A stretch of 50,158 nt of DNA. Source: Ruminococcus sp. GTDB lineage: Bacteria > Bacillota > Clostridia > Oscillospirales > Ruminococcaceae. Under the pieces are notes generated by a model. The model ran no database searches. It was given only the letters and a program-made list of their open reading frames with translations, and had not been told where the DNA came from. The stretch lies in the NCBI GenBank assembly GCA_017397925.1, contig JAFQHO010000051.1, positions 1-50,158 on the forward strand, written 5' to 3'. Shown piece by piece: positions 1 to 50,158 of this stretch; the stretch's first letter is position 1, and the number at the start of each line of letters is the position of its first letter. The position numbers and the translations under genes are program-made.

Positions 1-1
1 T

Positions 2-199
2 ATTCATGGTGCACTTCTTCGCATGAATCGAAGCATACAATCCGAGGGTGCAAATGGCATTATCAAATGGAACAGGTCGTATACCCGTGTACGCAGAAGA
101 GGCTTAAAAGCATTAAATTTAGAAATTGGGCTGATTTGCTGTGGTTTTAATCTTCACAAGTTCCATTTGAAGAAAAAATCCCTCGCATTGGCTGCCTGA
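2..199 (+). CDS. IS1182-like transposase, C-terminal fragment cut by the window edge
   Basis: The frame is open from the first bases and ends at TGA 197-199, giving 65 residues. They include LLRMNRSIQSEGANGIIKW, a basic RVRRRGLKALNLE stretch and GFNLHKFHLKKK. This matches the tail of IS1182/DDE_Tnp_1 transposases, where a conserved R(S/I)IQxEGxFG motif supplies the last acidic catalytic residue, followed by a basic helix and a closing FN(L/I)xK motif. The 5' part lies outside the window, so intactness cannot be judged. The family call is from motif memory. An A/T-rich tract with a hairpin (223-257) and a terminator follow, as is common at IS ends. Confidence 0.72.
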   Translation: MHGALLRMNRSIQSEGANGIIKWNRSYTRVRRRGLKALNLEIGLICCGFNLHKFHLKKKSLALAA

Positions 200-222
200 G
201 TTTTCAACAAAATAATACTTTT

Positions 223-257
223 CAACACGGCAAAAAAATTATTTTTTCTGCCGGTGT
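223..257. repeat. Hairpin downstream of the transposase fragment
   Basis: An ACACGGCA-A-tract arm pairs with a T-tract-CTGCCGGTGT arm around a short AT loop. It lies 24 bases after the transposase stop and may be its terminator or part of the IS end. Confidence 0.4.
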
Positions 258-310
258 GTTCGTTATACCCTGTTTTCAACAATTTTGTACTTTTTCACTT
301 TTTACATTTT

Positions 311-354
311 AAAAAAGTCCGAGTGGACCATTTCCATGGCTCACTCGGACTTTT
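311..354. terminator. Bidirectional intrinsic terminator
   Basis: A perfect 9-bp stem, GTCCGAGTG (317-325) with CACTCGGAC (342-350), is flanked by A6 on the left and T4 on the right, so it can work in both directions. It may close the IS transcript and the minus-strand two-component operon. Confidence 0.6.
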
Positions 355-411
355 GGTTTCACTTTTTTTACAGCGCCATTCAGTCTGTATAAAAAGGCAT
401 ATTTTATTTAA

Positions 412-435
412 GGGCGAGCAATGCTCGCCCCTACA
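412..435. repeat. 24-bp REP-like palindrome with CCTACA tail
   Basis: GGGCGAGC and GCTCGCCC form a palindrome around AAT, followed by CTACA. The same unit, or its reverse complement, occurs at 23760-23783 and 23932-23955 inside a RAYT gene, and in degenerate form at 45652-45670. Here it is intergenic, downstream of the response regulator. Confidence 0.85.
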
Positions 436-464
436 ATTGGCTATATTACGTTATTTTATATAGA

Positions 465-486
465 GGTGGATAATATCCGCCCCTAC
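465..486. repeat. REP-like palindrome, GGATAATATCC variant, degenerate
   Basis: The core GGATAATATCC is flanked by imperfect G-rich and C-rich arms and ends in CCCCTAC. It is the same variant as the intact copy at 8849-8872 and lies just downstream of the response regulator stop. Confidence 0.7.
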
Positions 487-501
487 GCCATACTTTTTCT
501 G

Positions 502-1125
502 TTATACAAGATTATTTTTAATGGCAAATACCGCAAGCTGTGTACGGTCTTTCAGTTTAAGCTTTTCAAGAAGCCGCGATATACCGTTGCGGACTGTTCC
601 CTCTGCAAGGAAAAGCTCTGCGGCTATCTCCTTGTTGTCATATCCCTCACATATCAGGCGGAGAAATTCAACATCACGCTCAGTAAGGTCAAAATTCTTC
701 GGAGCCTGCTTCACAGGCTCTTTTTTTATTGCCTGGAATACATTATCGCAAAAAACGTTTATTCCCCCTGCCACAGCCTTGATTGAATTTATCACCTGAC
801 TGCTGTCCATTTCTTTGAGGATATAGCCGTCTGCGCCGCTTGCCATAGCCTTTTCTACTGTTTCCTTGTCGTCAAAGGTTGTCAGCACCAGAACTTTCAC
901 GCCATTCAGCTTGTCCTTTATCTGCCGTGTACCGTAACTGCCGTCAAAATCGGGCATACGCATATCCATAAGCACCACATCGGGTTCAAGGCGCAATGCA
1001 AGCTCATACGCCTCTTTACCGTTGCCTGCCTCCCCTACCACTTTTATTTCGGGGTCTTCGCTCAATACAGCCTTTAAGCCCATACGAAGAACTGCCACAT
1101 CATCTGCTATAAGTACCTTAATCAT
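502..1125 (-). CDS. NarL/LuxR-family two-component response regulator
   Basis: The 207-residue protein has an N-terminal receiver domain (about 1-120) with acidic D8 D9, phosphoacceptor D54 in VVLMDMRMP, the LTT switch motif near 80 and the conserved Lys in YILKEMD near 103. A C-terminal LuxR-type helix-turn-helix follows (LTERDVEFLRLICEG, then NKEIAAELFLAEGTVRNGISR, about 147-187). It starts 4 bases after the stop of the histidine kinase, so the two form an operon and almost certainly a cognate pair. The kinase's last codons (TGTAGGGTGA) also supply the ribosome binding site. The regulon is unknown. The upstream position of the pair relative to no obvious target gene leaves the signal open. 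Confidence 0.93.
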   Translation of the reverse strand: MIKVLIADDVAVLRMGLKAVLSEDPEIKVVGEAGNGKEAYELALRLEPDVVLMDMRMPDFDGSYGTRQIKDKLNGVKVLVLTTFDDKETVEKAMASGADGYILKEMDSSQVINSIKAVAGGINVFCDNVFQAIKKEPVKQAPKNFDLTERDVEFLRLICEGYDNKEIAAELFLAEGTVRNGISRLLEKLKLKDRTQLAVFAIKNNLV

Positions 1126-1129
1126 ATTA

Positions 1130-2719
1130 TCACCCTACAGGAATTTTTATCATAGTTGTGAAGCCCTCTCCCTCAACTGAGGAGAACCTCACTTTTCCGC
1201 CTATTTCTTCTATTCGGCGGCGGATACCGCTTAAACCGTTATTTTCTTTGATATTATCACAGCCTCTGCCGTTGTCGAATATATAAAGCTCCAGACGGTC
1301 ATCAAGGAATTTTATGATAATATCTATTCTTTCAGCTCCCGAATACCGCATTGCATTTGTAACGGTTTCCTTAACTGAATCATACACCTGTCGTATGCAG
1401 AAGGCATATCGGCTGTCCTCTGTTCCCTGCACGCATACATCAACCTCGATGCTTCTAACAGCGTCGGTTACTGTCTTGACTGCCCTTACAACCGATGTCA
1501 TAAACTCATCGTCACGGAGATTGTTTATAGAGCAGCGGAGCTGTGTGATGCCGCTTCGCGAAAGCCCGTCGATTTCAGCTATATATTGCGGTATATTGCC
1601 AATTTTGCCGTTTTTCAGCTCCGCCTCTGTAATTTTGGCAAGAGAGCTTATCATTGTGAAGGTATGACCTGCGGAATCGTGGATTTCCTGCGCAATTCTG
1701 TTTCTCTCGTGTTCGATTGAAAGCTTTTTTTCAGCCTGTGCAAGCTCATAGTATTCGGTTATATTGCTGATAAGTACTATACCTGCAATTTCTGTTCCCG
1801 TTTCGTTGCATATACGACTGCTTTTAAGGCTGTATCGTTCATTTTCCACAGAAAATTCTGCTGAACTTTCAGAAGAATTCAATTCAATCCCCGAAAGCAC
1901 TGCAAGAGCTGCATAGAAGCCTGAAATATCGGTAAAATCTGTGGGTACGAGCTTTTTCATCGCCTTATTGCTGTAGGTGCTGTTTCCCTCAGTATCGAAT
2001 ACTGCAGCCGCTGTACCGATGTTATCAAAGGTGTCCTGAATGGCAATCTGATTGATATCCAGCAGTCCGTAACGGCGGATAGCAATAAGCACCATAATCA
2101 CAGAAAAGGCAAAAAACAGCGGTGTAAGCTCGATTTCGGTGTTTATAATGCCGCATACTGAAAGAATGTTTATCAGCAGCGGAACAGCCGCCGCCAACGC
2201 GAGAAACATTGACTGTGCTGATACCGTACTGCCCTTTGAATGGCGGATAAACATAAGGGATATACCCAGCAAAATAAATATGTAGAACAAAAGCTGAAAT
2301 ATATAGAACATTATTCCATAGGTTATGCCATTTATGCCGAATTCCCTGTAATACAGCCTGTGAAGCGGATTTGTAGCAACTACCGCATACATTATCACCG
2401 ATACAACGGGAAAAAATTTCACGGCATTTCTGAATTTTGCCGATGTCTCGGAATATTCCGCGGAAAACATAAGCCAGAAGGGCGAAAACAGGCATATACC
2501 AAAATTGCCGATGAGATAGCTTACTGTAAGCTGTGTATTATTAACGGAAAATATGATGAGAAGCTGCGAAACAAGCCAGAGAACAATAGAAAGCTGACAG
2601 ACAATGAAAAGCCTTGTCATTCGGTTTTTATTGCCTCGTGACAAAATCCAGCCTACAGTGCCAAGCATACCGCACAGGCCTGTTAAAAGCAGCACTGACG
2701 CTGTAACAGTTACTGCCAT
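1130..2719 (-). CDS. Sensor histidine kinase with N-terminal 7TM region
   Basis: The 529-residue kinase starts with about seven membrane helices (residues 5-215) that resemble the histidine kinase N-terminal 7TM region. A PAS-like segment follows (about 228-320, FDNIGTAAAVFDTEGNSTYSN). The HisKA_3 dimerisation box has phosphoacceptor H347 in RIAQEIHDSAGH, and the HATPase_c domain contains DNGRGCDNI and the G box GLSGIRRRIEEIGG. HisKA_3 kinases pair with NarL-type regulators, which fits the regulator 4 bases downstream. The start has AGGAG 8 bases upstream. The ligand is unknown; this 7TM type is thought to sense membrane or small-molecule cues. Confidence 0.92.
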   Translation of the reverse strand: MAVTVTASVLLLTGLCGMLGTVGWILSRGNKNRMTRLFIVCQLSIVLWLVSQLLIIFSVNNTQLTVSYLIGNFGICLFSPFWLMFSAEYSETSAKFRNAVKFFPVVSVIMYAVVATNPLHRLYYREFGINGITYGIMFYIFQLLFYIFILLGISLMFIRHSKGSTVSAQSMFLALAAAVPLLINILSVCGIINTEIELTPLFFAFSVIMVLIAIRRYGLLDINQIAIQDTFDNIGTAAAVFDTEGNSTYSNKAMKKLVPTDFTDISGFYAALAVLSGIELNSSESSAEFSVENERYSLKSSRICNETGTEIAGIVLISNITEYYELAQAEKKLSIEHERNRIAQEIHDSAGHTFTMISSLAKITEAELKNGKIGNIPQYIAEIDGLSRSGITQLRCSINNLRDDEFMTSVVRAVKTVTDAVRSIEVDVCVQGTEDSRYAFCIRQVYDSVKETVTNAMRYSGAERIDIIIKFLDDRLELYIFDNGRGCDNIKENNGLSGIRRRIEEIGGKVRFSSVEGEGFTTMIKIPVG

Positions 2720-2738
2720 ATTTTCACTCCTTTCAACG

Positions 2739-2771
2739 GCAATGCCGCACGTATAATACGTGCGGTATTGC
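2739..2771. promoter_or_regulatory. Strong 15-bp hairpin just upstream of the histidine kinase
   Basis: GCAATGCCGCACGTA (2739-2753) and TACGTGCGGTATTGC (2757-2771) pair almost perfectly around a 3-base loop. On the minus strand it sits between the stop at 2829 and the kinase Shine-Dalgarno. It lacks a minus-strand T-tract, so it could be a weak terminator, an mRNA stabiliser or a leader element. Confidence 0.5.
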
Positions 2772-2828
2772 TGTTATATTTTATTGTTTACCCCAATTCA
2801 TATTTAATATTTTTCTGTGCTGTTCCCC

Positions 2829-5186
2829 TTACCAGCTCCAGTCTGAAAATGTCTTAGTAACAGTTTCTTTCATAGATTCGCCTTTTTTGCGGCAAGCTTC
2901 GTTGATAGCTGCAATTATGATGAAGATTACACCAACTGCAAGGAGGTATACCCACCAGCCTGCGGATGTGAAGTACTTAGCTGTAAGAAGAACAGTAAGT
3001 ATAACAAGTGCAATTGAAGAAACGCTGAACCAGGTCTTGCTCTTTGCATAGAATGAGAAGATGAGAACTGCCGCTGTAACTGCAAGAACAAAGATTCTGT
3101 TTGCCATATTGTCGTGAATGATACCATCAACTATAAGTCCGCCGAAAGCAAGAATGAACATCACTGTAGATACAACCTTTGAAACTTCTTTGTGATTTCT
3201 CCAGATAAGCTTGTATGCAACGCCGAGAAGCATCAGTATACCAAGGTTTATCTTGCTTGAAACGAGAGAGGAATCGAATGTGAGGAAAGGTCTGAAAACA
3301 AATGCAAATGAAACGATAAGAGCTGATACTGAAAGAAGAACTGCTGCTGTATTCTTGTTTGTATTCTTCTTGATGAATGCCGCAACGTATATAGCCACAG
3401 CAATATATATCAGGAAGCGTGTAACCTCGTTAATTGTTGAAAGTCCGAACAAAGCAACGAGAGATGTGGGAAGAAGAACGTCGAAGCTTATGCGGTCATT
3501 CTTCTTATATATGATGGATTCGGAGAATACTGCTCTTGAAGCAATTACGAGAAGTGCGAATAATCCCAGTAATATGTAGTTTCTGATGTTGTCGTTCTTG
3601 ATATGCACAACAGTAATATTTATTACTGTAATGATAAGTGCTATAACAGAACCGGCTGCTGTAATATTGTTCTTCATTGTGCAAGAAATGATGAAGTGGA
3701 ATATGCTGACGCCGATTGTAATGAAGAAAAGCTCAGAATAACCTGAAATTGCGAAAAGTGTGAATACAGCCGCTGTCATAAGAGTATATTCAGCTGAATG
3801 AGCTCTTACAGGGTGCTTTGTGTAGAAATCAAATGCAATAGTAGGCAGGAAGATGAAGAATGAAGCCATAAGTATGTAAACAATTGCAAGTGTGCCGTAT
3901 ACAATAACTCTGAATTCATCAGTTGTACCTCCGCTGATGAATAAATGGTCATATGCCGTATAAGCCATACACAGAGGCATTAAGGGAAGTGCAAGACCTG
4001 CCACAAACTGGATATCCTTTGACTTATGGAGGCAGTAGCCCATAATAATTGCAGTAAGAACAGCAGGGAGAAGAAGATTAAGTCCGAACACATCATTTGA
4101 ATCTGCATTGAGAGCAACAATAGAACCTATTACAAAGCCGATAAATGAAATAATCTTTGATACTGTAAGATTTTCGGGGATGACATAATTAAGAGAATAA
4201 ATTACAAATGTAATTGCTCCGAAAAGAAGCATTGCCCAAGGCTCACCGATTTCATCCTCAAGTCCGCCCGATACTGTAAATGCTGTATAAACGCCGATAA
4301 TATCAGCAAAAATGAACATCCACTTCTGATTTTTCAGGAAACCGTATGCAAAAAGCTGAACAAGAATAATACCAAGAACAGCAAATGTATACCATGTAGC
4401 ATCAAAAGTTGTGCCTACAGCGTAGCTGAGAGCGATAAGCTGATAAATAACAGCGGAAATGTCGCCGATAATCTCGGCAGGAGCCTCAAAGGCTGTACCC
4501 TTATGTGGCTTGAATACGTGAAGAACAGCAGTAATTATAAGCTGTGCAATACCGATAACAGGAGCAAACTGCTCGAAATTCTCAGTAACCTGTCCGCAAA
4601 GGAAAACAATTGCAATGGATATAAACGAGAAGCCTGTGTAGTGGAACGATGCGTGCTTGTAAAGGCTATGACCGGCAAAAGCTGATACAGCCGCAAGAAC
4701 TGCCATAACTGCAAGGAATGTACCGCATCCCACTCCCTTAAAGCTGAACCATTCGCCGAAAAGCTGATAATAACCTGCTGTACCGAATGAAACAATAGCA
4801 ACGAGAGTACCAATCATATAGAAGGCAGATGAGGTATGAACAAGGTTAACAGCTGCTTTCAGAACTCCGCATATAGCAAAAGCGATAATCGAAGCACCTG
4901 CAAGAGCGAAAACTCTTGTAACAGGCTCCATACTGAGCCAGTTTGCAGCCACAAAGGTTATAGCGGAAAGCATAATGAATATTGTACCGATGAGAAGCAT
5001 AACCGTAGAAGCAGGAAGCTTCTTTTTTGGCGGCTTAGGAGCCATATATACAGGCCCGTAAACAGCTTTGTTCAACTGCGTGTGATTTTTTTCGTGTTTT
5101 ACAAGTGCGGCAATTCCGAAGCCGATACCGATAGGAACACCTATAAAAACTACTAAAAGAATAACCATCAACATCATTAATGTCAT
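2829..5186 (-). CDS. Large polytopic membrane protein, DUF2157-like N-terminal region
   Basis: The protein has 785 residues from the chosen start and is almost entirely hydrophobic, with roughly 20 or more membrane helices. After a first helix comes a short basic loop (PKPPKKK), then GTIFIMLSAITFVAANWLS, which resembles the FxAANW motif of DUF2157 membrane proteins. No catalytic motif is visible and the function is unknown. A GTG three codons earlier abuts the Shine-Dalgarno (AAAGGAGTG), so the ATG at 5186, 8 bases from the AGGAG, is preferred. It is followed by the histidine kinase on the same strand about 110 bases away, with a hairpin between, so co-transcription is possible but not shown. 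Confidence 0.75.
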   Translation of the reverse strand: MTLMMLMVILLVVFIGVPIGIGFGIAALVKHEKNHTQLNKAVYGPVYMAPKPPKKKLPASTVMLLIGTIFIMLSAITFVAANWLSMEPVTRVFALAGASIIAFAICGVLKAAVNLVHTSSAFYMIGTLVAIVSFGTAGYYQLFGEWFSFKGVGCGTFLAVMAVLAAVSAFAGHSLYKHASFHYTGFSFISIAIVFLCGQVTENFEQFAPVIGIAQLIITAVLHVFKPHKGTAFEAPAEIIGDISAVIYQLIALSYAVGTTFDATWYTFAVLGIILVQLFAYGFLKNQKWMFIFADIIGVYTAFTVSGGLEDEIGEPWAMLLFGAITFVIYSLNYVIPENLTVSKIISFIGFVIGSIVALNADSNDVFGLNLLLPAVLTAIIMGYCLHKSKDIQFVAGLALPLMPLCMAYTAYDHLFISGGTTDEFRVIVYGTLAIVYILMASFFIFLPTIAFDFYTKHPVRAHSAEYTLMTAAVFTLFAISGYSELFFITIGVSIFHFIISCTMKNNITAAGSVIALIITVINITVVHIKNDNIRNYILLGLFALLVIASRAVFSESIIYKKNDRISFDVLLPTSLVALFGLSTINEVTRFLIYIAVAIYVAAFIKKNTNKNTAAVLLSVSALIVSFAFVFRPFLTFDSSLVSSKINLGILMLLGVAYKLIWRNHKEVSKVVSTVMFILAFGGLIVDGIIHDNMANRIFVLAVTAAVLIFSFYAKSKTWFSVSSIALVILTVLLTAKYFTSAGWWVYLLAVGVIFIIIAAINEACRKKGESMKETVTKTFSDWSW

Positions 5187-5239
5187 ATAGAACACTCCTT
5201 TCGCTTTCGGGAAGGTTTCTTTCCTCCCCCTGTGACTAT

Positions 5240-5302
5240 ATTATACCATATCTGACAGATTTTGAAAGGTGTCATTCGTCACTTTATGAGTGACAAATGT
5301 CA
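5240..5302 (-). promoter_or_regulatory. Promoter -10 with an upstream imperfect inverted repeat
   Basis: A minus-strand TATAAT (complement of 5240-5245) has only a poor -35 match (CTTTCA, complement of 5263-5268). Directly upstream lies a 14-bp imperfect inverted repeat, TGTCATTCGTCACT (5270-5283) and AGTGACAAATGTCA (5289-5302), with a 5-base spacer. A weak -35 next to a dyad suggests an activator site; this is inference. Confidence 0.42.
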
Positions 5303-5393
5303 CTTTTCACACTAATATTATCATATAACGCGAAAAAAATCAATAAATATACAATTACATATTATTACATTTCATACCAATCCCTAAAATGTT

Positions 5394-5513
5394 AGTAGAC
5401 AAAAGTGATGAGCAGAAATGATGTATGTCAAGGCGGACGACGAAAGCATATTGTCGTATGGTGAGGAGGACAACGATGACATACGTCATTTATGCCAGTT
5501 AGATTTGTCTACT
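5394..5513. repeat. 120-bp inverted-repeat element overlapping the 3' end of the YdbT-like gene
   Basis: AGTAGACAAA (5394-5403) pairs with TTTGTCTACT (5504-5513), and AAATGATGTATGTC (5416-5429) pairs with GACATACGTCATTT (5478-5491) with one mismatch. Between them ACGAC and GTCGT allow an inner stem. The stop codon (5486-5488) and last nine or so codons of the minus-strand gene lie in the right arm. Confidence 0.6.
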
Positions 5514-6952
5514 GTTGTTTCAGGGATTGGTATCAGCATTTTCGAAATATTTCTGCCCTCTTTCAGCCATAACCCTTTTACTTTATACCGTGAAGGCGTT
5601 TCTCCCGTAAACCATATAACAACGGTACATTTGCGGAATATCCGCTGGATTATATTGCGGTTTATCTGCACCATTGCGATATTTTCTTTTTTAGCGGTTA
5701 CAGTATGGAATACAGTACCCACCACAGAGCGAATTACGATTATATCGCTGTATACGGTAATTCCGCTTATTAAAAGAGCTGCAATCTTAACCATAACAAG
5801 CCATACAAGGGGAATATAAGCCATTACAGCAAGGAATTTCCACAGACCGCGGTCATCCCAGAGAAGATAATCGGAAAAATGATAGAGCAGAGAAACAGCA
5901 ATAATACTAAAAAACGGCACACCTGCATAGCTGAAAAAGGAAGTCCGTGCAGGGCGGTATTTCATTACTTCCTCCCCTCTCTTGACGAACAAACCCGGTT
6001 TTTTACTGTTACCCATAGGAAAAATCACAGGCAAGTGGGAGTCATACCCATATCCGGGACAGCTTATATTAACCGTAAAAGCGCCGCATATCTTCATAAT
6101 AAGGTTCTGTCTCAGGTCGATGTAATTTATATGCTCCGTCCTTATTCTATGCTTACGACGCTTTAAAAGGCCAAAAGAAACATTTATAAAGTCCCTGTCT
6201 GCCGATATGGCAAACCAGGCATAAATCAGCAGATTTCTTATAAATGATATAAGCCACATAACAAAGAAAAACAATGCCGCCATAGCTGCCGCTTTAGGAA
6301 TTCCGCTGAGAAGGCGGGAATAAATAATTTCCGCCTGCTGTGTGACTTTTTCAAAAGCAATTGAAAAAATATCCTTTGCAATATCGCCGCCTTTGAAGAA
6401 AAACGCGGCAATATAGACAACTCCCGAAAAGCCACTGGAAAAGAACACGGAAAACAGCATAATTGACACAATTCCCGGTTTTGGGATATCCTTTACAGCA
6501 TTTTCCTTTTTAACGTCGGGAATATGCCCCATTATTTCATCTGCCGTCTTTCTTTTCACAAGAAGCTTCAAATCCGCTGATTTATAAAAACCTGCACCCG
6601 TATCAAGACGAATACTCACCGCCTTGAATGGTATAAGAAAAAACAGGGTTTCCTCCGCCGCTGAGCTTACACTGTCAAAGGGCATAACCGTTTTCATTCT
6701 GAATAGAATGCCCTTTTTACGGCAAAGCTGATTTCCGTCAATGCTAATCTCTGAAAAATGCCACTGAATATATCCGTATATAATAATTATGCCGATAACC
6801 GCAAGATCCAGCCAAGCGCCCTTTACCCAGCGGTATATTCCCGATAAATCAAATTTCAGTACAGATATACCGCGAAGCAGGGGAAATATAAGCAGCCACA
6901 GGTTTTTAGCAGAATAACGCATAATACGCAGGGGATGTTCACGGAACTTCAT
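5486..6952 (-). CDS. YdbT-like membrane protein with bacterial PH domains
   Basis: The 488-residue protein has alternating membrane helices and bPH_2 (DUF304) type segments. Recognisable pieces are HFSEISIDGNQLCRKKGILFRMKTVMP (shown in two parts: HFSEISIDGN and KKGILFRMKTVMP), AISADRDFINVSFGLLKRRK with an RIRTEHINYIDLRQN segment, and a third, weaker VYSDIIVIRS segment. B. subtilis YdbT has this architecture and is encoded with YdbS, as here: the two genes overlap by 4 bases (ATGA). The role of the family is unclear; a link to cell-envelope stress has been proposed. The C-terminal residues fall inside an inverted-repeat element and may not be native to the family. Confidence 0.78.
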   Translation of the reverse strand: MKFREHPLRIMRYSAKNLWLLIFPLLRGISVLKFDLSGIYRWVKGAWLDLAVIGIIIIYGYIQWHFSEISIDGNQLCRKKGILFRMKTVMPFDSVSSAAEETLFFLIPFKAVSIRLDTGAGFYKSADLKLLVKRKTADEIMGHIPDVKKENAVKDIPKPGIVSIMLFSVFFSSGFSGVVYIAAFFFKGGDIAKDIFSIAFEKVTQQAEIIYSRLLSGIPKAAAMAALFFFVMWLISFIRNLLIYAWFAISADRDFINVSFGLLKRRKHRIRTEHINYIDLRQNLIMKICGAFTVNISCPGYGYDSHLPVIFPMGNSKKPGLFVKRGEEVMKYRPARTSFFSYAGVPFFSIIAVSLLYHFSDYLLWDDRGLWKFLAVMAYIPLVWLVMVKIAALLISGITVYSDIIVIRSVVGTVFHTVTAKKENIAMVQINRNIIQRIFRKCTVVIWFTGETPSRYKVKGLWLKEGRNISKMLIPIPETTVDKSNWHK

Positions 6953-7377
6953 ATACTCCCCCTCTCTACGGCAAGATCAAGTATATCCTGCATATCCTTT
7001 TTGCTGAGAAACATAAGTCTGAGCCGACCGCCGTACATAAATAAAACAGCAATATTAAGGCCTGTATGCCCTGAAAAAGGCGTAGTAACCGCCGATGTAT
7101 AACGTACAGCAGAGAATTCCGCCGTTTTGCTTGTATGAAAGACAACTCCGCTGTATTTCGTAATTCTCTCCCCGTCAGTCTCATAGCGGAGATTTCGGAA
7201 ATAAAGGGGAATGTACACACAATCGAGAACTACAGCCACAGCACTTATGATAATAGCGGAAATCCGCGTAAAATCAGGAACAAAAAGTCTTATAGCAAAT
7301 ATAAAAAATGCAGAAACAATAACAACAAAAAGCATAGCATAGCCGCAGGCATTTTTATCGGGAAGAATTTTTTTCAT
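6949..7377 (-). CDS. YdbS-like small PH-domain membrane protein
   Basis: The 142-residue protein has two N-terminal membrane helices (about 10-30 and 37-57) followed by a bPH_2 domain that starts with LRYETDGERITKYSGVVFHT and ends with a short helix (KKDMQDILDLAVERG). This is the size and order of YdbS. It overlaps the YdbT-like gene by 4 bases, a sign of translational coupling. The GGGGGTGTG before the ATG acts as the ribosome binding site. The genes are transcribed away from the symporter, separated by about 95 bases. Confidence 0.75.
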   Translation of the reverse strand: MKKILPDKNACGYAMLFVVIVSAFFIFAIRLFVPDFTRISAIIISAVAVVLDCVYIPLYFRNLRYETDGERITKYSGVVFHTSKTAEFSAVRYTSAVTTPFSGHTGLNIAVLFMYGGRLRLMFLSKKDMQDILDLAVERGSI

Positions 7378-7471
7378 TACACACCCCCTATGAATTTTTA
7401 CGATATAAAACTACATAAATATATTATAACTCATTTTAACAGAAAAGTACACCATTTTGGAGGATTTTTTT

Positions 7472-8707
7472 ATGATTCTTGAAAAAATTAATAATTTTGT
7501 CTGGGGAAACGGACTTGTATTTCTCCTTATGTTCACAGGGGTATTTCTGACAACCAAGCTGAAATTAATACAGCTCCGTCTGCCATTCCTGATGAAAAAA
7601 CACGGAAAATCGCAGAATTCGGGATTATCCCAGTTTAAAACCGTATGTATGAGCCTTGGTACAGCTATGGGTACAGGAAATATCGTAGGAGCCGCCTCAG
7701 CCGTTGCCGTAGGAGGTGCAGGAGCCATATTCTGGATGTGGATATCAGCATTTCTTGGTATGGCTGTAGTGTACGCCGAAAATATTTTTTCAGCAAAATA
7801 CAGCAACGATGAGCTGAAAGGCCCTATGGCTTATCTCACAAAAGGCGTAGGAAATCCGTTAATGGCGTTATTTTTCGCCATATTCTGCGTGTGCGCTTCA
7901 TTAGGTATGGGAAGTATGGCGCAGATAAGCGTATTTACAGAAGCATTAGGCCAATGCACCGATTTCAGTCCTGTTTTAGCCGCAGTTATCATATTTGCAG
8001 CAGTATGGCTTGTTATACAAGGCGGCGGACAGCGTATAGGAGCAGCCGCCCAGTATCTCCTGCCCACAGCTTCTATAGTGTACGCAGCAGCCTGTATAGG
8101 GGTTATAGCTTTAAATTTCAGCGATATACCGCAAATTTTCAATAGTATCTTCTCTGAGGCATTCAATTTCAGGTCAGCCGCAGGAGGCACAGCAGGCTAT
8201 GCCGTGTCAATCGGCATCCGCCGCGGACTTTTCTCCAATGAAGCAGGACTTGGCAGTTCCCCCATACTCCACAGCGCCGCCGAGGACACAACCCCCGAAA
8301 CACAGGGATTATGGAGTATGTTTGAGGTTTTTTTCGATACAATAGTATGCTGCACACTTACCGCAGTAACGGTATTATGCGGCTCAGACAATTTCTCCCC
8401 TGCCGAGGCCATATCTACATTTTTGGGCGATTTTTCGGATATTTTCATCACAGCCGAGCTTGGAATATTCTCATTCTGCACGGTTATAGGCTGGTATTAC
8501 TGCGGAATGACGGCATTCAAGCACATATTCAAAGGCAAATACATAGGCGGATTTGCGGTATTATACGCCGCAACAGCCGCCTGCGGAGCAATATTTTCCG
8601 CAGAATCAATATGGCTTATATCCGACATATTCAACGGTTTAATGGCATTTATCAATATAACAGGCCTGCTGATATTAATATTCACAGATAAAAAAGCATT
8701 ACAATAA
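7472..8707 (+). CDS. Alanine/glycine:cation symporter family protein (AGCS)
   Basis: The protein has 411 residues and about ten membrane helices. The AGCS hallmarks are present: SLGTAMGTGNIVGAASAVAVGG near the N-terminus and RRGLFSNEAGLGSSPILHSAA in the middle. The family imports alanine, glycine or related amino acids with Na+ or H+; the substrate cannot be told from sequence. It is somewhat shorter than typical members (about 440-480) because the extracellular loops are short. The ATG at 7472 is chosen since GGAGG (7459-7463) lies 8 bases upstream; an in-frame TTG at 7457 overlaps that site. It is monocistronic, with a repeat-rich gap after it. Confidence 0.9.
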   Translation: MILEKINNFVWGNGLVFLLMFTGVFLTTKLKLIQLRLPFLMKKHGKSQNSGLSQFKTVCMSLGTAMGTGNIVGAASAVAVGGAGAIFWMWISAFLGMAVVYAENIFSAKYSNDELKGPMAYLTKGVGNPLMALFFAIFCVCASLGMGSMAQISVFTEALGQCTDFSPVLAAVIIFAAVWLVIQGGGQRIGAAAQYLLPTASIVYAAACIGVIALNFSDIPQIFNSIFSEAFNFRSAAGGTAGYAVSIGIRRGLFSNEAGLGSSPILHSAAEDTTPETQGLWSMFEVFFDTIVCCTLTAVTVLCGSDNFSPAEAISTFLGDFSDIFITAELGIFSFCTVIGWYYCGMTAFKHIFKGKYIGGFAVLYAATAACGAIFSAESIWLISDIFNGLMAFINITGLLILIFTDKKALQ

Positions 8708-8741
8708 CCCCAGAAAATCCGCAATAAACCACCGTTTCTCT

Positions 8742-8817
8742 TGTAGGGGACGGCGCCCACGACGTCCCGTTAATTAAACGATATATCGGCGGGGCGTCGA
8801 AGGCGCCGCCCCCTACA
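8742..8817. repeat. Long (76-bp) palindromic element with TGTAGGGG/CCCCTACA ends
   Basis: The two 28-base arms are imperfect inverted repeats: TGTAGGGGACGGCGCC... and ...GGCGCCGCCCCCTACA, with CGACGTCCCG matching CGGGGCGTCG. The loop is AT-rich and contains CGATATATCG. The ends are those of the 24-bp REP-like units, so this looks like a larger member of the same superfamily. Confidence 0.75.
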
Positions 8818-8848
8818 CAACATTTTTTCATCAACTGTTATACATTTC

Positions 8849-8872
8849 GGGCGGATAATATCCGCCCCTACA
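8849..8872. repeat. 24-bp REP-like palindrome, GGATAATATCC variant
   Basis: GGGCGGATA and TATCCGCCC pair perfectly and CCTACA follows. It has the same length and tail as the GAGCAATGCTC variant but a different inner stem with compensatory changes. Confidence 0.85.
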
Positions 8873-8964
8873 AAGCTTATTTCTAAAATGATTTTTTAAC
8901 AGAACACATCAAAATATATGACAGCAAATTCTGTACAATCATTACAATTTCACCTGTTGAAAAA

Positions 8965-9207
8965 TAGTGAAAAAGTAGAAAATTAAAATTATTTTTCAGG
9001 GCAGTAACACACAGAGCGTGTGCGGAAGATGCGAAGTCATATTTTTTGTCAGCTTGTTCAGAAATTCCGCAGGCATACTTGATGTATGACAAGGAAGTTC
9101 TGGGCAAGCTGACGGAAAATATGCAAGCAGATTTCGTGCAGGCTTTGTGTGTTGCTGTCCTCAGCAATCAACCATTTTTGGTTGAAAAAAGGCACATTTT
9201 TGCCCTT
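8965..9207. mobile_element. Putative non-autonomous hairpin element between two flank repeats
   Basis: A roughly 65-base inverted repeat runs from GGGCAGTAACACACAGAGC (from about 8999) to GCTTTGTGTGTTGCTGTCC (to about 9160), with matching AAGCTGAC and CATATTTT blocks inside the arms. The outer flanks, 8965-8998 and 9166-9207, recur in opposite orientation at 28302-28379 without the hairpin. The right flank itself contains an AACCA/TGGTT stem. No credible ORF is present. It looks like a MITE or other palindromic insert, but target duplications were not proven. Confidence 0.55.
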
Positions 9208-9255
9208 TAGTGAGAGGGTATGTTTCAAACAGCAGATTGAAATTATCAATTACCC

Positions 9256-9284
9256 TTGACATAATCTCAATTTTTGGGTATAAT
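9256..9284 (+). promoter_or_regulatory. Sigma-A type promoter for the RNase J gene
   Basis: Perfect TTGACA (9256-9261) and TATAAT (9279-9284) are separated by 17 bases. The transcript would have a leader of about 155 bases. Confidence 0.85.
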
Positions 9285-9290
9285 TATATT

Positions 9291-9438
9291 ATCTCAATTT
9301 GTGGCTGCGGCTAAAGTTAAATTTATGAATTTATAGCGGTTTCCGCTAAGTGATTATATATATTTTAAGGCAATACCCAAAGGTAAAGACCCGCGACAGC
9401 ACCGCAAATAACTTGTGTATGCTGCCGCAATAAGGAGG
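9291..9438 (+). promoter_or_regulatory. Structured 5' leader of the RNase J gene
   Basis: The leader contains AAATT/AATTT (9319-9332) and TAGCGG-TTT-CCGCTA (9334-9348) hairpins, then a G/C-rich part where CAGCA can pair with TGCTG, ending in the AAGGAGG ribosome binding site (9432-9438). No known riboswitch was recognised. Leader-based control of rnj mRNA is possible. Confidence 0.4.
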
Positions 9439-9446
9439 ACAATTTA

Positions 9447-11243
9447 GTGAACGAAAACAACACAACAAAAAAGCCAAGAAGAAGCCCCGTTCAGAACAAA
9501 ACAACGGAACAGGCGAAGAAAAACACAAGACAGACTGCACCCTCAGCAGTAAAAAAGTCTAAACAGCCGCCAAAGGAAATCAGAAGAACCCCCGTTAGAA
9601 TTATTCCACTGGGCGGACTGAATGAAATCGGAAAAAATATGACAGTCTTTGAATGTTCAAACGATATGTTCATTTTAGACTGCGGCCTTGCATTCCCCGA
9701 CGCGGATATGCCCGGAGTTGATATCGTTATCCCCGATTTCACTTATGTAGAGCGTAATGCTGACAAAATCAGAGGCATAGTAATCACCCACGGTCACGAA
9801 GACCACATAGGCGGACTTGCCTACCTGCTTAAAAAGGTAAATGTACCTGTATACGCTACACGCCTTACAATCGGACTTATTGAGGGCAAGCTCAAGGAAC
9901 AGGGCATCCTCAACCAGGTAAAGCTCAACGTAGTTGAGCCGAGAAAGACAGTAAAAATGGGCTGTATGGCAGTTGAATTCATCAAAGTCAACCACTCAAT
10001 CCCCGACGCTGTAGGTATGGCAATCCACACTCCTGCAGGCGTAATCGTACACACAGGCGATTTCAAGGTGGACTACTCCCCTATTGACGGCAATATCATC
10101 GACCTTGCACGTTTCGGCGAGCTTGGCAGCAAGGGAGTTCTTGCCCTTATGGCAGACTCCACAAACGCCGAAAGAGAGGGCTGTACCCGTTCCGAGCGTA
10201 CAGTGGGCGAGTCCTTCGACCGCCTTTTCAAGAAGGGCGAGGGAAAACGTATAATCATTGCCACATTCTCCTCAAATATCCACCGCGTGCAGCAGATTAT
10301 CAATGCAGCGGTACATTATGGCAGAAAGGTTGCCATATCGGGCAGAAGTATGATAAACGTCATCAATACAGCTATGGAATTAGGCTATCTCGAAGTACCC
10401 GACGGTCTGATTATTGATATTGATATGATGAGCCGCTACGAAAACGAGCGTATAGTCCTTATCACCACAGGAAGTCAGGGCGAGCCTATGTCTGCACTGA
10501 CGCGTATGGCGATGAACGACCATAGAAAGGTGAATATCACCCCTATGGACTTCATTATCATATCTGCTACACCTATCCCCGGAAATGAAAAATACGTTAC
10601 AAGAGTAGTAAACGAGCTTATGAAATCGGGCGCAGAGGTTGTATATGAAGCTATGTACGAAGTACACGTTTCAGGCCACGCCTGTCAGGAAGAATTAAAG
10701 CTTATGCAGGCTCTCACAAAGCCCAAGTTTTTCATCCCCGTACACGGCGAATACAAGCATCTGAAAAAGCACTGCGACCTTGCAGTACAAATGGGTATGC
10801 CCCGTGAAAACGTAATTATCGCAGAAATAGGCAATGTAATCGAATCCGACGGTATTACAATGAAAGTTGTATCACAGGTACCATCCGGAAGGATTCTCGT
10901 TGACGGTCTTGGCGTAGGCGATGTAGGCTCAATTGTACTCCGCGACAGAAAACACCTTGCCCAGGACGGATTGATTATAATCGTTATCGGCATTGAAAGA
11001 GCAGCAAATGAAGTCGTAGCAGGCCCCGACATCATATCAAGAGGCTTTGTATACGTCCGCGAATCAGAGGAGCTTTTCGTTGAAGCAAAGGAGCTTCTCA
11101 ACAACACTCTCGACAACTGCTCATATCACGAAATGCGCGAGTGGAACACCTTAAAGGGCAAACTCCGTGACGCACTTTCCGATTATATCTATCAGAAAAC
11201 AAAGAGAAGCCCTATGATACTTCCTATCATTATGGAGCTTTAA
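9447..11243 (+). CDS. rnj: Ribonuclease J
   Basis: RNase J is a metallo-beta-lactamase/beta-CASP enzyme with 5'-3' exonuclease and endonuclease activity in mRNA turnover and rRNA maturation. The 598-residue protein shows the zinc motif HGHEDH (H115, H117, D119, H120), GVIVHTGDFKVD, the beta-CASP ATFSSNIHRVQQ segment and the C-terminal HVSGHACQEE and PVHGEYKHL blocks. Relative to the usual 555 residues, an extra basic, Lys/Thr/Gln-rich tail of about 45 residues precedes RVIPLGG-like RIIPLGG. The start is GTG with AAGGAGG 8 bases before it. Whether it is the RnjA or RnjB type cannot be settled. The c-di-AMP phosphodiesterase gene follows after 45 bases. Confidence 0.96.
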   Translation: MNENNTTKKPRRSPVQNKTTEQAKKNTRQTAPSAVKKSKQPPKEIRRTPVRIIPLGGLNEIGKNMTVFECSNDMFILDCGLAFPDADMPGVDIVIPDFTYVERNADKIRGIVITHGHEDHIGGLAYLLKKVNVPVYATRLTIGLIEGKLKEQGILNQVKLNVVEPRKTVKMGCMAVEFIKVNHSIPDAVGMAIHTPAGVIVHTGDFKVDYSPIDGNIIDLARFGELGSKGVLALMADSTNAEREGCTRSERTVGESFDRLFKKGEGKRIIIATFSSNIHRVQQIINAAVHYGRKVAISGRSMINVINTAMELGYLEVPDGLIIDIDMMSRYENERIVLITTGSQGEPMSALTRMAMNDHRKVNITPMDFIIISATPIPGNEKYVTRVVNELMKSGAEVVYEAMYEVHVSGHACQEELKLMQALTKPKFFIPVHGEYKHLKKHCDLAVQMGMPRENVIIAEIGNVIESDGITMKVVSQVPSGRILVDGLGVGDVGSIVLRDRKHLAQDGLIIIVIGIERAANEVVAGPDIISRGFVYVRESEELFVEAKELLNNTLDNCSYHEMREWNTLKGKLRDALSDYIYQKTKRSPMILPIIMEL

Positions 11244-11288
11244 TACAAAGCAGTATAATGTAAATTTCAGCCAAAGGGGGGTTGATAA

Positions 11289-13265
11289 GTGAAGAAAAAG
11301 TTTCCGGGTGCAGCTCTTTTTATAATGAGTGCTTTTATAGCAAGTCAGCTGTTTGTATCCCTGGCACTTTATGAATATAACAGGCTTTACGGCACAATCG
11401 GTATTATCTGTGCAGCAGTCCTTGCTGTAGTGCTGATGCTCATATATATTATATTTTCCAAAAACTCCATACGCTATTTCACAAAGATGAACACACATCT
11501 TGAAAACTCAGCCGCCGAGTATATCAACTCTCTCCCCGCACCTATTGCGATTTTAGAAAAAAGCGGTACAATAGTGTGGTTCAACAAGGCTTTCTCAGAA
11601 AAGATATGCCCCGATATGAACGTATACGGAATGGATTTCAAGGACTGTACAGCCGTTGATATCAAGAACCTTATCACCGAAGGAACTGTTGTATGCCGCA
11701 TAAATAATTCGGTATACAATGTAATGGCTGAAGAATTCCCAAAGGACGATATAACCTTTGTTATCGCCTGTTTCGACGATGAAACCAATTATTACGAGCT
11801 GAAAAGGGAATCAGAGCTTTCACATCCCAACGTAGTCATTATGACAATTGATACCTACGATGAGATTATGCAAAACGCAAAAGAAAGCGAAAAGGCAATA
11901 GCTGCCGTTGAAATAGAGCAGCTCATTGAAAAATTTATGAGCAGCACCAACGGCTTTGTGAAAAAAATCTCCCCCAATACATTTTATGCAGTTATTGAAC
12001 ACCGTCATCTTGAAGACAAGATACAGGAGCGATTCAAAATACTGGATATGGCAAGGGATATTAAAATTGCAGGAAAGTACTCTCTTACGCTGTCAATCGG
12101 TGTAGGAAAGGGAGCTTCATCCCTTGCGGAAAGCGAAAAAATCGCACGTCAGTGCCTTGAAATGGCTTTAGGACGTGGCGGCGACCAGGCAGTTCTGAAA
12201 ACTGAAAACGGCTACCGTTTCTTCGGCGGAGTTTCCAAGGGCGTTGAGAAGATGTCCCGTGCCAAAACGCGTATTATAGCCAATGCTATGCAGGATATCA
12301 TCCTCAATTCCAACAAGGTATTCATTATGGGACACCGTTTCGGCGACCTGGACTCCATAGGCTCTGCCTGCGGTCTTGCAGGGGCGTTGAAGCTTATGGG
12401 CAAGGAGGCTCATATAGTTGTTGACCGCACGAAAAACCTTGCTGTAAACCTTATTGAAGCCGTTGAAACACAGGCAGAACAAGGACTTTTCGTAACTCCT
12501 GCCGCTGCTTTGCAGAATGTCAGCGACAATGACCTTCTCATAATCGTTGATATCCACAACAAGGATTTCATTGAAAGCCGTGAGCTTTACGAGAAATGCA
12601 AACAAGTTATAATAATTGACCACCACAGAAAAACCGTCAATTATATTGACAATGCTGTTATATTCTATCACGAACCCTACGCTTCATCTGCTTCGGAAAT
12701 GGTTACGGAGCTTATACAGTACTTCCGCTTTTCAGGGGACGAAAAAATCCCCTCATACTGCGCAGAAGCGCTGCTTTCAGGCATTATGCTTGATACAAAG
12801 AGCTTTGTAATGCGAACAGGCGCAAGAACCTTTGAGGCAGCCGCTTTCCTTAAAAAGCTTGGAGCAGACACAGTGGCAGTAAAACTGCTTTTCTCCAGTT
12901 CATTTGATTCATACAAACACAAGTCGGAGATTGTGGCATCGGCGTGTATACACAACAAATGCGCAATTGCCGCCGCTGAAATAGTATGCGATGATATACG
13001 CATCGTAGCCCCTCAGGCAGCAGATGAGCTGCTGAACATAACAAACGTAGACGCTTCCTTTGTAATATATCTCACCAACAACACGGCGAATATTTCCGCC
13101 CGTTCACTTGGCGCAATTAATGTGCAGGTTATTATGGAAAAACTTGGCGGAGGCGGTCACCAGACAATGGCAGCCGCACAAATCCCCGATGTTTCTCTTG
13201 AGGAAGCCGCAGAACTTCTCCTTAAAGCTATAGACAGCCGCGAGGAAGAACTTGAAAATGAATAA
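11289..13265 (+). CDS. gdpP: c-di-AMP phosphodiesterase GdpP (DHH family)
   Basis: GdpP hydrolyses cyclic di-AMP to pApA at the membrane. The 658-residue protein has two N-terminal membrane helices (about 10-60), a PAS-like segment (about 75-165), a degenerate GGDEF domain (about 170-305), and DHH plus DHHA1 domains. Catalytic motifs are visible: IMGHRFGDLDSIGSA, IIVDIHNKDF, IIIDHHRKTVNYI and the C-terminal GGGGHQTMAAAQ. The GGDEF core lacks the GGDEF sequence, as in known GdpP. The start is GTG preceded by AAAGGGGGG. Placement next to rplI and dnaB is conserved across Firmicutes, which strongly supports the name. Confidence 0.95.
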   Translation: MKKKFPGAALFIMSAFIASQLFVSLALYEYNRLYGTIGIICAAVLAVVLMLIYIIFSKNSIRYFTKMNTHLENSAAEYINSLPAPIAILEKSGTIVWFNKAFSEKICPDMNVYGMDFKDCTAVDIKNLITEGTVVCRINNSVYNVMAEEFPKDDITFVIACFDDETNYYELKRESELSHPNVVIMTIDTYDEIMQNAKESEKAIAAVEIEQLIEKFMSSTNGFVKKISPNTFYAVIEHRHLEDKIQERFKILDMARDIKIAGKYSLTLSIGVGKGASSLAESEKIARQCLEMALGRGGDQAVLKTENGYRFFGGVSKGVEKMSRAKTRIIANAMQDIILNSNKVFIMGHRFGDLDSIGSACGLAGALKLMGKEAHIVVDRTKNLAVNLIEAVETQAEQGLFVTPAAALQNVSDNDLLIIVDIHNKDFIESRELYEKCKQVIIIDHHRKTVNYIDNAVIFYHEPYASSASEMVTELIQYFRFSGDEKIPSYCAEALLSGIMLDTKSFVMRTGARTFEAAAFLKKLGADTVAVKLLFSSSFDSYKHKSEIVASACIHNKCAIAAAEIVCDDIRIVAPQAADELLNITNVDASFVIYLTNNTANISARSLGAINVQVIMEKLGGGGHQTMAAAQIPDVSLEEAAELLLKAIDSREEELENE

Positions 13266-13308
13266 AGGGAACCCCTAAATTTTTCAAATAAAGAAAGGAT
13301 TGTAAATT

Positions 13309-13755
13309 ATGAAAGTTATCTACTTACAGGACGTAAAAGGCTCAGGAAAAAAAGGCGAGGTAAAAAACGTAGCTGACGGCTACGCAAGAAATATGCTTCT
13401 CCCCAAGGGACTTGCTGTAGAGGCTACTCCCGAAAATCTCAGCAAGCTTGCAGGACAGAAATCCTCTGCTCAGTACAAGATTGACACAGAGAAAAAAGCA
13501 GCCGAAGAAGCTGCTGCAAAAGTAAAGGACAAGAAGCTTATCATCAAGGCAAAAGCAGGCTCTAACGACCGTCTTTTCGGCTCAGTTACAGCTGCTCACG
13601 TTGCCGAGGCTCTCGACGCACAGCTTGGTGTTAAGGTTGACAAGAAGAAAATCACTCTCAGCACAGATATCAAGAATTTCGGCTCATACTCCGCCACAAT
13701 CAAGTTCTATACAGGAGTATCCGAAAAGGTTGATGTTGAGGTAATCGAGGGCTGA
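13309..13755 (+). CDS. rplI: 50S ribosomal protein L9
   Basis: The 148-residue protein has the L9 N-terminal rRNA-binding domain ([19 protein letters not shown], then [21 protein letters not shown]), a long charged connecting helix (about 45-75) and the C-terminal domain ([14 protein letters not shown]). This is the usual length and layout. AAAGGA lies 8 bases before the ATG. Its stop overlaps the dnaB start by one base, so the two are coupled. Confidence 0.98.
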
Positions 13756-15104
13756 TGGACGCAAACGGCTTATTCTCCGCCGCTGAGTTTCCACACAGTA
13801 TCGAGGCGGAGCAGTCGGTTATCGGTGCGGTTCTTTCCGACCCTACCGTTATGCCAACTGTCATTGAAAAAATCAAACCCGAATATTTCTACAGCGAAAG
13901 CCATAAAAAAATATTCGGTGTAATCTACCGTATGTTCACGGGAGGCTCCCCTATCGACCCCGTTACTGTATTGAACGAGGTTGAAAAGCTGGGTATATTT
14001 GATTCAGCCACCGAGGGAAAGCGTTACCTTATGGAAATTGCCAACACCCTCCCCACTACGGAAAATATTGAAAGCTACTGCAAAATCGTTGCAGATAAGT
14101 ACTTCATACGCAGTCTTGGCTACGTAGCAAGAAGTATTATGGACGATATCCAGTCGGGAGAAAATGATGCACAGCTTCTCCTTGACTCTGCCGAACAGAA
14201 GATATACGACATCCGCCAGGGAAGAAATGTCAGCGGACTTTCCTCTCTCCACGACGCTGTAATCGAAGCCTATGACAGGCTGGGAAAAATCACAGGTGAG
14301 GACAAGGATAAGTATATCGGCGCTAAAACAGGCTTTACACTCCTTGACACAATAACGTCAGGACTTAATAAATCCGATCTTATTATCATTGCTGCCCGTC
14401 CTGCTATGGGTAAAACCTCATTTGCAATGAATATAGCTACAAATGTGGCTCGCCGCAATGACAAGGATGTTGTAATATTCAACCTGGAAATGTCAAAGGA
14501 GCAGCTTGCTACACGACTTCTCTCCACAGAAGCTCTTGTAGAATCGGGAAATCTCCGTAACGGACGAATTAAAACCGAGGAATGGGTAAGACTTGCCACA
14601 AGTGCCGCATATCTCGGCACACTGCCGATGTTTATTGACGATACCGCAAGTATGACCGTTCAACAGATGAAAGCAAAGCTCCGACGCGTTAAAAATCTTG
14701 GACTTGTTGTAATCGACTATCTCCAGCTCATGGGTTCTACTTCACGCTCCGATAACCGAGTAACGGTAATTTCGGAAATCACACGACAGCTGAAAGTTAT
14801 GGCTAAGGAGCTGAATGTTCCCGTGGTACTCCTTTCACAGCTCTCCCGTGCCGTTGAAAGCCGTACAGACAAACGTCCTATGATGTCAGACCTCCGTGAA
14901 TCGGGTTCTATCGAGCAAGACGCAGATATTATACTTTTCCTCTATCGTGACGCATATTATAACAAAGAAAGCACCAAGCAGAATATTTCTGAGTGTATTG
15001 TTGCCAAAAACCGTCACGGTGAAACAGGAACAGTGGAGCTGATTTGGAACGGTCAGTTCACACGTTTCTCAAATCCCGAGTATAATCAGCCGCCTGAGGG
15101 TTAA
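13755..15104 (+). CDS. dnaB: Replicative DNA helicase DnaB
   Basis: DnaB is the hexameric 5'-3' helicase of the replication fork. The 449-residue protein has the N-terminal DnaB domain (about 10-115; PHSIEAEQSVIGAVL) and the RecA-like C-terminal domain with Walker A AARPAMGKTSFAMN, Walker B LGLVVIDYLQLM, the arginine-finger region and DLRESGSIEQDADII. The length is normal for Firmicutes and no intein is present. It overlaps rplI at its start and tilS at its end by one base each. Confidence 0.97.
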   Translation: MDANGLFSAAEFPHSIEAEQSVIGAVLSDPTVMPTVIEKIKPEYFYSESHKKIFGVIYRMFTGGSPIDPVTVLNEVEKLGIFDSATEGKRYLMEIANTLPTTENIESYCKIVADKYFIRSLGYVARSIMDDIQSGENDAQLLLDSAEQKIYDIRQGRNVSGLSSLHDAVIEAYDRLGKITGEDKDKYIGAKTGFTLLDTITSGLNKSDLIIIAARPAMGKTSFAMNIATNVARRNDKDVVIFNLEMSKEQLATRLLSTEALVESGNLRNGRIKTEEWVRLATSAAYLGTLPMFIDDTASMTVQQMKAKLRRVKNLGLVVIDYLQLMGSTSRSDNRVTVISEITRQLKVMAKELNVPVVLLSQLSRAVESRTDKRPMMSDLRESGSIEQDADIILFLYRDAYYNKESTKQNISECIVAKNRHGETGTVELIWNGQFTRFSNPEYNQPPEG

Positions 15105-16450
15105 TGACAATGCTGAAAAAAATACGCAATACTGCGGAAAAATACAATATGCTGAAATCGGGAGATACAGTTGTATGCGGTCTTTCCGGCGGTGCAGACA
15201 GCGTATGCCTGCTACTTTCCCTGAGAGAGCTTTCCGCGGAGCTTGATTTCTCCGTTGAAGCGATTCACATCAACCACTGTCTGAGAGGTGCGGAAAGCGA
15301 CCGCGATGAGCAATTCTGCCGCGATTTATGCCAGCGACTTGATGTGCCATTTACCGCTGTTTCCTGCGATGTACGGGGATATGCCGAAAAAAACAGGCTT
15401 TCCTGCGAGGAAGCGGCAAGAGAACTGCGTTACGGGATTTTCCGAGAATATACAGCAGATAAACTACTTGCAACGGCTCATAACGCCGATGATAACCTGG
15501 AAACTATGCTCCTTAATCTCATAAGGGGTACAGGACTGAAAGGCATTGCAGGAATTCCACCTGTAAGGGACAATATAATCCGACCCATTATTGAGGTTTC
15601 AAGACGTGAAATTGAGGAATATCTGCAAAAACACGGACAGGATTATGTCACTGACAGCTCAAATCTCACTGACGATTACACGAGAAATAAAATCCGCCAC
15701 AAAATAATCCCACTTATGAAAGAGCTGAACAGTTCTCTGACGGAAACAACAGTCCGTACAGCAGAGGTTTTACGAAGCGAAAACGAGTTAATCGACAAAG
15801 CTGTAAATGAGGCTGAAAAAGCCTGTTTCAGCAACGGCGTATATACAGGACTTGCCCATTATGAGCAGGTTATCCGCAGACGATGTATTGCGAAATACCT
15901 TTCGGAAAATTCCCTTCCTTTTTCAAACAAAAGGCTGACTGAATGCGATAATATCGCTGTAGAAGGCGGAAAAATAAACATATCGGGGAATATTTACCTC
16001 ATTTCTGACGGTAATTCTCTCAGACTTGAAGAAATTCTCCCCAAAAAAGAAACGGAGCTTATTTCAAAATCTCTTGAAATTGGCGAAAACAAAATTTTTC
16101 CCGATTTTGTTCTTACTTGTGAACTTATCAAATGTGAAAATTTGAAGAAAATTGACTTTGTTCATAAAAAATTAACATTTTATCTGCTGGATTATGATAA
16201 AATAAAAGGAACAGCTATTGTCAGGAACAGGAAATTCGGCGATAAGCTTAAACTGAGAGGACGTAAATTCACATCCTCTGTAAAAAAAATAATAAATGAA
16301 ACTATTCCCGCATCACAGCGCAGCAATCTGCATTTTATCGAGGACGAGGAAGGAACGGTTTTTGCTGAAAAAATCGGCATAGCGGACAGAGTTGCCCCCG
16401 ATGACAATACAAAAAGGCTGCTGAAAATTACCATTGTTCGGGAAGGATAG
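15104..16450 (+). CDS. tilS: tRNA(Ile)-lysidine synthase
   Basis: TilS adds lysine to C34 of tRNA-Ile(CAU) so that it reads AUA codons. The 448-residue protein has the PP-loop ATP motif CGLSGGADS (about 25-33), [25 protein letters not shown] with [10 protein letters not shown], and the C-terminal TilS domain ([18 protein letters not shown]). The start ATG overlaps the dnaB stop; a second in-frame ATG two codons later is also possible. In many Firmicutes hpt lies between tilS and ftsH. Here ftsH follows directly. Confidence 0.95.
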
Positions 16451-16461
16451 GAGTGTGCAAT

Positions 16462-18378
16462 TTGACACCAAAAAAGAACAGAGGCGGATTCGCATATTTG
16501 CTTGTTTTACTCATCTCTATTTTCTGCGTCTATTTTGTAATATCAAAATTCGTGGATTTAGGTACAAAAACGGAATACACAAGTGTAATTTCAAAATTTG
16601 ATAATTATCAGGTATCATACTACGAGCTTGACCTCGGCTCAGGAGAGTTGACATATCAGCTCAGAGGCGAGGAAGTAAAATATAAGTATAACGTGCCTTA
16701 TGTAAGCATTTTCCTCAGTGATACCGAAGATTACCGAATTGAGTACAACAAAATGTACCCCGATGAACCACTGGTACAGAATTACATCAAACCCACAGAC
16801 AACACCTGGCTGCTTACCCTTATACCAATTCTCCTTACAATTGGTATAGCTGTACTGATGTTTGTGCTGCTGATGCGTCAGAGCGGCGGCGGCGGCAAGT
16901 ATAACAACTTTGGCAAGGCTAATCTGAAAAATCAGGCTGACGCAAGAAAAGCCACTTTCAAAGACGTTGCAGGTGCTGACGAGGAAAAGCAGGAGCTTCA
17001 GGAAATCGTTGATTTTATGAAGAACCCCAAAAAATACGCTGAAATAGGCGCAAAAATCCCCAGAGGCGTATTACTTCTCGGCCCTCCCGGTACAGGTAAA
17101 ACTCTTCTTGCAAGAGCTGTTGCAGGCGAGGCAAACGTGCCATTCTTCCCTATTTCAGGCTCAGACTTCGTTGAAATGTTCGTAGGTGTAGGTGCGTCAC
17201 GTGTCCGCGACCTGTTTGAACAGGCGAAAAAACACGCTCCCTCTATTATCTTCATAGATGAAATTGACGCTGTAGGCCGCCACAGAGGCTCAGGTTTAGG
17301 CGGTAACCACGATGAACGTGAGCAGACTCTCAACCAGCTTCTCGTTGAAATGGACGGCTTTACAGGCAATGAAAGCGTTATTGTCATTGCGGCAACAAAC
17401 CGCCGTGATATCCTTGACCCCGCCCTGCTCCGTCCTGGACGTTTCGACCGACAGATTGTGGTAGGTTATCCCGATGTAAAGGGCCGTGAGGAAATCCTCA
17501 AGGTTCACTCACAGAATAAGCCCCTTGGCGAGGATGTTGACCTCCACGTTATTGCACAGACTACACAGGGCTTTACAGGCGCTGATCTGGAAAATCTTCT
17601 CAATGAGGCTGCACTCCTTGCTGCACGTGCTGATAGAAAAACTATCTGCGAAAAGGACATTGAGGAAGCTACAATGAAGGTTATTGCAGGTCCTGAAAAG
17701 AAATCACGTATAGTTACAGAACACGATAAAAAAATCACTGCATATCACGAGGCTGGCCACGCTGTAGCAGCTTATAATCTCCCCACACAGGATAAGGTAC
17801 ATCAAGTTACAATTATCCAGCGCGGTATGGCGGCAGGTCTTACAGTTACCCGTCCCGACACAAACGATATGCACGTATCACGCAATCAGATGCGTGAAAG
17901 CATTGTAATGCTTCTCGGCGGCAGAGTTGCAGAGGAAATTTTCCTTGACGATATCTGCACAGGAGCGTCAAACGATATTGAACGCGCTACAAAAACCGCT
18001 CGTAACATGGTTACAAGATACGGTTTCTCTGAAAAGCTTGGCACAGTGGCTTATGGCTCTGACAGCGACGAAGTATTCCTCGGCAAGGACTACGGACACG
18101 TGCAGAATTACAGCCAGTCCATTGCGGCACAGATTGACGACGAGGTAAGAGATATAATCGAAAAGGCATATGCCGATTGTAGAGAAATCCTTACTGCTAA
18201 CGCTAATAAAATGCATCTCCTTGCCGATTATCTGCTGAAATACGAGAAAATCGACAACGACAAGTTTGAACGTCTTATGCGCGGTGAAAACATCGAGGCT
18301 GATGAGCCTGTAGTTTCTCCTGCTCCTGTTCAGACTGAAACAGAAGCTGCTGAAAACAGCGAGAATACAGAAGAATAA
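16462..18378 (+). CDS. ftsH: ATP-dependent zinc metalloprotease FtsH
   Basis: FtsH is a membrane AAA+ protease that degrades misassembled membrane proteins and regulators. With the chosen start it has 638 residues: an N-terminal helix, an extracytoplasmic domain, a second helix ([15 protein letters not shown]), the AAA+ module with Walker A GPPGTGKT, Walker [13 protein letters not shown] and the second region of homology, then the zinc site HEAGH. The C-terminal tail is acidic. The GTG at 16453 overlaps the AGGAG, so the TTG at 16462, 8 bases after it, is the better start. It ends the housekeeping operon and is followed by a hairpin. Confidence 0.96.
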
Positions 18379-18385
18379 GTCCAAA

Positions 18386-18415
18386 AACCCCGATTTCGGA
18401 GAAGAAATCGGGGTT
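18386..18415 (+). terminator. Hairpin terminator after ftsH
   Basis: AACCCCGATTTC (18386-18397) pairs perfectly with GAAATCGGGGTT (18404-18415) around a 6-base loop, 8 bases after the ftsH stop. The T-tract is weak. Confidence 0.65.
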
Positions 18416-18550
18416 AAAGTTTAATTAAATATAAAATCAGGCATATATTTTTGAAAATATCGGAAAAATGAAGTAAAAACGGAGATATTCATCCTCATAT
18501 AATCTCTACTCACCTGTAGTCTGATTCCATTCACCATTCTGTCTGGAAAC

Positions 18551-20536
18551 CTACTCAGTAGTAGTTGTGGAATCTTCAACGGGAGGTTCTTCATCACCGT
18601 ATTTAGGCAGAGGTGGTGATTCTGTTTCGGGCTCGGGGAACGCTCCGATAGCTTCAAATGCAGTATAGGGATCTCCGCCTGAAAGACAAGTATATCTGCC
18701 CTCTGCAAAGTTGAAGATGTAGGTTCCTATTGTTGCTCTCTTGTTGTTGCTGAGGTTTGTGATAATAGCTGTAACATTTACATTTTTACCTGAACCGATA
18801 ATGTTCTGTGTGAGCTGGCGATATTCGGGACAGTAGAAAGTGGCTGACTCCTGAATCTCAGGAGTACCGTCTTCCTTTTGTACCATAAACGCAATTACGA
18901 AACGTCCGTTTGCCTCGGCAGGAAGGTCAAATGTTATCGGAACTTCACCATCGGACTTTTCGCCTGCCTCAATAGACTGCTCGATTACCTGTCCCTCAGG
19001 CTCGTAGGATACTTCAATTTCCTGATTACGTGCTGATTCCTCTGCTGACTGTCCGTTCAGTTTCTTTACATTATATGGAATAAAATTCAGCTCAGCACTA
19101 TCGCAGTTTTCATATTCAGCCAAGCCACTTTCAAATTTTTCCTTTGTGCAGGGTGCATTATTGTAATAATAAGTAACATCGTCAACAGTAGCGCCAAATT
19201 CAGTATAATAACTTTCGTAGAATGTAAAGAAAGGCTCATTACCAGAAAATTCAACATTTTCCCATGTGTTTATTTCAAGCCTTTGCTCTCCCAGATGACT
19301 TTCGGATAAATCATACAATCTGCGGTTATTCAAATCAAATTTATCTGTATCCCATACCTCATTAAAATGCACATATTTTGTTCCGTCAAAATAGTTTAAG
19401 CCTATACCTTTAGCGTAGGCTGCTGCCTGAACAAAATCATAATAAACAAGCAATTCTGATACTGAATCATTGTTAATATCAAGATAAGCGTATTTTATAT
19501 CCAAACATTCATAAAACTGCTCCTCATCTGGCATTCCATACCGATTATACAACTCCTGAATGTATTCCTCAATTCGCTGATTACGTGCTGTTTTCTCTGC
19601 TGACTCTCTCTTTACAGTATATGGCATAAAGTTCAGCTCTGCACCGACACAGTTTTCATATTCTGCCATTGCCTTATCGTATTCTTCCTTTGTGCAGGGT
19701 TCTTCATTGTGAGAATAATGAACATCATCAGAATCTATAGGACGATATTTATCTTGTGATGTAAAAAATACTGTATTATCAGAAATTTCAATGTTTTCCC
19801 ATGTGCTTATATCAAGAACGTTTTCATTCAGGTAGGTTTTTGACAATTCATACAACTTGCGATTATTCAGGTCAAATTTAAATGTTCCCCATACATCGTA
19901 AAAATGTACATAATTTGTTCCGTCAAAATAGTTTATGCTCATACCTTTAGCATCGGCTGCTGAATCAATAAAATCGTAACGAATAAGCAATTCTGATACT
20001 GAATCATTGTTGATATCAAGATAAGCATAGTCTATTTTTAAATTATTATAAAAATCCTCGTCGGAATACTGATCGCCAGTGCTATTATATAAATTCTGAA
20101 TATATTCCTCAATTCGCTGATTACGTGCTTTTTCTTCCTGCGTCTGATTTGCAGGTTCAGTACTGCTTACCGCAGGCATATCAGGCTCAACAGGCTTGTC
20201 AATATCCCCTCTGCCTAAGCTTTTGACAAGAAATACTGAACCTGCTGCAAGTCCCACCACAGCGGCAGTATTTACAACTCCTGTCATAATTCTTCTTATC
20301 TTGCTTCTGTTGTAAACTTCTACGTTTTCAACGATTTCCGCATTTTCGTCTGTCACTATATTTTCAATCCCCGCATTTTCACCCTTGATTGCGTCATTAA
20401 ATCTCTTTTTTGTCATTTCTAAAATCCTCTTTTTTGTCTTTTCGTCAAGCATATCCATATCCGTCCCAATTCTGTCAATTGTGTCAAGCCCTACATTGTC
20501 AAGTATATCAAAACCTATGGTCTTTTTCTCTTTCAT
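18551..20536 (-). CDS. ECF-sigma-linked single-pass membrane protein with duplicated exported domain
   Basis: The 661-residue protein has a cytoplasmic N-terminus (LDEKTKKRILEMTKKRFN), one membrane helix (about 84-106) and a large outside part. That part holds two tandem copies of a domain of about 180 residues, each starting ARNQRIEEYIQ (near 137 and 317) and containing DINNDSVSELL, an EF-hand-like acidic motif. A truncated third start (SAEESARNQ) precedes a different C-terminal region ending in Thr residues. It overlaps the sigma factor gene by one base. An anti-sigma or signal-receptor role is inferred from position and topology. No classical zinc anti-sigma motif is seen. The exported domain is not one I can name. 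Confidence 0.7.
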   Translation of the reverse strand: MKEKKTIGFDILDNVGLDTIDRIGTDMDMLDEKTKKRILEMTKKRFNDAIKGENAGIENIVTDENAEIVENVEVYNRSKIRRIMTGVVNTAAVVGLAAGSVFLVKSLGRGDIDKPVEPDMPAVSSTEPANQTQEEKARNQRIEEYIQNLYNSTGDQYSDEDFYNNLKIDYAYLDINNDSVSELLIRYDFIDSAADAKGMSINYFDGTNYVHFYDVWGTFKFDLNNRKLYELSKTYLNENVLDISTWENIEISDNTVFFTSQDKYRPIDSDDVHYSHNEEPCTKEEYDKAMAEYENCVGAELNFMPYTVKRESAEKTARNQRIEEYIQELYNRYGMPDEEQFYECLDIKYAYLDINNDSVSELLVYYDFVQAAAYAKGIGLNYFDGTKYVHFNEVWDTDKFDLNNRRLYDLSESHLGEQRLEINTWENVEFSGNEPFFTFYESYYTEFGATVDDVTYYYNNAPCTKEKFESGLAEYENCDSAELNFIPYNVKKLNGQSAEESARNQEIEVSYEPEGQVIEQSIEAGEKSDGEVPITFDLPAEANGRFVIAFMVQKEDGTPEIQESATFYCPEYRQLTQNIIGSGKNVNVTAIITNLSNNKRATIGTYIFNFAEGRYTCLSGGDPYTAFEAIGAFPEPETESPPLPKYGDEEPPVEDSTTTTE

Positions 20537-21111
20537 TAAAATCCCTCCTTTAAGGTTATACCTTCATTTGCAAGGAGCTTTTCAAGGCGGCTTAATGCCC
20601 TGCTGCACCGCACTCTCACTGCTCCCGAGGTCATTGAAAGCTTTTTCGCTATTTCCTTTGAGCTTCTGTTGAAGTAGAATTTCTGTAATACTATTGTGGA
20701 GTCGGGATCACCCAGGCTTTCTATGAGCCTTATCATTATATCCCTCAGCTCCTCTTTTTCCGCTTCTTCTTCAATTCTCTTGCTGTCGGCAATATCCGCA
20801 AAATAATCCTCCGATGAAACTGTTCTTCCGCTCTTTGCAATAAGGGAATGATACTTGTTTATCGCCTTTCTGCTTGCTATTGTGCCGATATAGCCCTTTA
20901 AATCTCCGTCTAATCCCTGGTTGTTATGATAATTGAGAAATACCGCAAGGAAAACATCACTGACGCATTCCTCAATATCCTCATTTGTAGCACAGCTTCT
21001 CAGCTTGTTGTATACTATTGTGTAAACATAGTTTATGTATTCCTCATAAAGCTTATTCTGCGCCAAAGATTCAGATTTTTCGCTCAATTCACGATATTCC
21101 TTGTCCGTCAT
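20536..21111 (-). CDS. ECF-type RNA polymerase sigma factor
   Basis: The 191-residue protein contains sigma region 2 (YVYTIVYNKLR, EDIEECVSDVFLAVF, GYIGTIASRKAINKYH) and region 4 (VLQKFYFNRSSKEIAKKLSMTSGAVRVRCSRALSRLEKLL, read as FYFNRSSKEIAKKL and TSGAVRVRCSRALSRL). It lacks region 3, as expected of ECF factors. The ATG at 21111 has AAAGGGG at a proper distance; an in-frame TTG nine codons earlier has no such site. It is coupled by a one-base overlap to the membrane protein gene. The promoter seen upstream is of sigma-A type, so no autoregulated ECF promoter is evident. Confidence 0.9.
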   Translation of the reverse strand: MTDKEYRELSEKSESLAQNKLYEEYINYVYTIVYNKLRSCATNEDIEECVSDVFLAVFLNYHNNQGLDGDLKGYIGTIASRKAINKYHSLIAKSGRTVSSEDYFADIADSKRIEEEAEKEELRDIMIRLIESLGDPDSTIVLQKFYFNRSSKEIAKKLSMTSGAVRVRCSRALSRLEKLLANEGITLKEGF

Positions 21112-21245
21112 ATTCCCACCCCTTTCCACGCTGTCCAAAAGCGTTTGTTTGTATTGAATGCATTCTGTAATATATACTCCGATGATATTTCCGAAGTGTT
21201 ACACTATTTCAAAAAAATTTTCAAAAATATTTTTTCTTCCCCAAA

Positions 21246-21274
21246 ATTATATCATAAAACAATTTAATCGTCAA
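21246..21274 (-). promoter_or_regulatory. Sigma-A type promoter for the ECF sigma gene
   Basis: On the minus strand TTGACG (complement of 21269-21274) and TATAAT (complement of 21246-21251) are 17 bases apart. The leader is about 130 bases. Confidence 0.75.
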
Positions 21275-21348
21275 GCACAACAGCAATTTACATAATTTCT
21301 CACTGATATTGGCGGTATTATTTAATGGCTATTTACTTTCGCGGAATA

Positions 21349-21377
21349 TTGACCTTGACCTTGAAATATGATATAAT
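21349..21377 (+). promoter_or_regulatory. Sigma-A type promoter for glnN
   Basis: TTGACC (21349-21354) and TATAAT (21372-21377) are separated by 17 bases. Downstream in the leader are a 12-bp perfect palindrome TAGGAATTCCTA (21395-21406) and a GTAACA/TGTTAC inverted repeat (21410-21429). These are candidate regulator sites near the transcription start. Confidence 0.78.
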
Positions 21378-21454
21378 ATAACTTGGAATTATGTTAGGAA
21401 TTCCTATGAGTAACAGATGTTCATGTTACACTTTATATATAAGGAGCAGATTTT

Positions 21455-23545
21455 ATGGTAAATATCCCTGAGATTTTCGGCTGCAACGTTTTCAATGAAA
21501 CAATGATGAAAGCAAAGCTTCCGAAAAATGTCTATAAAAATCTCAGACATACAATGGAAAAAGGCGAATCCCTGGACAATGAAACAGCCGACGTTGTAGC
21601 AAACGCTATCAAAGACTGGGCTTTATCCCTGGGAGCAACCCACTATACCCACTGGTTCCAGCCTATGACAGGCTCAACAGCTGAAAAGCACGATTCCTTC
21701 CTCAGCGTAGGTCCAAATGGTACTGCACTTATGGAATTTTCGGGCAAGGCTCTTATAAAAGGTGAGCCTGATGCTTCCTCATTCCCCTCAGGCGGACTCA
21801 GACAAACAAGCTCCGCAAGAGGATATACAGCCTGGGACCCTACTTCATACTGCTTCGTTAAAGAGGGCAGCCTCTATATCCCTACTGTTTTCGTATCATA
21901 CACAGGCGAAACCCTTGATAAGAAAACTCCCCTGCTCCGTTCAATGGATGCACTCAGCAAATCCGCTGTACGCTTCCTTAAATTATTCGGAAATGAAAAC
22001 GTCAGCCGAGTAACATCAACAGTCGGCGCAGAACAGGAATACTTCCTTATAGATAAGGAAAAATACGACCAGCGTAAGGACCTTGTTCTTACAGGCAGGA
22101 CCCTTTTCGGAGCAAAGCCTCCAAAGCGCCAGGAGCTCGACGACCAGTACTTCGCTAACCTCAAACCAAGAATTGCCGCATATATGGCAGAGCTTGACGA
22201 GGAACTGTGGAAACTGGGCGTATACTCCCACACAAAGCATAACGAAGCCGCTCCCGCACAGCACGAAATGGCGCCTATATTCACTACATCAAACCTCGGT
22301 GCAGACCAGAACGAGCTTGCTATGGAGGTTATGGAGAAAATCGCATTAAAGCACAATCTTGTATGCCTTCTCCACGAAAAGCCATTCGAGGGCGTAAACG
22401 GCTCAGGTAAGCATAACAACTGGTCAATGCGTACAAACGACGGGCAAAATCTTCTTGACCCCGGCGATACTCCTATGGAGAACCTCCAGTTCCTTACAAT
22501 ACTCTGTGCTTTGATTAAGGGTGTAGATGAATATGCCGACCTTATGCGACTTTCCGCTGCGTCAGCAGGCAACGACCACCGTCTTGGCGCTGATGAAGCT
22601 CCACCTGCAATTATATCCATGTTCCTGGGCGAGGAGCTTGACGCTGTTCTTCATGCTATCGAAGAAGACGGCGTATACAAGACAAAGGCAAAATCCTTTG
22701 AAATCGGCGTAAACGCACTTCCCTCATTCCCAAAGGATTCCACCGACAGAAACAGAACATCACCATTTGCATTTACAGGTAATCGTTTCGAGTTCCGTAT
22801 GGTTGGTTCTTCCGATAATATCGGCTGTCCCAATGCTCTGCTGAATACTATTGTAGCTGAGGAACTTTGCTGGTTTGCGGATAAACTGGAACCGGTAAAG
22901 GACAGCGAAAAATTCGAAGAAGAAGTTAAAAAGGTACTCAAAGAAGTCCTCAAAAAGCACCGCCGCATTATCTTCAACGGCGACGGCTATTCAAAGGAAT
23001 GGGTGCTTGAAGCGGAGCGCAGAGGTTTGCCGAATTACCCCTCTGTTGTTGATTGTATGCCGCATTATACCGATGAAAAGAACCTGAAAATTCTCAGAAA
23101 GCACGGTATATTCAACAGAAACGAGGTAACAGCCCGTACTGAAATCCACCTTGAAAAGTATTCCAAGACACGCCGTATTGAAGCACGAACAATGGTAGAA
23201 ATGGCAAGAAAACAGCTTCTCCCCGCAGGACTTGACTATCTTGACAAGCTTTGCCGTTCTATCAAGACAAAGAATGAAATCGGCATAACTTCAAATACAG
23301 AAAAGAAGATTGCAGAAAAGCTCAGTCAGCTTACTGACGGACTTTACGATTCAATCAACCGCCTTGAAAAGCTTATTGCCGAGGCTTGCGCAATCAAGGA
23401 AGTACAGAAGCAGGCTGAATTCTACCACGATTATGTATTTGCTGAAATGAACATTATGCGCGAAATCGCTGATGAAATGGAAGTAAATATGCCTCTCACC
23501 TGCTGGCCTATTCCCACTTATTCCGAGATTATCTACAACGTATAA
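21455..23545 (+). CDS. glnN: Glutamine synthetase type III
   Basis: It makes glutamine from glutamate, ammonia and ATP. The 696-residue length is typical of the GSIII family (about 700-730) and far above GSI (about 450). GSIII motifs are present: VGAEQEYFLIDKEKY, the NEAAPAQHEMAPIF metal/substrate motif, GVNGSGKHNNWSMRTNDG, and RNRTSPFAFTGNRFEFRMVG. An AAGGAG site precedes the ATG at 9 bases. It is monocistronic, with its own strong promoter and terminator. Control in response to nitrogen is likely but the regulator is not visible. Confidence 0.96.
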   Translation: MVNIPEIFGCNVFNETMMKAKLPKNVYKNLRHTMEKGESLDNETADVVANAIKDWALSLGATHYTHWFQPMTGSTAEKHDSFLSVGPNGTALMEFSGKALIKGEPDASSFPSGGLRQTSSARGYTAWDPTSYCFVKEGSLYIPTVFVSYTGETLDKKTPLLRSMDALSKSAVRFLKLFGNENVSRVTSTVGAEQEYFLIDKEKYDQRKDLVLTGRTLFGAKPPKRQELDDQYFANLKPRIAAYMAELDEELWKLGVYSHTKHNEAAPAQHEMAPIFTTSNLGADQNELAMEVMEKIALKHNLVCLLHEKPFEGVNGSGKHNNWSMRTNDGQNLLDPGDTPMENLQFLTILCALIKGVDEYADLMRLSAASAGNDHRLGADEAPPAIISMFLGEELDAVLHAIEEDGVYKTKAKSFEIGVNALPSFPKDSTDRNRTSPFAFTGNRFEFRMVGSSDNIGCPNALLNTIVAEELCWFADKLEPVKDSEKFEEEVKKVLKEVLKKHRRIIFNGDGYSKEWVLEAERRGLPNYPSVVDCMPHYTDEKNLKILRKHGIFNRNEVTARTEIHLEKYSKTRRIEARTMVEMARKQLLPAGLDYLDKLCRSIKTKNEIGITSNTEKKIAEKLSQLTDGLYDSINRLEKLIAEACAIKEVQKQAEFYHDYVFAEMNIMREIADEMEVNMPLTCWPIPTYSEIIYNV

Positions 23546-23551
23546 AACGAG

Positions 23552-23577
23552 AAATCCCCCGAAATTTCGGGGGATTT
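23552..23577. terminator. Bidirectional terminator between glnN and the RAYT gene
   Basis: AAATCCCCCGAAA and TTTCGGGGGATTT form a perfect 26-base palindrome. It begins 6 bases after the glnN stop and touches the stop codon of the convergent RAYT gene. Confidence 0.85.
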
Positions 23578-24059
23578 TAATATTTTTCCTTATTATGAAA
23601 TTTACAACACCATCGCACAGGGTTTTCATAGATATATTTTATATGTTCCTCATAATCCAAGCGATTACGTATTATATGGTCAAAAAATGACTTTTGCCAG
23701 ATTGAATAACCTATTTTCTTTGTAATATATCCTTTCATTTGCTGAACGACACGATTAGATGTAGGGGCGAGCAGTGCTCGCCCAAAATCATCGCCACATA
23801 TTGACAATAAAAAATGAATATGATCTGGCATAATAACGTAATGCTTTATTTCAATAGCTGGGTAAACCTGATGTATGTTTTTTATCGCTTCTTCTACTAT
23901 TTTACCTATTTCAGACAAGATTATATCTTGTGGGCGAGCAATGCTCGCCCCTACATTTTCCCAAAAATAATTCTTTTTATCTTTAGCACATATCGTTATA
24001 AAATATGTTCCTGGACTGCCATAATCATAATCTTTTAACCGATTAGGCTTTCTTTCCAT
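23577..24059 (-). CDS. REP-associated tyrosine transposase (RAYT, Y1/HUH family) carrying two REP-like palindromes in frame
   Basis: The 160-residue protein is a Y1_Tnp/TnpA_REP relative: GTYFITICAKDKKNYFW, the HUH metal motif in MPDHIHFLL (H80, H82), VVQQMKGYITKKIG, SIWQKSFFDHIIR and HIKYIYENPVRW, whose Tyr residues include the likely nucleophile. RAYTs are single-copy transposases that act on cognate REP palindromes. Here 24-bp palindromes at 23932-23955 and 23760-23783 lie within the gene in opposite orientations. They encode NVGASIARP (residues 35-43) and GRALLAPT (93-100). Both are 8 codons long, free of stops, and fall in the variable loops either side of the HUH core. The gene starts 12 bases after the pyrB stop with no clear ribosome binding site. 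Length and conserved motifs look intact. Confidence 0.88.
   Translation of the reverse strand: MERKPNRLKDYDYGSPGTYFITICAKDKKNYFWENVGASIARPQDIILSEIGKIVEEAIKNIHQVYPAIEIKHYVIMPDHIHFLLSICGDDFGRALLAPTSNRVVQQMKGYITKKIGYSIWQKSFFDHIIRNRLDYEEHIKYIYENPVRWCCKFHNKEKY
23760..23783. repeat. REP-like palindrome inside the RAYT gene (copy B)
   Basis: TGTAGGGGCGAGC and GTGCTCGCCC on the plus strand. It encodes GRALLAPT on the minus strand. It is the inverse orientation of copy A, and its central base differs (CAGTG versus CAATG). Confidence 0.92.
23932..23955. repeat. REP-like palindrome inside the RAYT gene (copy A)
   Basis: The 24 bases are identical to the intergenic unit at 412-435. On the minus strand they encode VGASIARP together with one base of the next codon. 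Confidence 0.92.
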
Positions 24060-24071
24060 ATCTGTTACTTA

Positions 24072-25154
24072 TTATATCAACTTTCTCTCATCGCAATACT
24101 CACATTCAAGGAGTGTTTCATCACCGCTGAAACGGAAACTCTTAGGGAGATATTCCTCGTGATTTGTAATGCATTTAGGATTATCACAGCATACACCGCT
24201 GTATATCTTACCCTTTAAAGTCTCAGAGCCGCCCTGCTCGCCGAGAATAGTGAGGATAAGCGCCATACGTGCATATACGCCATATTTCGCCTGTGTGAAA
24301 TACATCGCACGGCTATCCTCGTCTACCTCAACAGTGATTTCATCAACACGAGGGAGAGGATGAAGCACAATCATATCCTTTTTGGCAAGAAGCATCTTTT
24401 TTCTGTCGAGTACATATGTATTCTTCTGTGCAAGATATTCTTCAACGCTTGCAAAACGCTCCTGCTGAATACGTGTCATATAGAGCACATCAAGGCTGCC
24501 GATAACCTCGTCAAGAGCGTCAACCTCCTCAAATGTACTGCCGTTAGCTGTGATAATATCCTTGATATAAGCAGGCATTCTCAGCTCAGGAGTGGATATG
24601 AAGATGAATTTATTACCCTCAAACATACTCAGCGCCTTGCAGAGGGAGTGTACCGTTCTGCCGTTGATAAGGTCGCCGCAAAGTCCGATTGTAAGTCCGC
24701 TTAATGTATTCTTTTCAATTTTAAGTGTAAGCAGGTCAGTAAGAGTCTGCGTAGGGTGGAGATGTCCGCCGTCGCCTGCATTGATTACAGGACAGTCAGC
24801 GCTTATTGAAGCCGCCTTTGCCGCACCTGCCACAGGATGACGCATTACAAGAATATCCGCATAGCTGCTGACAATCTTTGTGGTGTCCTTTATTGTTTCC
24901 CCCTTGGATACAGAAGAATTTGCAGGGTTGTCGAAGCCGATAATACGTCCGCCAAGACGAAGCATAGCCGTCTGGAATGACATCTGCGTTCTTGTGGACG
25001 GCTCATAGAAAAGAGTTGCCATAATCTTTCCGTCGCATTCGTGAGCGTAATTCTGGGGATTTTCCTTGATTTTCACACCAAGGTCAATAAGCTTTGTCCA
25101 CCAGCTTACAGGGTAATCACTTAAATCAATAAGGTGCTGATATTCTGACTGCAT
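24072..25154 (-). CDS. pyrB: Aspartate carbamoyltransferase with C-terminal PyrI-like zinc ribbon
   Basis: The enzyme joins carbamoyl phosphate and aspartate in pyrimidine synthesis. Residues 1 to about 308 are a complete PyrB: FYEPSTRTQMSFQTAM (phosphate loop), SVSKGETIKDT, MRHPVAG, GDGGHLHPTQTLTDLLT, YMTRIQQERF and LHPLPRVDEI. After a short linker, residues about 320-360 carry CDNPKCITNHE and CEYCDE, a C-x4-C...C-x2-C pattern that matches the zinc domain of the PyrI regulatory chain. The PyrI nucleotide-binding domain is missing and no separate pyrI lies nearby. AACCTCC on the plus strand marks a good Shine-Dalgarno. It follows the HD hydrolase gene by 93 bases. Confidence 0.94.
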   Translation of the reverse strand: MQSEYQHLIDLSDYPVSWWTKLIDLGVKIKENPQNYAHECDGKIMATLFYEPSTRTQMSFQTAMLRLGGRIIGFDNPANSSVSKGETIKDTTKIVSSYADILVMRHPVAGAAKAASISADCPVINAGDGGHLHPTQTLTDLLTLKIEKNTLSGLTIGLCGDLINGRTVHSLCKALSMFEGNKFIFISTPELRMPAYIKDIITANGSTFEEVDALDEVIGSLDVLYMTRIQQERFASVEEYLAQKNTYVLDRKKMLLAKKDMIVLHPLPRVDEITVEVDEDSRAMYFTQAKYGVYARMALILTILGEQGGSETLKGKIYSGVCCDNPKCITNHEEYLPKSFRFSGDETLLECEYCDERKLI

Positions 25155-25247
25155 AATTTTAACCTCCGTTTATGTATGGGATTCCCCGAAAACCGCAACA
25201 CCAGCGAAATCAGCCTGTGAGGAAGATTTTCAGAGTTTCCCTATGTA

Positions 25248-25916
25248 TTACAGAATTTTACTTCCGTTTATTATCAATTCAAATTTCAGGCCAAGGAATT
25301 CCGAAGCCCTTTTGCAAAGAATCATACGATTCATAAAAATCTCGAAATACTCCATTACAGAAGATATTTTCGTATCAATCTGCAATTCCAGTATAAGGGA
25401 TTTTTTATCCTCGCTGAAGCTTACCCTTGACATTTCAACAGCATAGTTTACACGGTCGTGGATATCAAAGGTTGTCAGGTCGGTGTTACGCACACGGCTG
25501 CGGCGCACATCGGCTTTATCGGCAATAATCATAGCCGCAGAAATAGCGTCAAGAGGCTGTGCAGTTCCCTCGTCGTGATTGCCGATAGCCGCAATAACAG
25601 AGCATATCTCACCTGCTGGCATACTCATATTGTCCAACAGGCGGAATGCCATAACCGCGCCGCTTTGTGCGTGGTCTATTCTATTTATTATATTGCCGAT
25701 ATCGTGCATAATCGAAGCTATTTTCGCCAGTTCAATTGTTCTCTCATCATAGCCGAGAGTTTCCAGTATCATCTCCGCCGTTGCCGCTACACGCTCAACG
25801 TGAGGAAATGAATGCTCCGTATATCCCATAGCTTCGAGGGTTTTGTCCGCACGCTGAATATACTCCATAATATCGGGATTTTGCTTGATATACTTATAAG
25901 TTACAAGGCTTGCCAT
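25248..25916 (-). CDS. HD-domain phosphohydrolase
   Basis: The 222-residue protein has an HD-domain metal site: HSFPHVERVAATAE, IASIMHDIGN and a later AAIGNHDEG with IADKADVRR. HD enzymes hydrolyse nucleotides, cyclic nucleotides or other phosphate esters; the substrate here is unknown. It starts 26 bases after asnB and precedes pyrB on the same strand, so it probably belongs to that operon. A role in nucleotide balance is a guess from this context. GGAGGGC upstream of the ATG supports the start. Confidence 0.82.
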   Translation of the reverse strand: MASLVTYKYIKQNPDIMEYIQRADKTLEAMGYTEHSFPHVERVAATAEMILETLGYDERTIELAKIASIMHDIGNIINRIDHAQSGAVMAFRLLDNMSMPAGEICSVIAAIGNHDEGTAQPLDAISAAMIIADKADVRRSRVRNTDLTTFDIHDRVNYAVEMSRVSFSEDKKSLILELQIDTKISSVMEYFEIFMNRMILCKRASEFLGLKFELIINGSKIL

Positions 25917-25942
25917 AGCTGCCCTCCTTCAGGGGATTCCCC

Positions 25943-27799
25943 TTAATTAAAATAAACTTTATACCATACGAGGAATATGAAAACTGTCCATATTCTTCTG
26001 CTATTGTCGGATTTACCGTCTTTGTGGTCGTCAAGCAGCTTTATAAGCGGCTCTATATTGAAGAATTGTGCCGCATTTTCGCTTTCAAAGGCTTCGCGGA
26101 CGATATTATAATACTTATCCTCTTTCAGCCATACCCTTATAGGCACAGGGAATCCCAGCTTTTTCTTTGCCGCCGTTTTTGCCGTGCTGTCGGGAGTGTC
26201 CATTTTTGCCGCAAGACGCATCGCATATTTAGTTATATATTTTGTGTCATCAGTTCTGTTCTTGTGAGTTACGCGGTATTTCGTGGGAATCTGCTCAGCA
26301 AGCGCCATAACCTCTTTGTCAAGGAATGGGACGCGAAGCTCTAAAGAGTTCGCCATACTCATTTTGTCAGCCTTGAGAAGAATATCCCCAGCCATCCACA
26401 TATGCAGGTCGAGATACTGCATTTTTGTGACGTCATCTTTGCCCTTTACACGGCTGTAATAGGGCTTTGTAAGCTCCATAGGGTGGGGAGCCTCCGTTGT
26501 GATTTTAAGCAGGTTTTTACGCTCCTCAGGGGTAAATATATAGGCGTTGCCGATAAATCGCTCCTCAACGGTTTTGCCCTTGCGGACGAAGAAGTTAACG
26601 CCGCGCTTTGCAGGGAGCTTTTCTGCGGCTTTGCAGATGCCCTTGCGCAGGGACATAGGCAGCTTGTCGTAGAGCGTACCATCGGGATCGCTGTACACGT
26701 TGTAGCCGCCGAAAATTTCATCGGCACCCTCTCCCGAAAGCACCACTTTAAGCCGTTCAGAGGCTATATTACACACGAAATAGAGTGCAACAGCCGAGGG
26801 GTCTGCAAGGGGTTCGTCCATATGATACTGTATCTTTTCAAGGCTGCCCCAGTACTCCTCGGGAGTGATAACCTTGCTTGTATTTTCCTTGCCTATAGCC
26901 TTGGAAAACTCCTTTGCCCAGCCGATTTCGTTGTATTTTTCGTCATCGCCGAAGCCTACGGTAAAGGTCTTGTCAACCTCAGCCACAGCCGCAGCATAGC
27001 TGGAATCTACGCCGCTTGAAAGGAAGGAGCCAACCTCAACATCGGCTATTTTATGGGCTTCTACCGAGTCCTTGAAGGTGTCTGAAATACGCTGTACCCA
27101 TTCTTCAAGAGAAGGCTTTTCATCGGCATTGAAATTGACATCCCAATAGCGCTTTATCTGCAATTTACCGTCCTTTAAGGTAAAATAATGGGCAGGCATA
27201 AGCTTATAGACATTCTTGAAAAAGGTGTCCTTTGTGGGGGAATACTGGAATGTGAGGTAGTTTTCAAGAGCCTCTGTATTAAGCTCTTTTTTAAATTCGG
27301 GATGTGCAAGAAAGCTCTTGATTTCAGAGCCGAACATAAAGGTTTTTCCCATTATACCGTAATATAACGGCTTTATTCCGAAGAAGTCACGGGCGCCGAA
27401 AAGCTCCTTTTTGTTCTTATCCCAAATGACAAAAGCAAACATTCCGCGGAGCATATTCAGCAGCTTTTCGCCGTATTCCTCATAGCCGTGAATAAGCACC
27501 TCTGTATCGGTATTCGTCTTGAAAATATGGCCTTTTTTTCCCAATTCTTCGCGTATTTCACGGTAGTTGTATATCTCCCCGTTGAATACGATTACAAGAG
27601 AGCGGTCCTCGTTGAAAATGGGCTGGTCGCCTGAGGATGAAACGTCGATAATGCTCAATCTGCGGTGTCCCAGAGCTATATCGCTGTCAACGTAGCTGCC
27701 CTCTGCATCGGGGCCACGGTGGCGGATTTTGTCCATCATATCGACGATTACCCTGTCTGCGTTGTCTATTTTATTGGTAAAGCCTGTAATTCCGCACAT
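25943..27799 (-). CDS. asnB: Asparagine synthase (glutamine-hydrolysing)
   Basis: The 618-residue protein has the class II glutaminase domain with Cys2 as nucleophile after Met removal (MCGITGFTNK, RHRGPDAEG, GHRRLSIID, VVFNGEIYNYREI in a slightly different form). The synthetase domain contains VGSFLSSGVDSSYAA (PP-loop SGVDSS) and VVLSGEGADEIFGGY. It makes asparagine from aspartate, glutamine and ATP. It heads the minus-strand cluster asnB, HD hydrolase, pyrB; all relate to aspartate or glutamine use, if the HD enzyme is set aside. No T-box was recognised upstream. Confidence 0.95.
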   Translation of the reverse strand: MCGITGFTNKIDNADRVIVDMMDKIRHRGPDAEGSYVDSDIALGHRRLSIIDVSSSGDQPIFNEDRSLVIVFNGEIYNYREIREELGKKGHIFKTNTDTEVLIHGYEEYGEKLLNMLRGMFAFVIWDKNKKELFGARDFFGIKPLYYGIMGKTFMFGSEIKSFLAHPEFKKELNTEALENYLTFQYSPTKDTFFKNVYKLMPAHYFTLKDGKLQIKRYWDVNFNADEKPSLEEWVQRISDTFKDSVEAHKIADVEVGSFLSSGVDSSYAAAVAEVDKTFTVGFGDDEKYNEIGWAKEFSKAIGKENTSKVITPEEYWGSLEKIQYHMDEPLADPSAVALYFVCNIASERLKVVLSGEGADEIFGGYNVYSDPDGTLYDKLPMSLRKGICKAAEKLPAKRGVNFFVRKGKTVEERFIGNAYIFTPEERKNLLKITTEAPHPMELTKPYYSRVKGKDDVTKMQYLDLHMWMAGDILLKADKMSMANSLELRVPFLDKEVMALAEQIPTKYRVTHKNRTDDTKYITKYAMRLAAKMDTPDSTAKTAAKKKLGFPVPIRVWLKEDKYYNIVREAFESENAAQFFNIEPLIKLLDDHKDGKSDNSRRIWTVFIFLVWYKVYFN

Positions 27800-27894
27800 A
27801 AATATACCTCATTAGTACCTTATAAAATCTAAAACTTTATATTTCTATTTATATAAATTCAAAAGGGTAGTTTATCACCAAAGAGGACAACCTA

Positions 27895-28021
27895 CGGGGC
27901 AAAAGGGAGGGAAAAACAAAACTGGCACAAAAGTCGGCATTTCCCTCCCTTTTTCCCCTACGGTTTTCCTCTCTGGACTCTCTTTTCCCTTTCCCCTTTT
28001 TCCCTCCCTTTGCCGACTTTT
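27895..28021. repeat. Polypurine/polypyrimidine tract with nested inverted repeats
   Basis: AAAGGGAGGGAAAAA (27902-27916) is matched by TTTTTCCCTCCCTTT (27997-28011), and by a second pyrimidine copy at 27940-27954. AAAAGTCGGCA (27929-27939) pairs with TGCCGACTTTT (28011-28021). Between them the plus strand is nearly all pyrimidine. No gene is supported here. A further TATGAAAA/TTTTCATA hairpin follows at 28041-28065. Confidence 0.65.
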
Positions 28022-28301
28022 GAACTCGGGGATTGTTACATATGAAAAAGTCAAGTCTTTTCATACGGGGCAGGTGGTCTTTTCAGAAGTTTGTTGTTAA
28101 ATACGTATATCAAACGTTCAAATAGATACTTAGTTAATATAAAGTTTTAAAAATTACAAAGTATTAGTCATTTTTTCTCACTATATATTATACTACATTT
28201 TTTTCAAATTTGCAACAGTAATAGAAATTTTTTTGAAATTGTCATTTTACTGTATTGATTTAAATTGATAAATCGCTTTCATTGCACATCCCCCTCTATA
28301 T

Positions 28302-28379
28302 AAGGGCAAAAATCGCTCTTTTTTCAACCAAAAATGGTTGATTATTGAAAAATAATTTTTATTTTCTCTCTTTTCACTA
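28302..28379. repeat. Flank-pair repeat without the central hairpin (second copy of the 8965-9207 flanks)
   Basis: 28302-28343 matches the reverse complement of 9166-9207 (AAGGGCAAAAAT, then TTTTTTCAACCAAAAATGG). 28346-28379 matches the reverse complement of 8965-8998 (TGAAAAATAATTTT, then TTTTCACTA). Only 2 bases separate the halves here, against about 167 in the other copy. The rest of 28066-28560 is AT-rich with no gene seen. Confidence 0.7.
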
Positions 28380-28576
28380 ATTATAAACAAGCAAATTTAT
28401 TGATGCTACACAATTTTATAGTAATATCAGTTGTTATTCTAAGTTATATATTATGATTTTATCCCCTTTTATACCTATATAATAAAAAAGGCTTCAAAAC
28501 AGGTGAATTTTCCGAAAAAAAGTGTCGTTTTATATATAACAGTGTATAACAGTTAGTCTTAGATAACAAAAAGGTA

Positions 28577-28619
28577 TTGACTTTTCTGTGCTAACTGTGT
28601 ATACTGTATATATACAGTA
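28577..28619 (+). promoter_or_regulatory. Promoter and palindromic operator of the GntR/ABC operon
   Basis: TTGACT (28577-28582) and TATACT (28600-28605) are 17 bases apart. A perfect 18-bp palindrome, TACTGTATATATACAGTA (28602-28619), overlaps the -10 and ends just before the AGAGAGGTG ribosome binding site. Related half-sites (ATAACAGTGTATAACAG) lie upstream at about 28534-28554. The layout suggests autorepression by the GntR protein encoded directly downstream. Confidence 0.8.
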
Positions 28620-28634
28620 AAGAGAGGTGATACA

Positions 28635-29000
28635 GTGAACATCTTCATTGATAACAGAAGCGGCACTCCCATTTACGATCAGATATATAAACAAGTAAAA
28701 AATCTGATAATCAGCGGCGAGCTAAAGGAAAATGATCCACTCCCCTCTATCAGAAGTCTTGCTAAGGATCTGCGAATAAGCGTGGTGACTACGAAACGAG
28801 CCTACGATGAGCTTGAACAGGAGGGATTTATCTATACACTTCCTGCAAAGGGTTGTTTTGTTGCCCCGAAAAATACGGAAATGCTCCGTGAGGAAAATCT
28901 GAAGAAAATTGAGGAGTTAATTGAACAGATAAAACAGTTGGCGGCTTCCTGCAATTTATCCACAGATGATATAATTGATATGATAAAATTTAATGAATAG
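28635..29000 (+). CDS. GntR-family transcriptional regulator, YtrA type
   Basis: The 121-residue protein is a winged helix of the GntR family (SGTPIYDQIYKQVKNLIISG, DPLPSIRSLAKDLRISVVTTKRAYDELEQEGF) followed by only a short two-helix tail. That is the YtrA subfamily, whose members repress linked ABC transporter operons. It starts 16 bases after an 18-bp palindromic operator and is followed after 11 bases by the ABC ATPase, so it is the first gene of the operon. Confidence 0.92.
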   Translation: MNIFIDNRSGTPIYDQIYKQVKNLIISGELKENDPLPSIRSLAKDLRISVVTTKRAYDELEQEGFIYTLPAKGCFVAPKNTEMLREENLKKIEELIEQIKQLAASCNLSTDDIIDMIKFNE

Positions 29001-29011
29001 GAGAATAAATT

Positions 29012-29845
29012 ATGAATGCTATTGAAATTAAAAATCTTACAAAAAGCTACAAGGGTTTCACTCTTGATAATGTTTCACTAAATCTGCCAAATGGCTGTAT
29101 TATGGGACTTATCGGTGAAAACGGTGCAGGTAAATCCACTACTATAAAAATGCTTCTTGATATTGTCCGCCCTGACAGCGGCGAAATCAAAATATTCGGC
29201 GAGGAACGCTCTGCTGTCCAGAAAAACGACATCGGCGTTGTTCTCGATGAGGTGGGAATCCCCGAAAGCTTCACCGTAAAGGACATCAACGCTGTTATGA
29301 AACACAGCTTTACCAACTGGAACGAGCAGACTTTTTCCAAATATATGGCGAAATTCAGACTCCCCGAAAAGAAAGCTTTCAGAACTTTCTCAAAGGGTAT
29401 GAAAATGAAAATGGGTATTGCTATTGCCCTTTCTCACGACGCAAAACTGCTTATTCTCGATGAGCCTACAAGCGGACTTGATCCTGTTGTACGTGATGAA
29501 ATCGTGGAAATCCTCAACGATTTCACAAGAGATGAGAGCCATTCAATCCTCATTTCCTCACATATTGTCAGCGACCTTGAAAAAATCTGCGATTATATCG
29601 CTTTTCTCCACAACGGCAAGCTTATGCTTTGCGAGGAAAAGGACAGACTTTTAGAGCAGTTCTGCTTTATCAACACAACAGAGGATATGCTCAGAGAGCT
29701 TGATAAATCTGCAATAATCGGCAAAAAATCCAATAAATTCGGCGTTGAGGCTATCGTAGACAGGGAGAAAATCCCCCACTCATTCAACACACAACCCGTT
29801 ACAATCGAAGAATTATTTGTATTTATGGTTAAGGAGGACAAGTAA
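29012..29845 (+). CDS. ABC transporter ATP-binding protein
   Basis: The 277-residue ATPase has Walker A GENGAGKSTTIKM, a signature motif written FSKGMKMKMGIAIAL in place of LSGGQ, Walker B LLILDEPTSGLDP, and the switch ISSHIVSDLEKI. Its closest functional classes are exporter ATPases of the YtrB/BcrA/PmtA type. It lies between the GntR regulator and two permeases. The last base precedes the ATG of the first permease directly. The substrate is unknown; antimicrobial or membrane-active peptides are the usual guess for this layout. Confidence 0.92.
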   Translation: MNAIEIKNLTKSYKGFTLDNVSLNLPNGCIMGLIGENGAGKSTTIKMLLDIVRPDSGEIKIFGEERSAVQKNDIGVVLDEVGIPESFTVKDINAVMKHSFTNWNEQTFSKYMAKFRLPEKKAFRTFSKGMKMKMGIAIALSHDAKLLILDEPTSGLDPVVRDEIVEILNDFTRDESHSILISSHIVSDLEKICDYIAFLHNGKLMLCEEKDRLLEQFCFINTTEDMLRELDKSAIIGKKSNKFGVEAIVDREKIPHSFNTQPVTIEELFVFMVKEDK

Positions 29846-30478
29846 ATGAAAGCTTTGTTATTAAAGGAATTGTTAATGATAAAACAGCGTATGGTTATGT
29901 TTATATTATTCATTGTAATTTTCTGTGGAATTGGTCTTACCGGAAACTGCGGTGTATTGTCTATAATGTCCGCATTCTTCGGAATGTTCCTGTTCGGTCA
30001 TCTTAACTATGATGAACAGTCAAAATGGCATATATACTCCATTGCAATGCCCTATGGAAGAAAAACTATTGTTTCTTCAAAATATATGGCTATGATAATA
30101 TCCGCTGTTTTCTCAACTGTACTGGCTGTTGTTACTCTTACCGCTGCCGCTGCTTTGGGTAAAGCTGAACTCTCAGCTGAGCTTTCCATTATCTACGTTG
30201 CCACATCATTGGTTATTGGTCTTGTTTATCCTTCATTGCTTCTTCCTGTTGCATTTAAATTCAACTCTGAAAAGAGCAGAATGGTTATGATTTTGGTAAG
30301 TGCTATTATGGGTGGTTTATTGGGAGTATGTATGTCATCTGATTTCACAACAAAGATTCTTGAAAAACTCTCAAAGTATTCCAGTATTCTGCCATTTATT
30401 CTCCTTGCTGTTGCTGTTGTTCTTTTTGCTATTTCATGGTTTGCTTCCGTGAAGATTTATGAGAAAAGGGATTTGTAA
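29846..30478 (+). CDS. ABC-2 type permease (first of a tandem pair)
   Basis: The 210-residue protein has about six membrane helices and resembles the ABC2_membrane_5 family. It begins MKALLLKELLMIKQRM and carries the family-like NYDEQSKWHIYSIAMPYGRK segment after the second helix. Its last 11 codons are identical in DNA to those of the next gene (30445-30478 versus 31086-31119). It is translationally joined to the ATPase and starts immediately after that gene's stop. It probably pairs with the next permease as a heterodimer. Confidence 0.85.
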   Translation: MKALLLKELLMIKQRMVMFILFIVIFCGIGLTGNCGVLSIMSAFFGMFLFGHLNYDEQSKWHIYSIAMPYGRKTIVSSKYMAMIISAVFSTVLAVVTLTAAAALGKAELSAELSIIYVATSLVIGLVYPSLLLPVAFKFNSEKSRMVMILVSAIMGGLLGVCMSSDFTTKILEKLSKYSSILPFILLAVAVVLFAISWFASVKIYEKRDL

Positions 30479-30495
30479 AGTGAGGAAAAGTAAAA

Positions 30496-31119
30496 ATGAA
30501 AGCTTTGTTATTAAAAGAATTCTTGTTATTAAGAATGTATAAGGTTTGGTTTATTATTTTAATAGCAATTTTCGGATTATTAGGCATTTTCGTTCCTTAT
30601 GCATCGCTTTTTATTCCATTGTTTTTATCGACAGCAATTTGCGGAAATACAAATAATGATGAAAAAAGCAAATGGACGGTATATTCACAATCTCTGCCTT
30701 TTGAACGTAAGGAATATGTATATGCAAAGTATATTTCAGCATTTATCATGGCACTTGCAGGAGTTGTTATAATTGTTGTAACCGCCTTAATTTCGTTTCT
30801 TTTTGAAAATCCATTATTCGATATTAAACTTTTATTTTTCCTGTGTGCCGTTTCTGTTGGAATATCTCTTGTGCCTCTTTCGGTATATCTTCCCTTTTCA
30901 TACACATTTAATTCACAGGTTAGCGGAATTGTTCTTGCAATCGTATACTTCGGAGCAATGATGTTTCTGCCCATTGTGTTTCTCACATGTATTATGGGTG
31001 AACTGCTCGGAGTGGTTCATACCATTTCAACATCATTAATTGCCATGGCTGTTATTATTGCAGTTTTCCTGCTTTCGTGGTTTATTTCCGTGAAGATTTA
31101 TGAGAAAAGGGATTTGTAA
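30496..31119 (+). CDS. ABC-2 type permease (second of a tandem pair)
   Basis: The 207-residue paralogue of the preceding gene has the same six-helix plan, the same MKALLLKE start, a matching NNDEKSKWTVYSQSLPFERK segment and the same SVKIYEKRDL end. The middle has diverged strongly while both ends are near identical in DNA, which points to tandem duplication with selection or conversion at the ends. A terminator follows after 7 bases, closing the operon. Confidence 0.85.
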   Translation: MKALLLKEFLLLRMYKVWFIILIAIFGLLGIFVPYASLFIPLFLSTAICGNTNNDEKSKWTVYSQSLPFERKEYVYAKYISAFIMALAGVVIIVVTALISFLFENPLFDIKLLFFLCAVSVGISLVPLSVYLPFSYTFNSQVSGIVLAIVYFGAMMFLPIVFLTCIMGELLGVVHTISTSLIAMAVIIAVFLLSWFISVKIYEKRDL

Positions 31120-31126
31120 TAAAAAC

Positions 31127-31154
31127 AAAAATGCACCTCAACGGGTGCATTTTT
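31127..31154. terminator. Terminator after the ABC operon
   Basis: AAAAATGCACC (31127-31137) and GGTGCATTTTT (31144-31154) form an 11-bp stem with A- and T-tracts, usable in both directions. It serves the plus-strand ABC operon and the minus-strand FkbM gene, whose stop is at 31157. Confidence 0.88.
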
Positions 31155-31156
31155 CA

Positions 31157-32221
31157 TTATAATGTAGCATATAAATTTGTTTCCCAGGCAGGAATATAAA
31201 GCTGATGACGAATATACAGCTTATAATTGGGATTGAGCATCTTTATAAGCAGGGGCAATTCAAATATATCCTCGTTTCTGTGATAAAGAGATATCATAAG
31301 CTTTGGGGAATAACGCGCTATTGTCTGCGCTGCACCCCATATTGCCTCTCTCTCAAAACCCTCAACGTCCATTTTTATTATAGTCGCTGCCTTGCGTCCC
31401 AGAATACTGTCAACTGAACGGGCGGAAATTAAATTCTCGGAATCTGCTGAAATAGCTGACTGTCTGCCTGCCTTTGCAGCAAAGGGAAGCTCTGTATCTA
31501 CACACCAAGCCGCAGAATTATAAGTATATACCTGCTTCATTCCGTCTACAAACTTCATAAGCTTCTTATAATTCTTCTTATCAGGCTCTACTGCGTAAAT
31601 TCCTGCATATCTGCCGTGGGTGAATTCCAGCACCTCGCGGATTGTATCGCCGTTATATGCGCCTAAATCAACGTATGTCTCTCCCATATGAGGCTTGATT
31701 ATTTCGCGGTATATCTCCGATTTGGGTGTTGTTACTGCGTCAAGATAGCTTATATCTCCGCTTATCTTGAAGTTAATGATATTGGCGTATACCTTGCGTG
31801 AATAATCGTCTGCAAGGCTGTCATAGACCGTCTGGAGCTTCTCTGCGTTCTGTACGCAATATTCATAGGTGAATAATCCGCCGCCTGTTACGGGGACATC
31901 GGGGACGTAAAGGGTATGCTTTGCCGCTATTTCGTGAATTCTGTCAACTATTGACTGGTATCCTGCCGCAAATGCAAGGACTACTACAAAATCATCCTCT
32001 ATTTCCTCTACCTCGGAGAGCTTCATCACCTTGTAGCCCTCAAAGGAATGGCCTCTTACAAAGTCATCGCTGGCAAATATGCCTTTCAGCTGTATGCCTG
32101 CCTTGCGGAATACGGACATTATTTTCAAGGCTCCGTCGCCCATACCGTATATATATATCGGTCTTGTTTCCGCTTTGAGCTTTGCCCAGGCGGTTTCTTT
32201 TTCTTTTATAAAGGAAATCAT
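31157..32221 (-). CDS. FkbM-family methyltransferase with N-terminal nucleotide-binding-like region
   Basis: The 354-residue protein has a C-terminal FkbM methyltransferase domain: YVDLGAYNGDTIREVLEF (SAM motif I), IYAVEPDKKNYKKL and the FkbM hallmark IIKMDVEGFEREAIWGA. The N-terminal 130 residues start IYIYGMGDGALKI and GIFASDDFVRG, a Rossmann-like fold often found in front of sugar-modifying enzymes. FkbM enzymes O-methylate hydroxyls of glycans or natural products. No glycan cluster is adjacent, so the substrate is open. The start has a GGAG about 13 bases away, longer than usual. Confidence 0.85.
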   Translation of the reverse strand: MISFIKEKETAWAKLKAETRPIYIYGMGDGALKIMSVFRKAGIQLKGIFASDDFVRGHSFEGYKVMKLSEVEEIEDDFVVVLAFAAGYQSIVDRIHEIAAKHTLYVPDVPVTGGGLFTYEYCVQNAEKLQTVYDSLADDYSRKVYANIINFKISGDISYLDAVTTPKSEIYREIIKPHMGETYVDLGAYNGDTIREVLEFTHGRYAGIYAVEPDKKNYKKLMKFVDGMKQVYTYNSAAWCVDTELPFAAKAGRQSAISADSENLISARSVDSILGRKAATIIKMDVEGFEREAIWGAAQTIARYSPKLMISLYHRNEDIFELPLLIKMLNPNYKLYIRHQLYIPAWETNLYATL

Positions 32222-32252
32222 ATTCTTCTACTACTCCGAAAAAATCATATTA

Positions 32253-32663
32253 TCAGAAAAGGTCTGAATCTACCGAAACATCATCGGATATATCACCGGG
32301 GATAACTCCAACCATATCACGGCCGCGTATGCCGTATCTGTCACGCATATTGTTCATATGCTTGTCTATAAGATTGGATACCTGACGGACGCACTTTATG
32401 CTCTTTACTTCCTTGGTGGGAGTATCTGCGTCCTTACTGTGAATAACTATTGTTCCGCAGCCGAATAATCTCTGGAAAAATGGACGCTGTACGCTCTTGT
32501 CTATTATCTTGTACAGGTCGATTTCGTCCTCTTCAACATTGAAAAAACCTACTCTTGTTATAAACTTTGTTGAGGTGAGATAATATCTTGTAAATGAAAG
32601 GGGCAATCCAAAAAGTGTACGCTTTTTATCAGTCCATACGTATTTTATTTCTTCTTTAGCCAT
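32253..32663 (-). CDS. Small cytosolic PH-domain (bPH_2-like) protein
   Basis: The 136-residue protein lacks membrane helices. Residues about 8-100 read as a bacterial PH domain (FTRYYLTSTKFITRVGFF, EEDEIDLYKIIDKSVQRPFF, CGTIVIHSKD). The strand pattern 'YxLTxxxFxxxxGFFxxxxDEIxLYKIxD' is typical of DUF304/bPH_2. The tail is Asp-rich. The role is unknown. AAGGAG precedes the ATG and a good promoter lies upstream. It may be co-transcribed with the FkbM gene 31 bases downstream. Confidence 0.72.
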   Translation of the reverse strand: MAKEEIKYVWTDKKRTLFGLPLSFTRYYLTSTKFITRVGFFNVEEDEIDLYKIIDKSVQRPFFQRLFGCGTIVIHSKDADTPTKEVKSIKCVRQVSNLIDKHMNNMRDRYGIRGRDMVGVIPGDISDDVSVDSDLF

Positions 32664-32705
32664 AATAATTCTCCTTTCGGCTTTGGAAATAATATTCCTT
32701 ATACT

Positions 32706-32734
32706 ATTTTACCACAAAATCAGAAATAAGTCAA
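32706..32734 (-). promoter_or_regulatory. Sigma-A type promoter for the small PH-domain gene
   Basis: On the minus strand TTGACT (complement of 32729-32734) and TAAAAT (complement of 32706-32711) are 17 bases apart. Confidence 0.75.
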
Positions 32735-32786
32735 CAGCTATTTAATTAAGAATTCAGAATTATGAGTTAAGAATTTGAAAAATAAA

Positions 32787-32808
32787 CGGGCGGAAAAATA
32801 TCCGCCCG
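32787..32808 (-). terminator. Terminator of glmS
   Basis: CGGGCGGA and TCCGCCCG pair around a 6-base loop, 37 bases after the glmS stop. On the minus strand the T-rich TTTATTTTTC follows. The stem resembles the REP palindromes but has no CCTACA tail. Confidence 0.7.
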
Positions 32809-32844
32809 AAATAGTGCTTTATTAAGACAGATAAACCTGTCTGC

Positions 32845-34683
32845 TTATTCAACTGTTACGCTCTTTGCAAGGTTTCTTGGCTTATCTACGTCAAATCCCT
32901 TTGCTACTGATACATAATATCCAAGAAGCTGGAGAGGTACTACTGAAAGGCTTCCTGCAAAGTGGGGGTCTGTCTGGGGAATGTATACTGTGAAATCAGC
33001 AAGATCCTCCATACCATAGTTGCCGTATGTTGTAAGTCCCATAAGTGACGCACCACGGCTCTTAACCTCAACCATATTGCTTACTGTCTTTTCGTAAAGG
33101 TCAGGCTGTGTGAGAATGCCGATTACGGGTATCTTATCCTCGATAAGGCTGATAGGTCCGTGTTTCAGCTCGCCTGCTGCGTATGCCTCAGAGTGAATAT
33201 AGCTGATTTCCTTCATCTTTAAGCTGCCTTCAAGACCGATTGCATAGTCAATGCCTCTGCCGATAAAGAATGCATCCTTGCAGCCTGCAAGCTTGTTTGC
33301 ATACCACTGGATTCTCTCCTTATCTTCGAGAATTTTCTCAATCTTTTCAGGAATTGTGTTAAGCTCAGCAAGAAGCTCATCGTATACTGACTGCTCCATT
33401 TCCCCTCTTGCAAGTGCAAACTGCATTGCAAGGAGATAACCAGCTATAAGCTGTGTGCTGTATGCCTTTGTTGTTGCAACTGAAATTTCGGGACCTGCAA
33501 GTGTATAGAATACGCTGTCAGCTTCACGGGCAATGGAAGAACCTACAACGTTTACAATACCAAATGTCTTAACGCCTGCTTCCTTGGACATTCTCAGTGC
33601 TGCAAGACTATCGGCTGTTTCGCCTGACTGGCTGATGATGATTACAAGGCTGTTCTTTGCAAGCTTCATCTTTCTGTAGCGGAACTCGGATGCAAGCTCA
33701 ACACGTACAGCAATTGAAGAAAACTCCTCGATAACGTACTGTACTGCCATACCTACGTGATATGCCGAACCACAAGCTACGATGTAAATCTGCTGGATTT
33801 CCTTCATTTCATCCTCAGTAAGTCCGTGCTCACCGAAATCTATTCTTCCGTTCTTTACAACAGAATTGATTGTGTCCTTGATAACCTTGGGCTGCTCGTG
33901 GATTTCCTTAAGCATAAAATGCTCGTATCCGCCCTTCTCAGCTGCCTCAGCATCCCACTTGATTTCAACAAGTTCCTTTTCAATTTCCTCACGGTCAATA
34001 TCATAAAATACAACATTGCCCTTTGTGAGCTTTGCAATTTCCATATTGCCGATGTAGTATACGTTTCTTGTGTACTTAAGAACAGCTGGAACATCAGATG
34101 CAACGTATGTTTCGCCGCCTGTGATACCGATAATCATAGGGCTGTCCTTACGTGCTGTGTAGATTTCGCCGGGGAAATCGTTGAACATTACACAAAGAGC
34201 ATATGAGCCTCTGATACGAATCATTGCTCTTGCAATTGAATCAACAGGGCCCTGGCCATACTTCTTGAAATAGTAGTCGATGAGCTTTACAGCAACCTCT
34301 GTATCTGTCTGAGAATTGAAAGTATATCCGCTTTTTGTAAGCTTTTCTCTCAGTTCCTGGTAATTTTCGATAATTCCGTTATGTACAGCTACAACATTAT
34401 TATCGTCGCTGGAATGGGGATGAGCGTTGAGTGTTGAGGGTTCACCGTGAGTTGCCCAGCGTGTGTGTCCGATACCGCAGCTTCCGCTTACAGCTTCGCC
34501 GTCGTTTGTCATTTTCTTGAGTACCTCAAGCTTACCCTTTGCCTTGATTACTGTGACCTCATCAGAGCCATCGCGTACAGCAATACCTGCTGAGTCATAT
34601 CCTCTGTATTCGAGCTTTGAAAGTCCGTCAAGAAGAATGGGAGCAGCCTGATGATCGCCTGTAAATCCAACAATTCCGCACAT
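32845..34683 (-). CDS. glmS: Glutamine--fructose-6-phosphate aminotransferase (isomerising)
   Basis: GlmS makes glucosamine-6-phosphate, the first step to UDP-GlcNAc for peptidoglycan. The 612-residue protein starts MCGIVGFTGD, giving the N-terminal catalytic Cys. It has the glutaminase motifs RGYDSAGIAV, GHTRWATHGEPS and HNGIIENYQELR. The C-terminal half has two SIS domains (IISQSGETADSLAAL; GRGIDYAIGLEGSLKMKEISYIHSEAYAAGELKHGP, read in parts), and it ends DKPRNLAKSVTVE. The reading frame extends 32 codons upstream, but the ATG at 34683 follows CGGAGG at the proper distance and restores Cys2. The leader shows a GCGGA/TTCCGC hairpin but no recognisable glmS ribozyme. Confidence 0.97.
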   Translation of the reverse strand: MCGIVGFTGDHQAAPILLDGLSKLEYRGYDSAGIAVRDGSDEVTVIKAKGKLEVLKKMTNDGEAVSGSCGIGHTRWATHGEPSTLNAHPHSSDDNNVVAVHNGIIENYQELREKLTKSGYTFNSQTDTEVAVKLIDYYFKKYGQGPVDSIARAMIRIRGSYALCVMFNDFPGEIYTARKDSPMIIGITGGETYVASDVPAVLKYTRNVYYIGNMEIAKLTKGNVVFYDIDREEIEKELVEIKWDAEAAEKGGYEHFMLKEIHEQPKVIKDTINSVVKNGRIDFGEHGLTEDEMKEIQQIYIVACGSAYHVGMAVQYVIEEFSSIAVRVELASEFRYRKMKLAKNSLVIIISQSGETADSLAALRMSKEAGVKTFGIVNVVGSSIAREADSVFYTLAGPEISVATTKAYSTQLIAGYLLAMQFALARGEMEQSVYDELLAELNTIPEKIEKILEDKERIQWYANKLAGCKDAFFIGRGIDYAIGLEGSLKMKEISYIHSEAYAAGELKHGPISLIEDKIPVIGILTQPDLYEKTVSNMVEVKSRGASLMGLTTYGNYGMEDLADFTVYIPQTDPHFAGSLSVVPLQLLGYYVSVAKGFDVDKPRNLAKSVTVE

Positions 34684-34830
34684 ATTATACCTCCGTTTTA
34701 TAAGCGGATATAATTCCGCCAAAAATTGTAAATAACTATATCGCTTGTATATATAACAATAAATCCTATCATCATACAAATTTCGAACGCGATAAAAATA
34801 ATATACTCATATATTATATCACAATATTAA

Positions 34831-34867
34831 AAAAAATGCAAGTGTTTTTTTGTCACTTGCATTTTTT
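34831..34867. terminator. Terminator after the SPFH/zinc-ribbon gene
   Basis: AAAAAATGCAAGTG (34831-34844) and CACTTGCATTTTTT (34854-34867) form a 14-bp stem. It serves the minus-strand gene ending at 34904 and stands about 150 bases upstream of glmS. Confidence 0.88.
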
Positions 34868-34903
34868 AGTTTATTTACTCATAATTATACCGCAGCGATG
34901 CGA

Positions 34904-36280
34904 TTATTTTACTAAATCTTCATCACCGAAAGGATCGCCGCATTCTGCACAGAATTTAGGTGGATTCTTAGGGTCAGCAGGCTCCCAGCCGCACTTGTCA
35001 CACTTGTAAAGCGGCTCTCCTGCCGGCTTTGGGCTTCCGCACTCTGCACAAAATCTTCCCTTGTTTACAGCTCCGCAGGCACAGGTCCAGCCGTTATCCG
35101 CAGGCTTCGGCAAACCGCAGTTGGCACAGAATTTGCCTGTATTCTCACTTCCGCAGGAGCATTTCCAGCTTCCTGCCGGTGCAGGCTTTGCACCTCCACA
35201 GTTAGCACAGAATTTGCCTGTATTTGTTGTACCGCAGGAGCAAGTCCAGCCGCCTGCTGCAGGTGCAGCTGCCTGCTGCTGCCCTGCCATATTATAAAGG
35301 CTCTGAGCATTCATTCCGCCCATCTGCTGTGCCATATTCATACCAAACATACCTACTGCTGCACCGCCTGAATTCTTGGCAGCGGCAAGCATAGCGTCAT
35401 TCTGCGCCTGAATTGTAGCTGCTGCAGCACTGAGGGGATCCTTGTTCCACGCAATATCCTCAAACTTCTTGATACGATCTTCGTCCTCTTTATTAATGGA
35501 TACAGAACGGATTGCAACAGACATAATTTCAATACCACGGTTTTCAAGCCACTCTGTCTTGAAAATCTCCTGCATTGTCTTTGTAATTGCAAGATTGTTC
35601 TGAGGAAGCTCGTCGTATCTCATTGTATCAGAAAGCTTTGAGAAAGCATCTGAAAGACGAGCCATAAACTCGCTGTGGAGCATATTGTCAATTGTGCTTC
35701 TGCCATAGAAGCTTGTTACGTTTCCGCATACATTTGTGTAGAAAATAAGGGGATCTGCAATTCTGTAGGAGTACACGCCGTTGCAGCGGAGTCCTACTGT
35801 AAAGCTTCTTCCGATATCCTGATAATTAACTCTGAATGGCACCGGTGTGGGTGTGCCGAATTTATTATCTGTAATTTCCTTTACGTTGAAGTAATATATT
35901 CTCTGATCGTGTGCAGCATCTCCGCCGAAGCTGATACGCTTGCCCATAATCTTAAATGTTTCCTTTATACCTGAAAGTCCGCCGTCAAAGATACTTGGCT
36001 CTGTTGACATATCGTATGTGTACTCACCCGGTTCAGCACAAATTTCAACAATCTGTCCCTGGTCAACGATTATCATACACTGGCCTTCATTAACAACAAT
36101 AACACTTCCGTTGGTGATGATGTTATCATTTCCCTTTGTGTTTGAGGATTTCTTTCCTGTTCTTCTGTAACCCTTTGCCACAAGCACATCCGCAGGCATA
36201 GCGTCACAACAGAAAAATTCCTTCCAGGTATCGGCAAGAGTTGAGCCTACACCTGTAAATACTGCTTTAATAAGTCCCAT
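34904..36280 (-). CDS. SPFH-domain protein with C-terminal zinc-ribbon array
   Basis: The 458-residue protein begins with an SPFH/YdjI-like region (about 1-300): DTWKEFFCCDAMPADVLVAK, VIVVNEGQCMIIVDQGQIV, EPGEYTYD and a coiled-coil-like stretch ending KKFEDIAWNKDP. A Gln/Ala/Met-rich linker follows. The tail has three similar ribbons of about 28 residues (W-x-C-x-C-G-x2-N-x-G-x-F-C-x2-C-G) and a fourth variant (YKCDKCG...KFCAECG). B. subtilis YdjI-type proteins have a similar SPFH domain and are thought to work at the membrane in stress responses. The zinc array may bind partners or nucleic acid; this is inference. It has its own promoter and terminator. Confidence 0.88.
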   Translation of the reverse strand: MGLIKAVFTGVGSTLADTWKEFFCCDAMPADVLVAKGYRRTGKKSSNTKGNDNIITNGSVIVVNEGQCMIIVDQGQIVEICAEPGEYTYDMSTEPSIFDGGLSGIKETFKIMGKRISFGGDAAHDQRIYYFNVKEITDNKFGTPTPVPFRVNYQDIGRSFTVGLRCNGVYSYRIADPLIFYTNVCGNVTSFYGRSTIDNMLHSEFMARLSDAFSKLSDTMRYDELPQNNLAITKTMQEIFKTEWLENRGIEIMSVAIRSVSINKEDEDRIKKFEDIAWNKDPLSAAAATIQAQNDAMLAAAKNSGGAAVGMFGMNMAQQMGGMNAQSLYNMAGQQQAAAPAAGGWTCSCGTTNTGKFCANCGGAKPAPAGSWKCSCGSENTGKFCANCGLPKPADNGWTCACGAVNKGRFCAECGSPKPAGEPLYKCDKCGWEPADPKNPPKFCAECGDPFGDEDLVK

Positions 36281-36350
36281 AATTAATACTCCTTTCGTTT
36301 CAGCTTCTGCTGAAAACCTATATCATTATCGACTCAGTGCCGATATGACT

Positions 36351-36379
36351 ATTATAACATATTTTTTACCATTTTGCAA
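36351..36379 (-). promoter_or_regulatory. Promoter of the SPFH/zinc-ribbon gene
   Basis: On the minus strand TTGCAA (complement of 36374-36379) and TATAAT (complement of 36351-36356) are 17 bases apart. The leader contains a TTTCAGC/GCTGAAA hairpin at about 36299-36316. Confidence 0.68.
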
Positions 36380-36391
36380 GACCTGAATAAA

Positions 36392-36742
36392 TCATTTTTC
36401 AGAAATCCATTCTTCCCATATTTCAGGGCAATATCCTACAGCAGCCTTTTTTCCGCAGCGAACTACGGGAGTTTTTATAAGCTGCTGATTTTCAAACAGC
36501 TTTTCCTCACGGTCGCTTTCCATAAGATATTTCATCAGTGTAAGGGTGTTTTTATCCTTGGCATTTTCATTTATAAGACTATCAATCCCGCCTACAGACT
36601 GCATTACAGAGGTGAACTCTCCCCTGCTCATACCCTTTTCTTTCATATCTATAACCTGTACTTTTATATTCCGTTCTTTGAAATATCGCTCTGCTTTTTT
36701 TGTATCAAAACATTTTTTAGTTCCGAAAATCTGTATATTCAC
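36392..36742 (-). CDS. ArsC/Spx-family thioredoxin-fold protein
   Basis: The 116-residue protein has the ArsC/Spx layout: a β-strand IQIFGTKKCFDTKKAERYF with a single N-terminal Cys (CFDT), VQVIDMKEKGMSRGEF, and the cis-Pro region LIKTPVVRCGKKAAVGYCPEIW. Members include glutaredoxin-dependent arsenate reductases and the regulators Spx/MgsR. It lacks the CxxC of Spx, and no ars gene is near, so the ArsC-like reductase call is generic. It overlaps the GH3 gene by 4 bases and is probably translated from the same mRNA. Confidence 0.82.
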   Translation of the reverse strand: MNIQIFGTKKCFDTKKAERYFKERNIKVQVIDMKEKGMSRGEFTSVMQSVGGIDSLINENAKDKNTLTLMKYLMESDREEKLFENQQLIKTPVVRCGKKAAVGYCPEIWEEWISEK

Positions 36743-39519
36743 TGTATCTCTCCTCCCTCCATAGGTTTATCGCTGCGAGAGGTCTTTTCAAATTTCAGCT
36801 CCAGAAGGTCAAGTCCGTTCTGTGCGAAATACAGGCGCACTGCAAGATAATGAGAGAAGAACGGCACTTCCTTTGTGTATGAAACCGGCCTTCCTCCTGT
36901 ACCGTTCCACGTGAACATAGCGTTTGCCGTTCCCATTGTGAACACTGTCACAGGTATCTGTGCAAGCTCGCTCTGCTCAGATGAAGCAGTTATTGTAATA
37001 TCATACCAGCCGGGGTTATTTACAACAAGCGCAAGACTGTAGCTTTTGCCCTTTTCCGATTTTATGCCTTTAAGGTCAAGAACAAGGCTGTTATCAAGGT
37101 CGTAGAATACTACAGGCTCCTCAGAGGGCATATCTTCTTCGGGGCGGTTGATTATCTCAACTTCTTCAAATTCCCCTGCCATACGCTTCATTGCGTTGGT
37201 TTTAAGGATGAATGAAAGTATATTCTTTGCATTTCGCTGTATCTCACATCGGAGCAAATCGCCGCTTGCAAGACTTTCAACAGTGTTGTCATCATTCTTG
37301 CCGCCCTCAGCGCATACCATATACAAATCATTCTGTGCCATTGCCATTGCGGCAAAATCCTTTTTATCAGCTTCGCCGCCGCGGCGGTTGATATTTGCCC
37401 ACCAGTCGGTCATGCTGATGCCATCAAAACCCCATTCGTCGCGGAGAATAACAGTGTTCAGGTCAAAATTGCCTGCTGTCCATACGCCGTTAACCTTGCC
37501 GTAGGTTGTCATTATACTGTCGGCATTCCCCTGCTTTACAGCCATTTCAAAGCCTTTCAGATATATCTCGCGCAATGCCCTTTCAGATGCTACTGTATCA
37601 ATAAAGTGGCGGTTTGTTTCCTGATTGTTGCCGCAAAAGTGCTTTATTGTTCCCGTAACTCCAGATTTGTGAAGTCCTCGGAGTTCAGCTGCTGCAAGAG
37701 TTCCCGTCAGATATGGGTCCTCGGAAAAATACTCAAAATTTCTGCCGTTCAATGGGTGGCGGTGAATGTTCATACCGGGGCCAAGAAGGCACTCCACCTT
37801 ATTTACAGCCATTTCAAGTCCCATATACTCGAAAAGCTCCTCTGCAAGCTCTTTATTGAATGTTGAAGCAATCATTGTACCATTTGGAAGGCTGAATGCC
37901 TTTGTACCGCAGTCAAGGCGCATACCGGAGGGGCCGTCGGCGCAGCATACAGCAGGAATTCCGTATTTTGTCAGACAATCCGCAACTCCGCCGAATGCGG
38001 AGGCTGTGCCTGCTGTAACTCGGGGACTGCCCATACCCTCTCCGCGGATAATGCAGGAAAGCTCCTCGTCTGAAAGCTGTGCAATGAATTCATCAAGAGT
38101 TTTTTGGCTGTGATATACATCTGCAAGCTTAATGCCATTATCCCCTGTGTATGGGATTTCCTCGGGAAGCTGTGCCATACGCCGTGCAGGCTCGTCCACT
38201 TCACTTAAAGGCACAGGCTCAAAACCGATTTTAACGCCTTTTTCAGTGCTTAGCGGCTTCATACGGTCAAACTGCTCAACAGGAGCAAGGGCCTGTCTGC
38301 ACTTTTCGACTATAGTTGTTTTTTCAACAGTTACAGTATGTCCATATATTTTATCTGCATTTTCTATGTAGAAATTATAATTGCCATTTTCAATTATCCA
38401 ACAACATTTATTCCCCGTAATTCCGCTGTCATCATATGATGCAATATCCGTCAGCCAGCTTTCTATTATAAGCTTCTGGGATTCATTAGGGGCAAGGGTT
38501 TTCGTCTTTTCATAGCCGCACAGGATTTTTTTCGGCTGTCCCAGTCTACCCTGTGGCTTTTCTGCGTAAAGCATTACAACTTCCTTGCCGCTGCAATTGC
38601 CTGTATTTGTGACGTTTACTTCAAATCTCACACCATATTTGTCGCCATTGAATATGGTTTCAGCCTTTTCTGCCACAATTTCAAAGGTTGTGTATGATAA
38701 GCCGAATCCAAAGGGATAACGTACCTTTTCGGGTGCAAATGTGTCGAAATAGCGATAGCCCACGTATATATCCTCAACGTATCGATTGCTGTTTAAATCA
38801 CCGAAATACGGATGTGAGGGGTAATCCTCAATGGAGTATGCAATGGTATCGGGAAGCTTGCCTGAGGGTGATACATCGCCTGTAAGAACAGCAGCTGTAC
38901 CTGTACCGCCAGTCATACCGCCCTGCCATACATAGAGGAGTGCATCAACGTCAAGGCTTTCGATATATTCAATATCAATAAGACTTCCCACGTTGAGAAG
39001 TACAACAACTTTCTCAAAGCTGTCACGGACTTTTTTCAACATATCCCTTTCAAGCTCGGTAAGGAAATATGAACCCTCAGTGAGAGTAACCTCCTGCTCC
39101 TCCCCTGCTGTTCTGCCGATTATTACAATAGCTGTACTGCCCTTTTCTGCGGCATTTTTAACAATTTCTTCATCGAGGGGCATTTCCTTCTGCGACCAGG
39201 GTTCAGCACCCCATCCCTCGCCTAAATCATAGGGATTTTCGCTGTCCCATTTCTTGTATATTTCAAGTAATTCTTCATTAATCCTTACATCGGCTTCAAG
39301 AAGTCCGTCGGTAATCCCTACAACACGGGAAACGTTAACCATACCGCCCGAGCCTGTGCCGCTTTTGTAGTAATGAAGCTGTATACGTCCGAAAACGGAT
39401 ACAACCTCGTCCTTTTTCAGCGGTAATGCCGAATTGTTGTTTTTTAGCATTACAATACCCTCTGCAACGGTTTGCGCCGCTGTTTCAAGATATTTGTTCC
39501 AGTCAAGTATTTTTTTCAT
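36739..39519 (-). CDS. Beta-glucosidase-type glycoside hydrolase family 3, circularly permuted
   Basis: The 926-residue protein has GH3 domains in reversed order. The GH3_C-like domain comes first (about 20-275; VVSVFGRIQLHYYKSGTGSGG, VLLNVGSLIDIE), then an Fn3-like domain (about 310-390; FEVNVTNTG), then the (beta/alpha)8 GH3_N domain (about 475-780). That carries VCCADGPSGMRLD, GPGMNIHRHPLNGRNFEYFSEDP in parts, KHF (626-628) and the nucleophile Asp705 in GISMTDW. A β-rich tail follows (790-926). This order is known for Ruminococcus albus enzymes. There is no signal peptide, so it probably acts inside the cell on imported cello-oligosaccharides. A sigma-A promoter lies upstream. Confidence 0.92.
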   Translation of the reverse strand: MKKILDWNKYLETAAQTVAEGIVMLKNNNSALPLKKDEVVSVFGRIQLHYYKSGTGSGGMVNVSRVVGITDGLLEADVRINEELLEIYKKWDSENPYDLGEGWGAEPWSQKEMPLDEEIVKNAAEKGSTAIVIIGRTAGEEQEVTLTEGSYFLTELERDMLKKVRDSFEKVVVLLNVGSLIDIEYIESLDVDALLYVWQGGMTGGTGTAAVLTGDVSPSGKLPDTIAYSIEDYPSHPYFGDLNSNRYVEDIYVGYRYFDTFAPEKVRYPFGFGLSYTTFEIVAEKAETIFNGDKYGVRFEVNVTNTGNCSGKEVVMLYAEKPQGRLGQPKKILCGYEKTKTLAPNESQKLIIESWLTDIASYDDSGITGNKCCWIIENGNYNFYIENADKIYGHTVTVEKTTIVEKCRQALAPVEQFDRMKPLSTEKGVKIGFEPVPLSEVDEPARRMAQLPEEIPYTGDNGIKLADVYHSQKTLDEFIAQLSDEELSCIIRGEGMGSPRVTAGTASAFGGVADCLTKYGIPAVCCADGPSGMRLDCGTKAFSLPNGTMIASTFNKELAEELFEYMGLEMAVNKVECLLGPGMNIHRHPLNGRNFEYFSEDPYLTGTLAAAELRGLHKSGVTGTIKHFCGNNQETNRHFIDTVASERALREIYLKGFEMAVKQGNADSIMTTYGKVNGVWTAGNFDLNTVILRDEWGFDGISMTDWWANINRRGGEADKKDFAAMAMAQNDLYMVCAEGGKNDDNTVESLASGDLLRCEIQRNAKNILSFILKTNAMKRMAGEFEEVEIINRPEEDMPSEEPVVFYDLDNSLVLDLKGIKSEKGKSYSLALVVNNPGWYDITITASSEQSELAQIPVTVFTMGTANAMFTWNGTGGRPVSYTKEVPFFSHYLAVRLYFAQNGLDLLELKFEKTSRSDKPMEGGEIQ

Positions 39520-39552
39520 CTGTCTATCCTCGCAAATAAATAAGATAAAATT

Positions 39553-39581
39553 ATTATAACAAATTTCACAAAAGAAATCAA
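39553..39581 (-). promoter_or_regulatory. Sigma-A type promoter for the GH3 gene
   Basis: On the minus strand TTGATT (complement of 39576-39581) and TATAAT (complement of 39553-39558) are 17 bases apart. Confidence 0.75.
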
Positions 39582-39621
39582 TAGTTTTTCTGAAATTTCA
39601 GCAAAAAATAAATGATATACA

Positions 39622-39648
39622 GCAAAAAATGGCGGTCAATCAACCGCC
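39622..39648 (-). terminator. Terminator of the VOC gene
   Basis: GGCGGT (39631-39636) and ACCGCC (39643-39648) pair around 6 bases, directly after the VOC stop, and a minus-strand T6 tract follows. Confidence 0.7.
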
Positions 39649-39654
39649 GCAATA

Positions 39655-40038
39655 TCAAACCGTTATCTCAATAATATTTTCTTCAAAAGATACAATACAG
39701 CTTTCATAATAACCATCCCCTGTTGTACGAGGGCCGCTTATTACGGTATATCCGTCATTTTCCAACTGTTCTGTCAATCTGTCAACTTCTTCCTTACTGC
39801 CTGTACTGAATGCAATATGAGAATATCCTGTTCTGTTTGGCAGCTTTTCACAATCCGACATTTCCGGTTTGTTCATTATTTCAAGCCTTGCACCATTACC
39901 AAAAGTCAGAAAATATGATTGAAAGCCCGTTTTCTCATTGTGATAGCCATTATTTGAGGTCGCGTTGAAATATCCGATAAAAAAATCCCGTGCAGCCTCT
40001 AAATCCTTGACATACATTGCAATATGGTCTATAAACAT
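39655..40038 (-). CDS. VOC-superfamily (glyoxalase/dioxygenase-fold) protein
   Basis: The 127-residue protein has two beta-alpha-beta-beta-beta units: MFIDHIAMYVKDLEAARDFF with metal-ligand His5, then ARLEIMNKP, and TGYSHIAFSTGSKEEVDRL with His, ending in IIEITV with Glu. The spacing of His, Glu, His and Glu matches metal-dependent VOC enzymes such as lactoylglutathione lyase-like proteins. The substrate is unknown. It stands alone between its own terminator and the uppP terminator. Confidence 0.85.
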   Translation of the reverse strand: MFIDHIAMYVKDLEAARDFFIGYFNATSNNGYHNEKTGFQSYFLTFGNGARLEIMNKPEMSDCEKLPNRTGYSHIAFSTGSKEEVDRLTEQLENDGYTVISGPRTTGDGYYESCIVSFEENIIEITV

Positions 40039-40061
40039 AATTTTTCTCTCCTTACAAAACA

Positions 40062-40085
40062 GCGGTCACTCAAAGGAATGACCGC
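40062..40085 (-). terminator. Terminator of uppP
   Basis: GCGGTCA (40062-40068) and TGACCGC (40079-40085) form a stem 9 bases after the uppP stop, with TGTTTTG after it on the minus strand. Confidence 0.65.
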
Positions 40086-40093
40086 CGCAAATT

Positions 40094-40966
40094 TTATCTG
40101 AATATGCTGAAATAACCGATAACAAGTATACCGAGGATAATTCTGTACCAGCCGAATGCCTTGAAATCGTGCTTTTTGATGTAGTCCATAAGGAACTTGA
40201 TAACGAAAATTGACACAGCAAATGCGGAAATCATACCAACTGCAAGTATGCCAAGCTGTGTTCCTGTAAATCCGCCGTCATATTTGAGAAGCTTTAAAAG
40301 GCTTGCACCAAACATTACCGGAACCGCAAGGAAGAATGTGAATTCAGCTGCAACCGTTCTCGAAACACCTATCATAAGTGAGCCGACAATTGTTGACCCT
40401 GAACGTGATGTTCCGGGGAAAACTGCCGCTATGAGCTGAAATGCACCGATTATAAGCGCTGTTTTGTATGTAAGCTCGCTAATGCTGTTTACCTTTGCAG
40501 ATGCGTTCTTGTTGCGGTTTTCAATGATGATAAATGCCACACCGAACACTATAAGAGCAATGGCAATAACCCACGGATTATAGAATAATCTCTCAAAAAC
40601 CTCATCAAAGAGAAGTCCGATAACCGCCGCAGGCAGACAGGCTACAATAACCTTGAACCACATCTGCATAATGTCCATTTTTACGTATGCACCGAAGCCT
40701 TCTTTTTTCAGCGGCTGTGCGTTGTCCTTCTTTCCGAAGGGGAACAGCTTTTTCCAGAAGATTATTACAACTGCCATAATCGCTCCAAGCTGTATTACTA
40801 CGTTGAACATACTGAGGAAATCCTCGTTAATCGTCGGATTATCGCTGACTTTCAGCTGCAAAAACTCGTCAACGAGTATCAGATGTCCCGTACTGCTGAC
40901 AGGCAGCCATTCTGTAATACCCTCGACTATACCGAGGATAAGTGATTTTATAAATTCCCAGACCAT
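40094..40966 (-). CDS. uppP: Undecaprenyl-diphosphate phosphatase
   Basis: UppP (BacA) dephosphorylates undecaprenyl diphosphate at the membrane, recycling the lipid carrier of peptidoglycan and conferring some bacitracin tolerance. The 290-residue, roughly eight-helix protein has both catalytic motifs: EGITEWLPVSSTGHLIL near residue 16 and PGTSRSGSTI near residue 185. Length is normal. GGAAACAATAT precedes the ATG, so the ribosome binding site is modest (AAAGGAAAC). A degenerate REP-like palindrome lies just upstream at 41006-41028. Confidence 0.95.
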   Translation of the reverse strand: MVWEFIKSLILGIVEGITEWLPVSSTGHLILVDEFLQLKVSDNPTINEDFLSMFNVVIQLGAIMAVVIIFWKKLFPFGKKDNAQPLKKEGFGAYVKMDIMQMWFKVIVACLPAAVIGLLFDEVFERLFYNPWVIAIALIVFGVAFIIIENRNKNASAKVNSISELTYKTALIIGAFQLIAAVFPGTSRSGSTIVGSLMIGVSRTVAAEFTFFLAVPVMFGASLLKLLKYDGGFTGTQLGILAVGMISAFAVSIFVIKFLMDYIKKHDFKAFGWYRIILGILVIGYFSIFR

Positions 40967-41005
40967 AGATATTGTTTCCTTTCTTTACTAAATGTCATAA
41001 TACGG

Positions 41006-41028
41006 ACACGGCACGCCGTGTTCCTACA
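41006..41028. repeat. REP-like palindrome, ACACGGC variant
   Basis: ACACGGC and GCCGTGT pair around AC and are followed by TCCTACA, the common tail. The inner stem is unrelated in sequence to the GGGC variants, but the design is the same. Confidence 0.6.
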
Positions 41029-41058
41029 AAAACAAATATAATTATACCACAATTACCA

Positions 41059-41733
41059 TTATATGTCAAATTCATTTTCAGAATTCAGTTTCAGCCTGAA
41101 TTTCCGTTTTGATATGGTAAGTACTCCCGATTTTTTCAGCTTTGCAATCTCTCTCTGCAACGCGCTTCGATTTACGCAGAGATAATCTGAAAGCACCGTT
41201 GTGGAAAATGGTATCTGAGGTGTTTTACCCTCAGCAGTTTTATCCTCGGTAATCTGCAAAAAGCTGATAAGCTTGCCTTCAATTGTCCGCTGACTGAGGA
41301 CTTCCACACGTTCACTCAATGATACCGCCTTTTCAGTCATAAGCTCCAGCATATTCTCAACTACCCTCGAATGACAGGAACAGGCGTTTTCACAGCGTTT
41401 CAGCAGTTCTGAACGGCGCACATAAAGTATTTCGCAGTCCTTTCCTGCAACTACCTCAATATAATTCCTGCCGGATGAGGGATATGTAAAGTATTCCCCG
41501 AAAATTCCCTGTTCTCCGAGGGTTTCAATTATTGTCCGCACTCCGTTCACATCATACCGCACCACATCAGCACTTCCCTTTAATATTATCCCAAGTTTAT
41601 CGCCCTTGGTGGAATAATCGCTGATACAGCTGCCCTCGCGGAATTTTTTCACTTCCATATTAAAGCAGGTATACATTCTGCGGCAATCGTATTCATTAAC
41701 GCCCTTGAATAATATGTTATGTTCAGGTAACAA
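41059..41733 (-). CDS. Crp/Fnr-family transcriptional regulator
   Basis: The 224-residue protein has a cyclic-nucleotide-binding fold (about 20-130; GDKLGIILKGSADVVRYD, LGEQGIFGEYF), a dimerisation helix and a Crp-type winged helix (about 155-215; TTVLSDYLCVNRSALQREIAKLKKSGVL). It has several Cys residues (CENACSCHSR near 120), which might bind a metal or sense redox state, but no standard FNR cluster. The start is TTG, 7 bases after GGAGGAG; no ATG fits. It is divergent from the NrdD-tail-like and rubrerythrin genes. A 16-bp perfect palindrome next to its ribosome binding site suggests autorepression. Confidence 0.88.
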   Translation of the reverse strand: MLPEHNILFKGVNEYDCRRMYTCFNMEVKKFREGSCISDYSTKGDKLGIILKGSADVVRYDVNGVRTIIETLGEQGIFGEYFTYPSSGRNYIEVVAGKDCEILYVRRSELLKRCENACSCHSRVVENMLELMTEKAVSLSERVEVLSQRTIEGKLISFLQITEDKTAEGKTPQIPFSTTVLSDYLCVNRSALQREIAKLKKSGVLTISKRKFRLKLNSENEFDI

Positions 41734-41747
41734 AAAAATCTCCTCCT

Positions 41748-41809
41748 TGTTGCAATTGCAACAGATTTTTCTTAAATACTATGATACAATATATTACAGA
41801 AAAGGTCAA
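41748..41809 (-). promoter_or_regulatory. Promoter and palindromic operator of the Crp/Fnr gene
   Basis: On the minus strand TTGACC (complement of 41804-41809) and TATCAT (complement of 41781-41786) are 17 bases apart. A perfect 16-bp palindrome TGTTGCAATTGCAACA (41748-41763) lies downstream of the start point and touches the Shine-Dalgarno, a repressor-like position. Confidence 0.72.
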
Positions 41810-41844
41810 GGGAAAATCTTCCCGAAAGAGAAAATTTGTACACC

Positions 41845-41868
41845 GAGATAATACTGCAGAATAATCTC
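41845..41868. promoter_or_regulatory. Imperfect 24-bp palindrome in the divergent intergenic region
   Basis: GAGATAATACTG and CAGAATAATCTC form a dyad centred on CTGCAG with 10 of 12 positions matching. It is 45 bases before the NrdD-tail-like gene and could be an operator for it or for the divergent regulator. Confidence 0.45.
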
Positions 41869-41912
41869 TTGTATTTTTTGTTACATATAACATATTCAGG
41901 AGGTATAAATCT

Positions 41913-42176
41913 ATGAAAATCAATGTCATCGGCGGAAATATTCCGCAGCAGGAAATTGATGCCTATATTGACTATGGCAGAAAAAAATATTCCGATAGAA
42001 TTATAAAGGAAATGACAGTTTCACTGGACGGTGATTACGCCGACCTTAAATTCGAATTTGCCGATATACCTTTCGACCGTATACGTCGAATTACAGGCTA
42101 TCTCGTAGGCAATCTCGACCGTTTCAACGATGGAAAACGCGCCGAGGAACGAGAGAGAATCAAACACACAGTTTAA
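41913..42176 (+). CDS. Small protein resembling the C-terminal tail of anaerobic ribonucleotide reductase (NrdD)
   Basis: The 87-residue protein has RIRRITGYLVGNLDRFNDGKRAEERERIKH at its end (given in parts: RITGYLVGNLDRFNDG and KRAEERERIKH). The GYLV...RFNDGKxAE pattern matches the segment near the C-terminus of class III ribonucleotide reductase NrdD. The catalytic barrel, the glycyl radical motif and the zinc site are absent. Similar stand-alone proteins are annotated as NrdD in databases, but reductase activity is not possible at this length. AGGAGG is 9 bases before the ATG. The rubrerythrin gene follows 54 bases downstream. Confidence 0.6.
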   Translation: MKINVIGGNIPQQEIDAYIDYGRKKYSDRIIKEMTVSLDGDYADLKFEFADIPFDRIRRITGYLVGNLDRFNDGKRAEERERIKHTV

Positions 42177-42230
42177 AATGCTTACTTAAGCAACAATATA
42201 AAACAATAATAATTTTAGGAGGTCTTTATT

Positions 42231-42914
42231 ATGGCTAAATATGTATGTTCAGTTTGCGGTTACGTTCACGAAGGCGACGCTGCTCCCGAGGTTTGTCCTC
42301 TCTGCGGTGTTCCCGCTTCCGATTTCGTTGAGGAAAAGGCTGAAGCACCTGCTGAGGCTGCTGTTTCCAAGTATGTATGCCCCGTTTGCGGCTATGTTCA
42401 CGAGGGTACATCTGCTCCCGATAAATGCCCACAGTGCGGCGTTCCCGGTGAGAAGTTTATTGAGAAGAAGGACGAGGGAAATCTCGTATTCGCTTGTGAA
42501 CACGAGGTAGGTGTTGCTAAGGCTGTAACTGACGAGGAAATCATCGAAGGTCTGAGAGCTAATTTCGCAGGCGAGTGTACTGAGGTTGGTATGTACCTTG
42601 CTATGGCTCGAGTTGCTCACAGAGAGGGTTATCCTGAAATCGGACTTTACTGGGAAAAGGCTGCTTTCGAGGAGGCTGAGCACGCTGCAAAGTTTGCTGA
42701 GCTTCTCGGCGAGGTTGTATCTTCTTCCACAAAGGAGAACCTCGAAGCAAGAGTTGCTGCTGAGCACGGCGCTACACAGGGCAAGCTTGACCTTGCTAAG
42801 AGAGCTAAGGAGCTTAATCTGGACGCTATCCACGACACAGTGCACGAAATGGCTAGGGACGAAGCAAGACACGGCAAGGCATTTGAGGGACTTCTCAAGA
42901 GATACTTTGGCTAA
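42231..42914 (+). CDS. Reverse-type rubrerythrin with two N-terminal rubredoxin domains
   Basis: The 227-residue protein has two rubredoxin-like domains in tandem (Cys6, 9, 22, 25 and Cys50, 53, 66, 69; [10 protein letters not shown] and [10 protein letters not shown]) joined by an Ala/Glu linker, and then a ferritin-like diiron domain (about 95-227; [46 protein letters not shown]). Reverse rubrerythrins reduce hydrogen peroxide and oxygen in anaerobes, normally with a single N-terminal rubredoxin. Strong codon bias and AGGAGG suggest high expression. The strong bias gives long open frames on the other strand, which are not genes. A hairpin follows. Confidence 0.92.
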
Positions 42915-42930
42915 TTAAGAATAAAGAATT

Positions 42931-42967
42931 ATCGGGTGCGGTTATTTTTGAAATAGCCGCACCCGAT
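42931..42967. terminator. Hairpin terminator after the rubrerythrin gene
   Basis: ATCGGGTGCGGTTATTT (42931-42947) pairs with AAATAGCCGCACCCGAT (42951-42967), one G-T pair. It is 17 bases after the stop. A partial TGTAGGGG REP-like remnant follows at about 42988. Confidence 0.68.
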
Positions 42968-43127
42968 TCAGTTTATAGAAAGCATATTGTAGGGGGAAGT
43001 AACCCTCACTCGTAATAACAGAACGCATTTATCAGCTGCTGTATCATCTTATTCAACAAATATTGTATAATGTTTTTGTGCAATCATACAAATCTGCAAA
43101 AATCCGCAGACTTTTTTCAAAAACCTA

Positions 43128-43156
43128 TTGACATTTATATAATTTTGTTCTACAAT
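43128..43156 (+). promoter_or_regulatory. Sigma-A type promoter upstream of the acyl-CoA ligase gene
   Basis: TTGACA (43128-43133) and TACAAT (43151-43156) are 17 bases apart. The leader is about 180 bases long and AT-rich. A second, weaker TATATA region nearer the gene (about 43306) could be another start. Nothing else was recognised in 42970-43340. Confidence 0.72.
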
Positions 43157-43340
43157 ATAAGTAGACATCAAATACACATAAATATATTCATCGCTACTAA
43201 AAACAGCGACAAAAGTTTTATCGGCAAAACCGCCAATTCCCAAAGCCGTTTTTTGTCAAAATTGCCACCCATATATCTATTTACTTTTGCGCTTTTTTGT
43301 GTTAAAATATATATAGTATACTTTTGAAAGGATAATTTAT

Positions 43341-44975
43341 ATGCCAATTACAGAATTACTTGAAAGAAATGCCGAGTTATACGGCAATGATATTGCCCTG
43401 GTGGAGGTTAACCCCGAAATCACTGAAAACCGCCGTGTAACCTGGAAAGAATACAATCTCATTGAATCTGCTCCCGAAAGCCCATACCGCCGCGAAATCA
43501 CCTGGTCGGTTTTCAACGAAAAGGCCAACAGATTTGCAAATATGCTCCTTGAAAGAGGGGTACAGAAGGGCGATAAGGTGGGAATTCTCCTTATGAACTG
43601 CCTTGAATGGCTGCCTATTTACTTCGGAATCCTCAAAGCAGGCGCGCTGGCTGTTCCGCTGAATTTCCGCTATACAGCCGATGAAATCAAATACTGCCTT
43701 GACCTTGCAGAGGTTGATGTACTTATGTTCGGCCCCGAATTTATCGGACGAGTTGAGGAAATCGCAGAAGAAATCAGCAAAAACCGACTCCTTTTCTATG
43801 TAGGAGAGGGCTGTCCTTCCTTTGCTGAGCATTACGACAGCAACGTTGCTAACTGCTCCAGTACAGCTCCTGCAATCGCCCTTACAGACAAGGACAATGC
43901 GGCTATATACTTCTCATCAGGAACTACAGGCTTCCCCAAGGCTATTCTTCACAACCACGAAAGCCTTGTTCATTCCGCAAAAGTTGAGCAGAATCACCAC
44001 GGTCAGAGCCGCGAGGACGTATTCCTCTGCATTCCCCCACTCTACCATACAGGCGCTAAAATGCACTGGTTTGGCAGCTTACAGTCGGGAAGCAAGGCTG
44101 TACTTCTCAAAGGTGTAAAACCTAAGTCAATTATTGAAACAGCTTCAAATGAGGGTTGTACCATTGTATGGCTTCTCGTTCCGTGGGCGCAGGATATTCT
44201 TGACGCTATCGACCGCGGAGAAATAAATCTCAGCGAATACGACCTTTCCCCCTGGAGACTTATGCATATAGGCGCTCAGCCTGTTCCTCCTTCACTTATT
44301 GCACGCTGGAAGGAGAAATTCCCCAAACATCAGTATGACACAAACTATGGTCTCAGCGAGTCCATAGGCCCCGGCTGTGTACATCTGGGAGTTGAAAACA
44401 TACACAAAGTCGGCGCTATCGGCAAGGCTGGTTACGGCTGGGAAACAAAAATTGCCGATGAAAACGGCAATGCGGTTGAACGCGGTCAGGTGGGCGAGCT
44501 TTACGTTAAAGGCCCGGGAGTTATGACTTGCTACTACCGTGACGGAAAAGCTACAGCAGAAACACTTAAGGACGGCTGGCTTCTCACAGGCGATATGGCG
44601 CAAGAGGACGAGGACGGCTTCATCTTCCTTGTTGACCGTAAAAAGGATGTTATTATCAGCGGAGGTGAAAACCTCTACCCTGTACAGATTGAAGACTTCC
44701 TCCGTTCGCACCCTGCTGTAAAGGATGTTGCAGTTATCGGACTTCCTGACAAGCGTTTAGGCGAAATTGCTGCTGCTATCATCTCTGTAAAGGACGGTAT
44801 GACCTGCACAGAGGAGGATATTAACACATTCAGCCAGAAAATGCCGAGATATAAGCGTCCTCATAAGATTATTTTTGCCGATGTTCCGAGAAATCCCACA
44901 GGCAAAATTGAAAAGCCGAAGCTTCGTGAGATTTACTGCGGTGAAAGTCTTGTAGCTTCACAGATTAAGAATTAA
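43341..44975 (+). CDS. Acyl-CoA synthetase / AMP-binding ligase
   Basis: The 544-residue ANL-family protein activates a carboxylic acid as acyl-AMP and transfers it to CoA. Motifs: P-loop YFSSGTTGFPKA (about 190-201), NYGLSESIGPG, GELYVKGPGVMTCYY, GWLLTGDMAQEDEDGFIF, VDRKKDVIISGGENLYPVQIED and the C-terminal PRNPTGKIEKPKLR lysine motif. This is the medium- or long-chain fatty acid/aromatic acid class; the substrate cannot be fixed. An unusual N-terminal stretch (about 35-55) follows the first motif. AAGGAT precedes the ATG. The protease gene overlaps its stop by one base. Confidence 0.92.
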   Translation: MPITELLERNAELYGNDIALVEVNPEITENRRVTWKEYNLIESAPESPYRREITWSVFNEKANRFANMLLERGVQKGDKVGILLMNCLEWLPIYFGILKAGALAVPLNFRYTADEIKYCLDLAEVDVLMFGPEFIGRVEEIAEEISKNRLLFYVGEGCPSFAEHYDSNVANCSSTAPAIALTDKDNAAIYFSSGTTGFPKAILHNHESLVHSAKVEQNHHGQSREDVFLCIPPLYHTGAKMHWFGSLQSGSKAVLLKGVKPKSIIETASNEGCTIVWLLVPWAQDILDAIDRGEINLSEYDLSPWRLMHIGAQPVPPSLIARWKEKFPKHQYDTNYGLSESIGPGCVHLGVENIHKVGAIGKAGYGWETKIADENGNAVERGQVGELYVKGPGVMTCYYRDGKATAETLKDGWLLTGDMAQEDEDGFIFLVDRKKDVIISGGENLYPVQIEDFLRSHPAVKDVAVIGLPDKRLGEIAAAIISVKDGMTCTEEDINTFSQKMPRYKRPHKIIFADVPRNPTGKIEKPKLREIYCGESLVASQIKN

Positions 44976-45643
44976 TGGGAAATGTCATACTGCTTATAGC
45001 AGGCGGCATAAAGCTTGCCCTTCCGTTTATCCTGATATACCTGTGGAGAAAAAGGACAAATACCCGATTTACTCCACTTCTGGCAGGACTTGGCTTGATA
45101 CTCCTTGTCACATTAATACGAGGTGCAATCCGCAGCGGATTTGATAAAAGTGACTTTCTTGTAAATTTTACTCAGCAATCATTTTTAACCTCCGTACTGG
45201 AGGAGGGATGCAGATTTATTGCATTCGCCTATGTTCTGAAAAACTTTGACCGCCGTGAAGACGCGGTGTTTTACGGCATAGGACACGGATTTTTTGAGAG
45301 CGTTGGTTCCGGTTTTGCCACTCTCAATCTTATTGCTACAGATAAAGCCGCTGATTTGTCTATTCCAATGTCACATCTGTTTTTAAGCTGTCCTGCAACA
45401 ATTATCGGAACTTTGTGGCATATCCTTATGTCTGTGCTGATGTTCCGGGCTGTGCGTAACGGTAAGGCGAAAATATATCTGCCTATAGCAGTTTTTCTTC
45501 ATATGTTCACTAATTTTGCAAATACATTTTTACCTGTCGGTGCTGATATTATCTTTGCACTTATTGAAGTAACGATAATGTTTATTATAACATCAAAATT
45601 ATATACACAAATGTCGCCATTTGACGATTATTCAACCACATAG
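44975..45643 (+). CDS. YhfC-type intramembrane protease family protein
   Basis: The 222-residue protein has about seven membrane helices and the family motifs LEEGCRFIAFAY (EExxR), GIGHGFFESVG and LWHILMSVL with later HMFTNFANTF. This set of Glu and His residues is shared by YhfC glutamic-type intramembrane proteases, relatives of the CPBP/Abi group. The start ATG overlaps the stop of the acyl-CoA ligase gene, so the two are translationally coupled. A functional link between the ligase and the protease is not known to me. Confidence 0.82.
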   Translation: MGNVILLIAGGIKLALPFILIYLWRKRTNTRFTPLLAGLGLILLVTLIRGAIRSGFDKSDFLVNFTQQSFLTSVLEEGCRFIAFAYVLKNFDRREDAVFYGIGHGFFESVGSGFATLNLIATDKAADLSIPMSHLFLSCPATIIGTLWHILMSVLMFRAVRNGKAKIYLPIAVFLHMFTNFANTFLPVGADIIFALIEVTIMFIITSKLYTQMSPFDDYSTT

Positions 45644-45651
45644 CAAACAAT

Positions 45652-45670
45652 GGGCGAGCAATACTCGCCC
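45652..45670. repeat. REP-like palindrome with an altered tail
   Basis: GGGCGAGC and ACTCGCCC pair with one mismatch and the CCTACA tail is replaced by TGTA. It lies between the YhfC-type gene and rmuC, just before the rmuC ribosome binding site. Confidence 0.7.
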
Positions 45671-45691
45671 TGTATTTTTGAAAGGGCTATT

Positions 45692-46960
45692 ATGGATATA
45701 CTCTTAACTATTCTTGCAGTATTAATCATTATACTTCTGCTTTTTGCCATCATGATTCTTATGAAAATTGCAAAAACAAGAGGAACAGGAAAAAAAGAAT
45801 TTTCTGAAACACAGAAAAAGATTGATATACTGGGAAAAACTGCTGAAAATCAGAACAGACTCATGCTGGAACAGCTTGTCCGTATGAATGAATCCCTTGT
45901 GTATCAGGTCAACAATTTAGGAGGCGAATTACGCCGTTCCAACGAGGCTCAGCAGAAAAAGGCTGTTGAAGCTCTTGAAAAAATTGAAGCGGATATGAAA
46001 ACCCTTGACCGCGATAATCGTGAAAGTCTTGAAAAGATTATGACAGCTAATTCTGAGGGTATGGAAAAGCTCCGCCGTGAAAACAGCGAAAGCCTTGAAA
46101 AAATCAACAATACCGTCAGCGAAAAGCTGCAAAAGACGCTGAATGACCGCATTTCACAGTCCTTTGAAGCGGTAAACAAGCGGCTCACCGAGGTCTATGA
46201 GGGACTTGGCGAAATGAAAGCCGTTGCTTCGGGTGTATCGGATTTGAAAAAAGTCCTCTCCAACGTGAAAACCCGCGGAATTATGGGAGAAATTCAGCTT
46301 GGCGCAATACTTGCGGAAATTCTTGCTCCCGAACAGTATGGCGAGCAGATTGCTGTTATCCCCGATTCTTCGGAACGTGTGGATTTTGCTGTAAAATTGC
46401 CCGGCAGCGACGAGGGATGTGTATATCTGCCCATTGACTCGAAATTTCCCGGGGATACATATGCAAGGATTACATCAGCCTTTGAAAAAGGCGATTCTGC
46501 TGAGCTTAAAGCTGCCCGTTCTGCCCTTGAAACAGAAATGAAACGCTGTGCAAGAAGTATACGTTCAAAGTACGTAAAACCGCCGTATACTACCGATTTT
46601 GCAGTAATGTTCCTGCCCTTTGAGGGACTTTATGCTGAGGTTGTCAATATGGGGCTGGTGGAGATTTTACAGCGTGATTTCCGCATAAATATTGCTGGGC
46701 CGTCAACTATGGCTGCTATGCTCAACAGCCTGCAAATGGGCTTCCGCACCCTTGCAATTCAGAAGAAAAGCGGCGAAGTGTGGAAAATTCTTGAAGAAAC
46801 AAAATCTGAATTTGCAAATTTTGAAACTGTCCTTGAATCCGCGAGAAATCGCCTGAGAATGGCTGATAAAGACCTGGAAAATCTTATCGGCACAAGAACA
46901 AACGCTATTAACCGCACTTTGAAAAATGTGGGGATTGATTTCAAAAACGACGATAAATAG
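45692..46960 (+). CDS. rmuC: DNA recombination protein RmuC
   Basis: RmuC is a membrane-anchored nuclease-like protein that limits recombination at inverted repeats. The 422-residue protein has an N-terminal helix (MDILLTILAVLIIILLLFAIM), a long coiled coil (about 40-180) and the conserved RmuC domain (about 190-390): GIMGEIQLGAILAEIL, PIDSKFPGDTYARI, KPPYTTDFAVMFLPFEGLYAEV and GPSTMAAMLNSLQMGFRTLAIQ. The frame is open further upstream (an ATG at 45650), but that extension translates the REP-like palindrome. The ATG at 45692 follows GAAAGGG at the proper distance. A terminator follows. Confidence 0.93.
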   Translation: MDILLTILAVLIIILLLFAIMILMKIAKTRGTGKKEFSETQKKIDILGKTAENQNRLMLEQLVRMNESLVYQVNNLGGELRRSNEAQQKKAVEALEKIEADMKTLDRDNRESLEKIMTANSEGMEKLRRENSESLEKINNTVSEKLQKTLNDRISQSFEAVNKRLTEVYEGLGEMKAVASGVSDLKKVLSNVKTRGIMGEIQLGAILAEILAPEQYGEQIAVIPDSSERVDFAVKLPGSDEGCVYLPIDSKFPGDTYARITSAFEKGDSAELKAARSALETEMKRCARSIRSKYVKPPYTTDFAVMFLPFEGLYAEVVNMGLVEILQRDFRINIAGPSTMAAMLNSLQMGFRTLAIQKKSGEVWKILEETKSEFANFETVLESARNRLRMADKDLENLIGTRTNAINRTLKNVGIDFKNDDK

Positions 46961-46963
46961 CAA

Positions 46964-46990
46964 AAATCCCCGTCATCACGACGGGGATTT
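46964..46990. terminator. Bidirectional terminator between rmuC and the surface protein gene
   Basis: AAATCCCCGTC (46964-46974) pairs with GACGGGGATTT (46980-46990). A-rich and T-rich flanks are on both sides, and the convergent genes end on each side. Confidence 0.85.
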
Positions 46991-46994
46991 AAAA

Positions 46995-47915
46995 TTATTC
47001 GTTATCTTTCTTTCTGAAAGCAATTGCACCTGTTACTGCTGAAAGTGCGAGTATACCAGCGATTGCGCCAACACCTGCATCTCCTGTCTTTGGTGAATCA
47101 GATGCCTTGGCTGTTGTAGTTGTTGCTTTCTTTGTTGTAGTCTTTTTAGCTGCTGTTGTCTTCTTTGTAGTTGCCTTTGCTGTAGTTGATACCTCTGTGG
47201 CAGCTACAGTTGTTTCTGTTGAAGGAGCAACTGTTGTAACTACTGCTGTTGTCTGTACGGGTGTTTCTGCATCAAGCGCTACAAATGTTGCTTTGATTGC
47301 TGAAGCAAAAGTTTCAGCTGCTGTGCCTTTATATCCGTTAACTGTAACCTTTGCGGCTGTTTCGCCAAGAACATCAGAAGCAATTGTCTTGATATTCTTT
47401 CCAAATGTGATTTTCACATTGTCAGCCATTGAGGTACTAACTGCAAGGCTTTTTACCTCTGTAACATTGTCAGAAAAATTAATTGTATCAATCTTTACGC
47501 TCATTGCAATTTTAGCTAAAGCACCAAAAAGCTGTTCCTGCTCTGCTGTCATAGAAGTATCTGTAATATTGATTGTCTGAATAACAGAACCATCAAAATT
47601 TATTGTGCTGCCCTTAAGCTCAGCTGACATACCTGTTGCTGTATCTTTTAATGAAACCTCATTAGTTGCGGTATTTACGGTGATTTCAGCTGTACCAAAT
47701 TTACTGCTTAATACAGGTGAAACAACAGGTGCTTCTGTAACTGCTTGTGTAGGTGCCTCTGTTGGAGCAACTGTAGTAGTTTCAACTACCTCTGCTACTG
47801 TTGTTGTTGCAGGCTCAGTTGTCTCTGTACCCTCCGCAAATGCTGTTACAGCTGTTGCTGTTGATGAAATTGCCAGAGCCATTGCCCAAGCTGTGATTTT
47901 TCTGAATGACTTCAT
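46995..47915 (-). CDS. Exported surface protein with Thr-rich linkers and SPKTGD sorting-type signal
   Basis: The 306-residue protein has a signal peptide (KITAWAMALAISSTATAVTAFA), a Thr/Glu/Ala-rich stretch (30-65), a globular region (70-215) with an LRR_5-like NVKITFGKNIKTIASDV and a following NGYKGTAAETFA, a second Thr/Lys-rich stretch (TTKKTTAAKKTTTKKATTTT) and the tail SPKTGD, a hydrophobic helix and RKKDNE. SPKTGD in place of LPXTG is typical of ruminococcal sortase substrates. It is probably linked to the wall. The promoter has a GTATATAC inverted repeat. The ligand is unknown; the globular region could be a spaced, beta-helical repeat. Confidence 0.8.
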   Translation of the reverse strand: MKSFRKITAWAMALAISSTATAVTAFAEGTETTEPATTTVAEVVETTTVAPTEAPTQAVTEAPVVSPVLSSKFGTAEITVNTATNEVSLKDTATGMSAELKGSTINFDGSVIQTINITDTSMTAEQEQLFGALAKIAMSVKIDTINFSDNVTEVKSLAVSTSMADNVKITFGKNIKTIASDVLGETAAKVTVNGYKGTAAETFASAIKATFVALDAETPVQTTAVVTTVAPSTETTVAATEVSTTAKATTKKTTAAKKTTTKKATTTTAKASDSPKTGDAGVGAIAGILALSAVTGAIAFRKKDNE

Positions 47916-47957
47916 AAGTTTGTCCTCCTAATTGTGTTAAATGTAAAATGACTTGTT

Positions 47958-48010
47958 GTATATACGAACCGTATATACACTTATTATACCACACATATAG
48001 GAAAAGTCAA
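47958..48010 (-). promoter_or_regulatory. Promoter and palindromic operator of the surface protein gene
   Basis: On the minus strand TTGACT (complement of 48005-48010) and TATAAT (complement of 47983-47988) are 16 bases apart. GTATATACG (47958-47966) and CGTATATAC (47970-47978) form a perfect 9-bp inverted repeat just downstream of the -10. Its core resembles the operator at 28602-28619. Confidence 0.7.
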
Positions 48011-48078
48011 TAGTTTTTCGGAATATTCACAAAACTTTCACAATCATAAGTCAAAACTAACAAAAATATTCATTTATA

Positions 48079-49041
48079 TCAATCCCAGGTAGGATTTTTA
48101 CCTGTTGAAACTGCTCCATAATATTCAAGAATCTTTGAAGCATCTGAGGAATCAGTTTTGCCGTCCTTATTAACATCTGCTGATTTTTTCTGTGCGTCAG
48201 TAAATGTAAGATTACCTCCTGTCTGGATAAGTCCGTATTCTGAAAGCACAAGAGAAGCGTCGGCAGAATCAACCTTGCCGTCCTCGTTTACATCGCCTAA
48301 ATCAGCACTTGCTGCATTTCCGCCGATAACTGCAAATTTTCTGCCGTACTTTTCAGCGTATGCCTGTGCAGTTGAGCCAGCGTGGCCGTAAATTGTGCCG
48401 CTGAAAGCTGCTTCCCCTGTTTCATAGTCGTTGCTGTTGCAAATCGTAGTTTTGTAGTCATAAATCTTACATTCCGGATTGTTAAATGTAATAGAACTCA
48501 GCTTTTCACAGTTCTGGAATGCGCCGAATTTAATTTCTTTGATATTTGCAGAAAGTGTTACTGATTCCAGACCTGTGCAGTTGTAAAATACAGCATCTTC
48601 AAGTATAGTTACACCCTCGGGAATTTCAATTGAAGTTATGCCTCTGCAATCAAAAAATGCCGATTCTCCAATACTTGTAACACTGTCAGGAAGGATTATT
48701 GATGTCATATCTCTGAAATTATTGAATGCCATTTCACCTACATGAGTCACACCGCTTTTTACTTCAACGGTTACAATGTCAAACGTATAGTCATACCAGG
48801 GCTGCTTAAGGTCCCAATCATCCATTTCTCCTGTTCCGCTGATAGTAAGTTTACCATCGCTGTCGAACTGCCATACAACGTTGGCTCCCTCAGCACCACA
48901 TTCACCTGATGCAACGATATCGGCTGCACTTGCAGTAAATTCAGGCATATCAACTGAAACTCCCTGAATAAATCCAATACTGCCAACTGTCAGCATTGCC
49001 GCAGCTGTAACAATTACAGCTGTTTTCTTCATACGATTCAT
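48079..49041 (-). CDS. Dockerin-containing exported protein with LRR_5 (BspA-like) repeats
   Basis: The 320-residue protein has a signal peptide, a GECGAEGANVVWQFDSDG start typical of BspA-like cell-surface proteins, and about five LRR_5-type repeats (residues 90-210; GEMAFNNFRDMTSIILPDSV, IGESAFFDCRGITSIEIPEG). A type I dockerin follows (about 250-312) with two calcium-binding loops, GDVNEDGKVDSADASLVLSEYG and ADVNKDGKTDSSDASKILEYYG in shortened form. It ends with TGKNPTWD. The dockerin implies docking to a cohesin on the cell or on a cellulosome/amylosome-like scaffold. A strong promoter lies at 49091-49119. Confidence 0.88.
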   Translation of the reverse strand: MNRMKKTAVIVTAAAMLTVGSIGFIQGVSVDMPEFTASAADIVASGECGAEGANVVWQFDSDGKLTISGTGEMDDWDLKQPWYDYTFDIVTVEVKSGVTHVGEMAFNNFRDMTSIILPDSVTSIGESAFFDCRGITSIEIPEGVTILEDAVFYNCTGLESVTLSANIKEIKFGAFQNCEKLSSITFNNPECKIYDYKTTICNSNDYETGEAAFSGTIYGHAGSTAQAYAEKYGRKFAVIGGNAASADLGDVNEDGKVDSADASLVLSEYGLIQTGGNLTFTDAQKKSADVNKDGKTDSSDASKILEYYGAVSTGKNPTWD

Positions 49042-49090
49042 AATTTAATATCCTTTCGTTATAAAATCAGAGTTATTAAACTCTTATTCA

Positions 49091-49119
49091 ATTATAAATC
49101 ATCTTGTTAATTTTGTCAA
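49091..49119 (-). promoter_or_regulatory. Sigma-A type promoter for the LRR/dockerin gene
   Basis: On the minus strand TTGACA (complement of 49114-49119) and TATAAT (complement of 49091-49096) are 17 bases apart. An AGAGTT/AACTCT hairpin lies in the leader. Confidence 0.82.
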
Positions 49120-49170
49120 TAAGAAATGCGGCAGAAAATCCACCGCATTTGTAAAATATGAATATTCGCC

Positions 49171-49923
49171 TTAATCCCAGGTAGGATTTTTACCTGTTGA
49201 AACTGCTCCATAATATTCAAGAATCTTTGAAGCATCTGAGGAATCGGTCTTGCCGTCCTTGTTAACATCGGCAGATTTTTTCTGTGTTTCGGTAAATGTA
49301 AGCCTGCCGCCTGTCTGAATAAGTCCGTATTCTGAAAGCACAAGAGATGAATCTGCTGAATCCACTTTTCCGTCCTCGTTTACATCGCCCGTAGCTATAG
49401 CAGGATAACGCGTATAATATTCCTCAAACCCTGAACGGATATACTCATGAGTTTTTTCAGTTTCCCAGAATATCTGTTCATTGACATTTCCCTCAGCAAC
49501 TATGAAAGAAGATTCTTTTAACTCCAACACAATGACAAAATGGCCGCTATAGTGAATTATATCTCCCACTCGAATTTCAGCGGGATTAAACTTTTTTATC
49601 ATTCTTGCAGGAAGATTGCCAAATGCTGCATCGCTGAGCATAAATGCGAAACCGGCACAGCCAAAGCCGGTGTTGTATATTCCGCCTTTCCAACTATAAT
49701 AGTTGCTGTTATTCCAGGTTGTTCCCTCCGGATATTTGCTTTCCATTGCCATTATTGCATTATAGACTGATTTACTGTCAGGAGACGCTGATTTTTCCTC
49801 TGCAAATATCTGCGAAATATCTGTATTTATTGCCCCAGCATCACAGGGACACAATGAAATCCAATTGACAGAAGTCAATAACACAGATAAAACTATAGCA
49901 GAAGCTTTATTTAAAAATTGCAT
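49171..49923 (-). CDS. Dockerin-containing exported protein with NlpC/P60- or CHAP-like amidase fold
   Basis: The 250-residue protein has a signal peptide, then a domain with a probable catalytic Cys in GFGCAGFAFMLSDAAFG (about residue 87) and a His in IIHYSGHFVIVLE (about 125), followed by FIVAEGNVNEQIFW. This order fits CHAP/NlpC-P60-like cysteine peptidases or amidases; the third residue cannot be set. A type I dockerin ends the protein and is nearly identical to that of the neighbouring gene. The ATG at 49923 is 8 bases after AAAGGA; an upstream in-frame ATG overlaps that site. Confidence 0.78.
   Translation of the reverse strand: MQFLNKASAIVLSVLLTSVNWISLCPCDAGAINTDISQIFAEEKSASPDSKSVYNAIMAMESKYPEGTTWNNSNYYSWKGGIYNTGFGCAGFAFMLSDAAFGNLPARMIKKFNPAEIRVGDIIHYSGHFVIVLELKESSFIVAEGNVNEQIFWETEKTHEYIRSGFEEYYTRYPAIATGDVNEDGKVDSADSSLVLSEYGLIQTGGRLTFTETQKKSADVNKDGKTDSSDASKILEYYGAVSTGKNPTWD
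49173..49389. repeat. Dockerin-coding direct repeat (other copy 48081-48297)
   Basis: The two 217-base copies align without gaps. The first 73 bases (48081-48153 and 49173-49245) are identical and the rest differs at scattered sites, many of them third-codon positions. Confidence 0.85.
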
Positions 49924-49963
49924 AAAAAAACATCCTTTCACCATATATAAAATCTATATAATT

Positions 49964-49992
49964 ATTATACATCTGTGAAATTAATTTGTCAA
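49964..49992 (-). promoter_or_regulatory. Sigma-A type promoter for the amidase/dockerin gene
   Basis: On the minus strand TTGACA (complement of 49987-49992) and TATAAT (complement of 49964-49969) are 17 bases apart. Confidence 0.85.
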
Positions 49993-50053
49993 TAGAATAC
50001 AAAGAATGTTTACAATTAAAGGCGCTGTAAAAAAAGAGTAAAAAAAGAAAAAA

Positions 50054-50094
50054 ACTGCTGTCACGCAAAAAAATGCGTGACAGCAGTAATTTTT
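50054..50094. terminator. Bidirectional terminator
   Basis: ACTGCTGTCACGCA (50054-50067) and TGCGTGACAGCAGT (50074-50087) form a perfect 14-bp stem. A-rich tracts lie before it and AATTTTTT after it. Confidence 0.75.
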
Positions 50095-50111
50095 TGTGGT
50101 ATTATTAAATT

Positions 50112-50158
50112 ATGACGAAAAAAGTACCACAAGAATATTATAACACATATCAATTGAA
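50112..50158 (+). CDS. Possible 5' end of a gene cut by the window edge
   Basis: An ATG at 50112 opens a frame to the last base (15 residues, MTKKVPQEYYNTYQL). No ribosome binding site is clear, and the sequence is too short to name. It could equally be chance. Confidence 0.25.
   Translation, partial: MTKKVPQEYYNTYQL

Follow-up and report, generated by a model that had tools for sequence, protein, structure and literature searches.

The gene of a domesticated transposase, a RAYT, in the 50,158-nt stretch of Ruminococcus sp. DNA analysed here (the window) belongs to a clade of RAYT transposases that carry REP palindromes inside their own coding sequence. Two inverted units occupy fixed, conserved sites on either side of the HUH core, the type of the units is linked to the sequence of the core and of the following helix (alpha3), and different types turn over at one orthologous chromosomal place. 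Based on sequence comparison, we propose that units, core and alpha3 probably form one specificity module containing the DNA that it recognises, with a probability of about 0.6. This arrangement bears on the question of how specificity changes jointly in a RAYT and its REPs, with the presumed recognition part and its target written in one DNA stretch.

The RAYT gene and its two in-gene units

The product of the gene has the Y1 HUH transposase fold with the HUH motif and the catalytic tyrosine, and H80, H82 and Y142 are invariant in 70 aligned proteins. It matches the Pfam family Y1_Tnp (PF01797) with 24.8 bits (cut-off 23). The NCBIfam model NF047646 gives 69.4 bits, below its cut-off of 80, so that the NCBI name is not earned and the wider RAYT reading rests on the other tests. 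The protein motifs are DHIH, WQ and YIYENP, and the consensus of the clade is NHIH, WQ and YIENNP.

In each 24-bp in-gene unit, a GTAG tag and one further base accompany a 19-bp palindrome, which makes it a REP of the GTAG type (Table 1). The N-side unit reads TGTAG followed by GGGCGAGCATTGCTCGCCC on the minus strand and encodes VGASIARP (residues 36-43), which the structural model places between strand 17-25 and helix 50-60. The C-side unit reads TGTAG followed by GGGCGAGCAGTGCTCGCCC on the plus strand and encodes GRALLAPT (residues 93-100), predicted to lie between strand 80-87 and helix 101-116. The latter helix aligns with the stretch of E. coli TnpAREP containing K82, a residue described as part of the DNA-binding helix alpha3 and as contacting a REP base (PMC8266576).

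The initial annotation had claimed two in-frame 24-bp palindromes of opposite orientation inside a RAYT-like gene, flanking the HUH motif in variable loops, with the N-side one identical to an intergenic unit. Both palindromes were confirmed, the match to the intergenic unit is letter for letter, and the loops are indeed variable. The sequence evidence likewise agrees with the gene being a RAYT and the palindromes its probable cognate REPs.

Table 1. Positions of the RAYT gene, its parts and related units in the window
Feature	Position	Strand	Description
RAYT (TnpAREP-like Y1 HUH transposase) gene	23577..24059	-	160 aa
N-side in-gene REP	23932..23955	-	GTAG tag 23951-23954 and 19-bp palindrome 23932-23950
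C-side in-gene REP	23760..23783	+	inverted relative to the N-side unit; GTAG tag 23761-23764 and 19-bp palindrome 23765-23783
Core between units	23784..23931	-	residues 44-92, contains HUH motif; co-varies with unit type in relatives
Helix after C-side unit	23712..23759	-	residues 101-116; strongest co-variation with unit type
Dispersed intergenic unit of window family	412..435	-	identical to 23932-23955
Diverged unit of window family	45652..45670	.	one mismatch, without GTAG tag

Unit sites and unit families among relatives

A genus-wide search revealed RAYT matches in 53 of 125 genomes, and a scan of named genomes gave 59 loci. From 128 screened loci, including 40 further stretches, 109 near-complete genes were kept (profile score of at least 100 and span of at least 115 positions; broken or partial genes were dropped). 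Based on a palindrome score, 89 of these genes have units at both sites, whereas 14 have one unit only (N-side 4, C-side 10) and six have neither. A stricter GTAGG rule gives 90 N units and 97 C units, and 87 of the 109 genes have both, inverted to each other and at the same two sites. The 97 GTAGG-anchored C units lie between HuH and Y, and 6 or more of the 8 pairs are formed in 95 of them. At least 7 of the 8 outer pairs are formed in 87 of the 90 N units and 93 of the 97 C units, compared with 1.2% of 48,423 windows taken from other parts of these ORFs, a background unmatched for GTAGG and G+C. Unit lengths are 19 or 22 nt (3n+1) in 87 of 90 N units and 91 of 97 C units.

Alignment of the homologues, which had been suggested as a check, revealed that the residues of the window gene are not common to its relatives, which hold other palindromes at the same two spots. 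Other readings fared less well. With both units present in the same orientation in 87 of 109 relatives, the arrangement is neither private to one gene nor of recent insertion, double insertion into this RAYT explains too little, and the same is true of selection for a repeat that does no harm in coding DNA. A recent double insertion private to the window gene was rejected, and an assembly artefact is unlikely because the arrangement is also found in G009, an assembly of 3 contigs.

The 99 genes with units represent 23 unit families, defined by single linkage at 2 mismatches, which merged the near types GGAACGCC, GGGAGGCC and GGGACGCC. The N unit of a gene and its C unit in inverted form show an identity of 0.964 (n = 86, 52 of them exact), against 0.725 (maximum 0.770) when units are shuffled among genes; in L114 and L118, the two units come from different families. 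Stem pairs 6, 7 and 8 of the 19-nt class show all four Watson-Crick types, indicating compensatory changes; among distinct units, pairing at these positions is preserved in 24-26 of 26 on the N side and 29-31 of 31 on the C side. Pair 7 of the 22-nt class frequently fails to form, being found in 5 of 12 distinct N units and 8 of 13 distinct C units. Conservation within types over the clustered families is biased by that clustering, and a set of 75 pairs with core identity of at least 0.75 is fairer; here the mean unit divergence per bin was 0.01-0.14, with core third positions reaching 0.5-0.7.

Record titles of the relatives include Clostridia, Defluviitaleaceae, Synergistaceae, Burkholderiales and Spirochaetes, although these are MAG labels and may be binning errors. 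Both units are also present in a phage-labelled scaffold (L162) and an IMG/VR contig (L152). A phage or plasmid home was rejected, as the matches are few (one phage-labelled and 20 plasmid records, all below 60% identity; 4 loci in viral contigs). In L125, a RAYT with the N unit and, by score, without the C unit lies inside an open frame of 841 codons.

The clade shares the Y1 HUH fold (4er8), GTAG-tagged palindromes and dispersed copies with the REPtrons of E. coli, Pseudomonas and others. However, the REPs of REPtrons flank the transposase gene, whereas around the window gene and 84 others of the 99 genes with units, the 500 nt on each side contain no unit of the same type at up to 3 mismatches. 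For 78 of these 85 genes, both flanks were covered over at least 400 nt; the other 14 genes do have such a unit. Under a strict rule for any GTAG palindrome, the flanks of 90 of the 99 genes have none. No in-gene unit was found in eight genes of more distantly related RAYTs taken for comparison (E. coli, Spirosoma, Leptolinea, Gloeocapsa, Chloroflexota, P. aeruginosa, Chromobacterium and the IMG/VR locus L153; the partial matches L154 and L155 were left out). GTAG palindromes occur in the 500-nt flanks of six of them, with none for Spirosoma and L153, and the Gloeocapsa copy has an internal stop.

REPINs are inverted REP doublets able to pair with each other. Their spacer is short, non-coding and dispersed, whereas the units of the window gene enclose 148 nt of protein-coding catalytic core. 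Rickettsia palindromic elements decorate various unrelated genes; in-frame palindromes are common to both, but those of the window clade occupy two fixed sites in the enzyme's own gene. Palindromic DNA in frame inside genes (the Rickettsia elements) and REPs inside other genes are described by Di Nocera 2013 (PMC3733652).

In-frame in-gene REPs are shared with the tnpAREP genes of subclass 2.4, equated with Bertels group 4 in a table of Quentin et al. 2018 (PMC6006769). According to that article, they generally lie between HuH and Y and are additional to flanking REPs, whereas the window clade is mostly without flanking ones. The table row of the subclass (NH[IFV]H, WQ, YIxNNP) fits the consensus of the window clade; the window protein itself reads DHIH, WQ and YIYENP. 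The article judged these in-gene REPs peripheral and cited tnpAREP-REP co-evolution; no second site before HuH, inverted identical pair, type-linked core and alpha3, or replacement at one locus was found in the sections of it compared here. In-gene in-frame REPs were already known in 2018, but paired inverted units and module turnover were not found in the titles and abstracts searched in one open-access collection; PMC2817692 and PMC3686654 were also consulted.

Linkage of unit type to core and alpha3

Homology of both flanks defines orthologous chromosomal places in the genus, with 34, 26, 2 and 2 genes at the first to the fourth. Different unit types occupy the same first (gyrB, 3 unit families) and second place (thrS, 8 families). 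Profile searches assigned the neighbouring genes in three loci, L141, L120 and the window: in L141 the first place lies between remB (just after recF) and gyrB, and in L120 the second precedes thrS. At the gyrB place, 31 of 34 genes end 3-4 nt before a gyrB-like start. The third place comprises the window gene and its closest relative L017 (87% identical), in which the frame is broken near residue 26 and both units are intact. A RAYT between the recF-remB stretch and gyrB was seen in L141 (2607-5373) and 33 further loci. As REPs in E. coli have been called gyrase targets (PMC3733652), a REP enzyme beside gyrB deserves a look.

The unit type follows the core and alpha3 more closely than the gene ends. 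For 59 genus genes, the tree of core and alpha3 requires 14 type changes (minimum 13 for 14 types), compared with 25-26 on the gene-end trees and about 40 with shuffled labels, a shuffle that ignores relatedness. The corresponding numbers for core with alpha3 versus ends are 2 versus 9 at the gyrB place (30 genes) and 8 versus 11 at the thrS place (24 genes). Among 65 genus genes, the protein identity of same-type and different-type pairs is 0.71 and 0.43 in the core and 0.79 and 0.38 in alpha3, compared with 0.75 and 0.62 at the N end and 0.75 and 0.55 at the C end. At the DNA level, with finer types (first 8 nt of the unit), the excess identity of same-type over different-type pairs at both these chromosomal places peaks over alpha3 (0.22-0.26) and drops to 0.01-0.03 over columns 133-156; over the N end it is not nil, with 0.03-0.09 for genes at the gyrB place and -0.01 to 0.11 for those at the thrS place.

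The pairs L079/L081 and L088/L141 have 88-95% identity at the protein ends, 50-59% in the core and 39% in alpha3, and their DNA with flanks aligns at 81-83% throughout. Altogether, 110 gene pairs of unlike type show at least 70% identity at both protein ends. With these pairs and 23 families in 99 genes, it could be possible to infer the recognition code from sequence and put it to a direct test.

In the proposed specificity module, two REPs, which in ordinary REPtrons lie outside the gene, would have moved from the flanks to inverted positions on either side of the HUH core. Core and alpha3 would enable the protein to recognise, on single-stranded DNA, those GTAG hairpins that belong to its own type, and the in-gene pair would act as a built-in substrate that keeps substrate and enzyme linked. 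Replacing the module would therefore bring its own REP and seed a new REP population, while the old population would decay. Homologous recombination through the conserved ends would suffice for module exchange, and the RAYT's own action may also achieve it. If true, this would show a way in which an enzyme and its substrate stay together through recombination and transfer. Type I restriction HsdS proteins undergo shuffling of their target-recognition domains, and by analogy a specificity module may be exchanged between conserved gene ends in the window clade; unlike the latter, to our knowledge, HsdS does not contain its own target sequence.

It is also possible, although we suggest this only tentatively, that REP-core-REP-alpha3 is a mobile self-describing cassette, which would replace resident modules at fixed RAYT loci and start a genome-wide REP population each time. 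One of these loci lies inside the recF-remB-gyrB operon, and replacement perhaps proceeds through RAYT action at resident REPs. The latter is hinted at by L139 and L141, which carry N units of unlike type in tandem: an N unit of another family lies just outside the current N unit, which matches their C unit. Alternatively, the type-core linkage may reflect descent and selection without cassette transfer.

Genome-wide copies and alternative explanations

REPs were counted in 54 of the 125 genomes of the genus, namely 44 of the 53 with a RAYT match (the other nine have partial, broken or weak matches) and 10 picked without one. Exact copies of the window unit, in-gene ones included, number 21 in the source genome, 8 in G060, one in G073 and none in the other 51. 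G060 is the only other genome of the 54 whose RAYT carries the window unit, so the count with and without the RAYT, another check proposed in the initial annotation, shows this unit as a repeat in just those two genomes. The number of further copies has a median of 39, 21 and 20 for types A, B and C in genomes with a RAYT of that type (n = 9, 12 and 10) and of 15, 1 and 8 in genomes with a RAYT of another type (p = 0.0006, 0.0002 and 0.02, relatedness ignored). Where a RAYT was not found (n = 10), all three medians are 0 (ranges 0-16, 0-5 and 0-4).

Against the proposed module, many genomes hold units whose RAYT type they lack. Old unit types in genomes now carrying another type may be a record of past occupants. 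G043 has no RAYT match, yet it contains 16, 5 and 4 units of types A, B and C; its RAYT was perhaps lost or left unassembled. Further copies are few in G096 (2 of type B) and G118 (3 of type C), and G081 (type C) has no exact copies beyond the gene. An open GTAG pattern finds matches in each of the 12 genomes to which named loci led. Individual places were compared in six of these, outside the genus: units with the in-gene arms occur elsewhere several times in the genomes of L031, L038 and L073 and once in that of L042, and those of L023 and L032 have none outside the gene.

Autoregulation is a serious rival, even if we consider it rather improbable. The RAYT might bind the in-gene hairpins, or a long stem between the N and C units, in mRNA or single-stranded DNA and limit its own expression, and type-matching would be maintained by the need of the protein to recognise its own mRNA. 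The predicted minimum-energy fold of the mRNA pairs the N with the C unit across the core (z -4.3 versus 100 shuffles), the units persist despite few or unseen further copies (the genome of L023, G096, G118), and the RAYTs at two places are close to neighbour genes. However, autoregulation alone would leave the genome-wide same-type copies unexplained, and it gives no account of why other RAYT lines have their units outside the gene.

Less likely still, the units could be old REP insertions in two tolerant loops, functionless in the gene and kept similar to each other and to the REPs of the genome by gene conversion. This would be in line with the in-frame REPs described in unrelated genes (PMC3733652) and in subclass 2.4 tnpAREP genes (PMC6006769), and with the lower confidence of the structural model at the unit sites (76, 79 and 71 for blocks 31-40, 41-50 and 91-100). 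But conversion should also bring in other abundant REP types, of which the genomes hold several families, whereas the type hardly changes without the core. In addition, the two sites with their orientations are also seen outside the genus, and 85 of 99 genes lack a flanking unit of their own type. An ancestral coding sequence constrained by the protein and palindromic by chance, to which P99 and T100, nearly invariant where the C block ends, and the V-G consensus at the start of the N block might point, is rejected by the compensatory pairs in 23 families and the N-C identity far above the shuffled value, neither of which is expected from protein constraint.

In the source genome (G000, an assembly 90% complete), a protein search with the window RAYT found no match except itself. 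A second RAYT as donor was rejected, since the other Y1 match (G000:C2, 38 bits) appears from its sequence to resemble an ordinary IS200-type ORF. The pattern GGGCGNNCNNNGNNCGCCC with up to one mismatch has 4 matches in the window versus 0.04 expected. In the whole source genome, GGGCGAGCANTGCTCGCCC is found at 21 exact places, in-gene ones counted, and at 41 places with up to 2 mismatches, 7 of which represent another unit, GGGCGACC..GGTCGCCC; a reversed-pattern control gave 0 matches. A type-A RAYT was not found in this assembly despite 31 type-A units (GGGCGGATNNNATCCGCCC), one of them at 8849-8867 of the window. The one RAYT match of the source genome is not of the GGGCGACC partner type. 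In four stretches (L146-L149; window 412-480), dispersed units of the window family have an inverted partner unit, GGGCGACC, some 50 bp away, with flanks that are conserved and A+T-rich.
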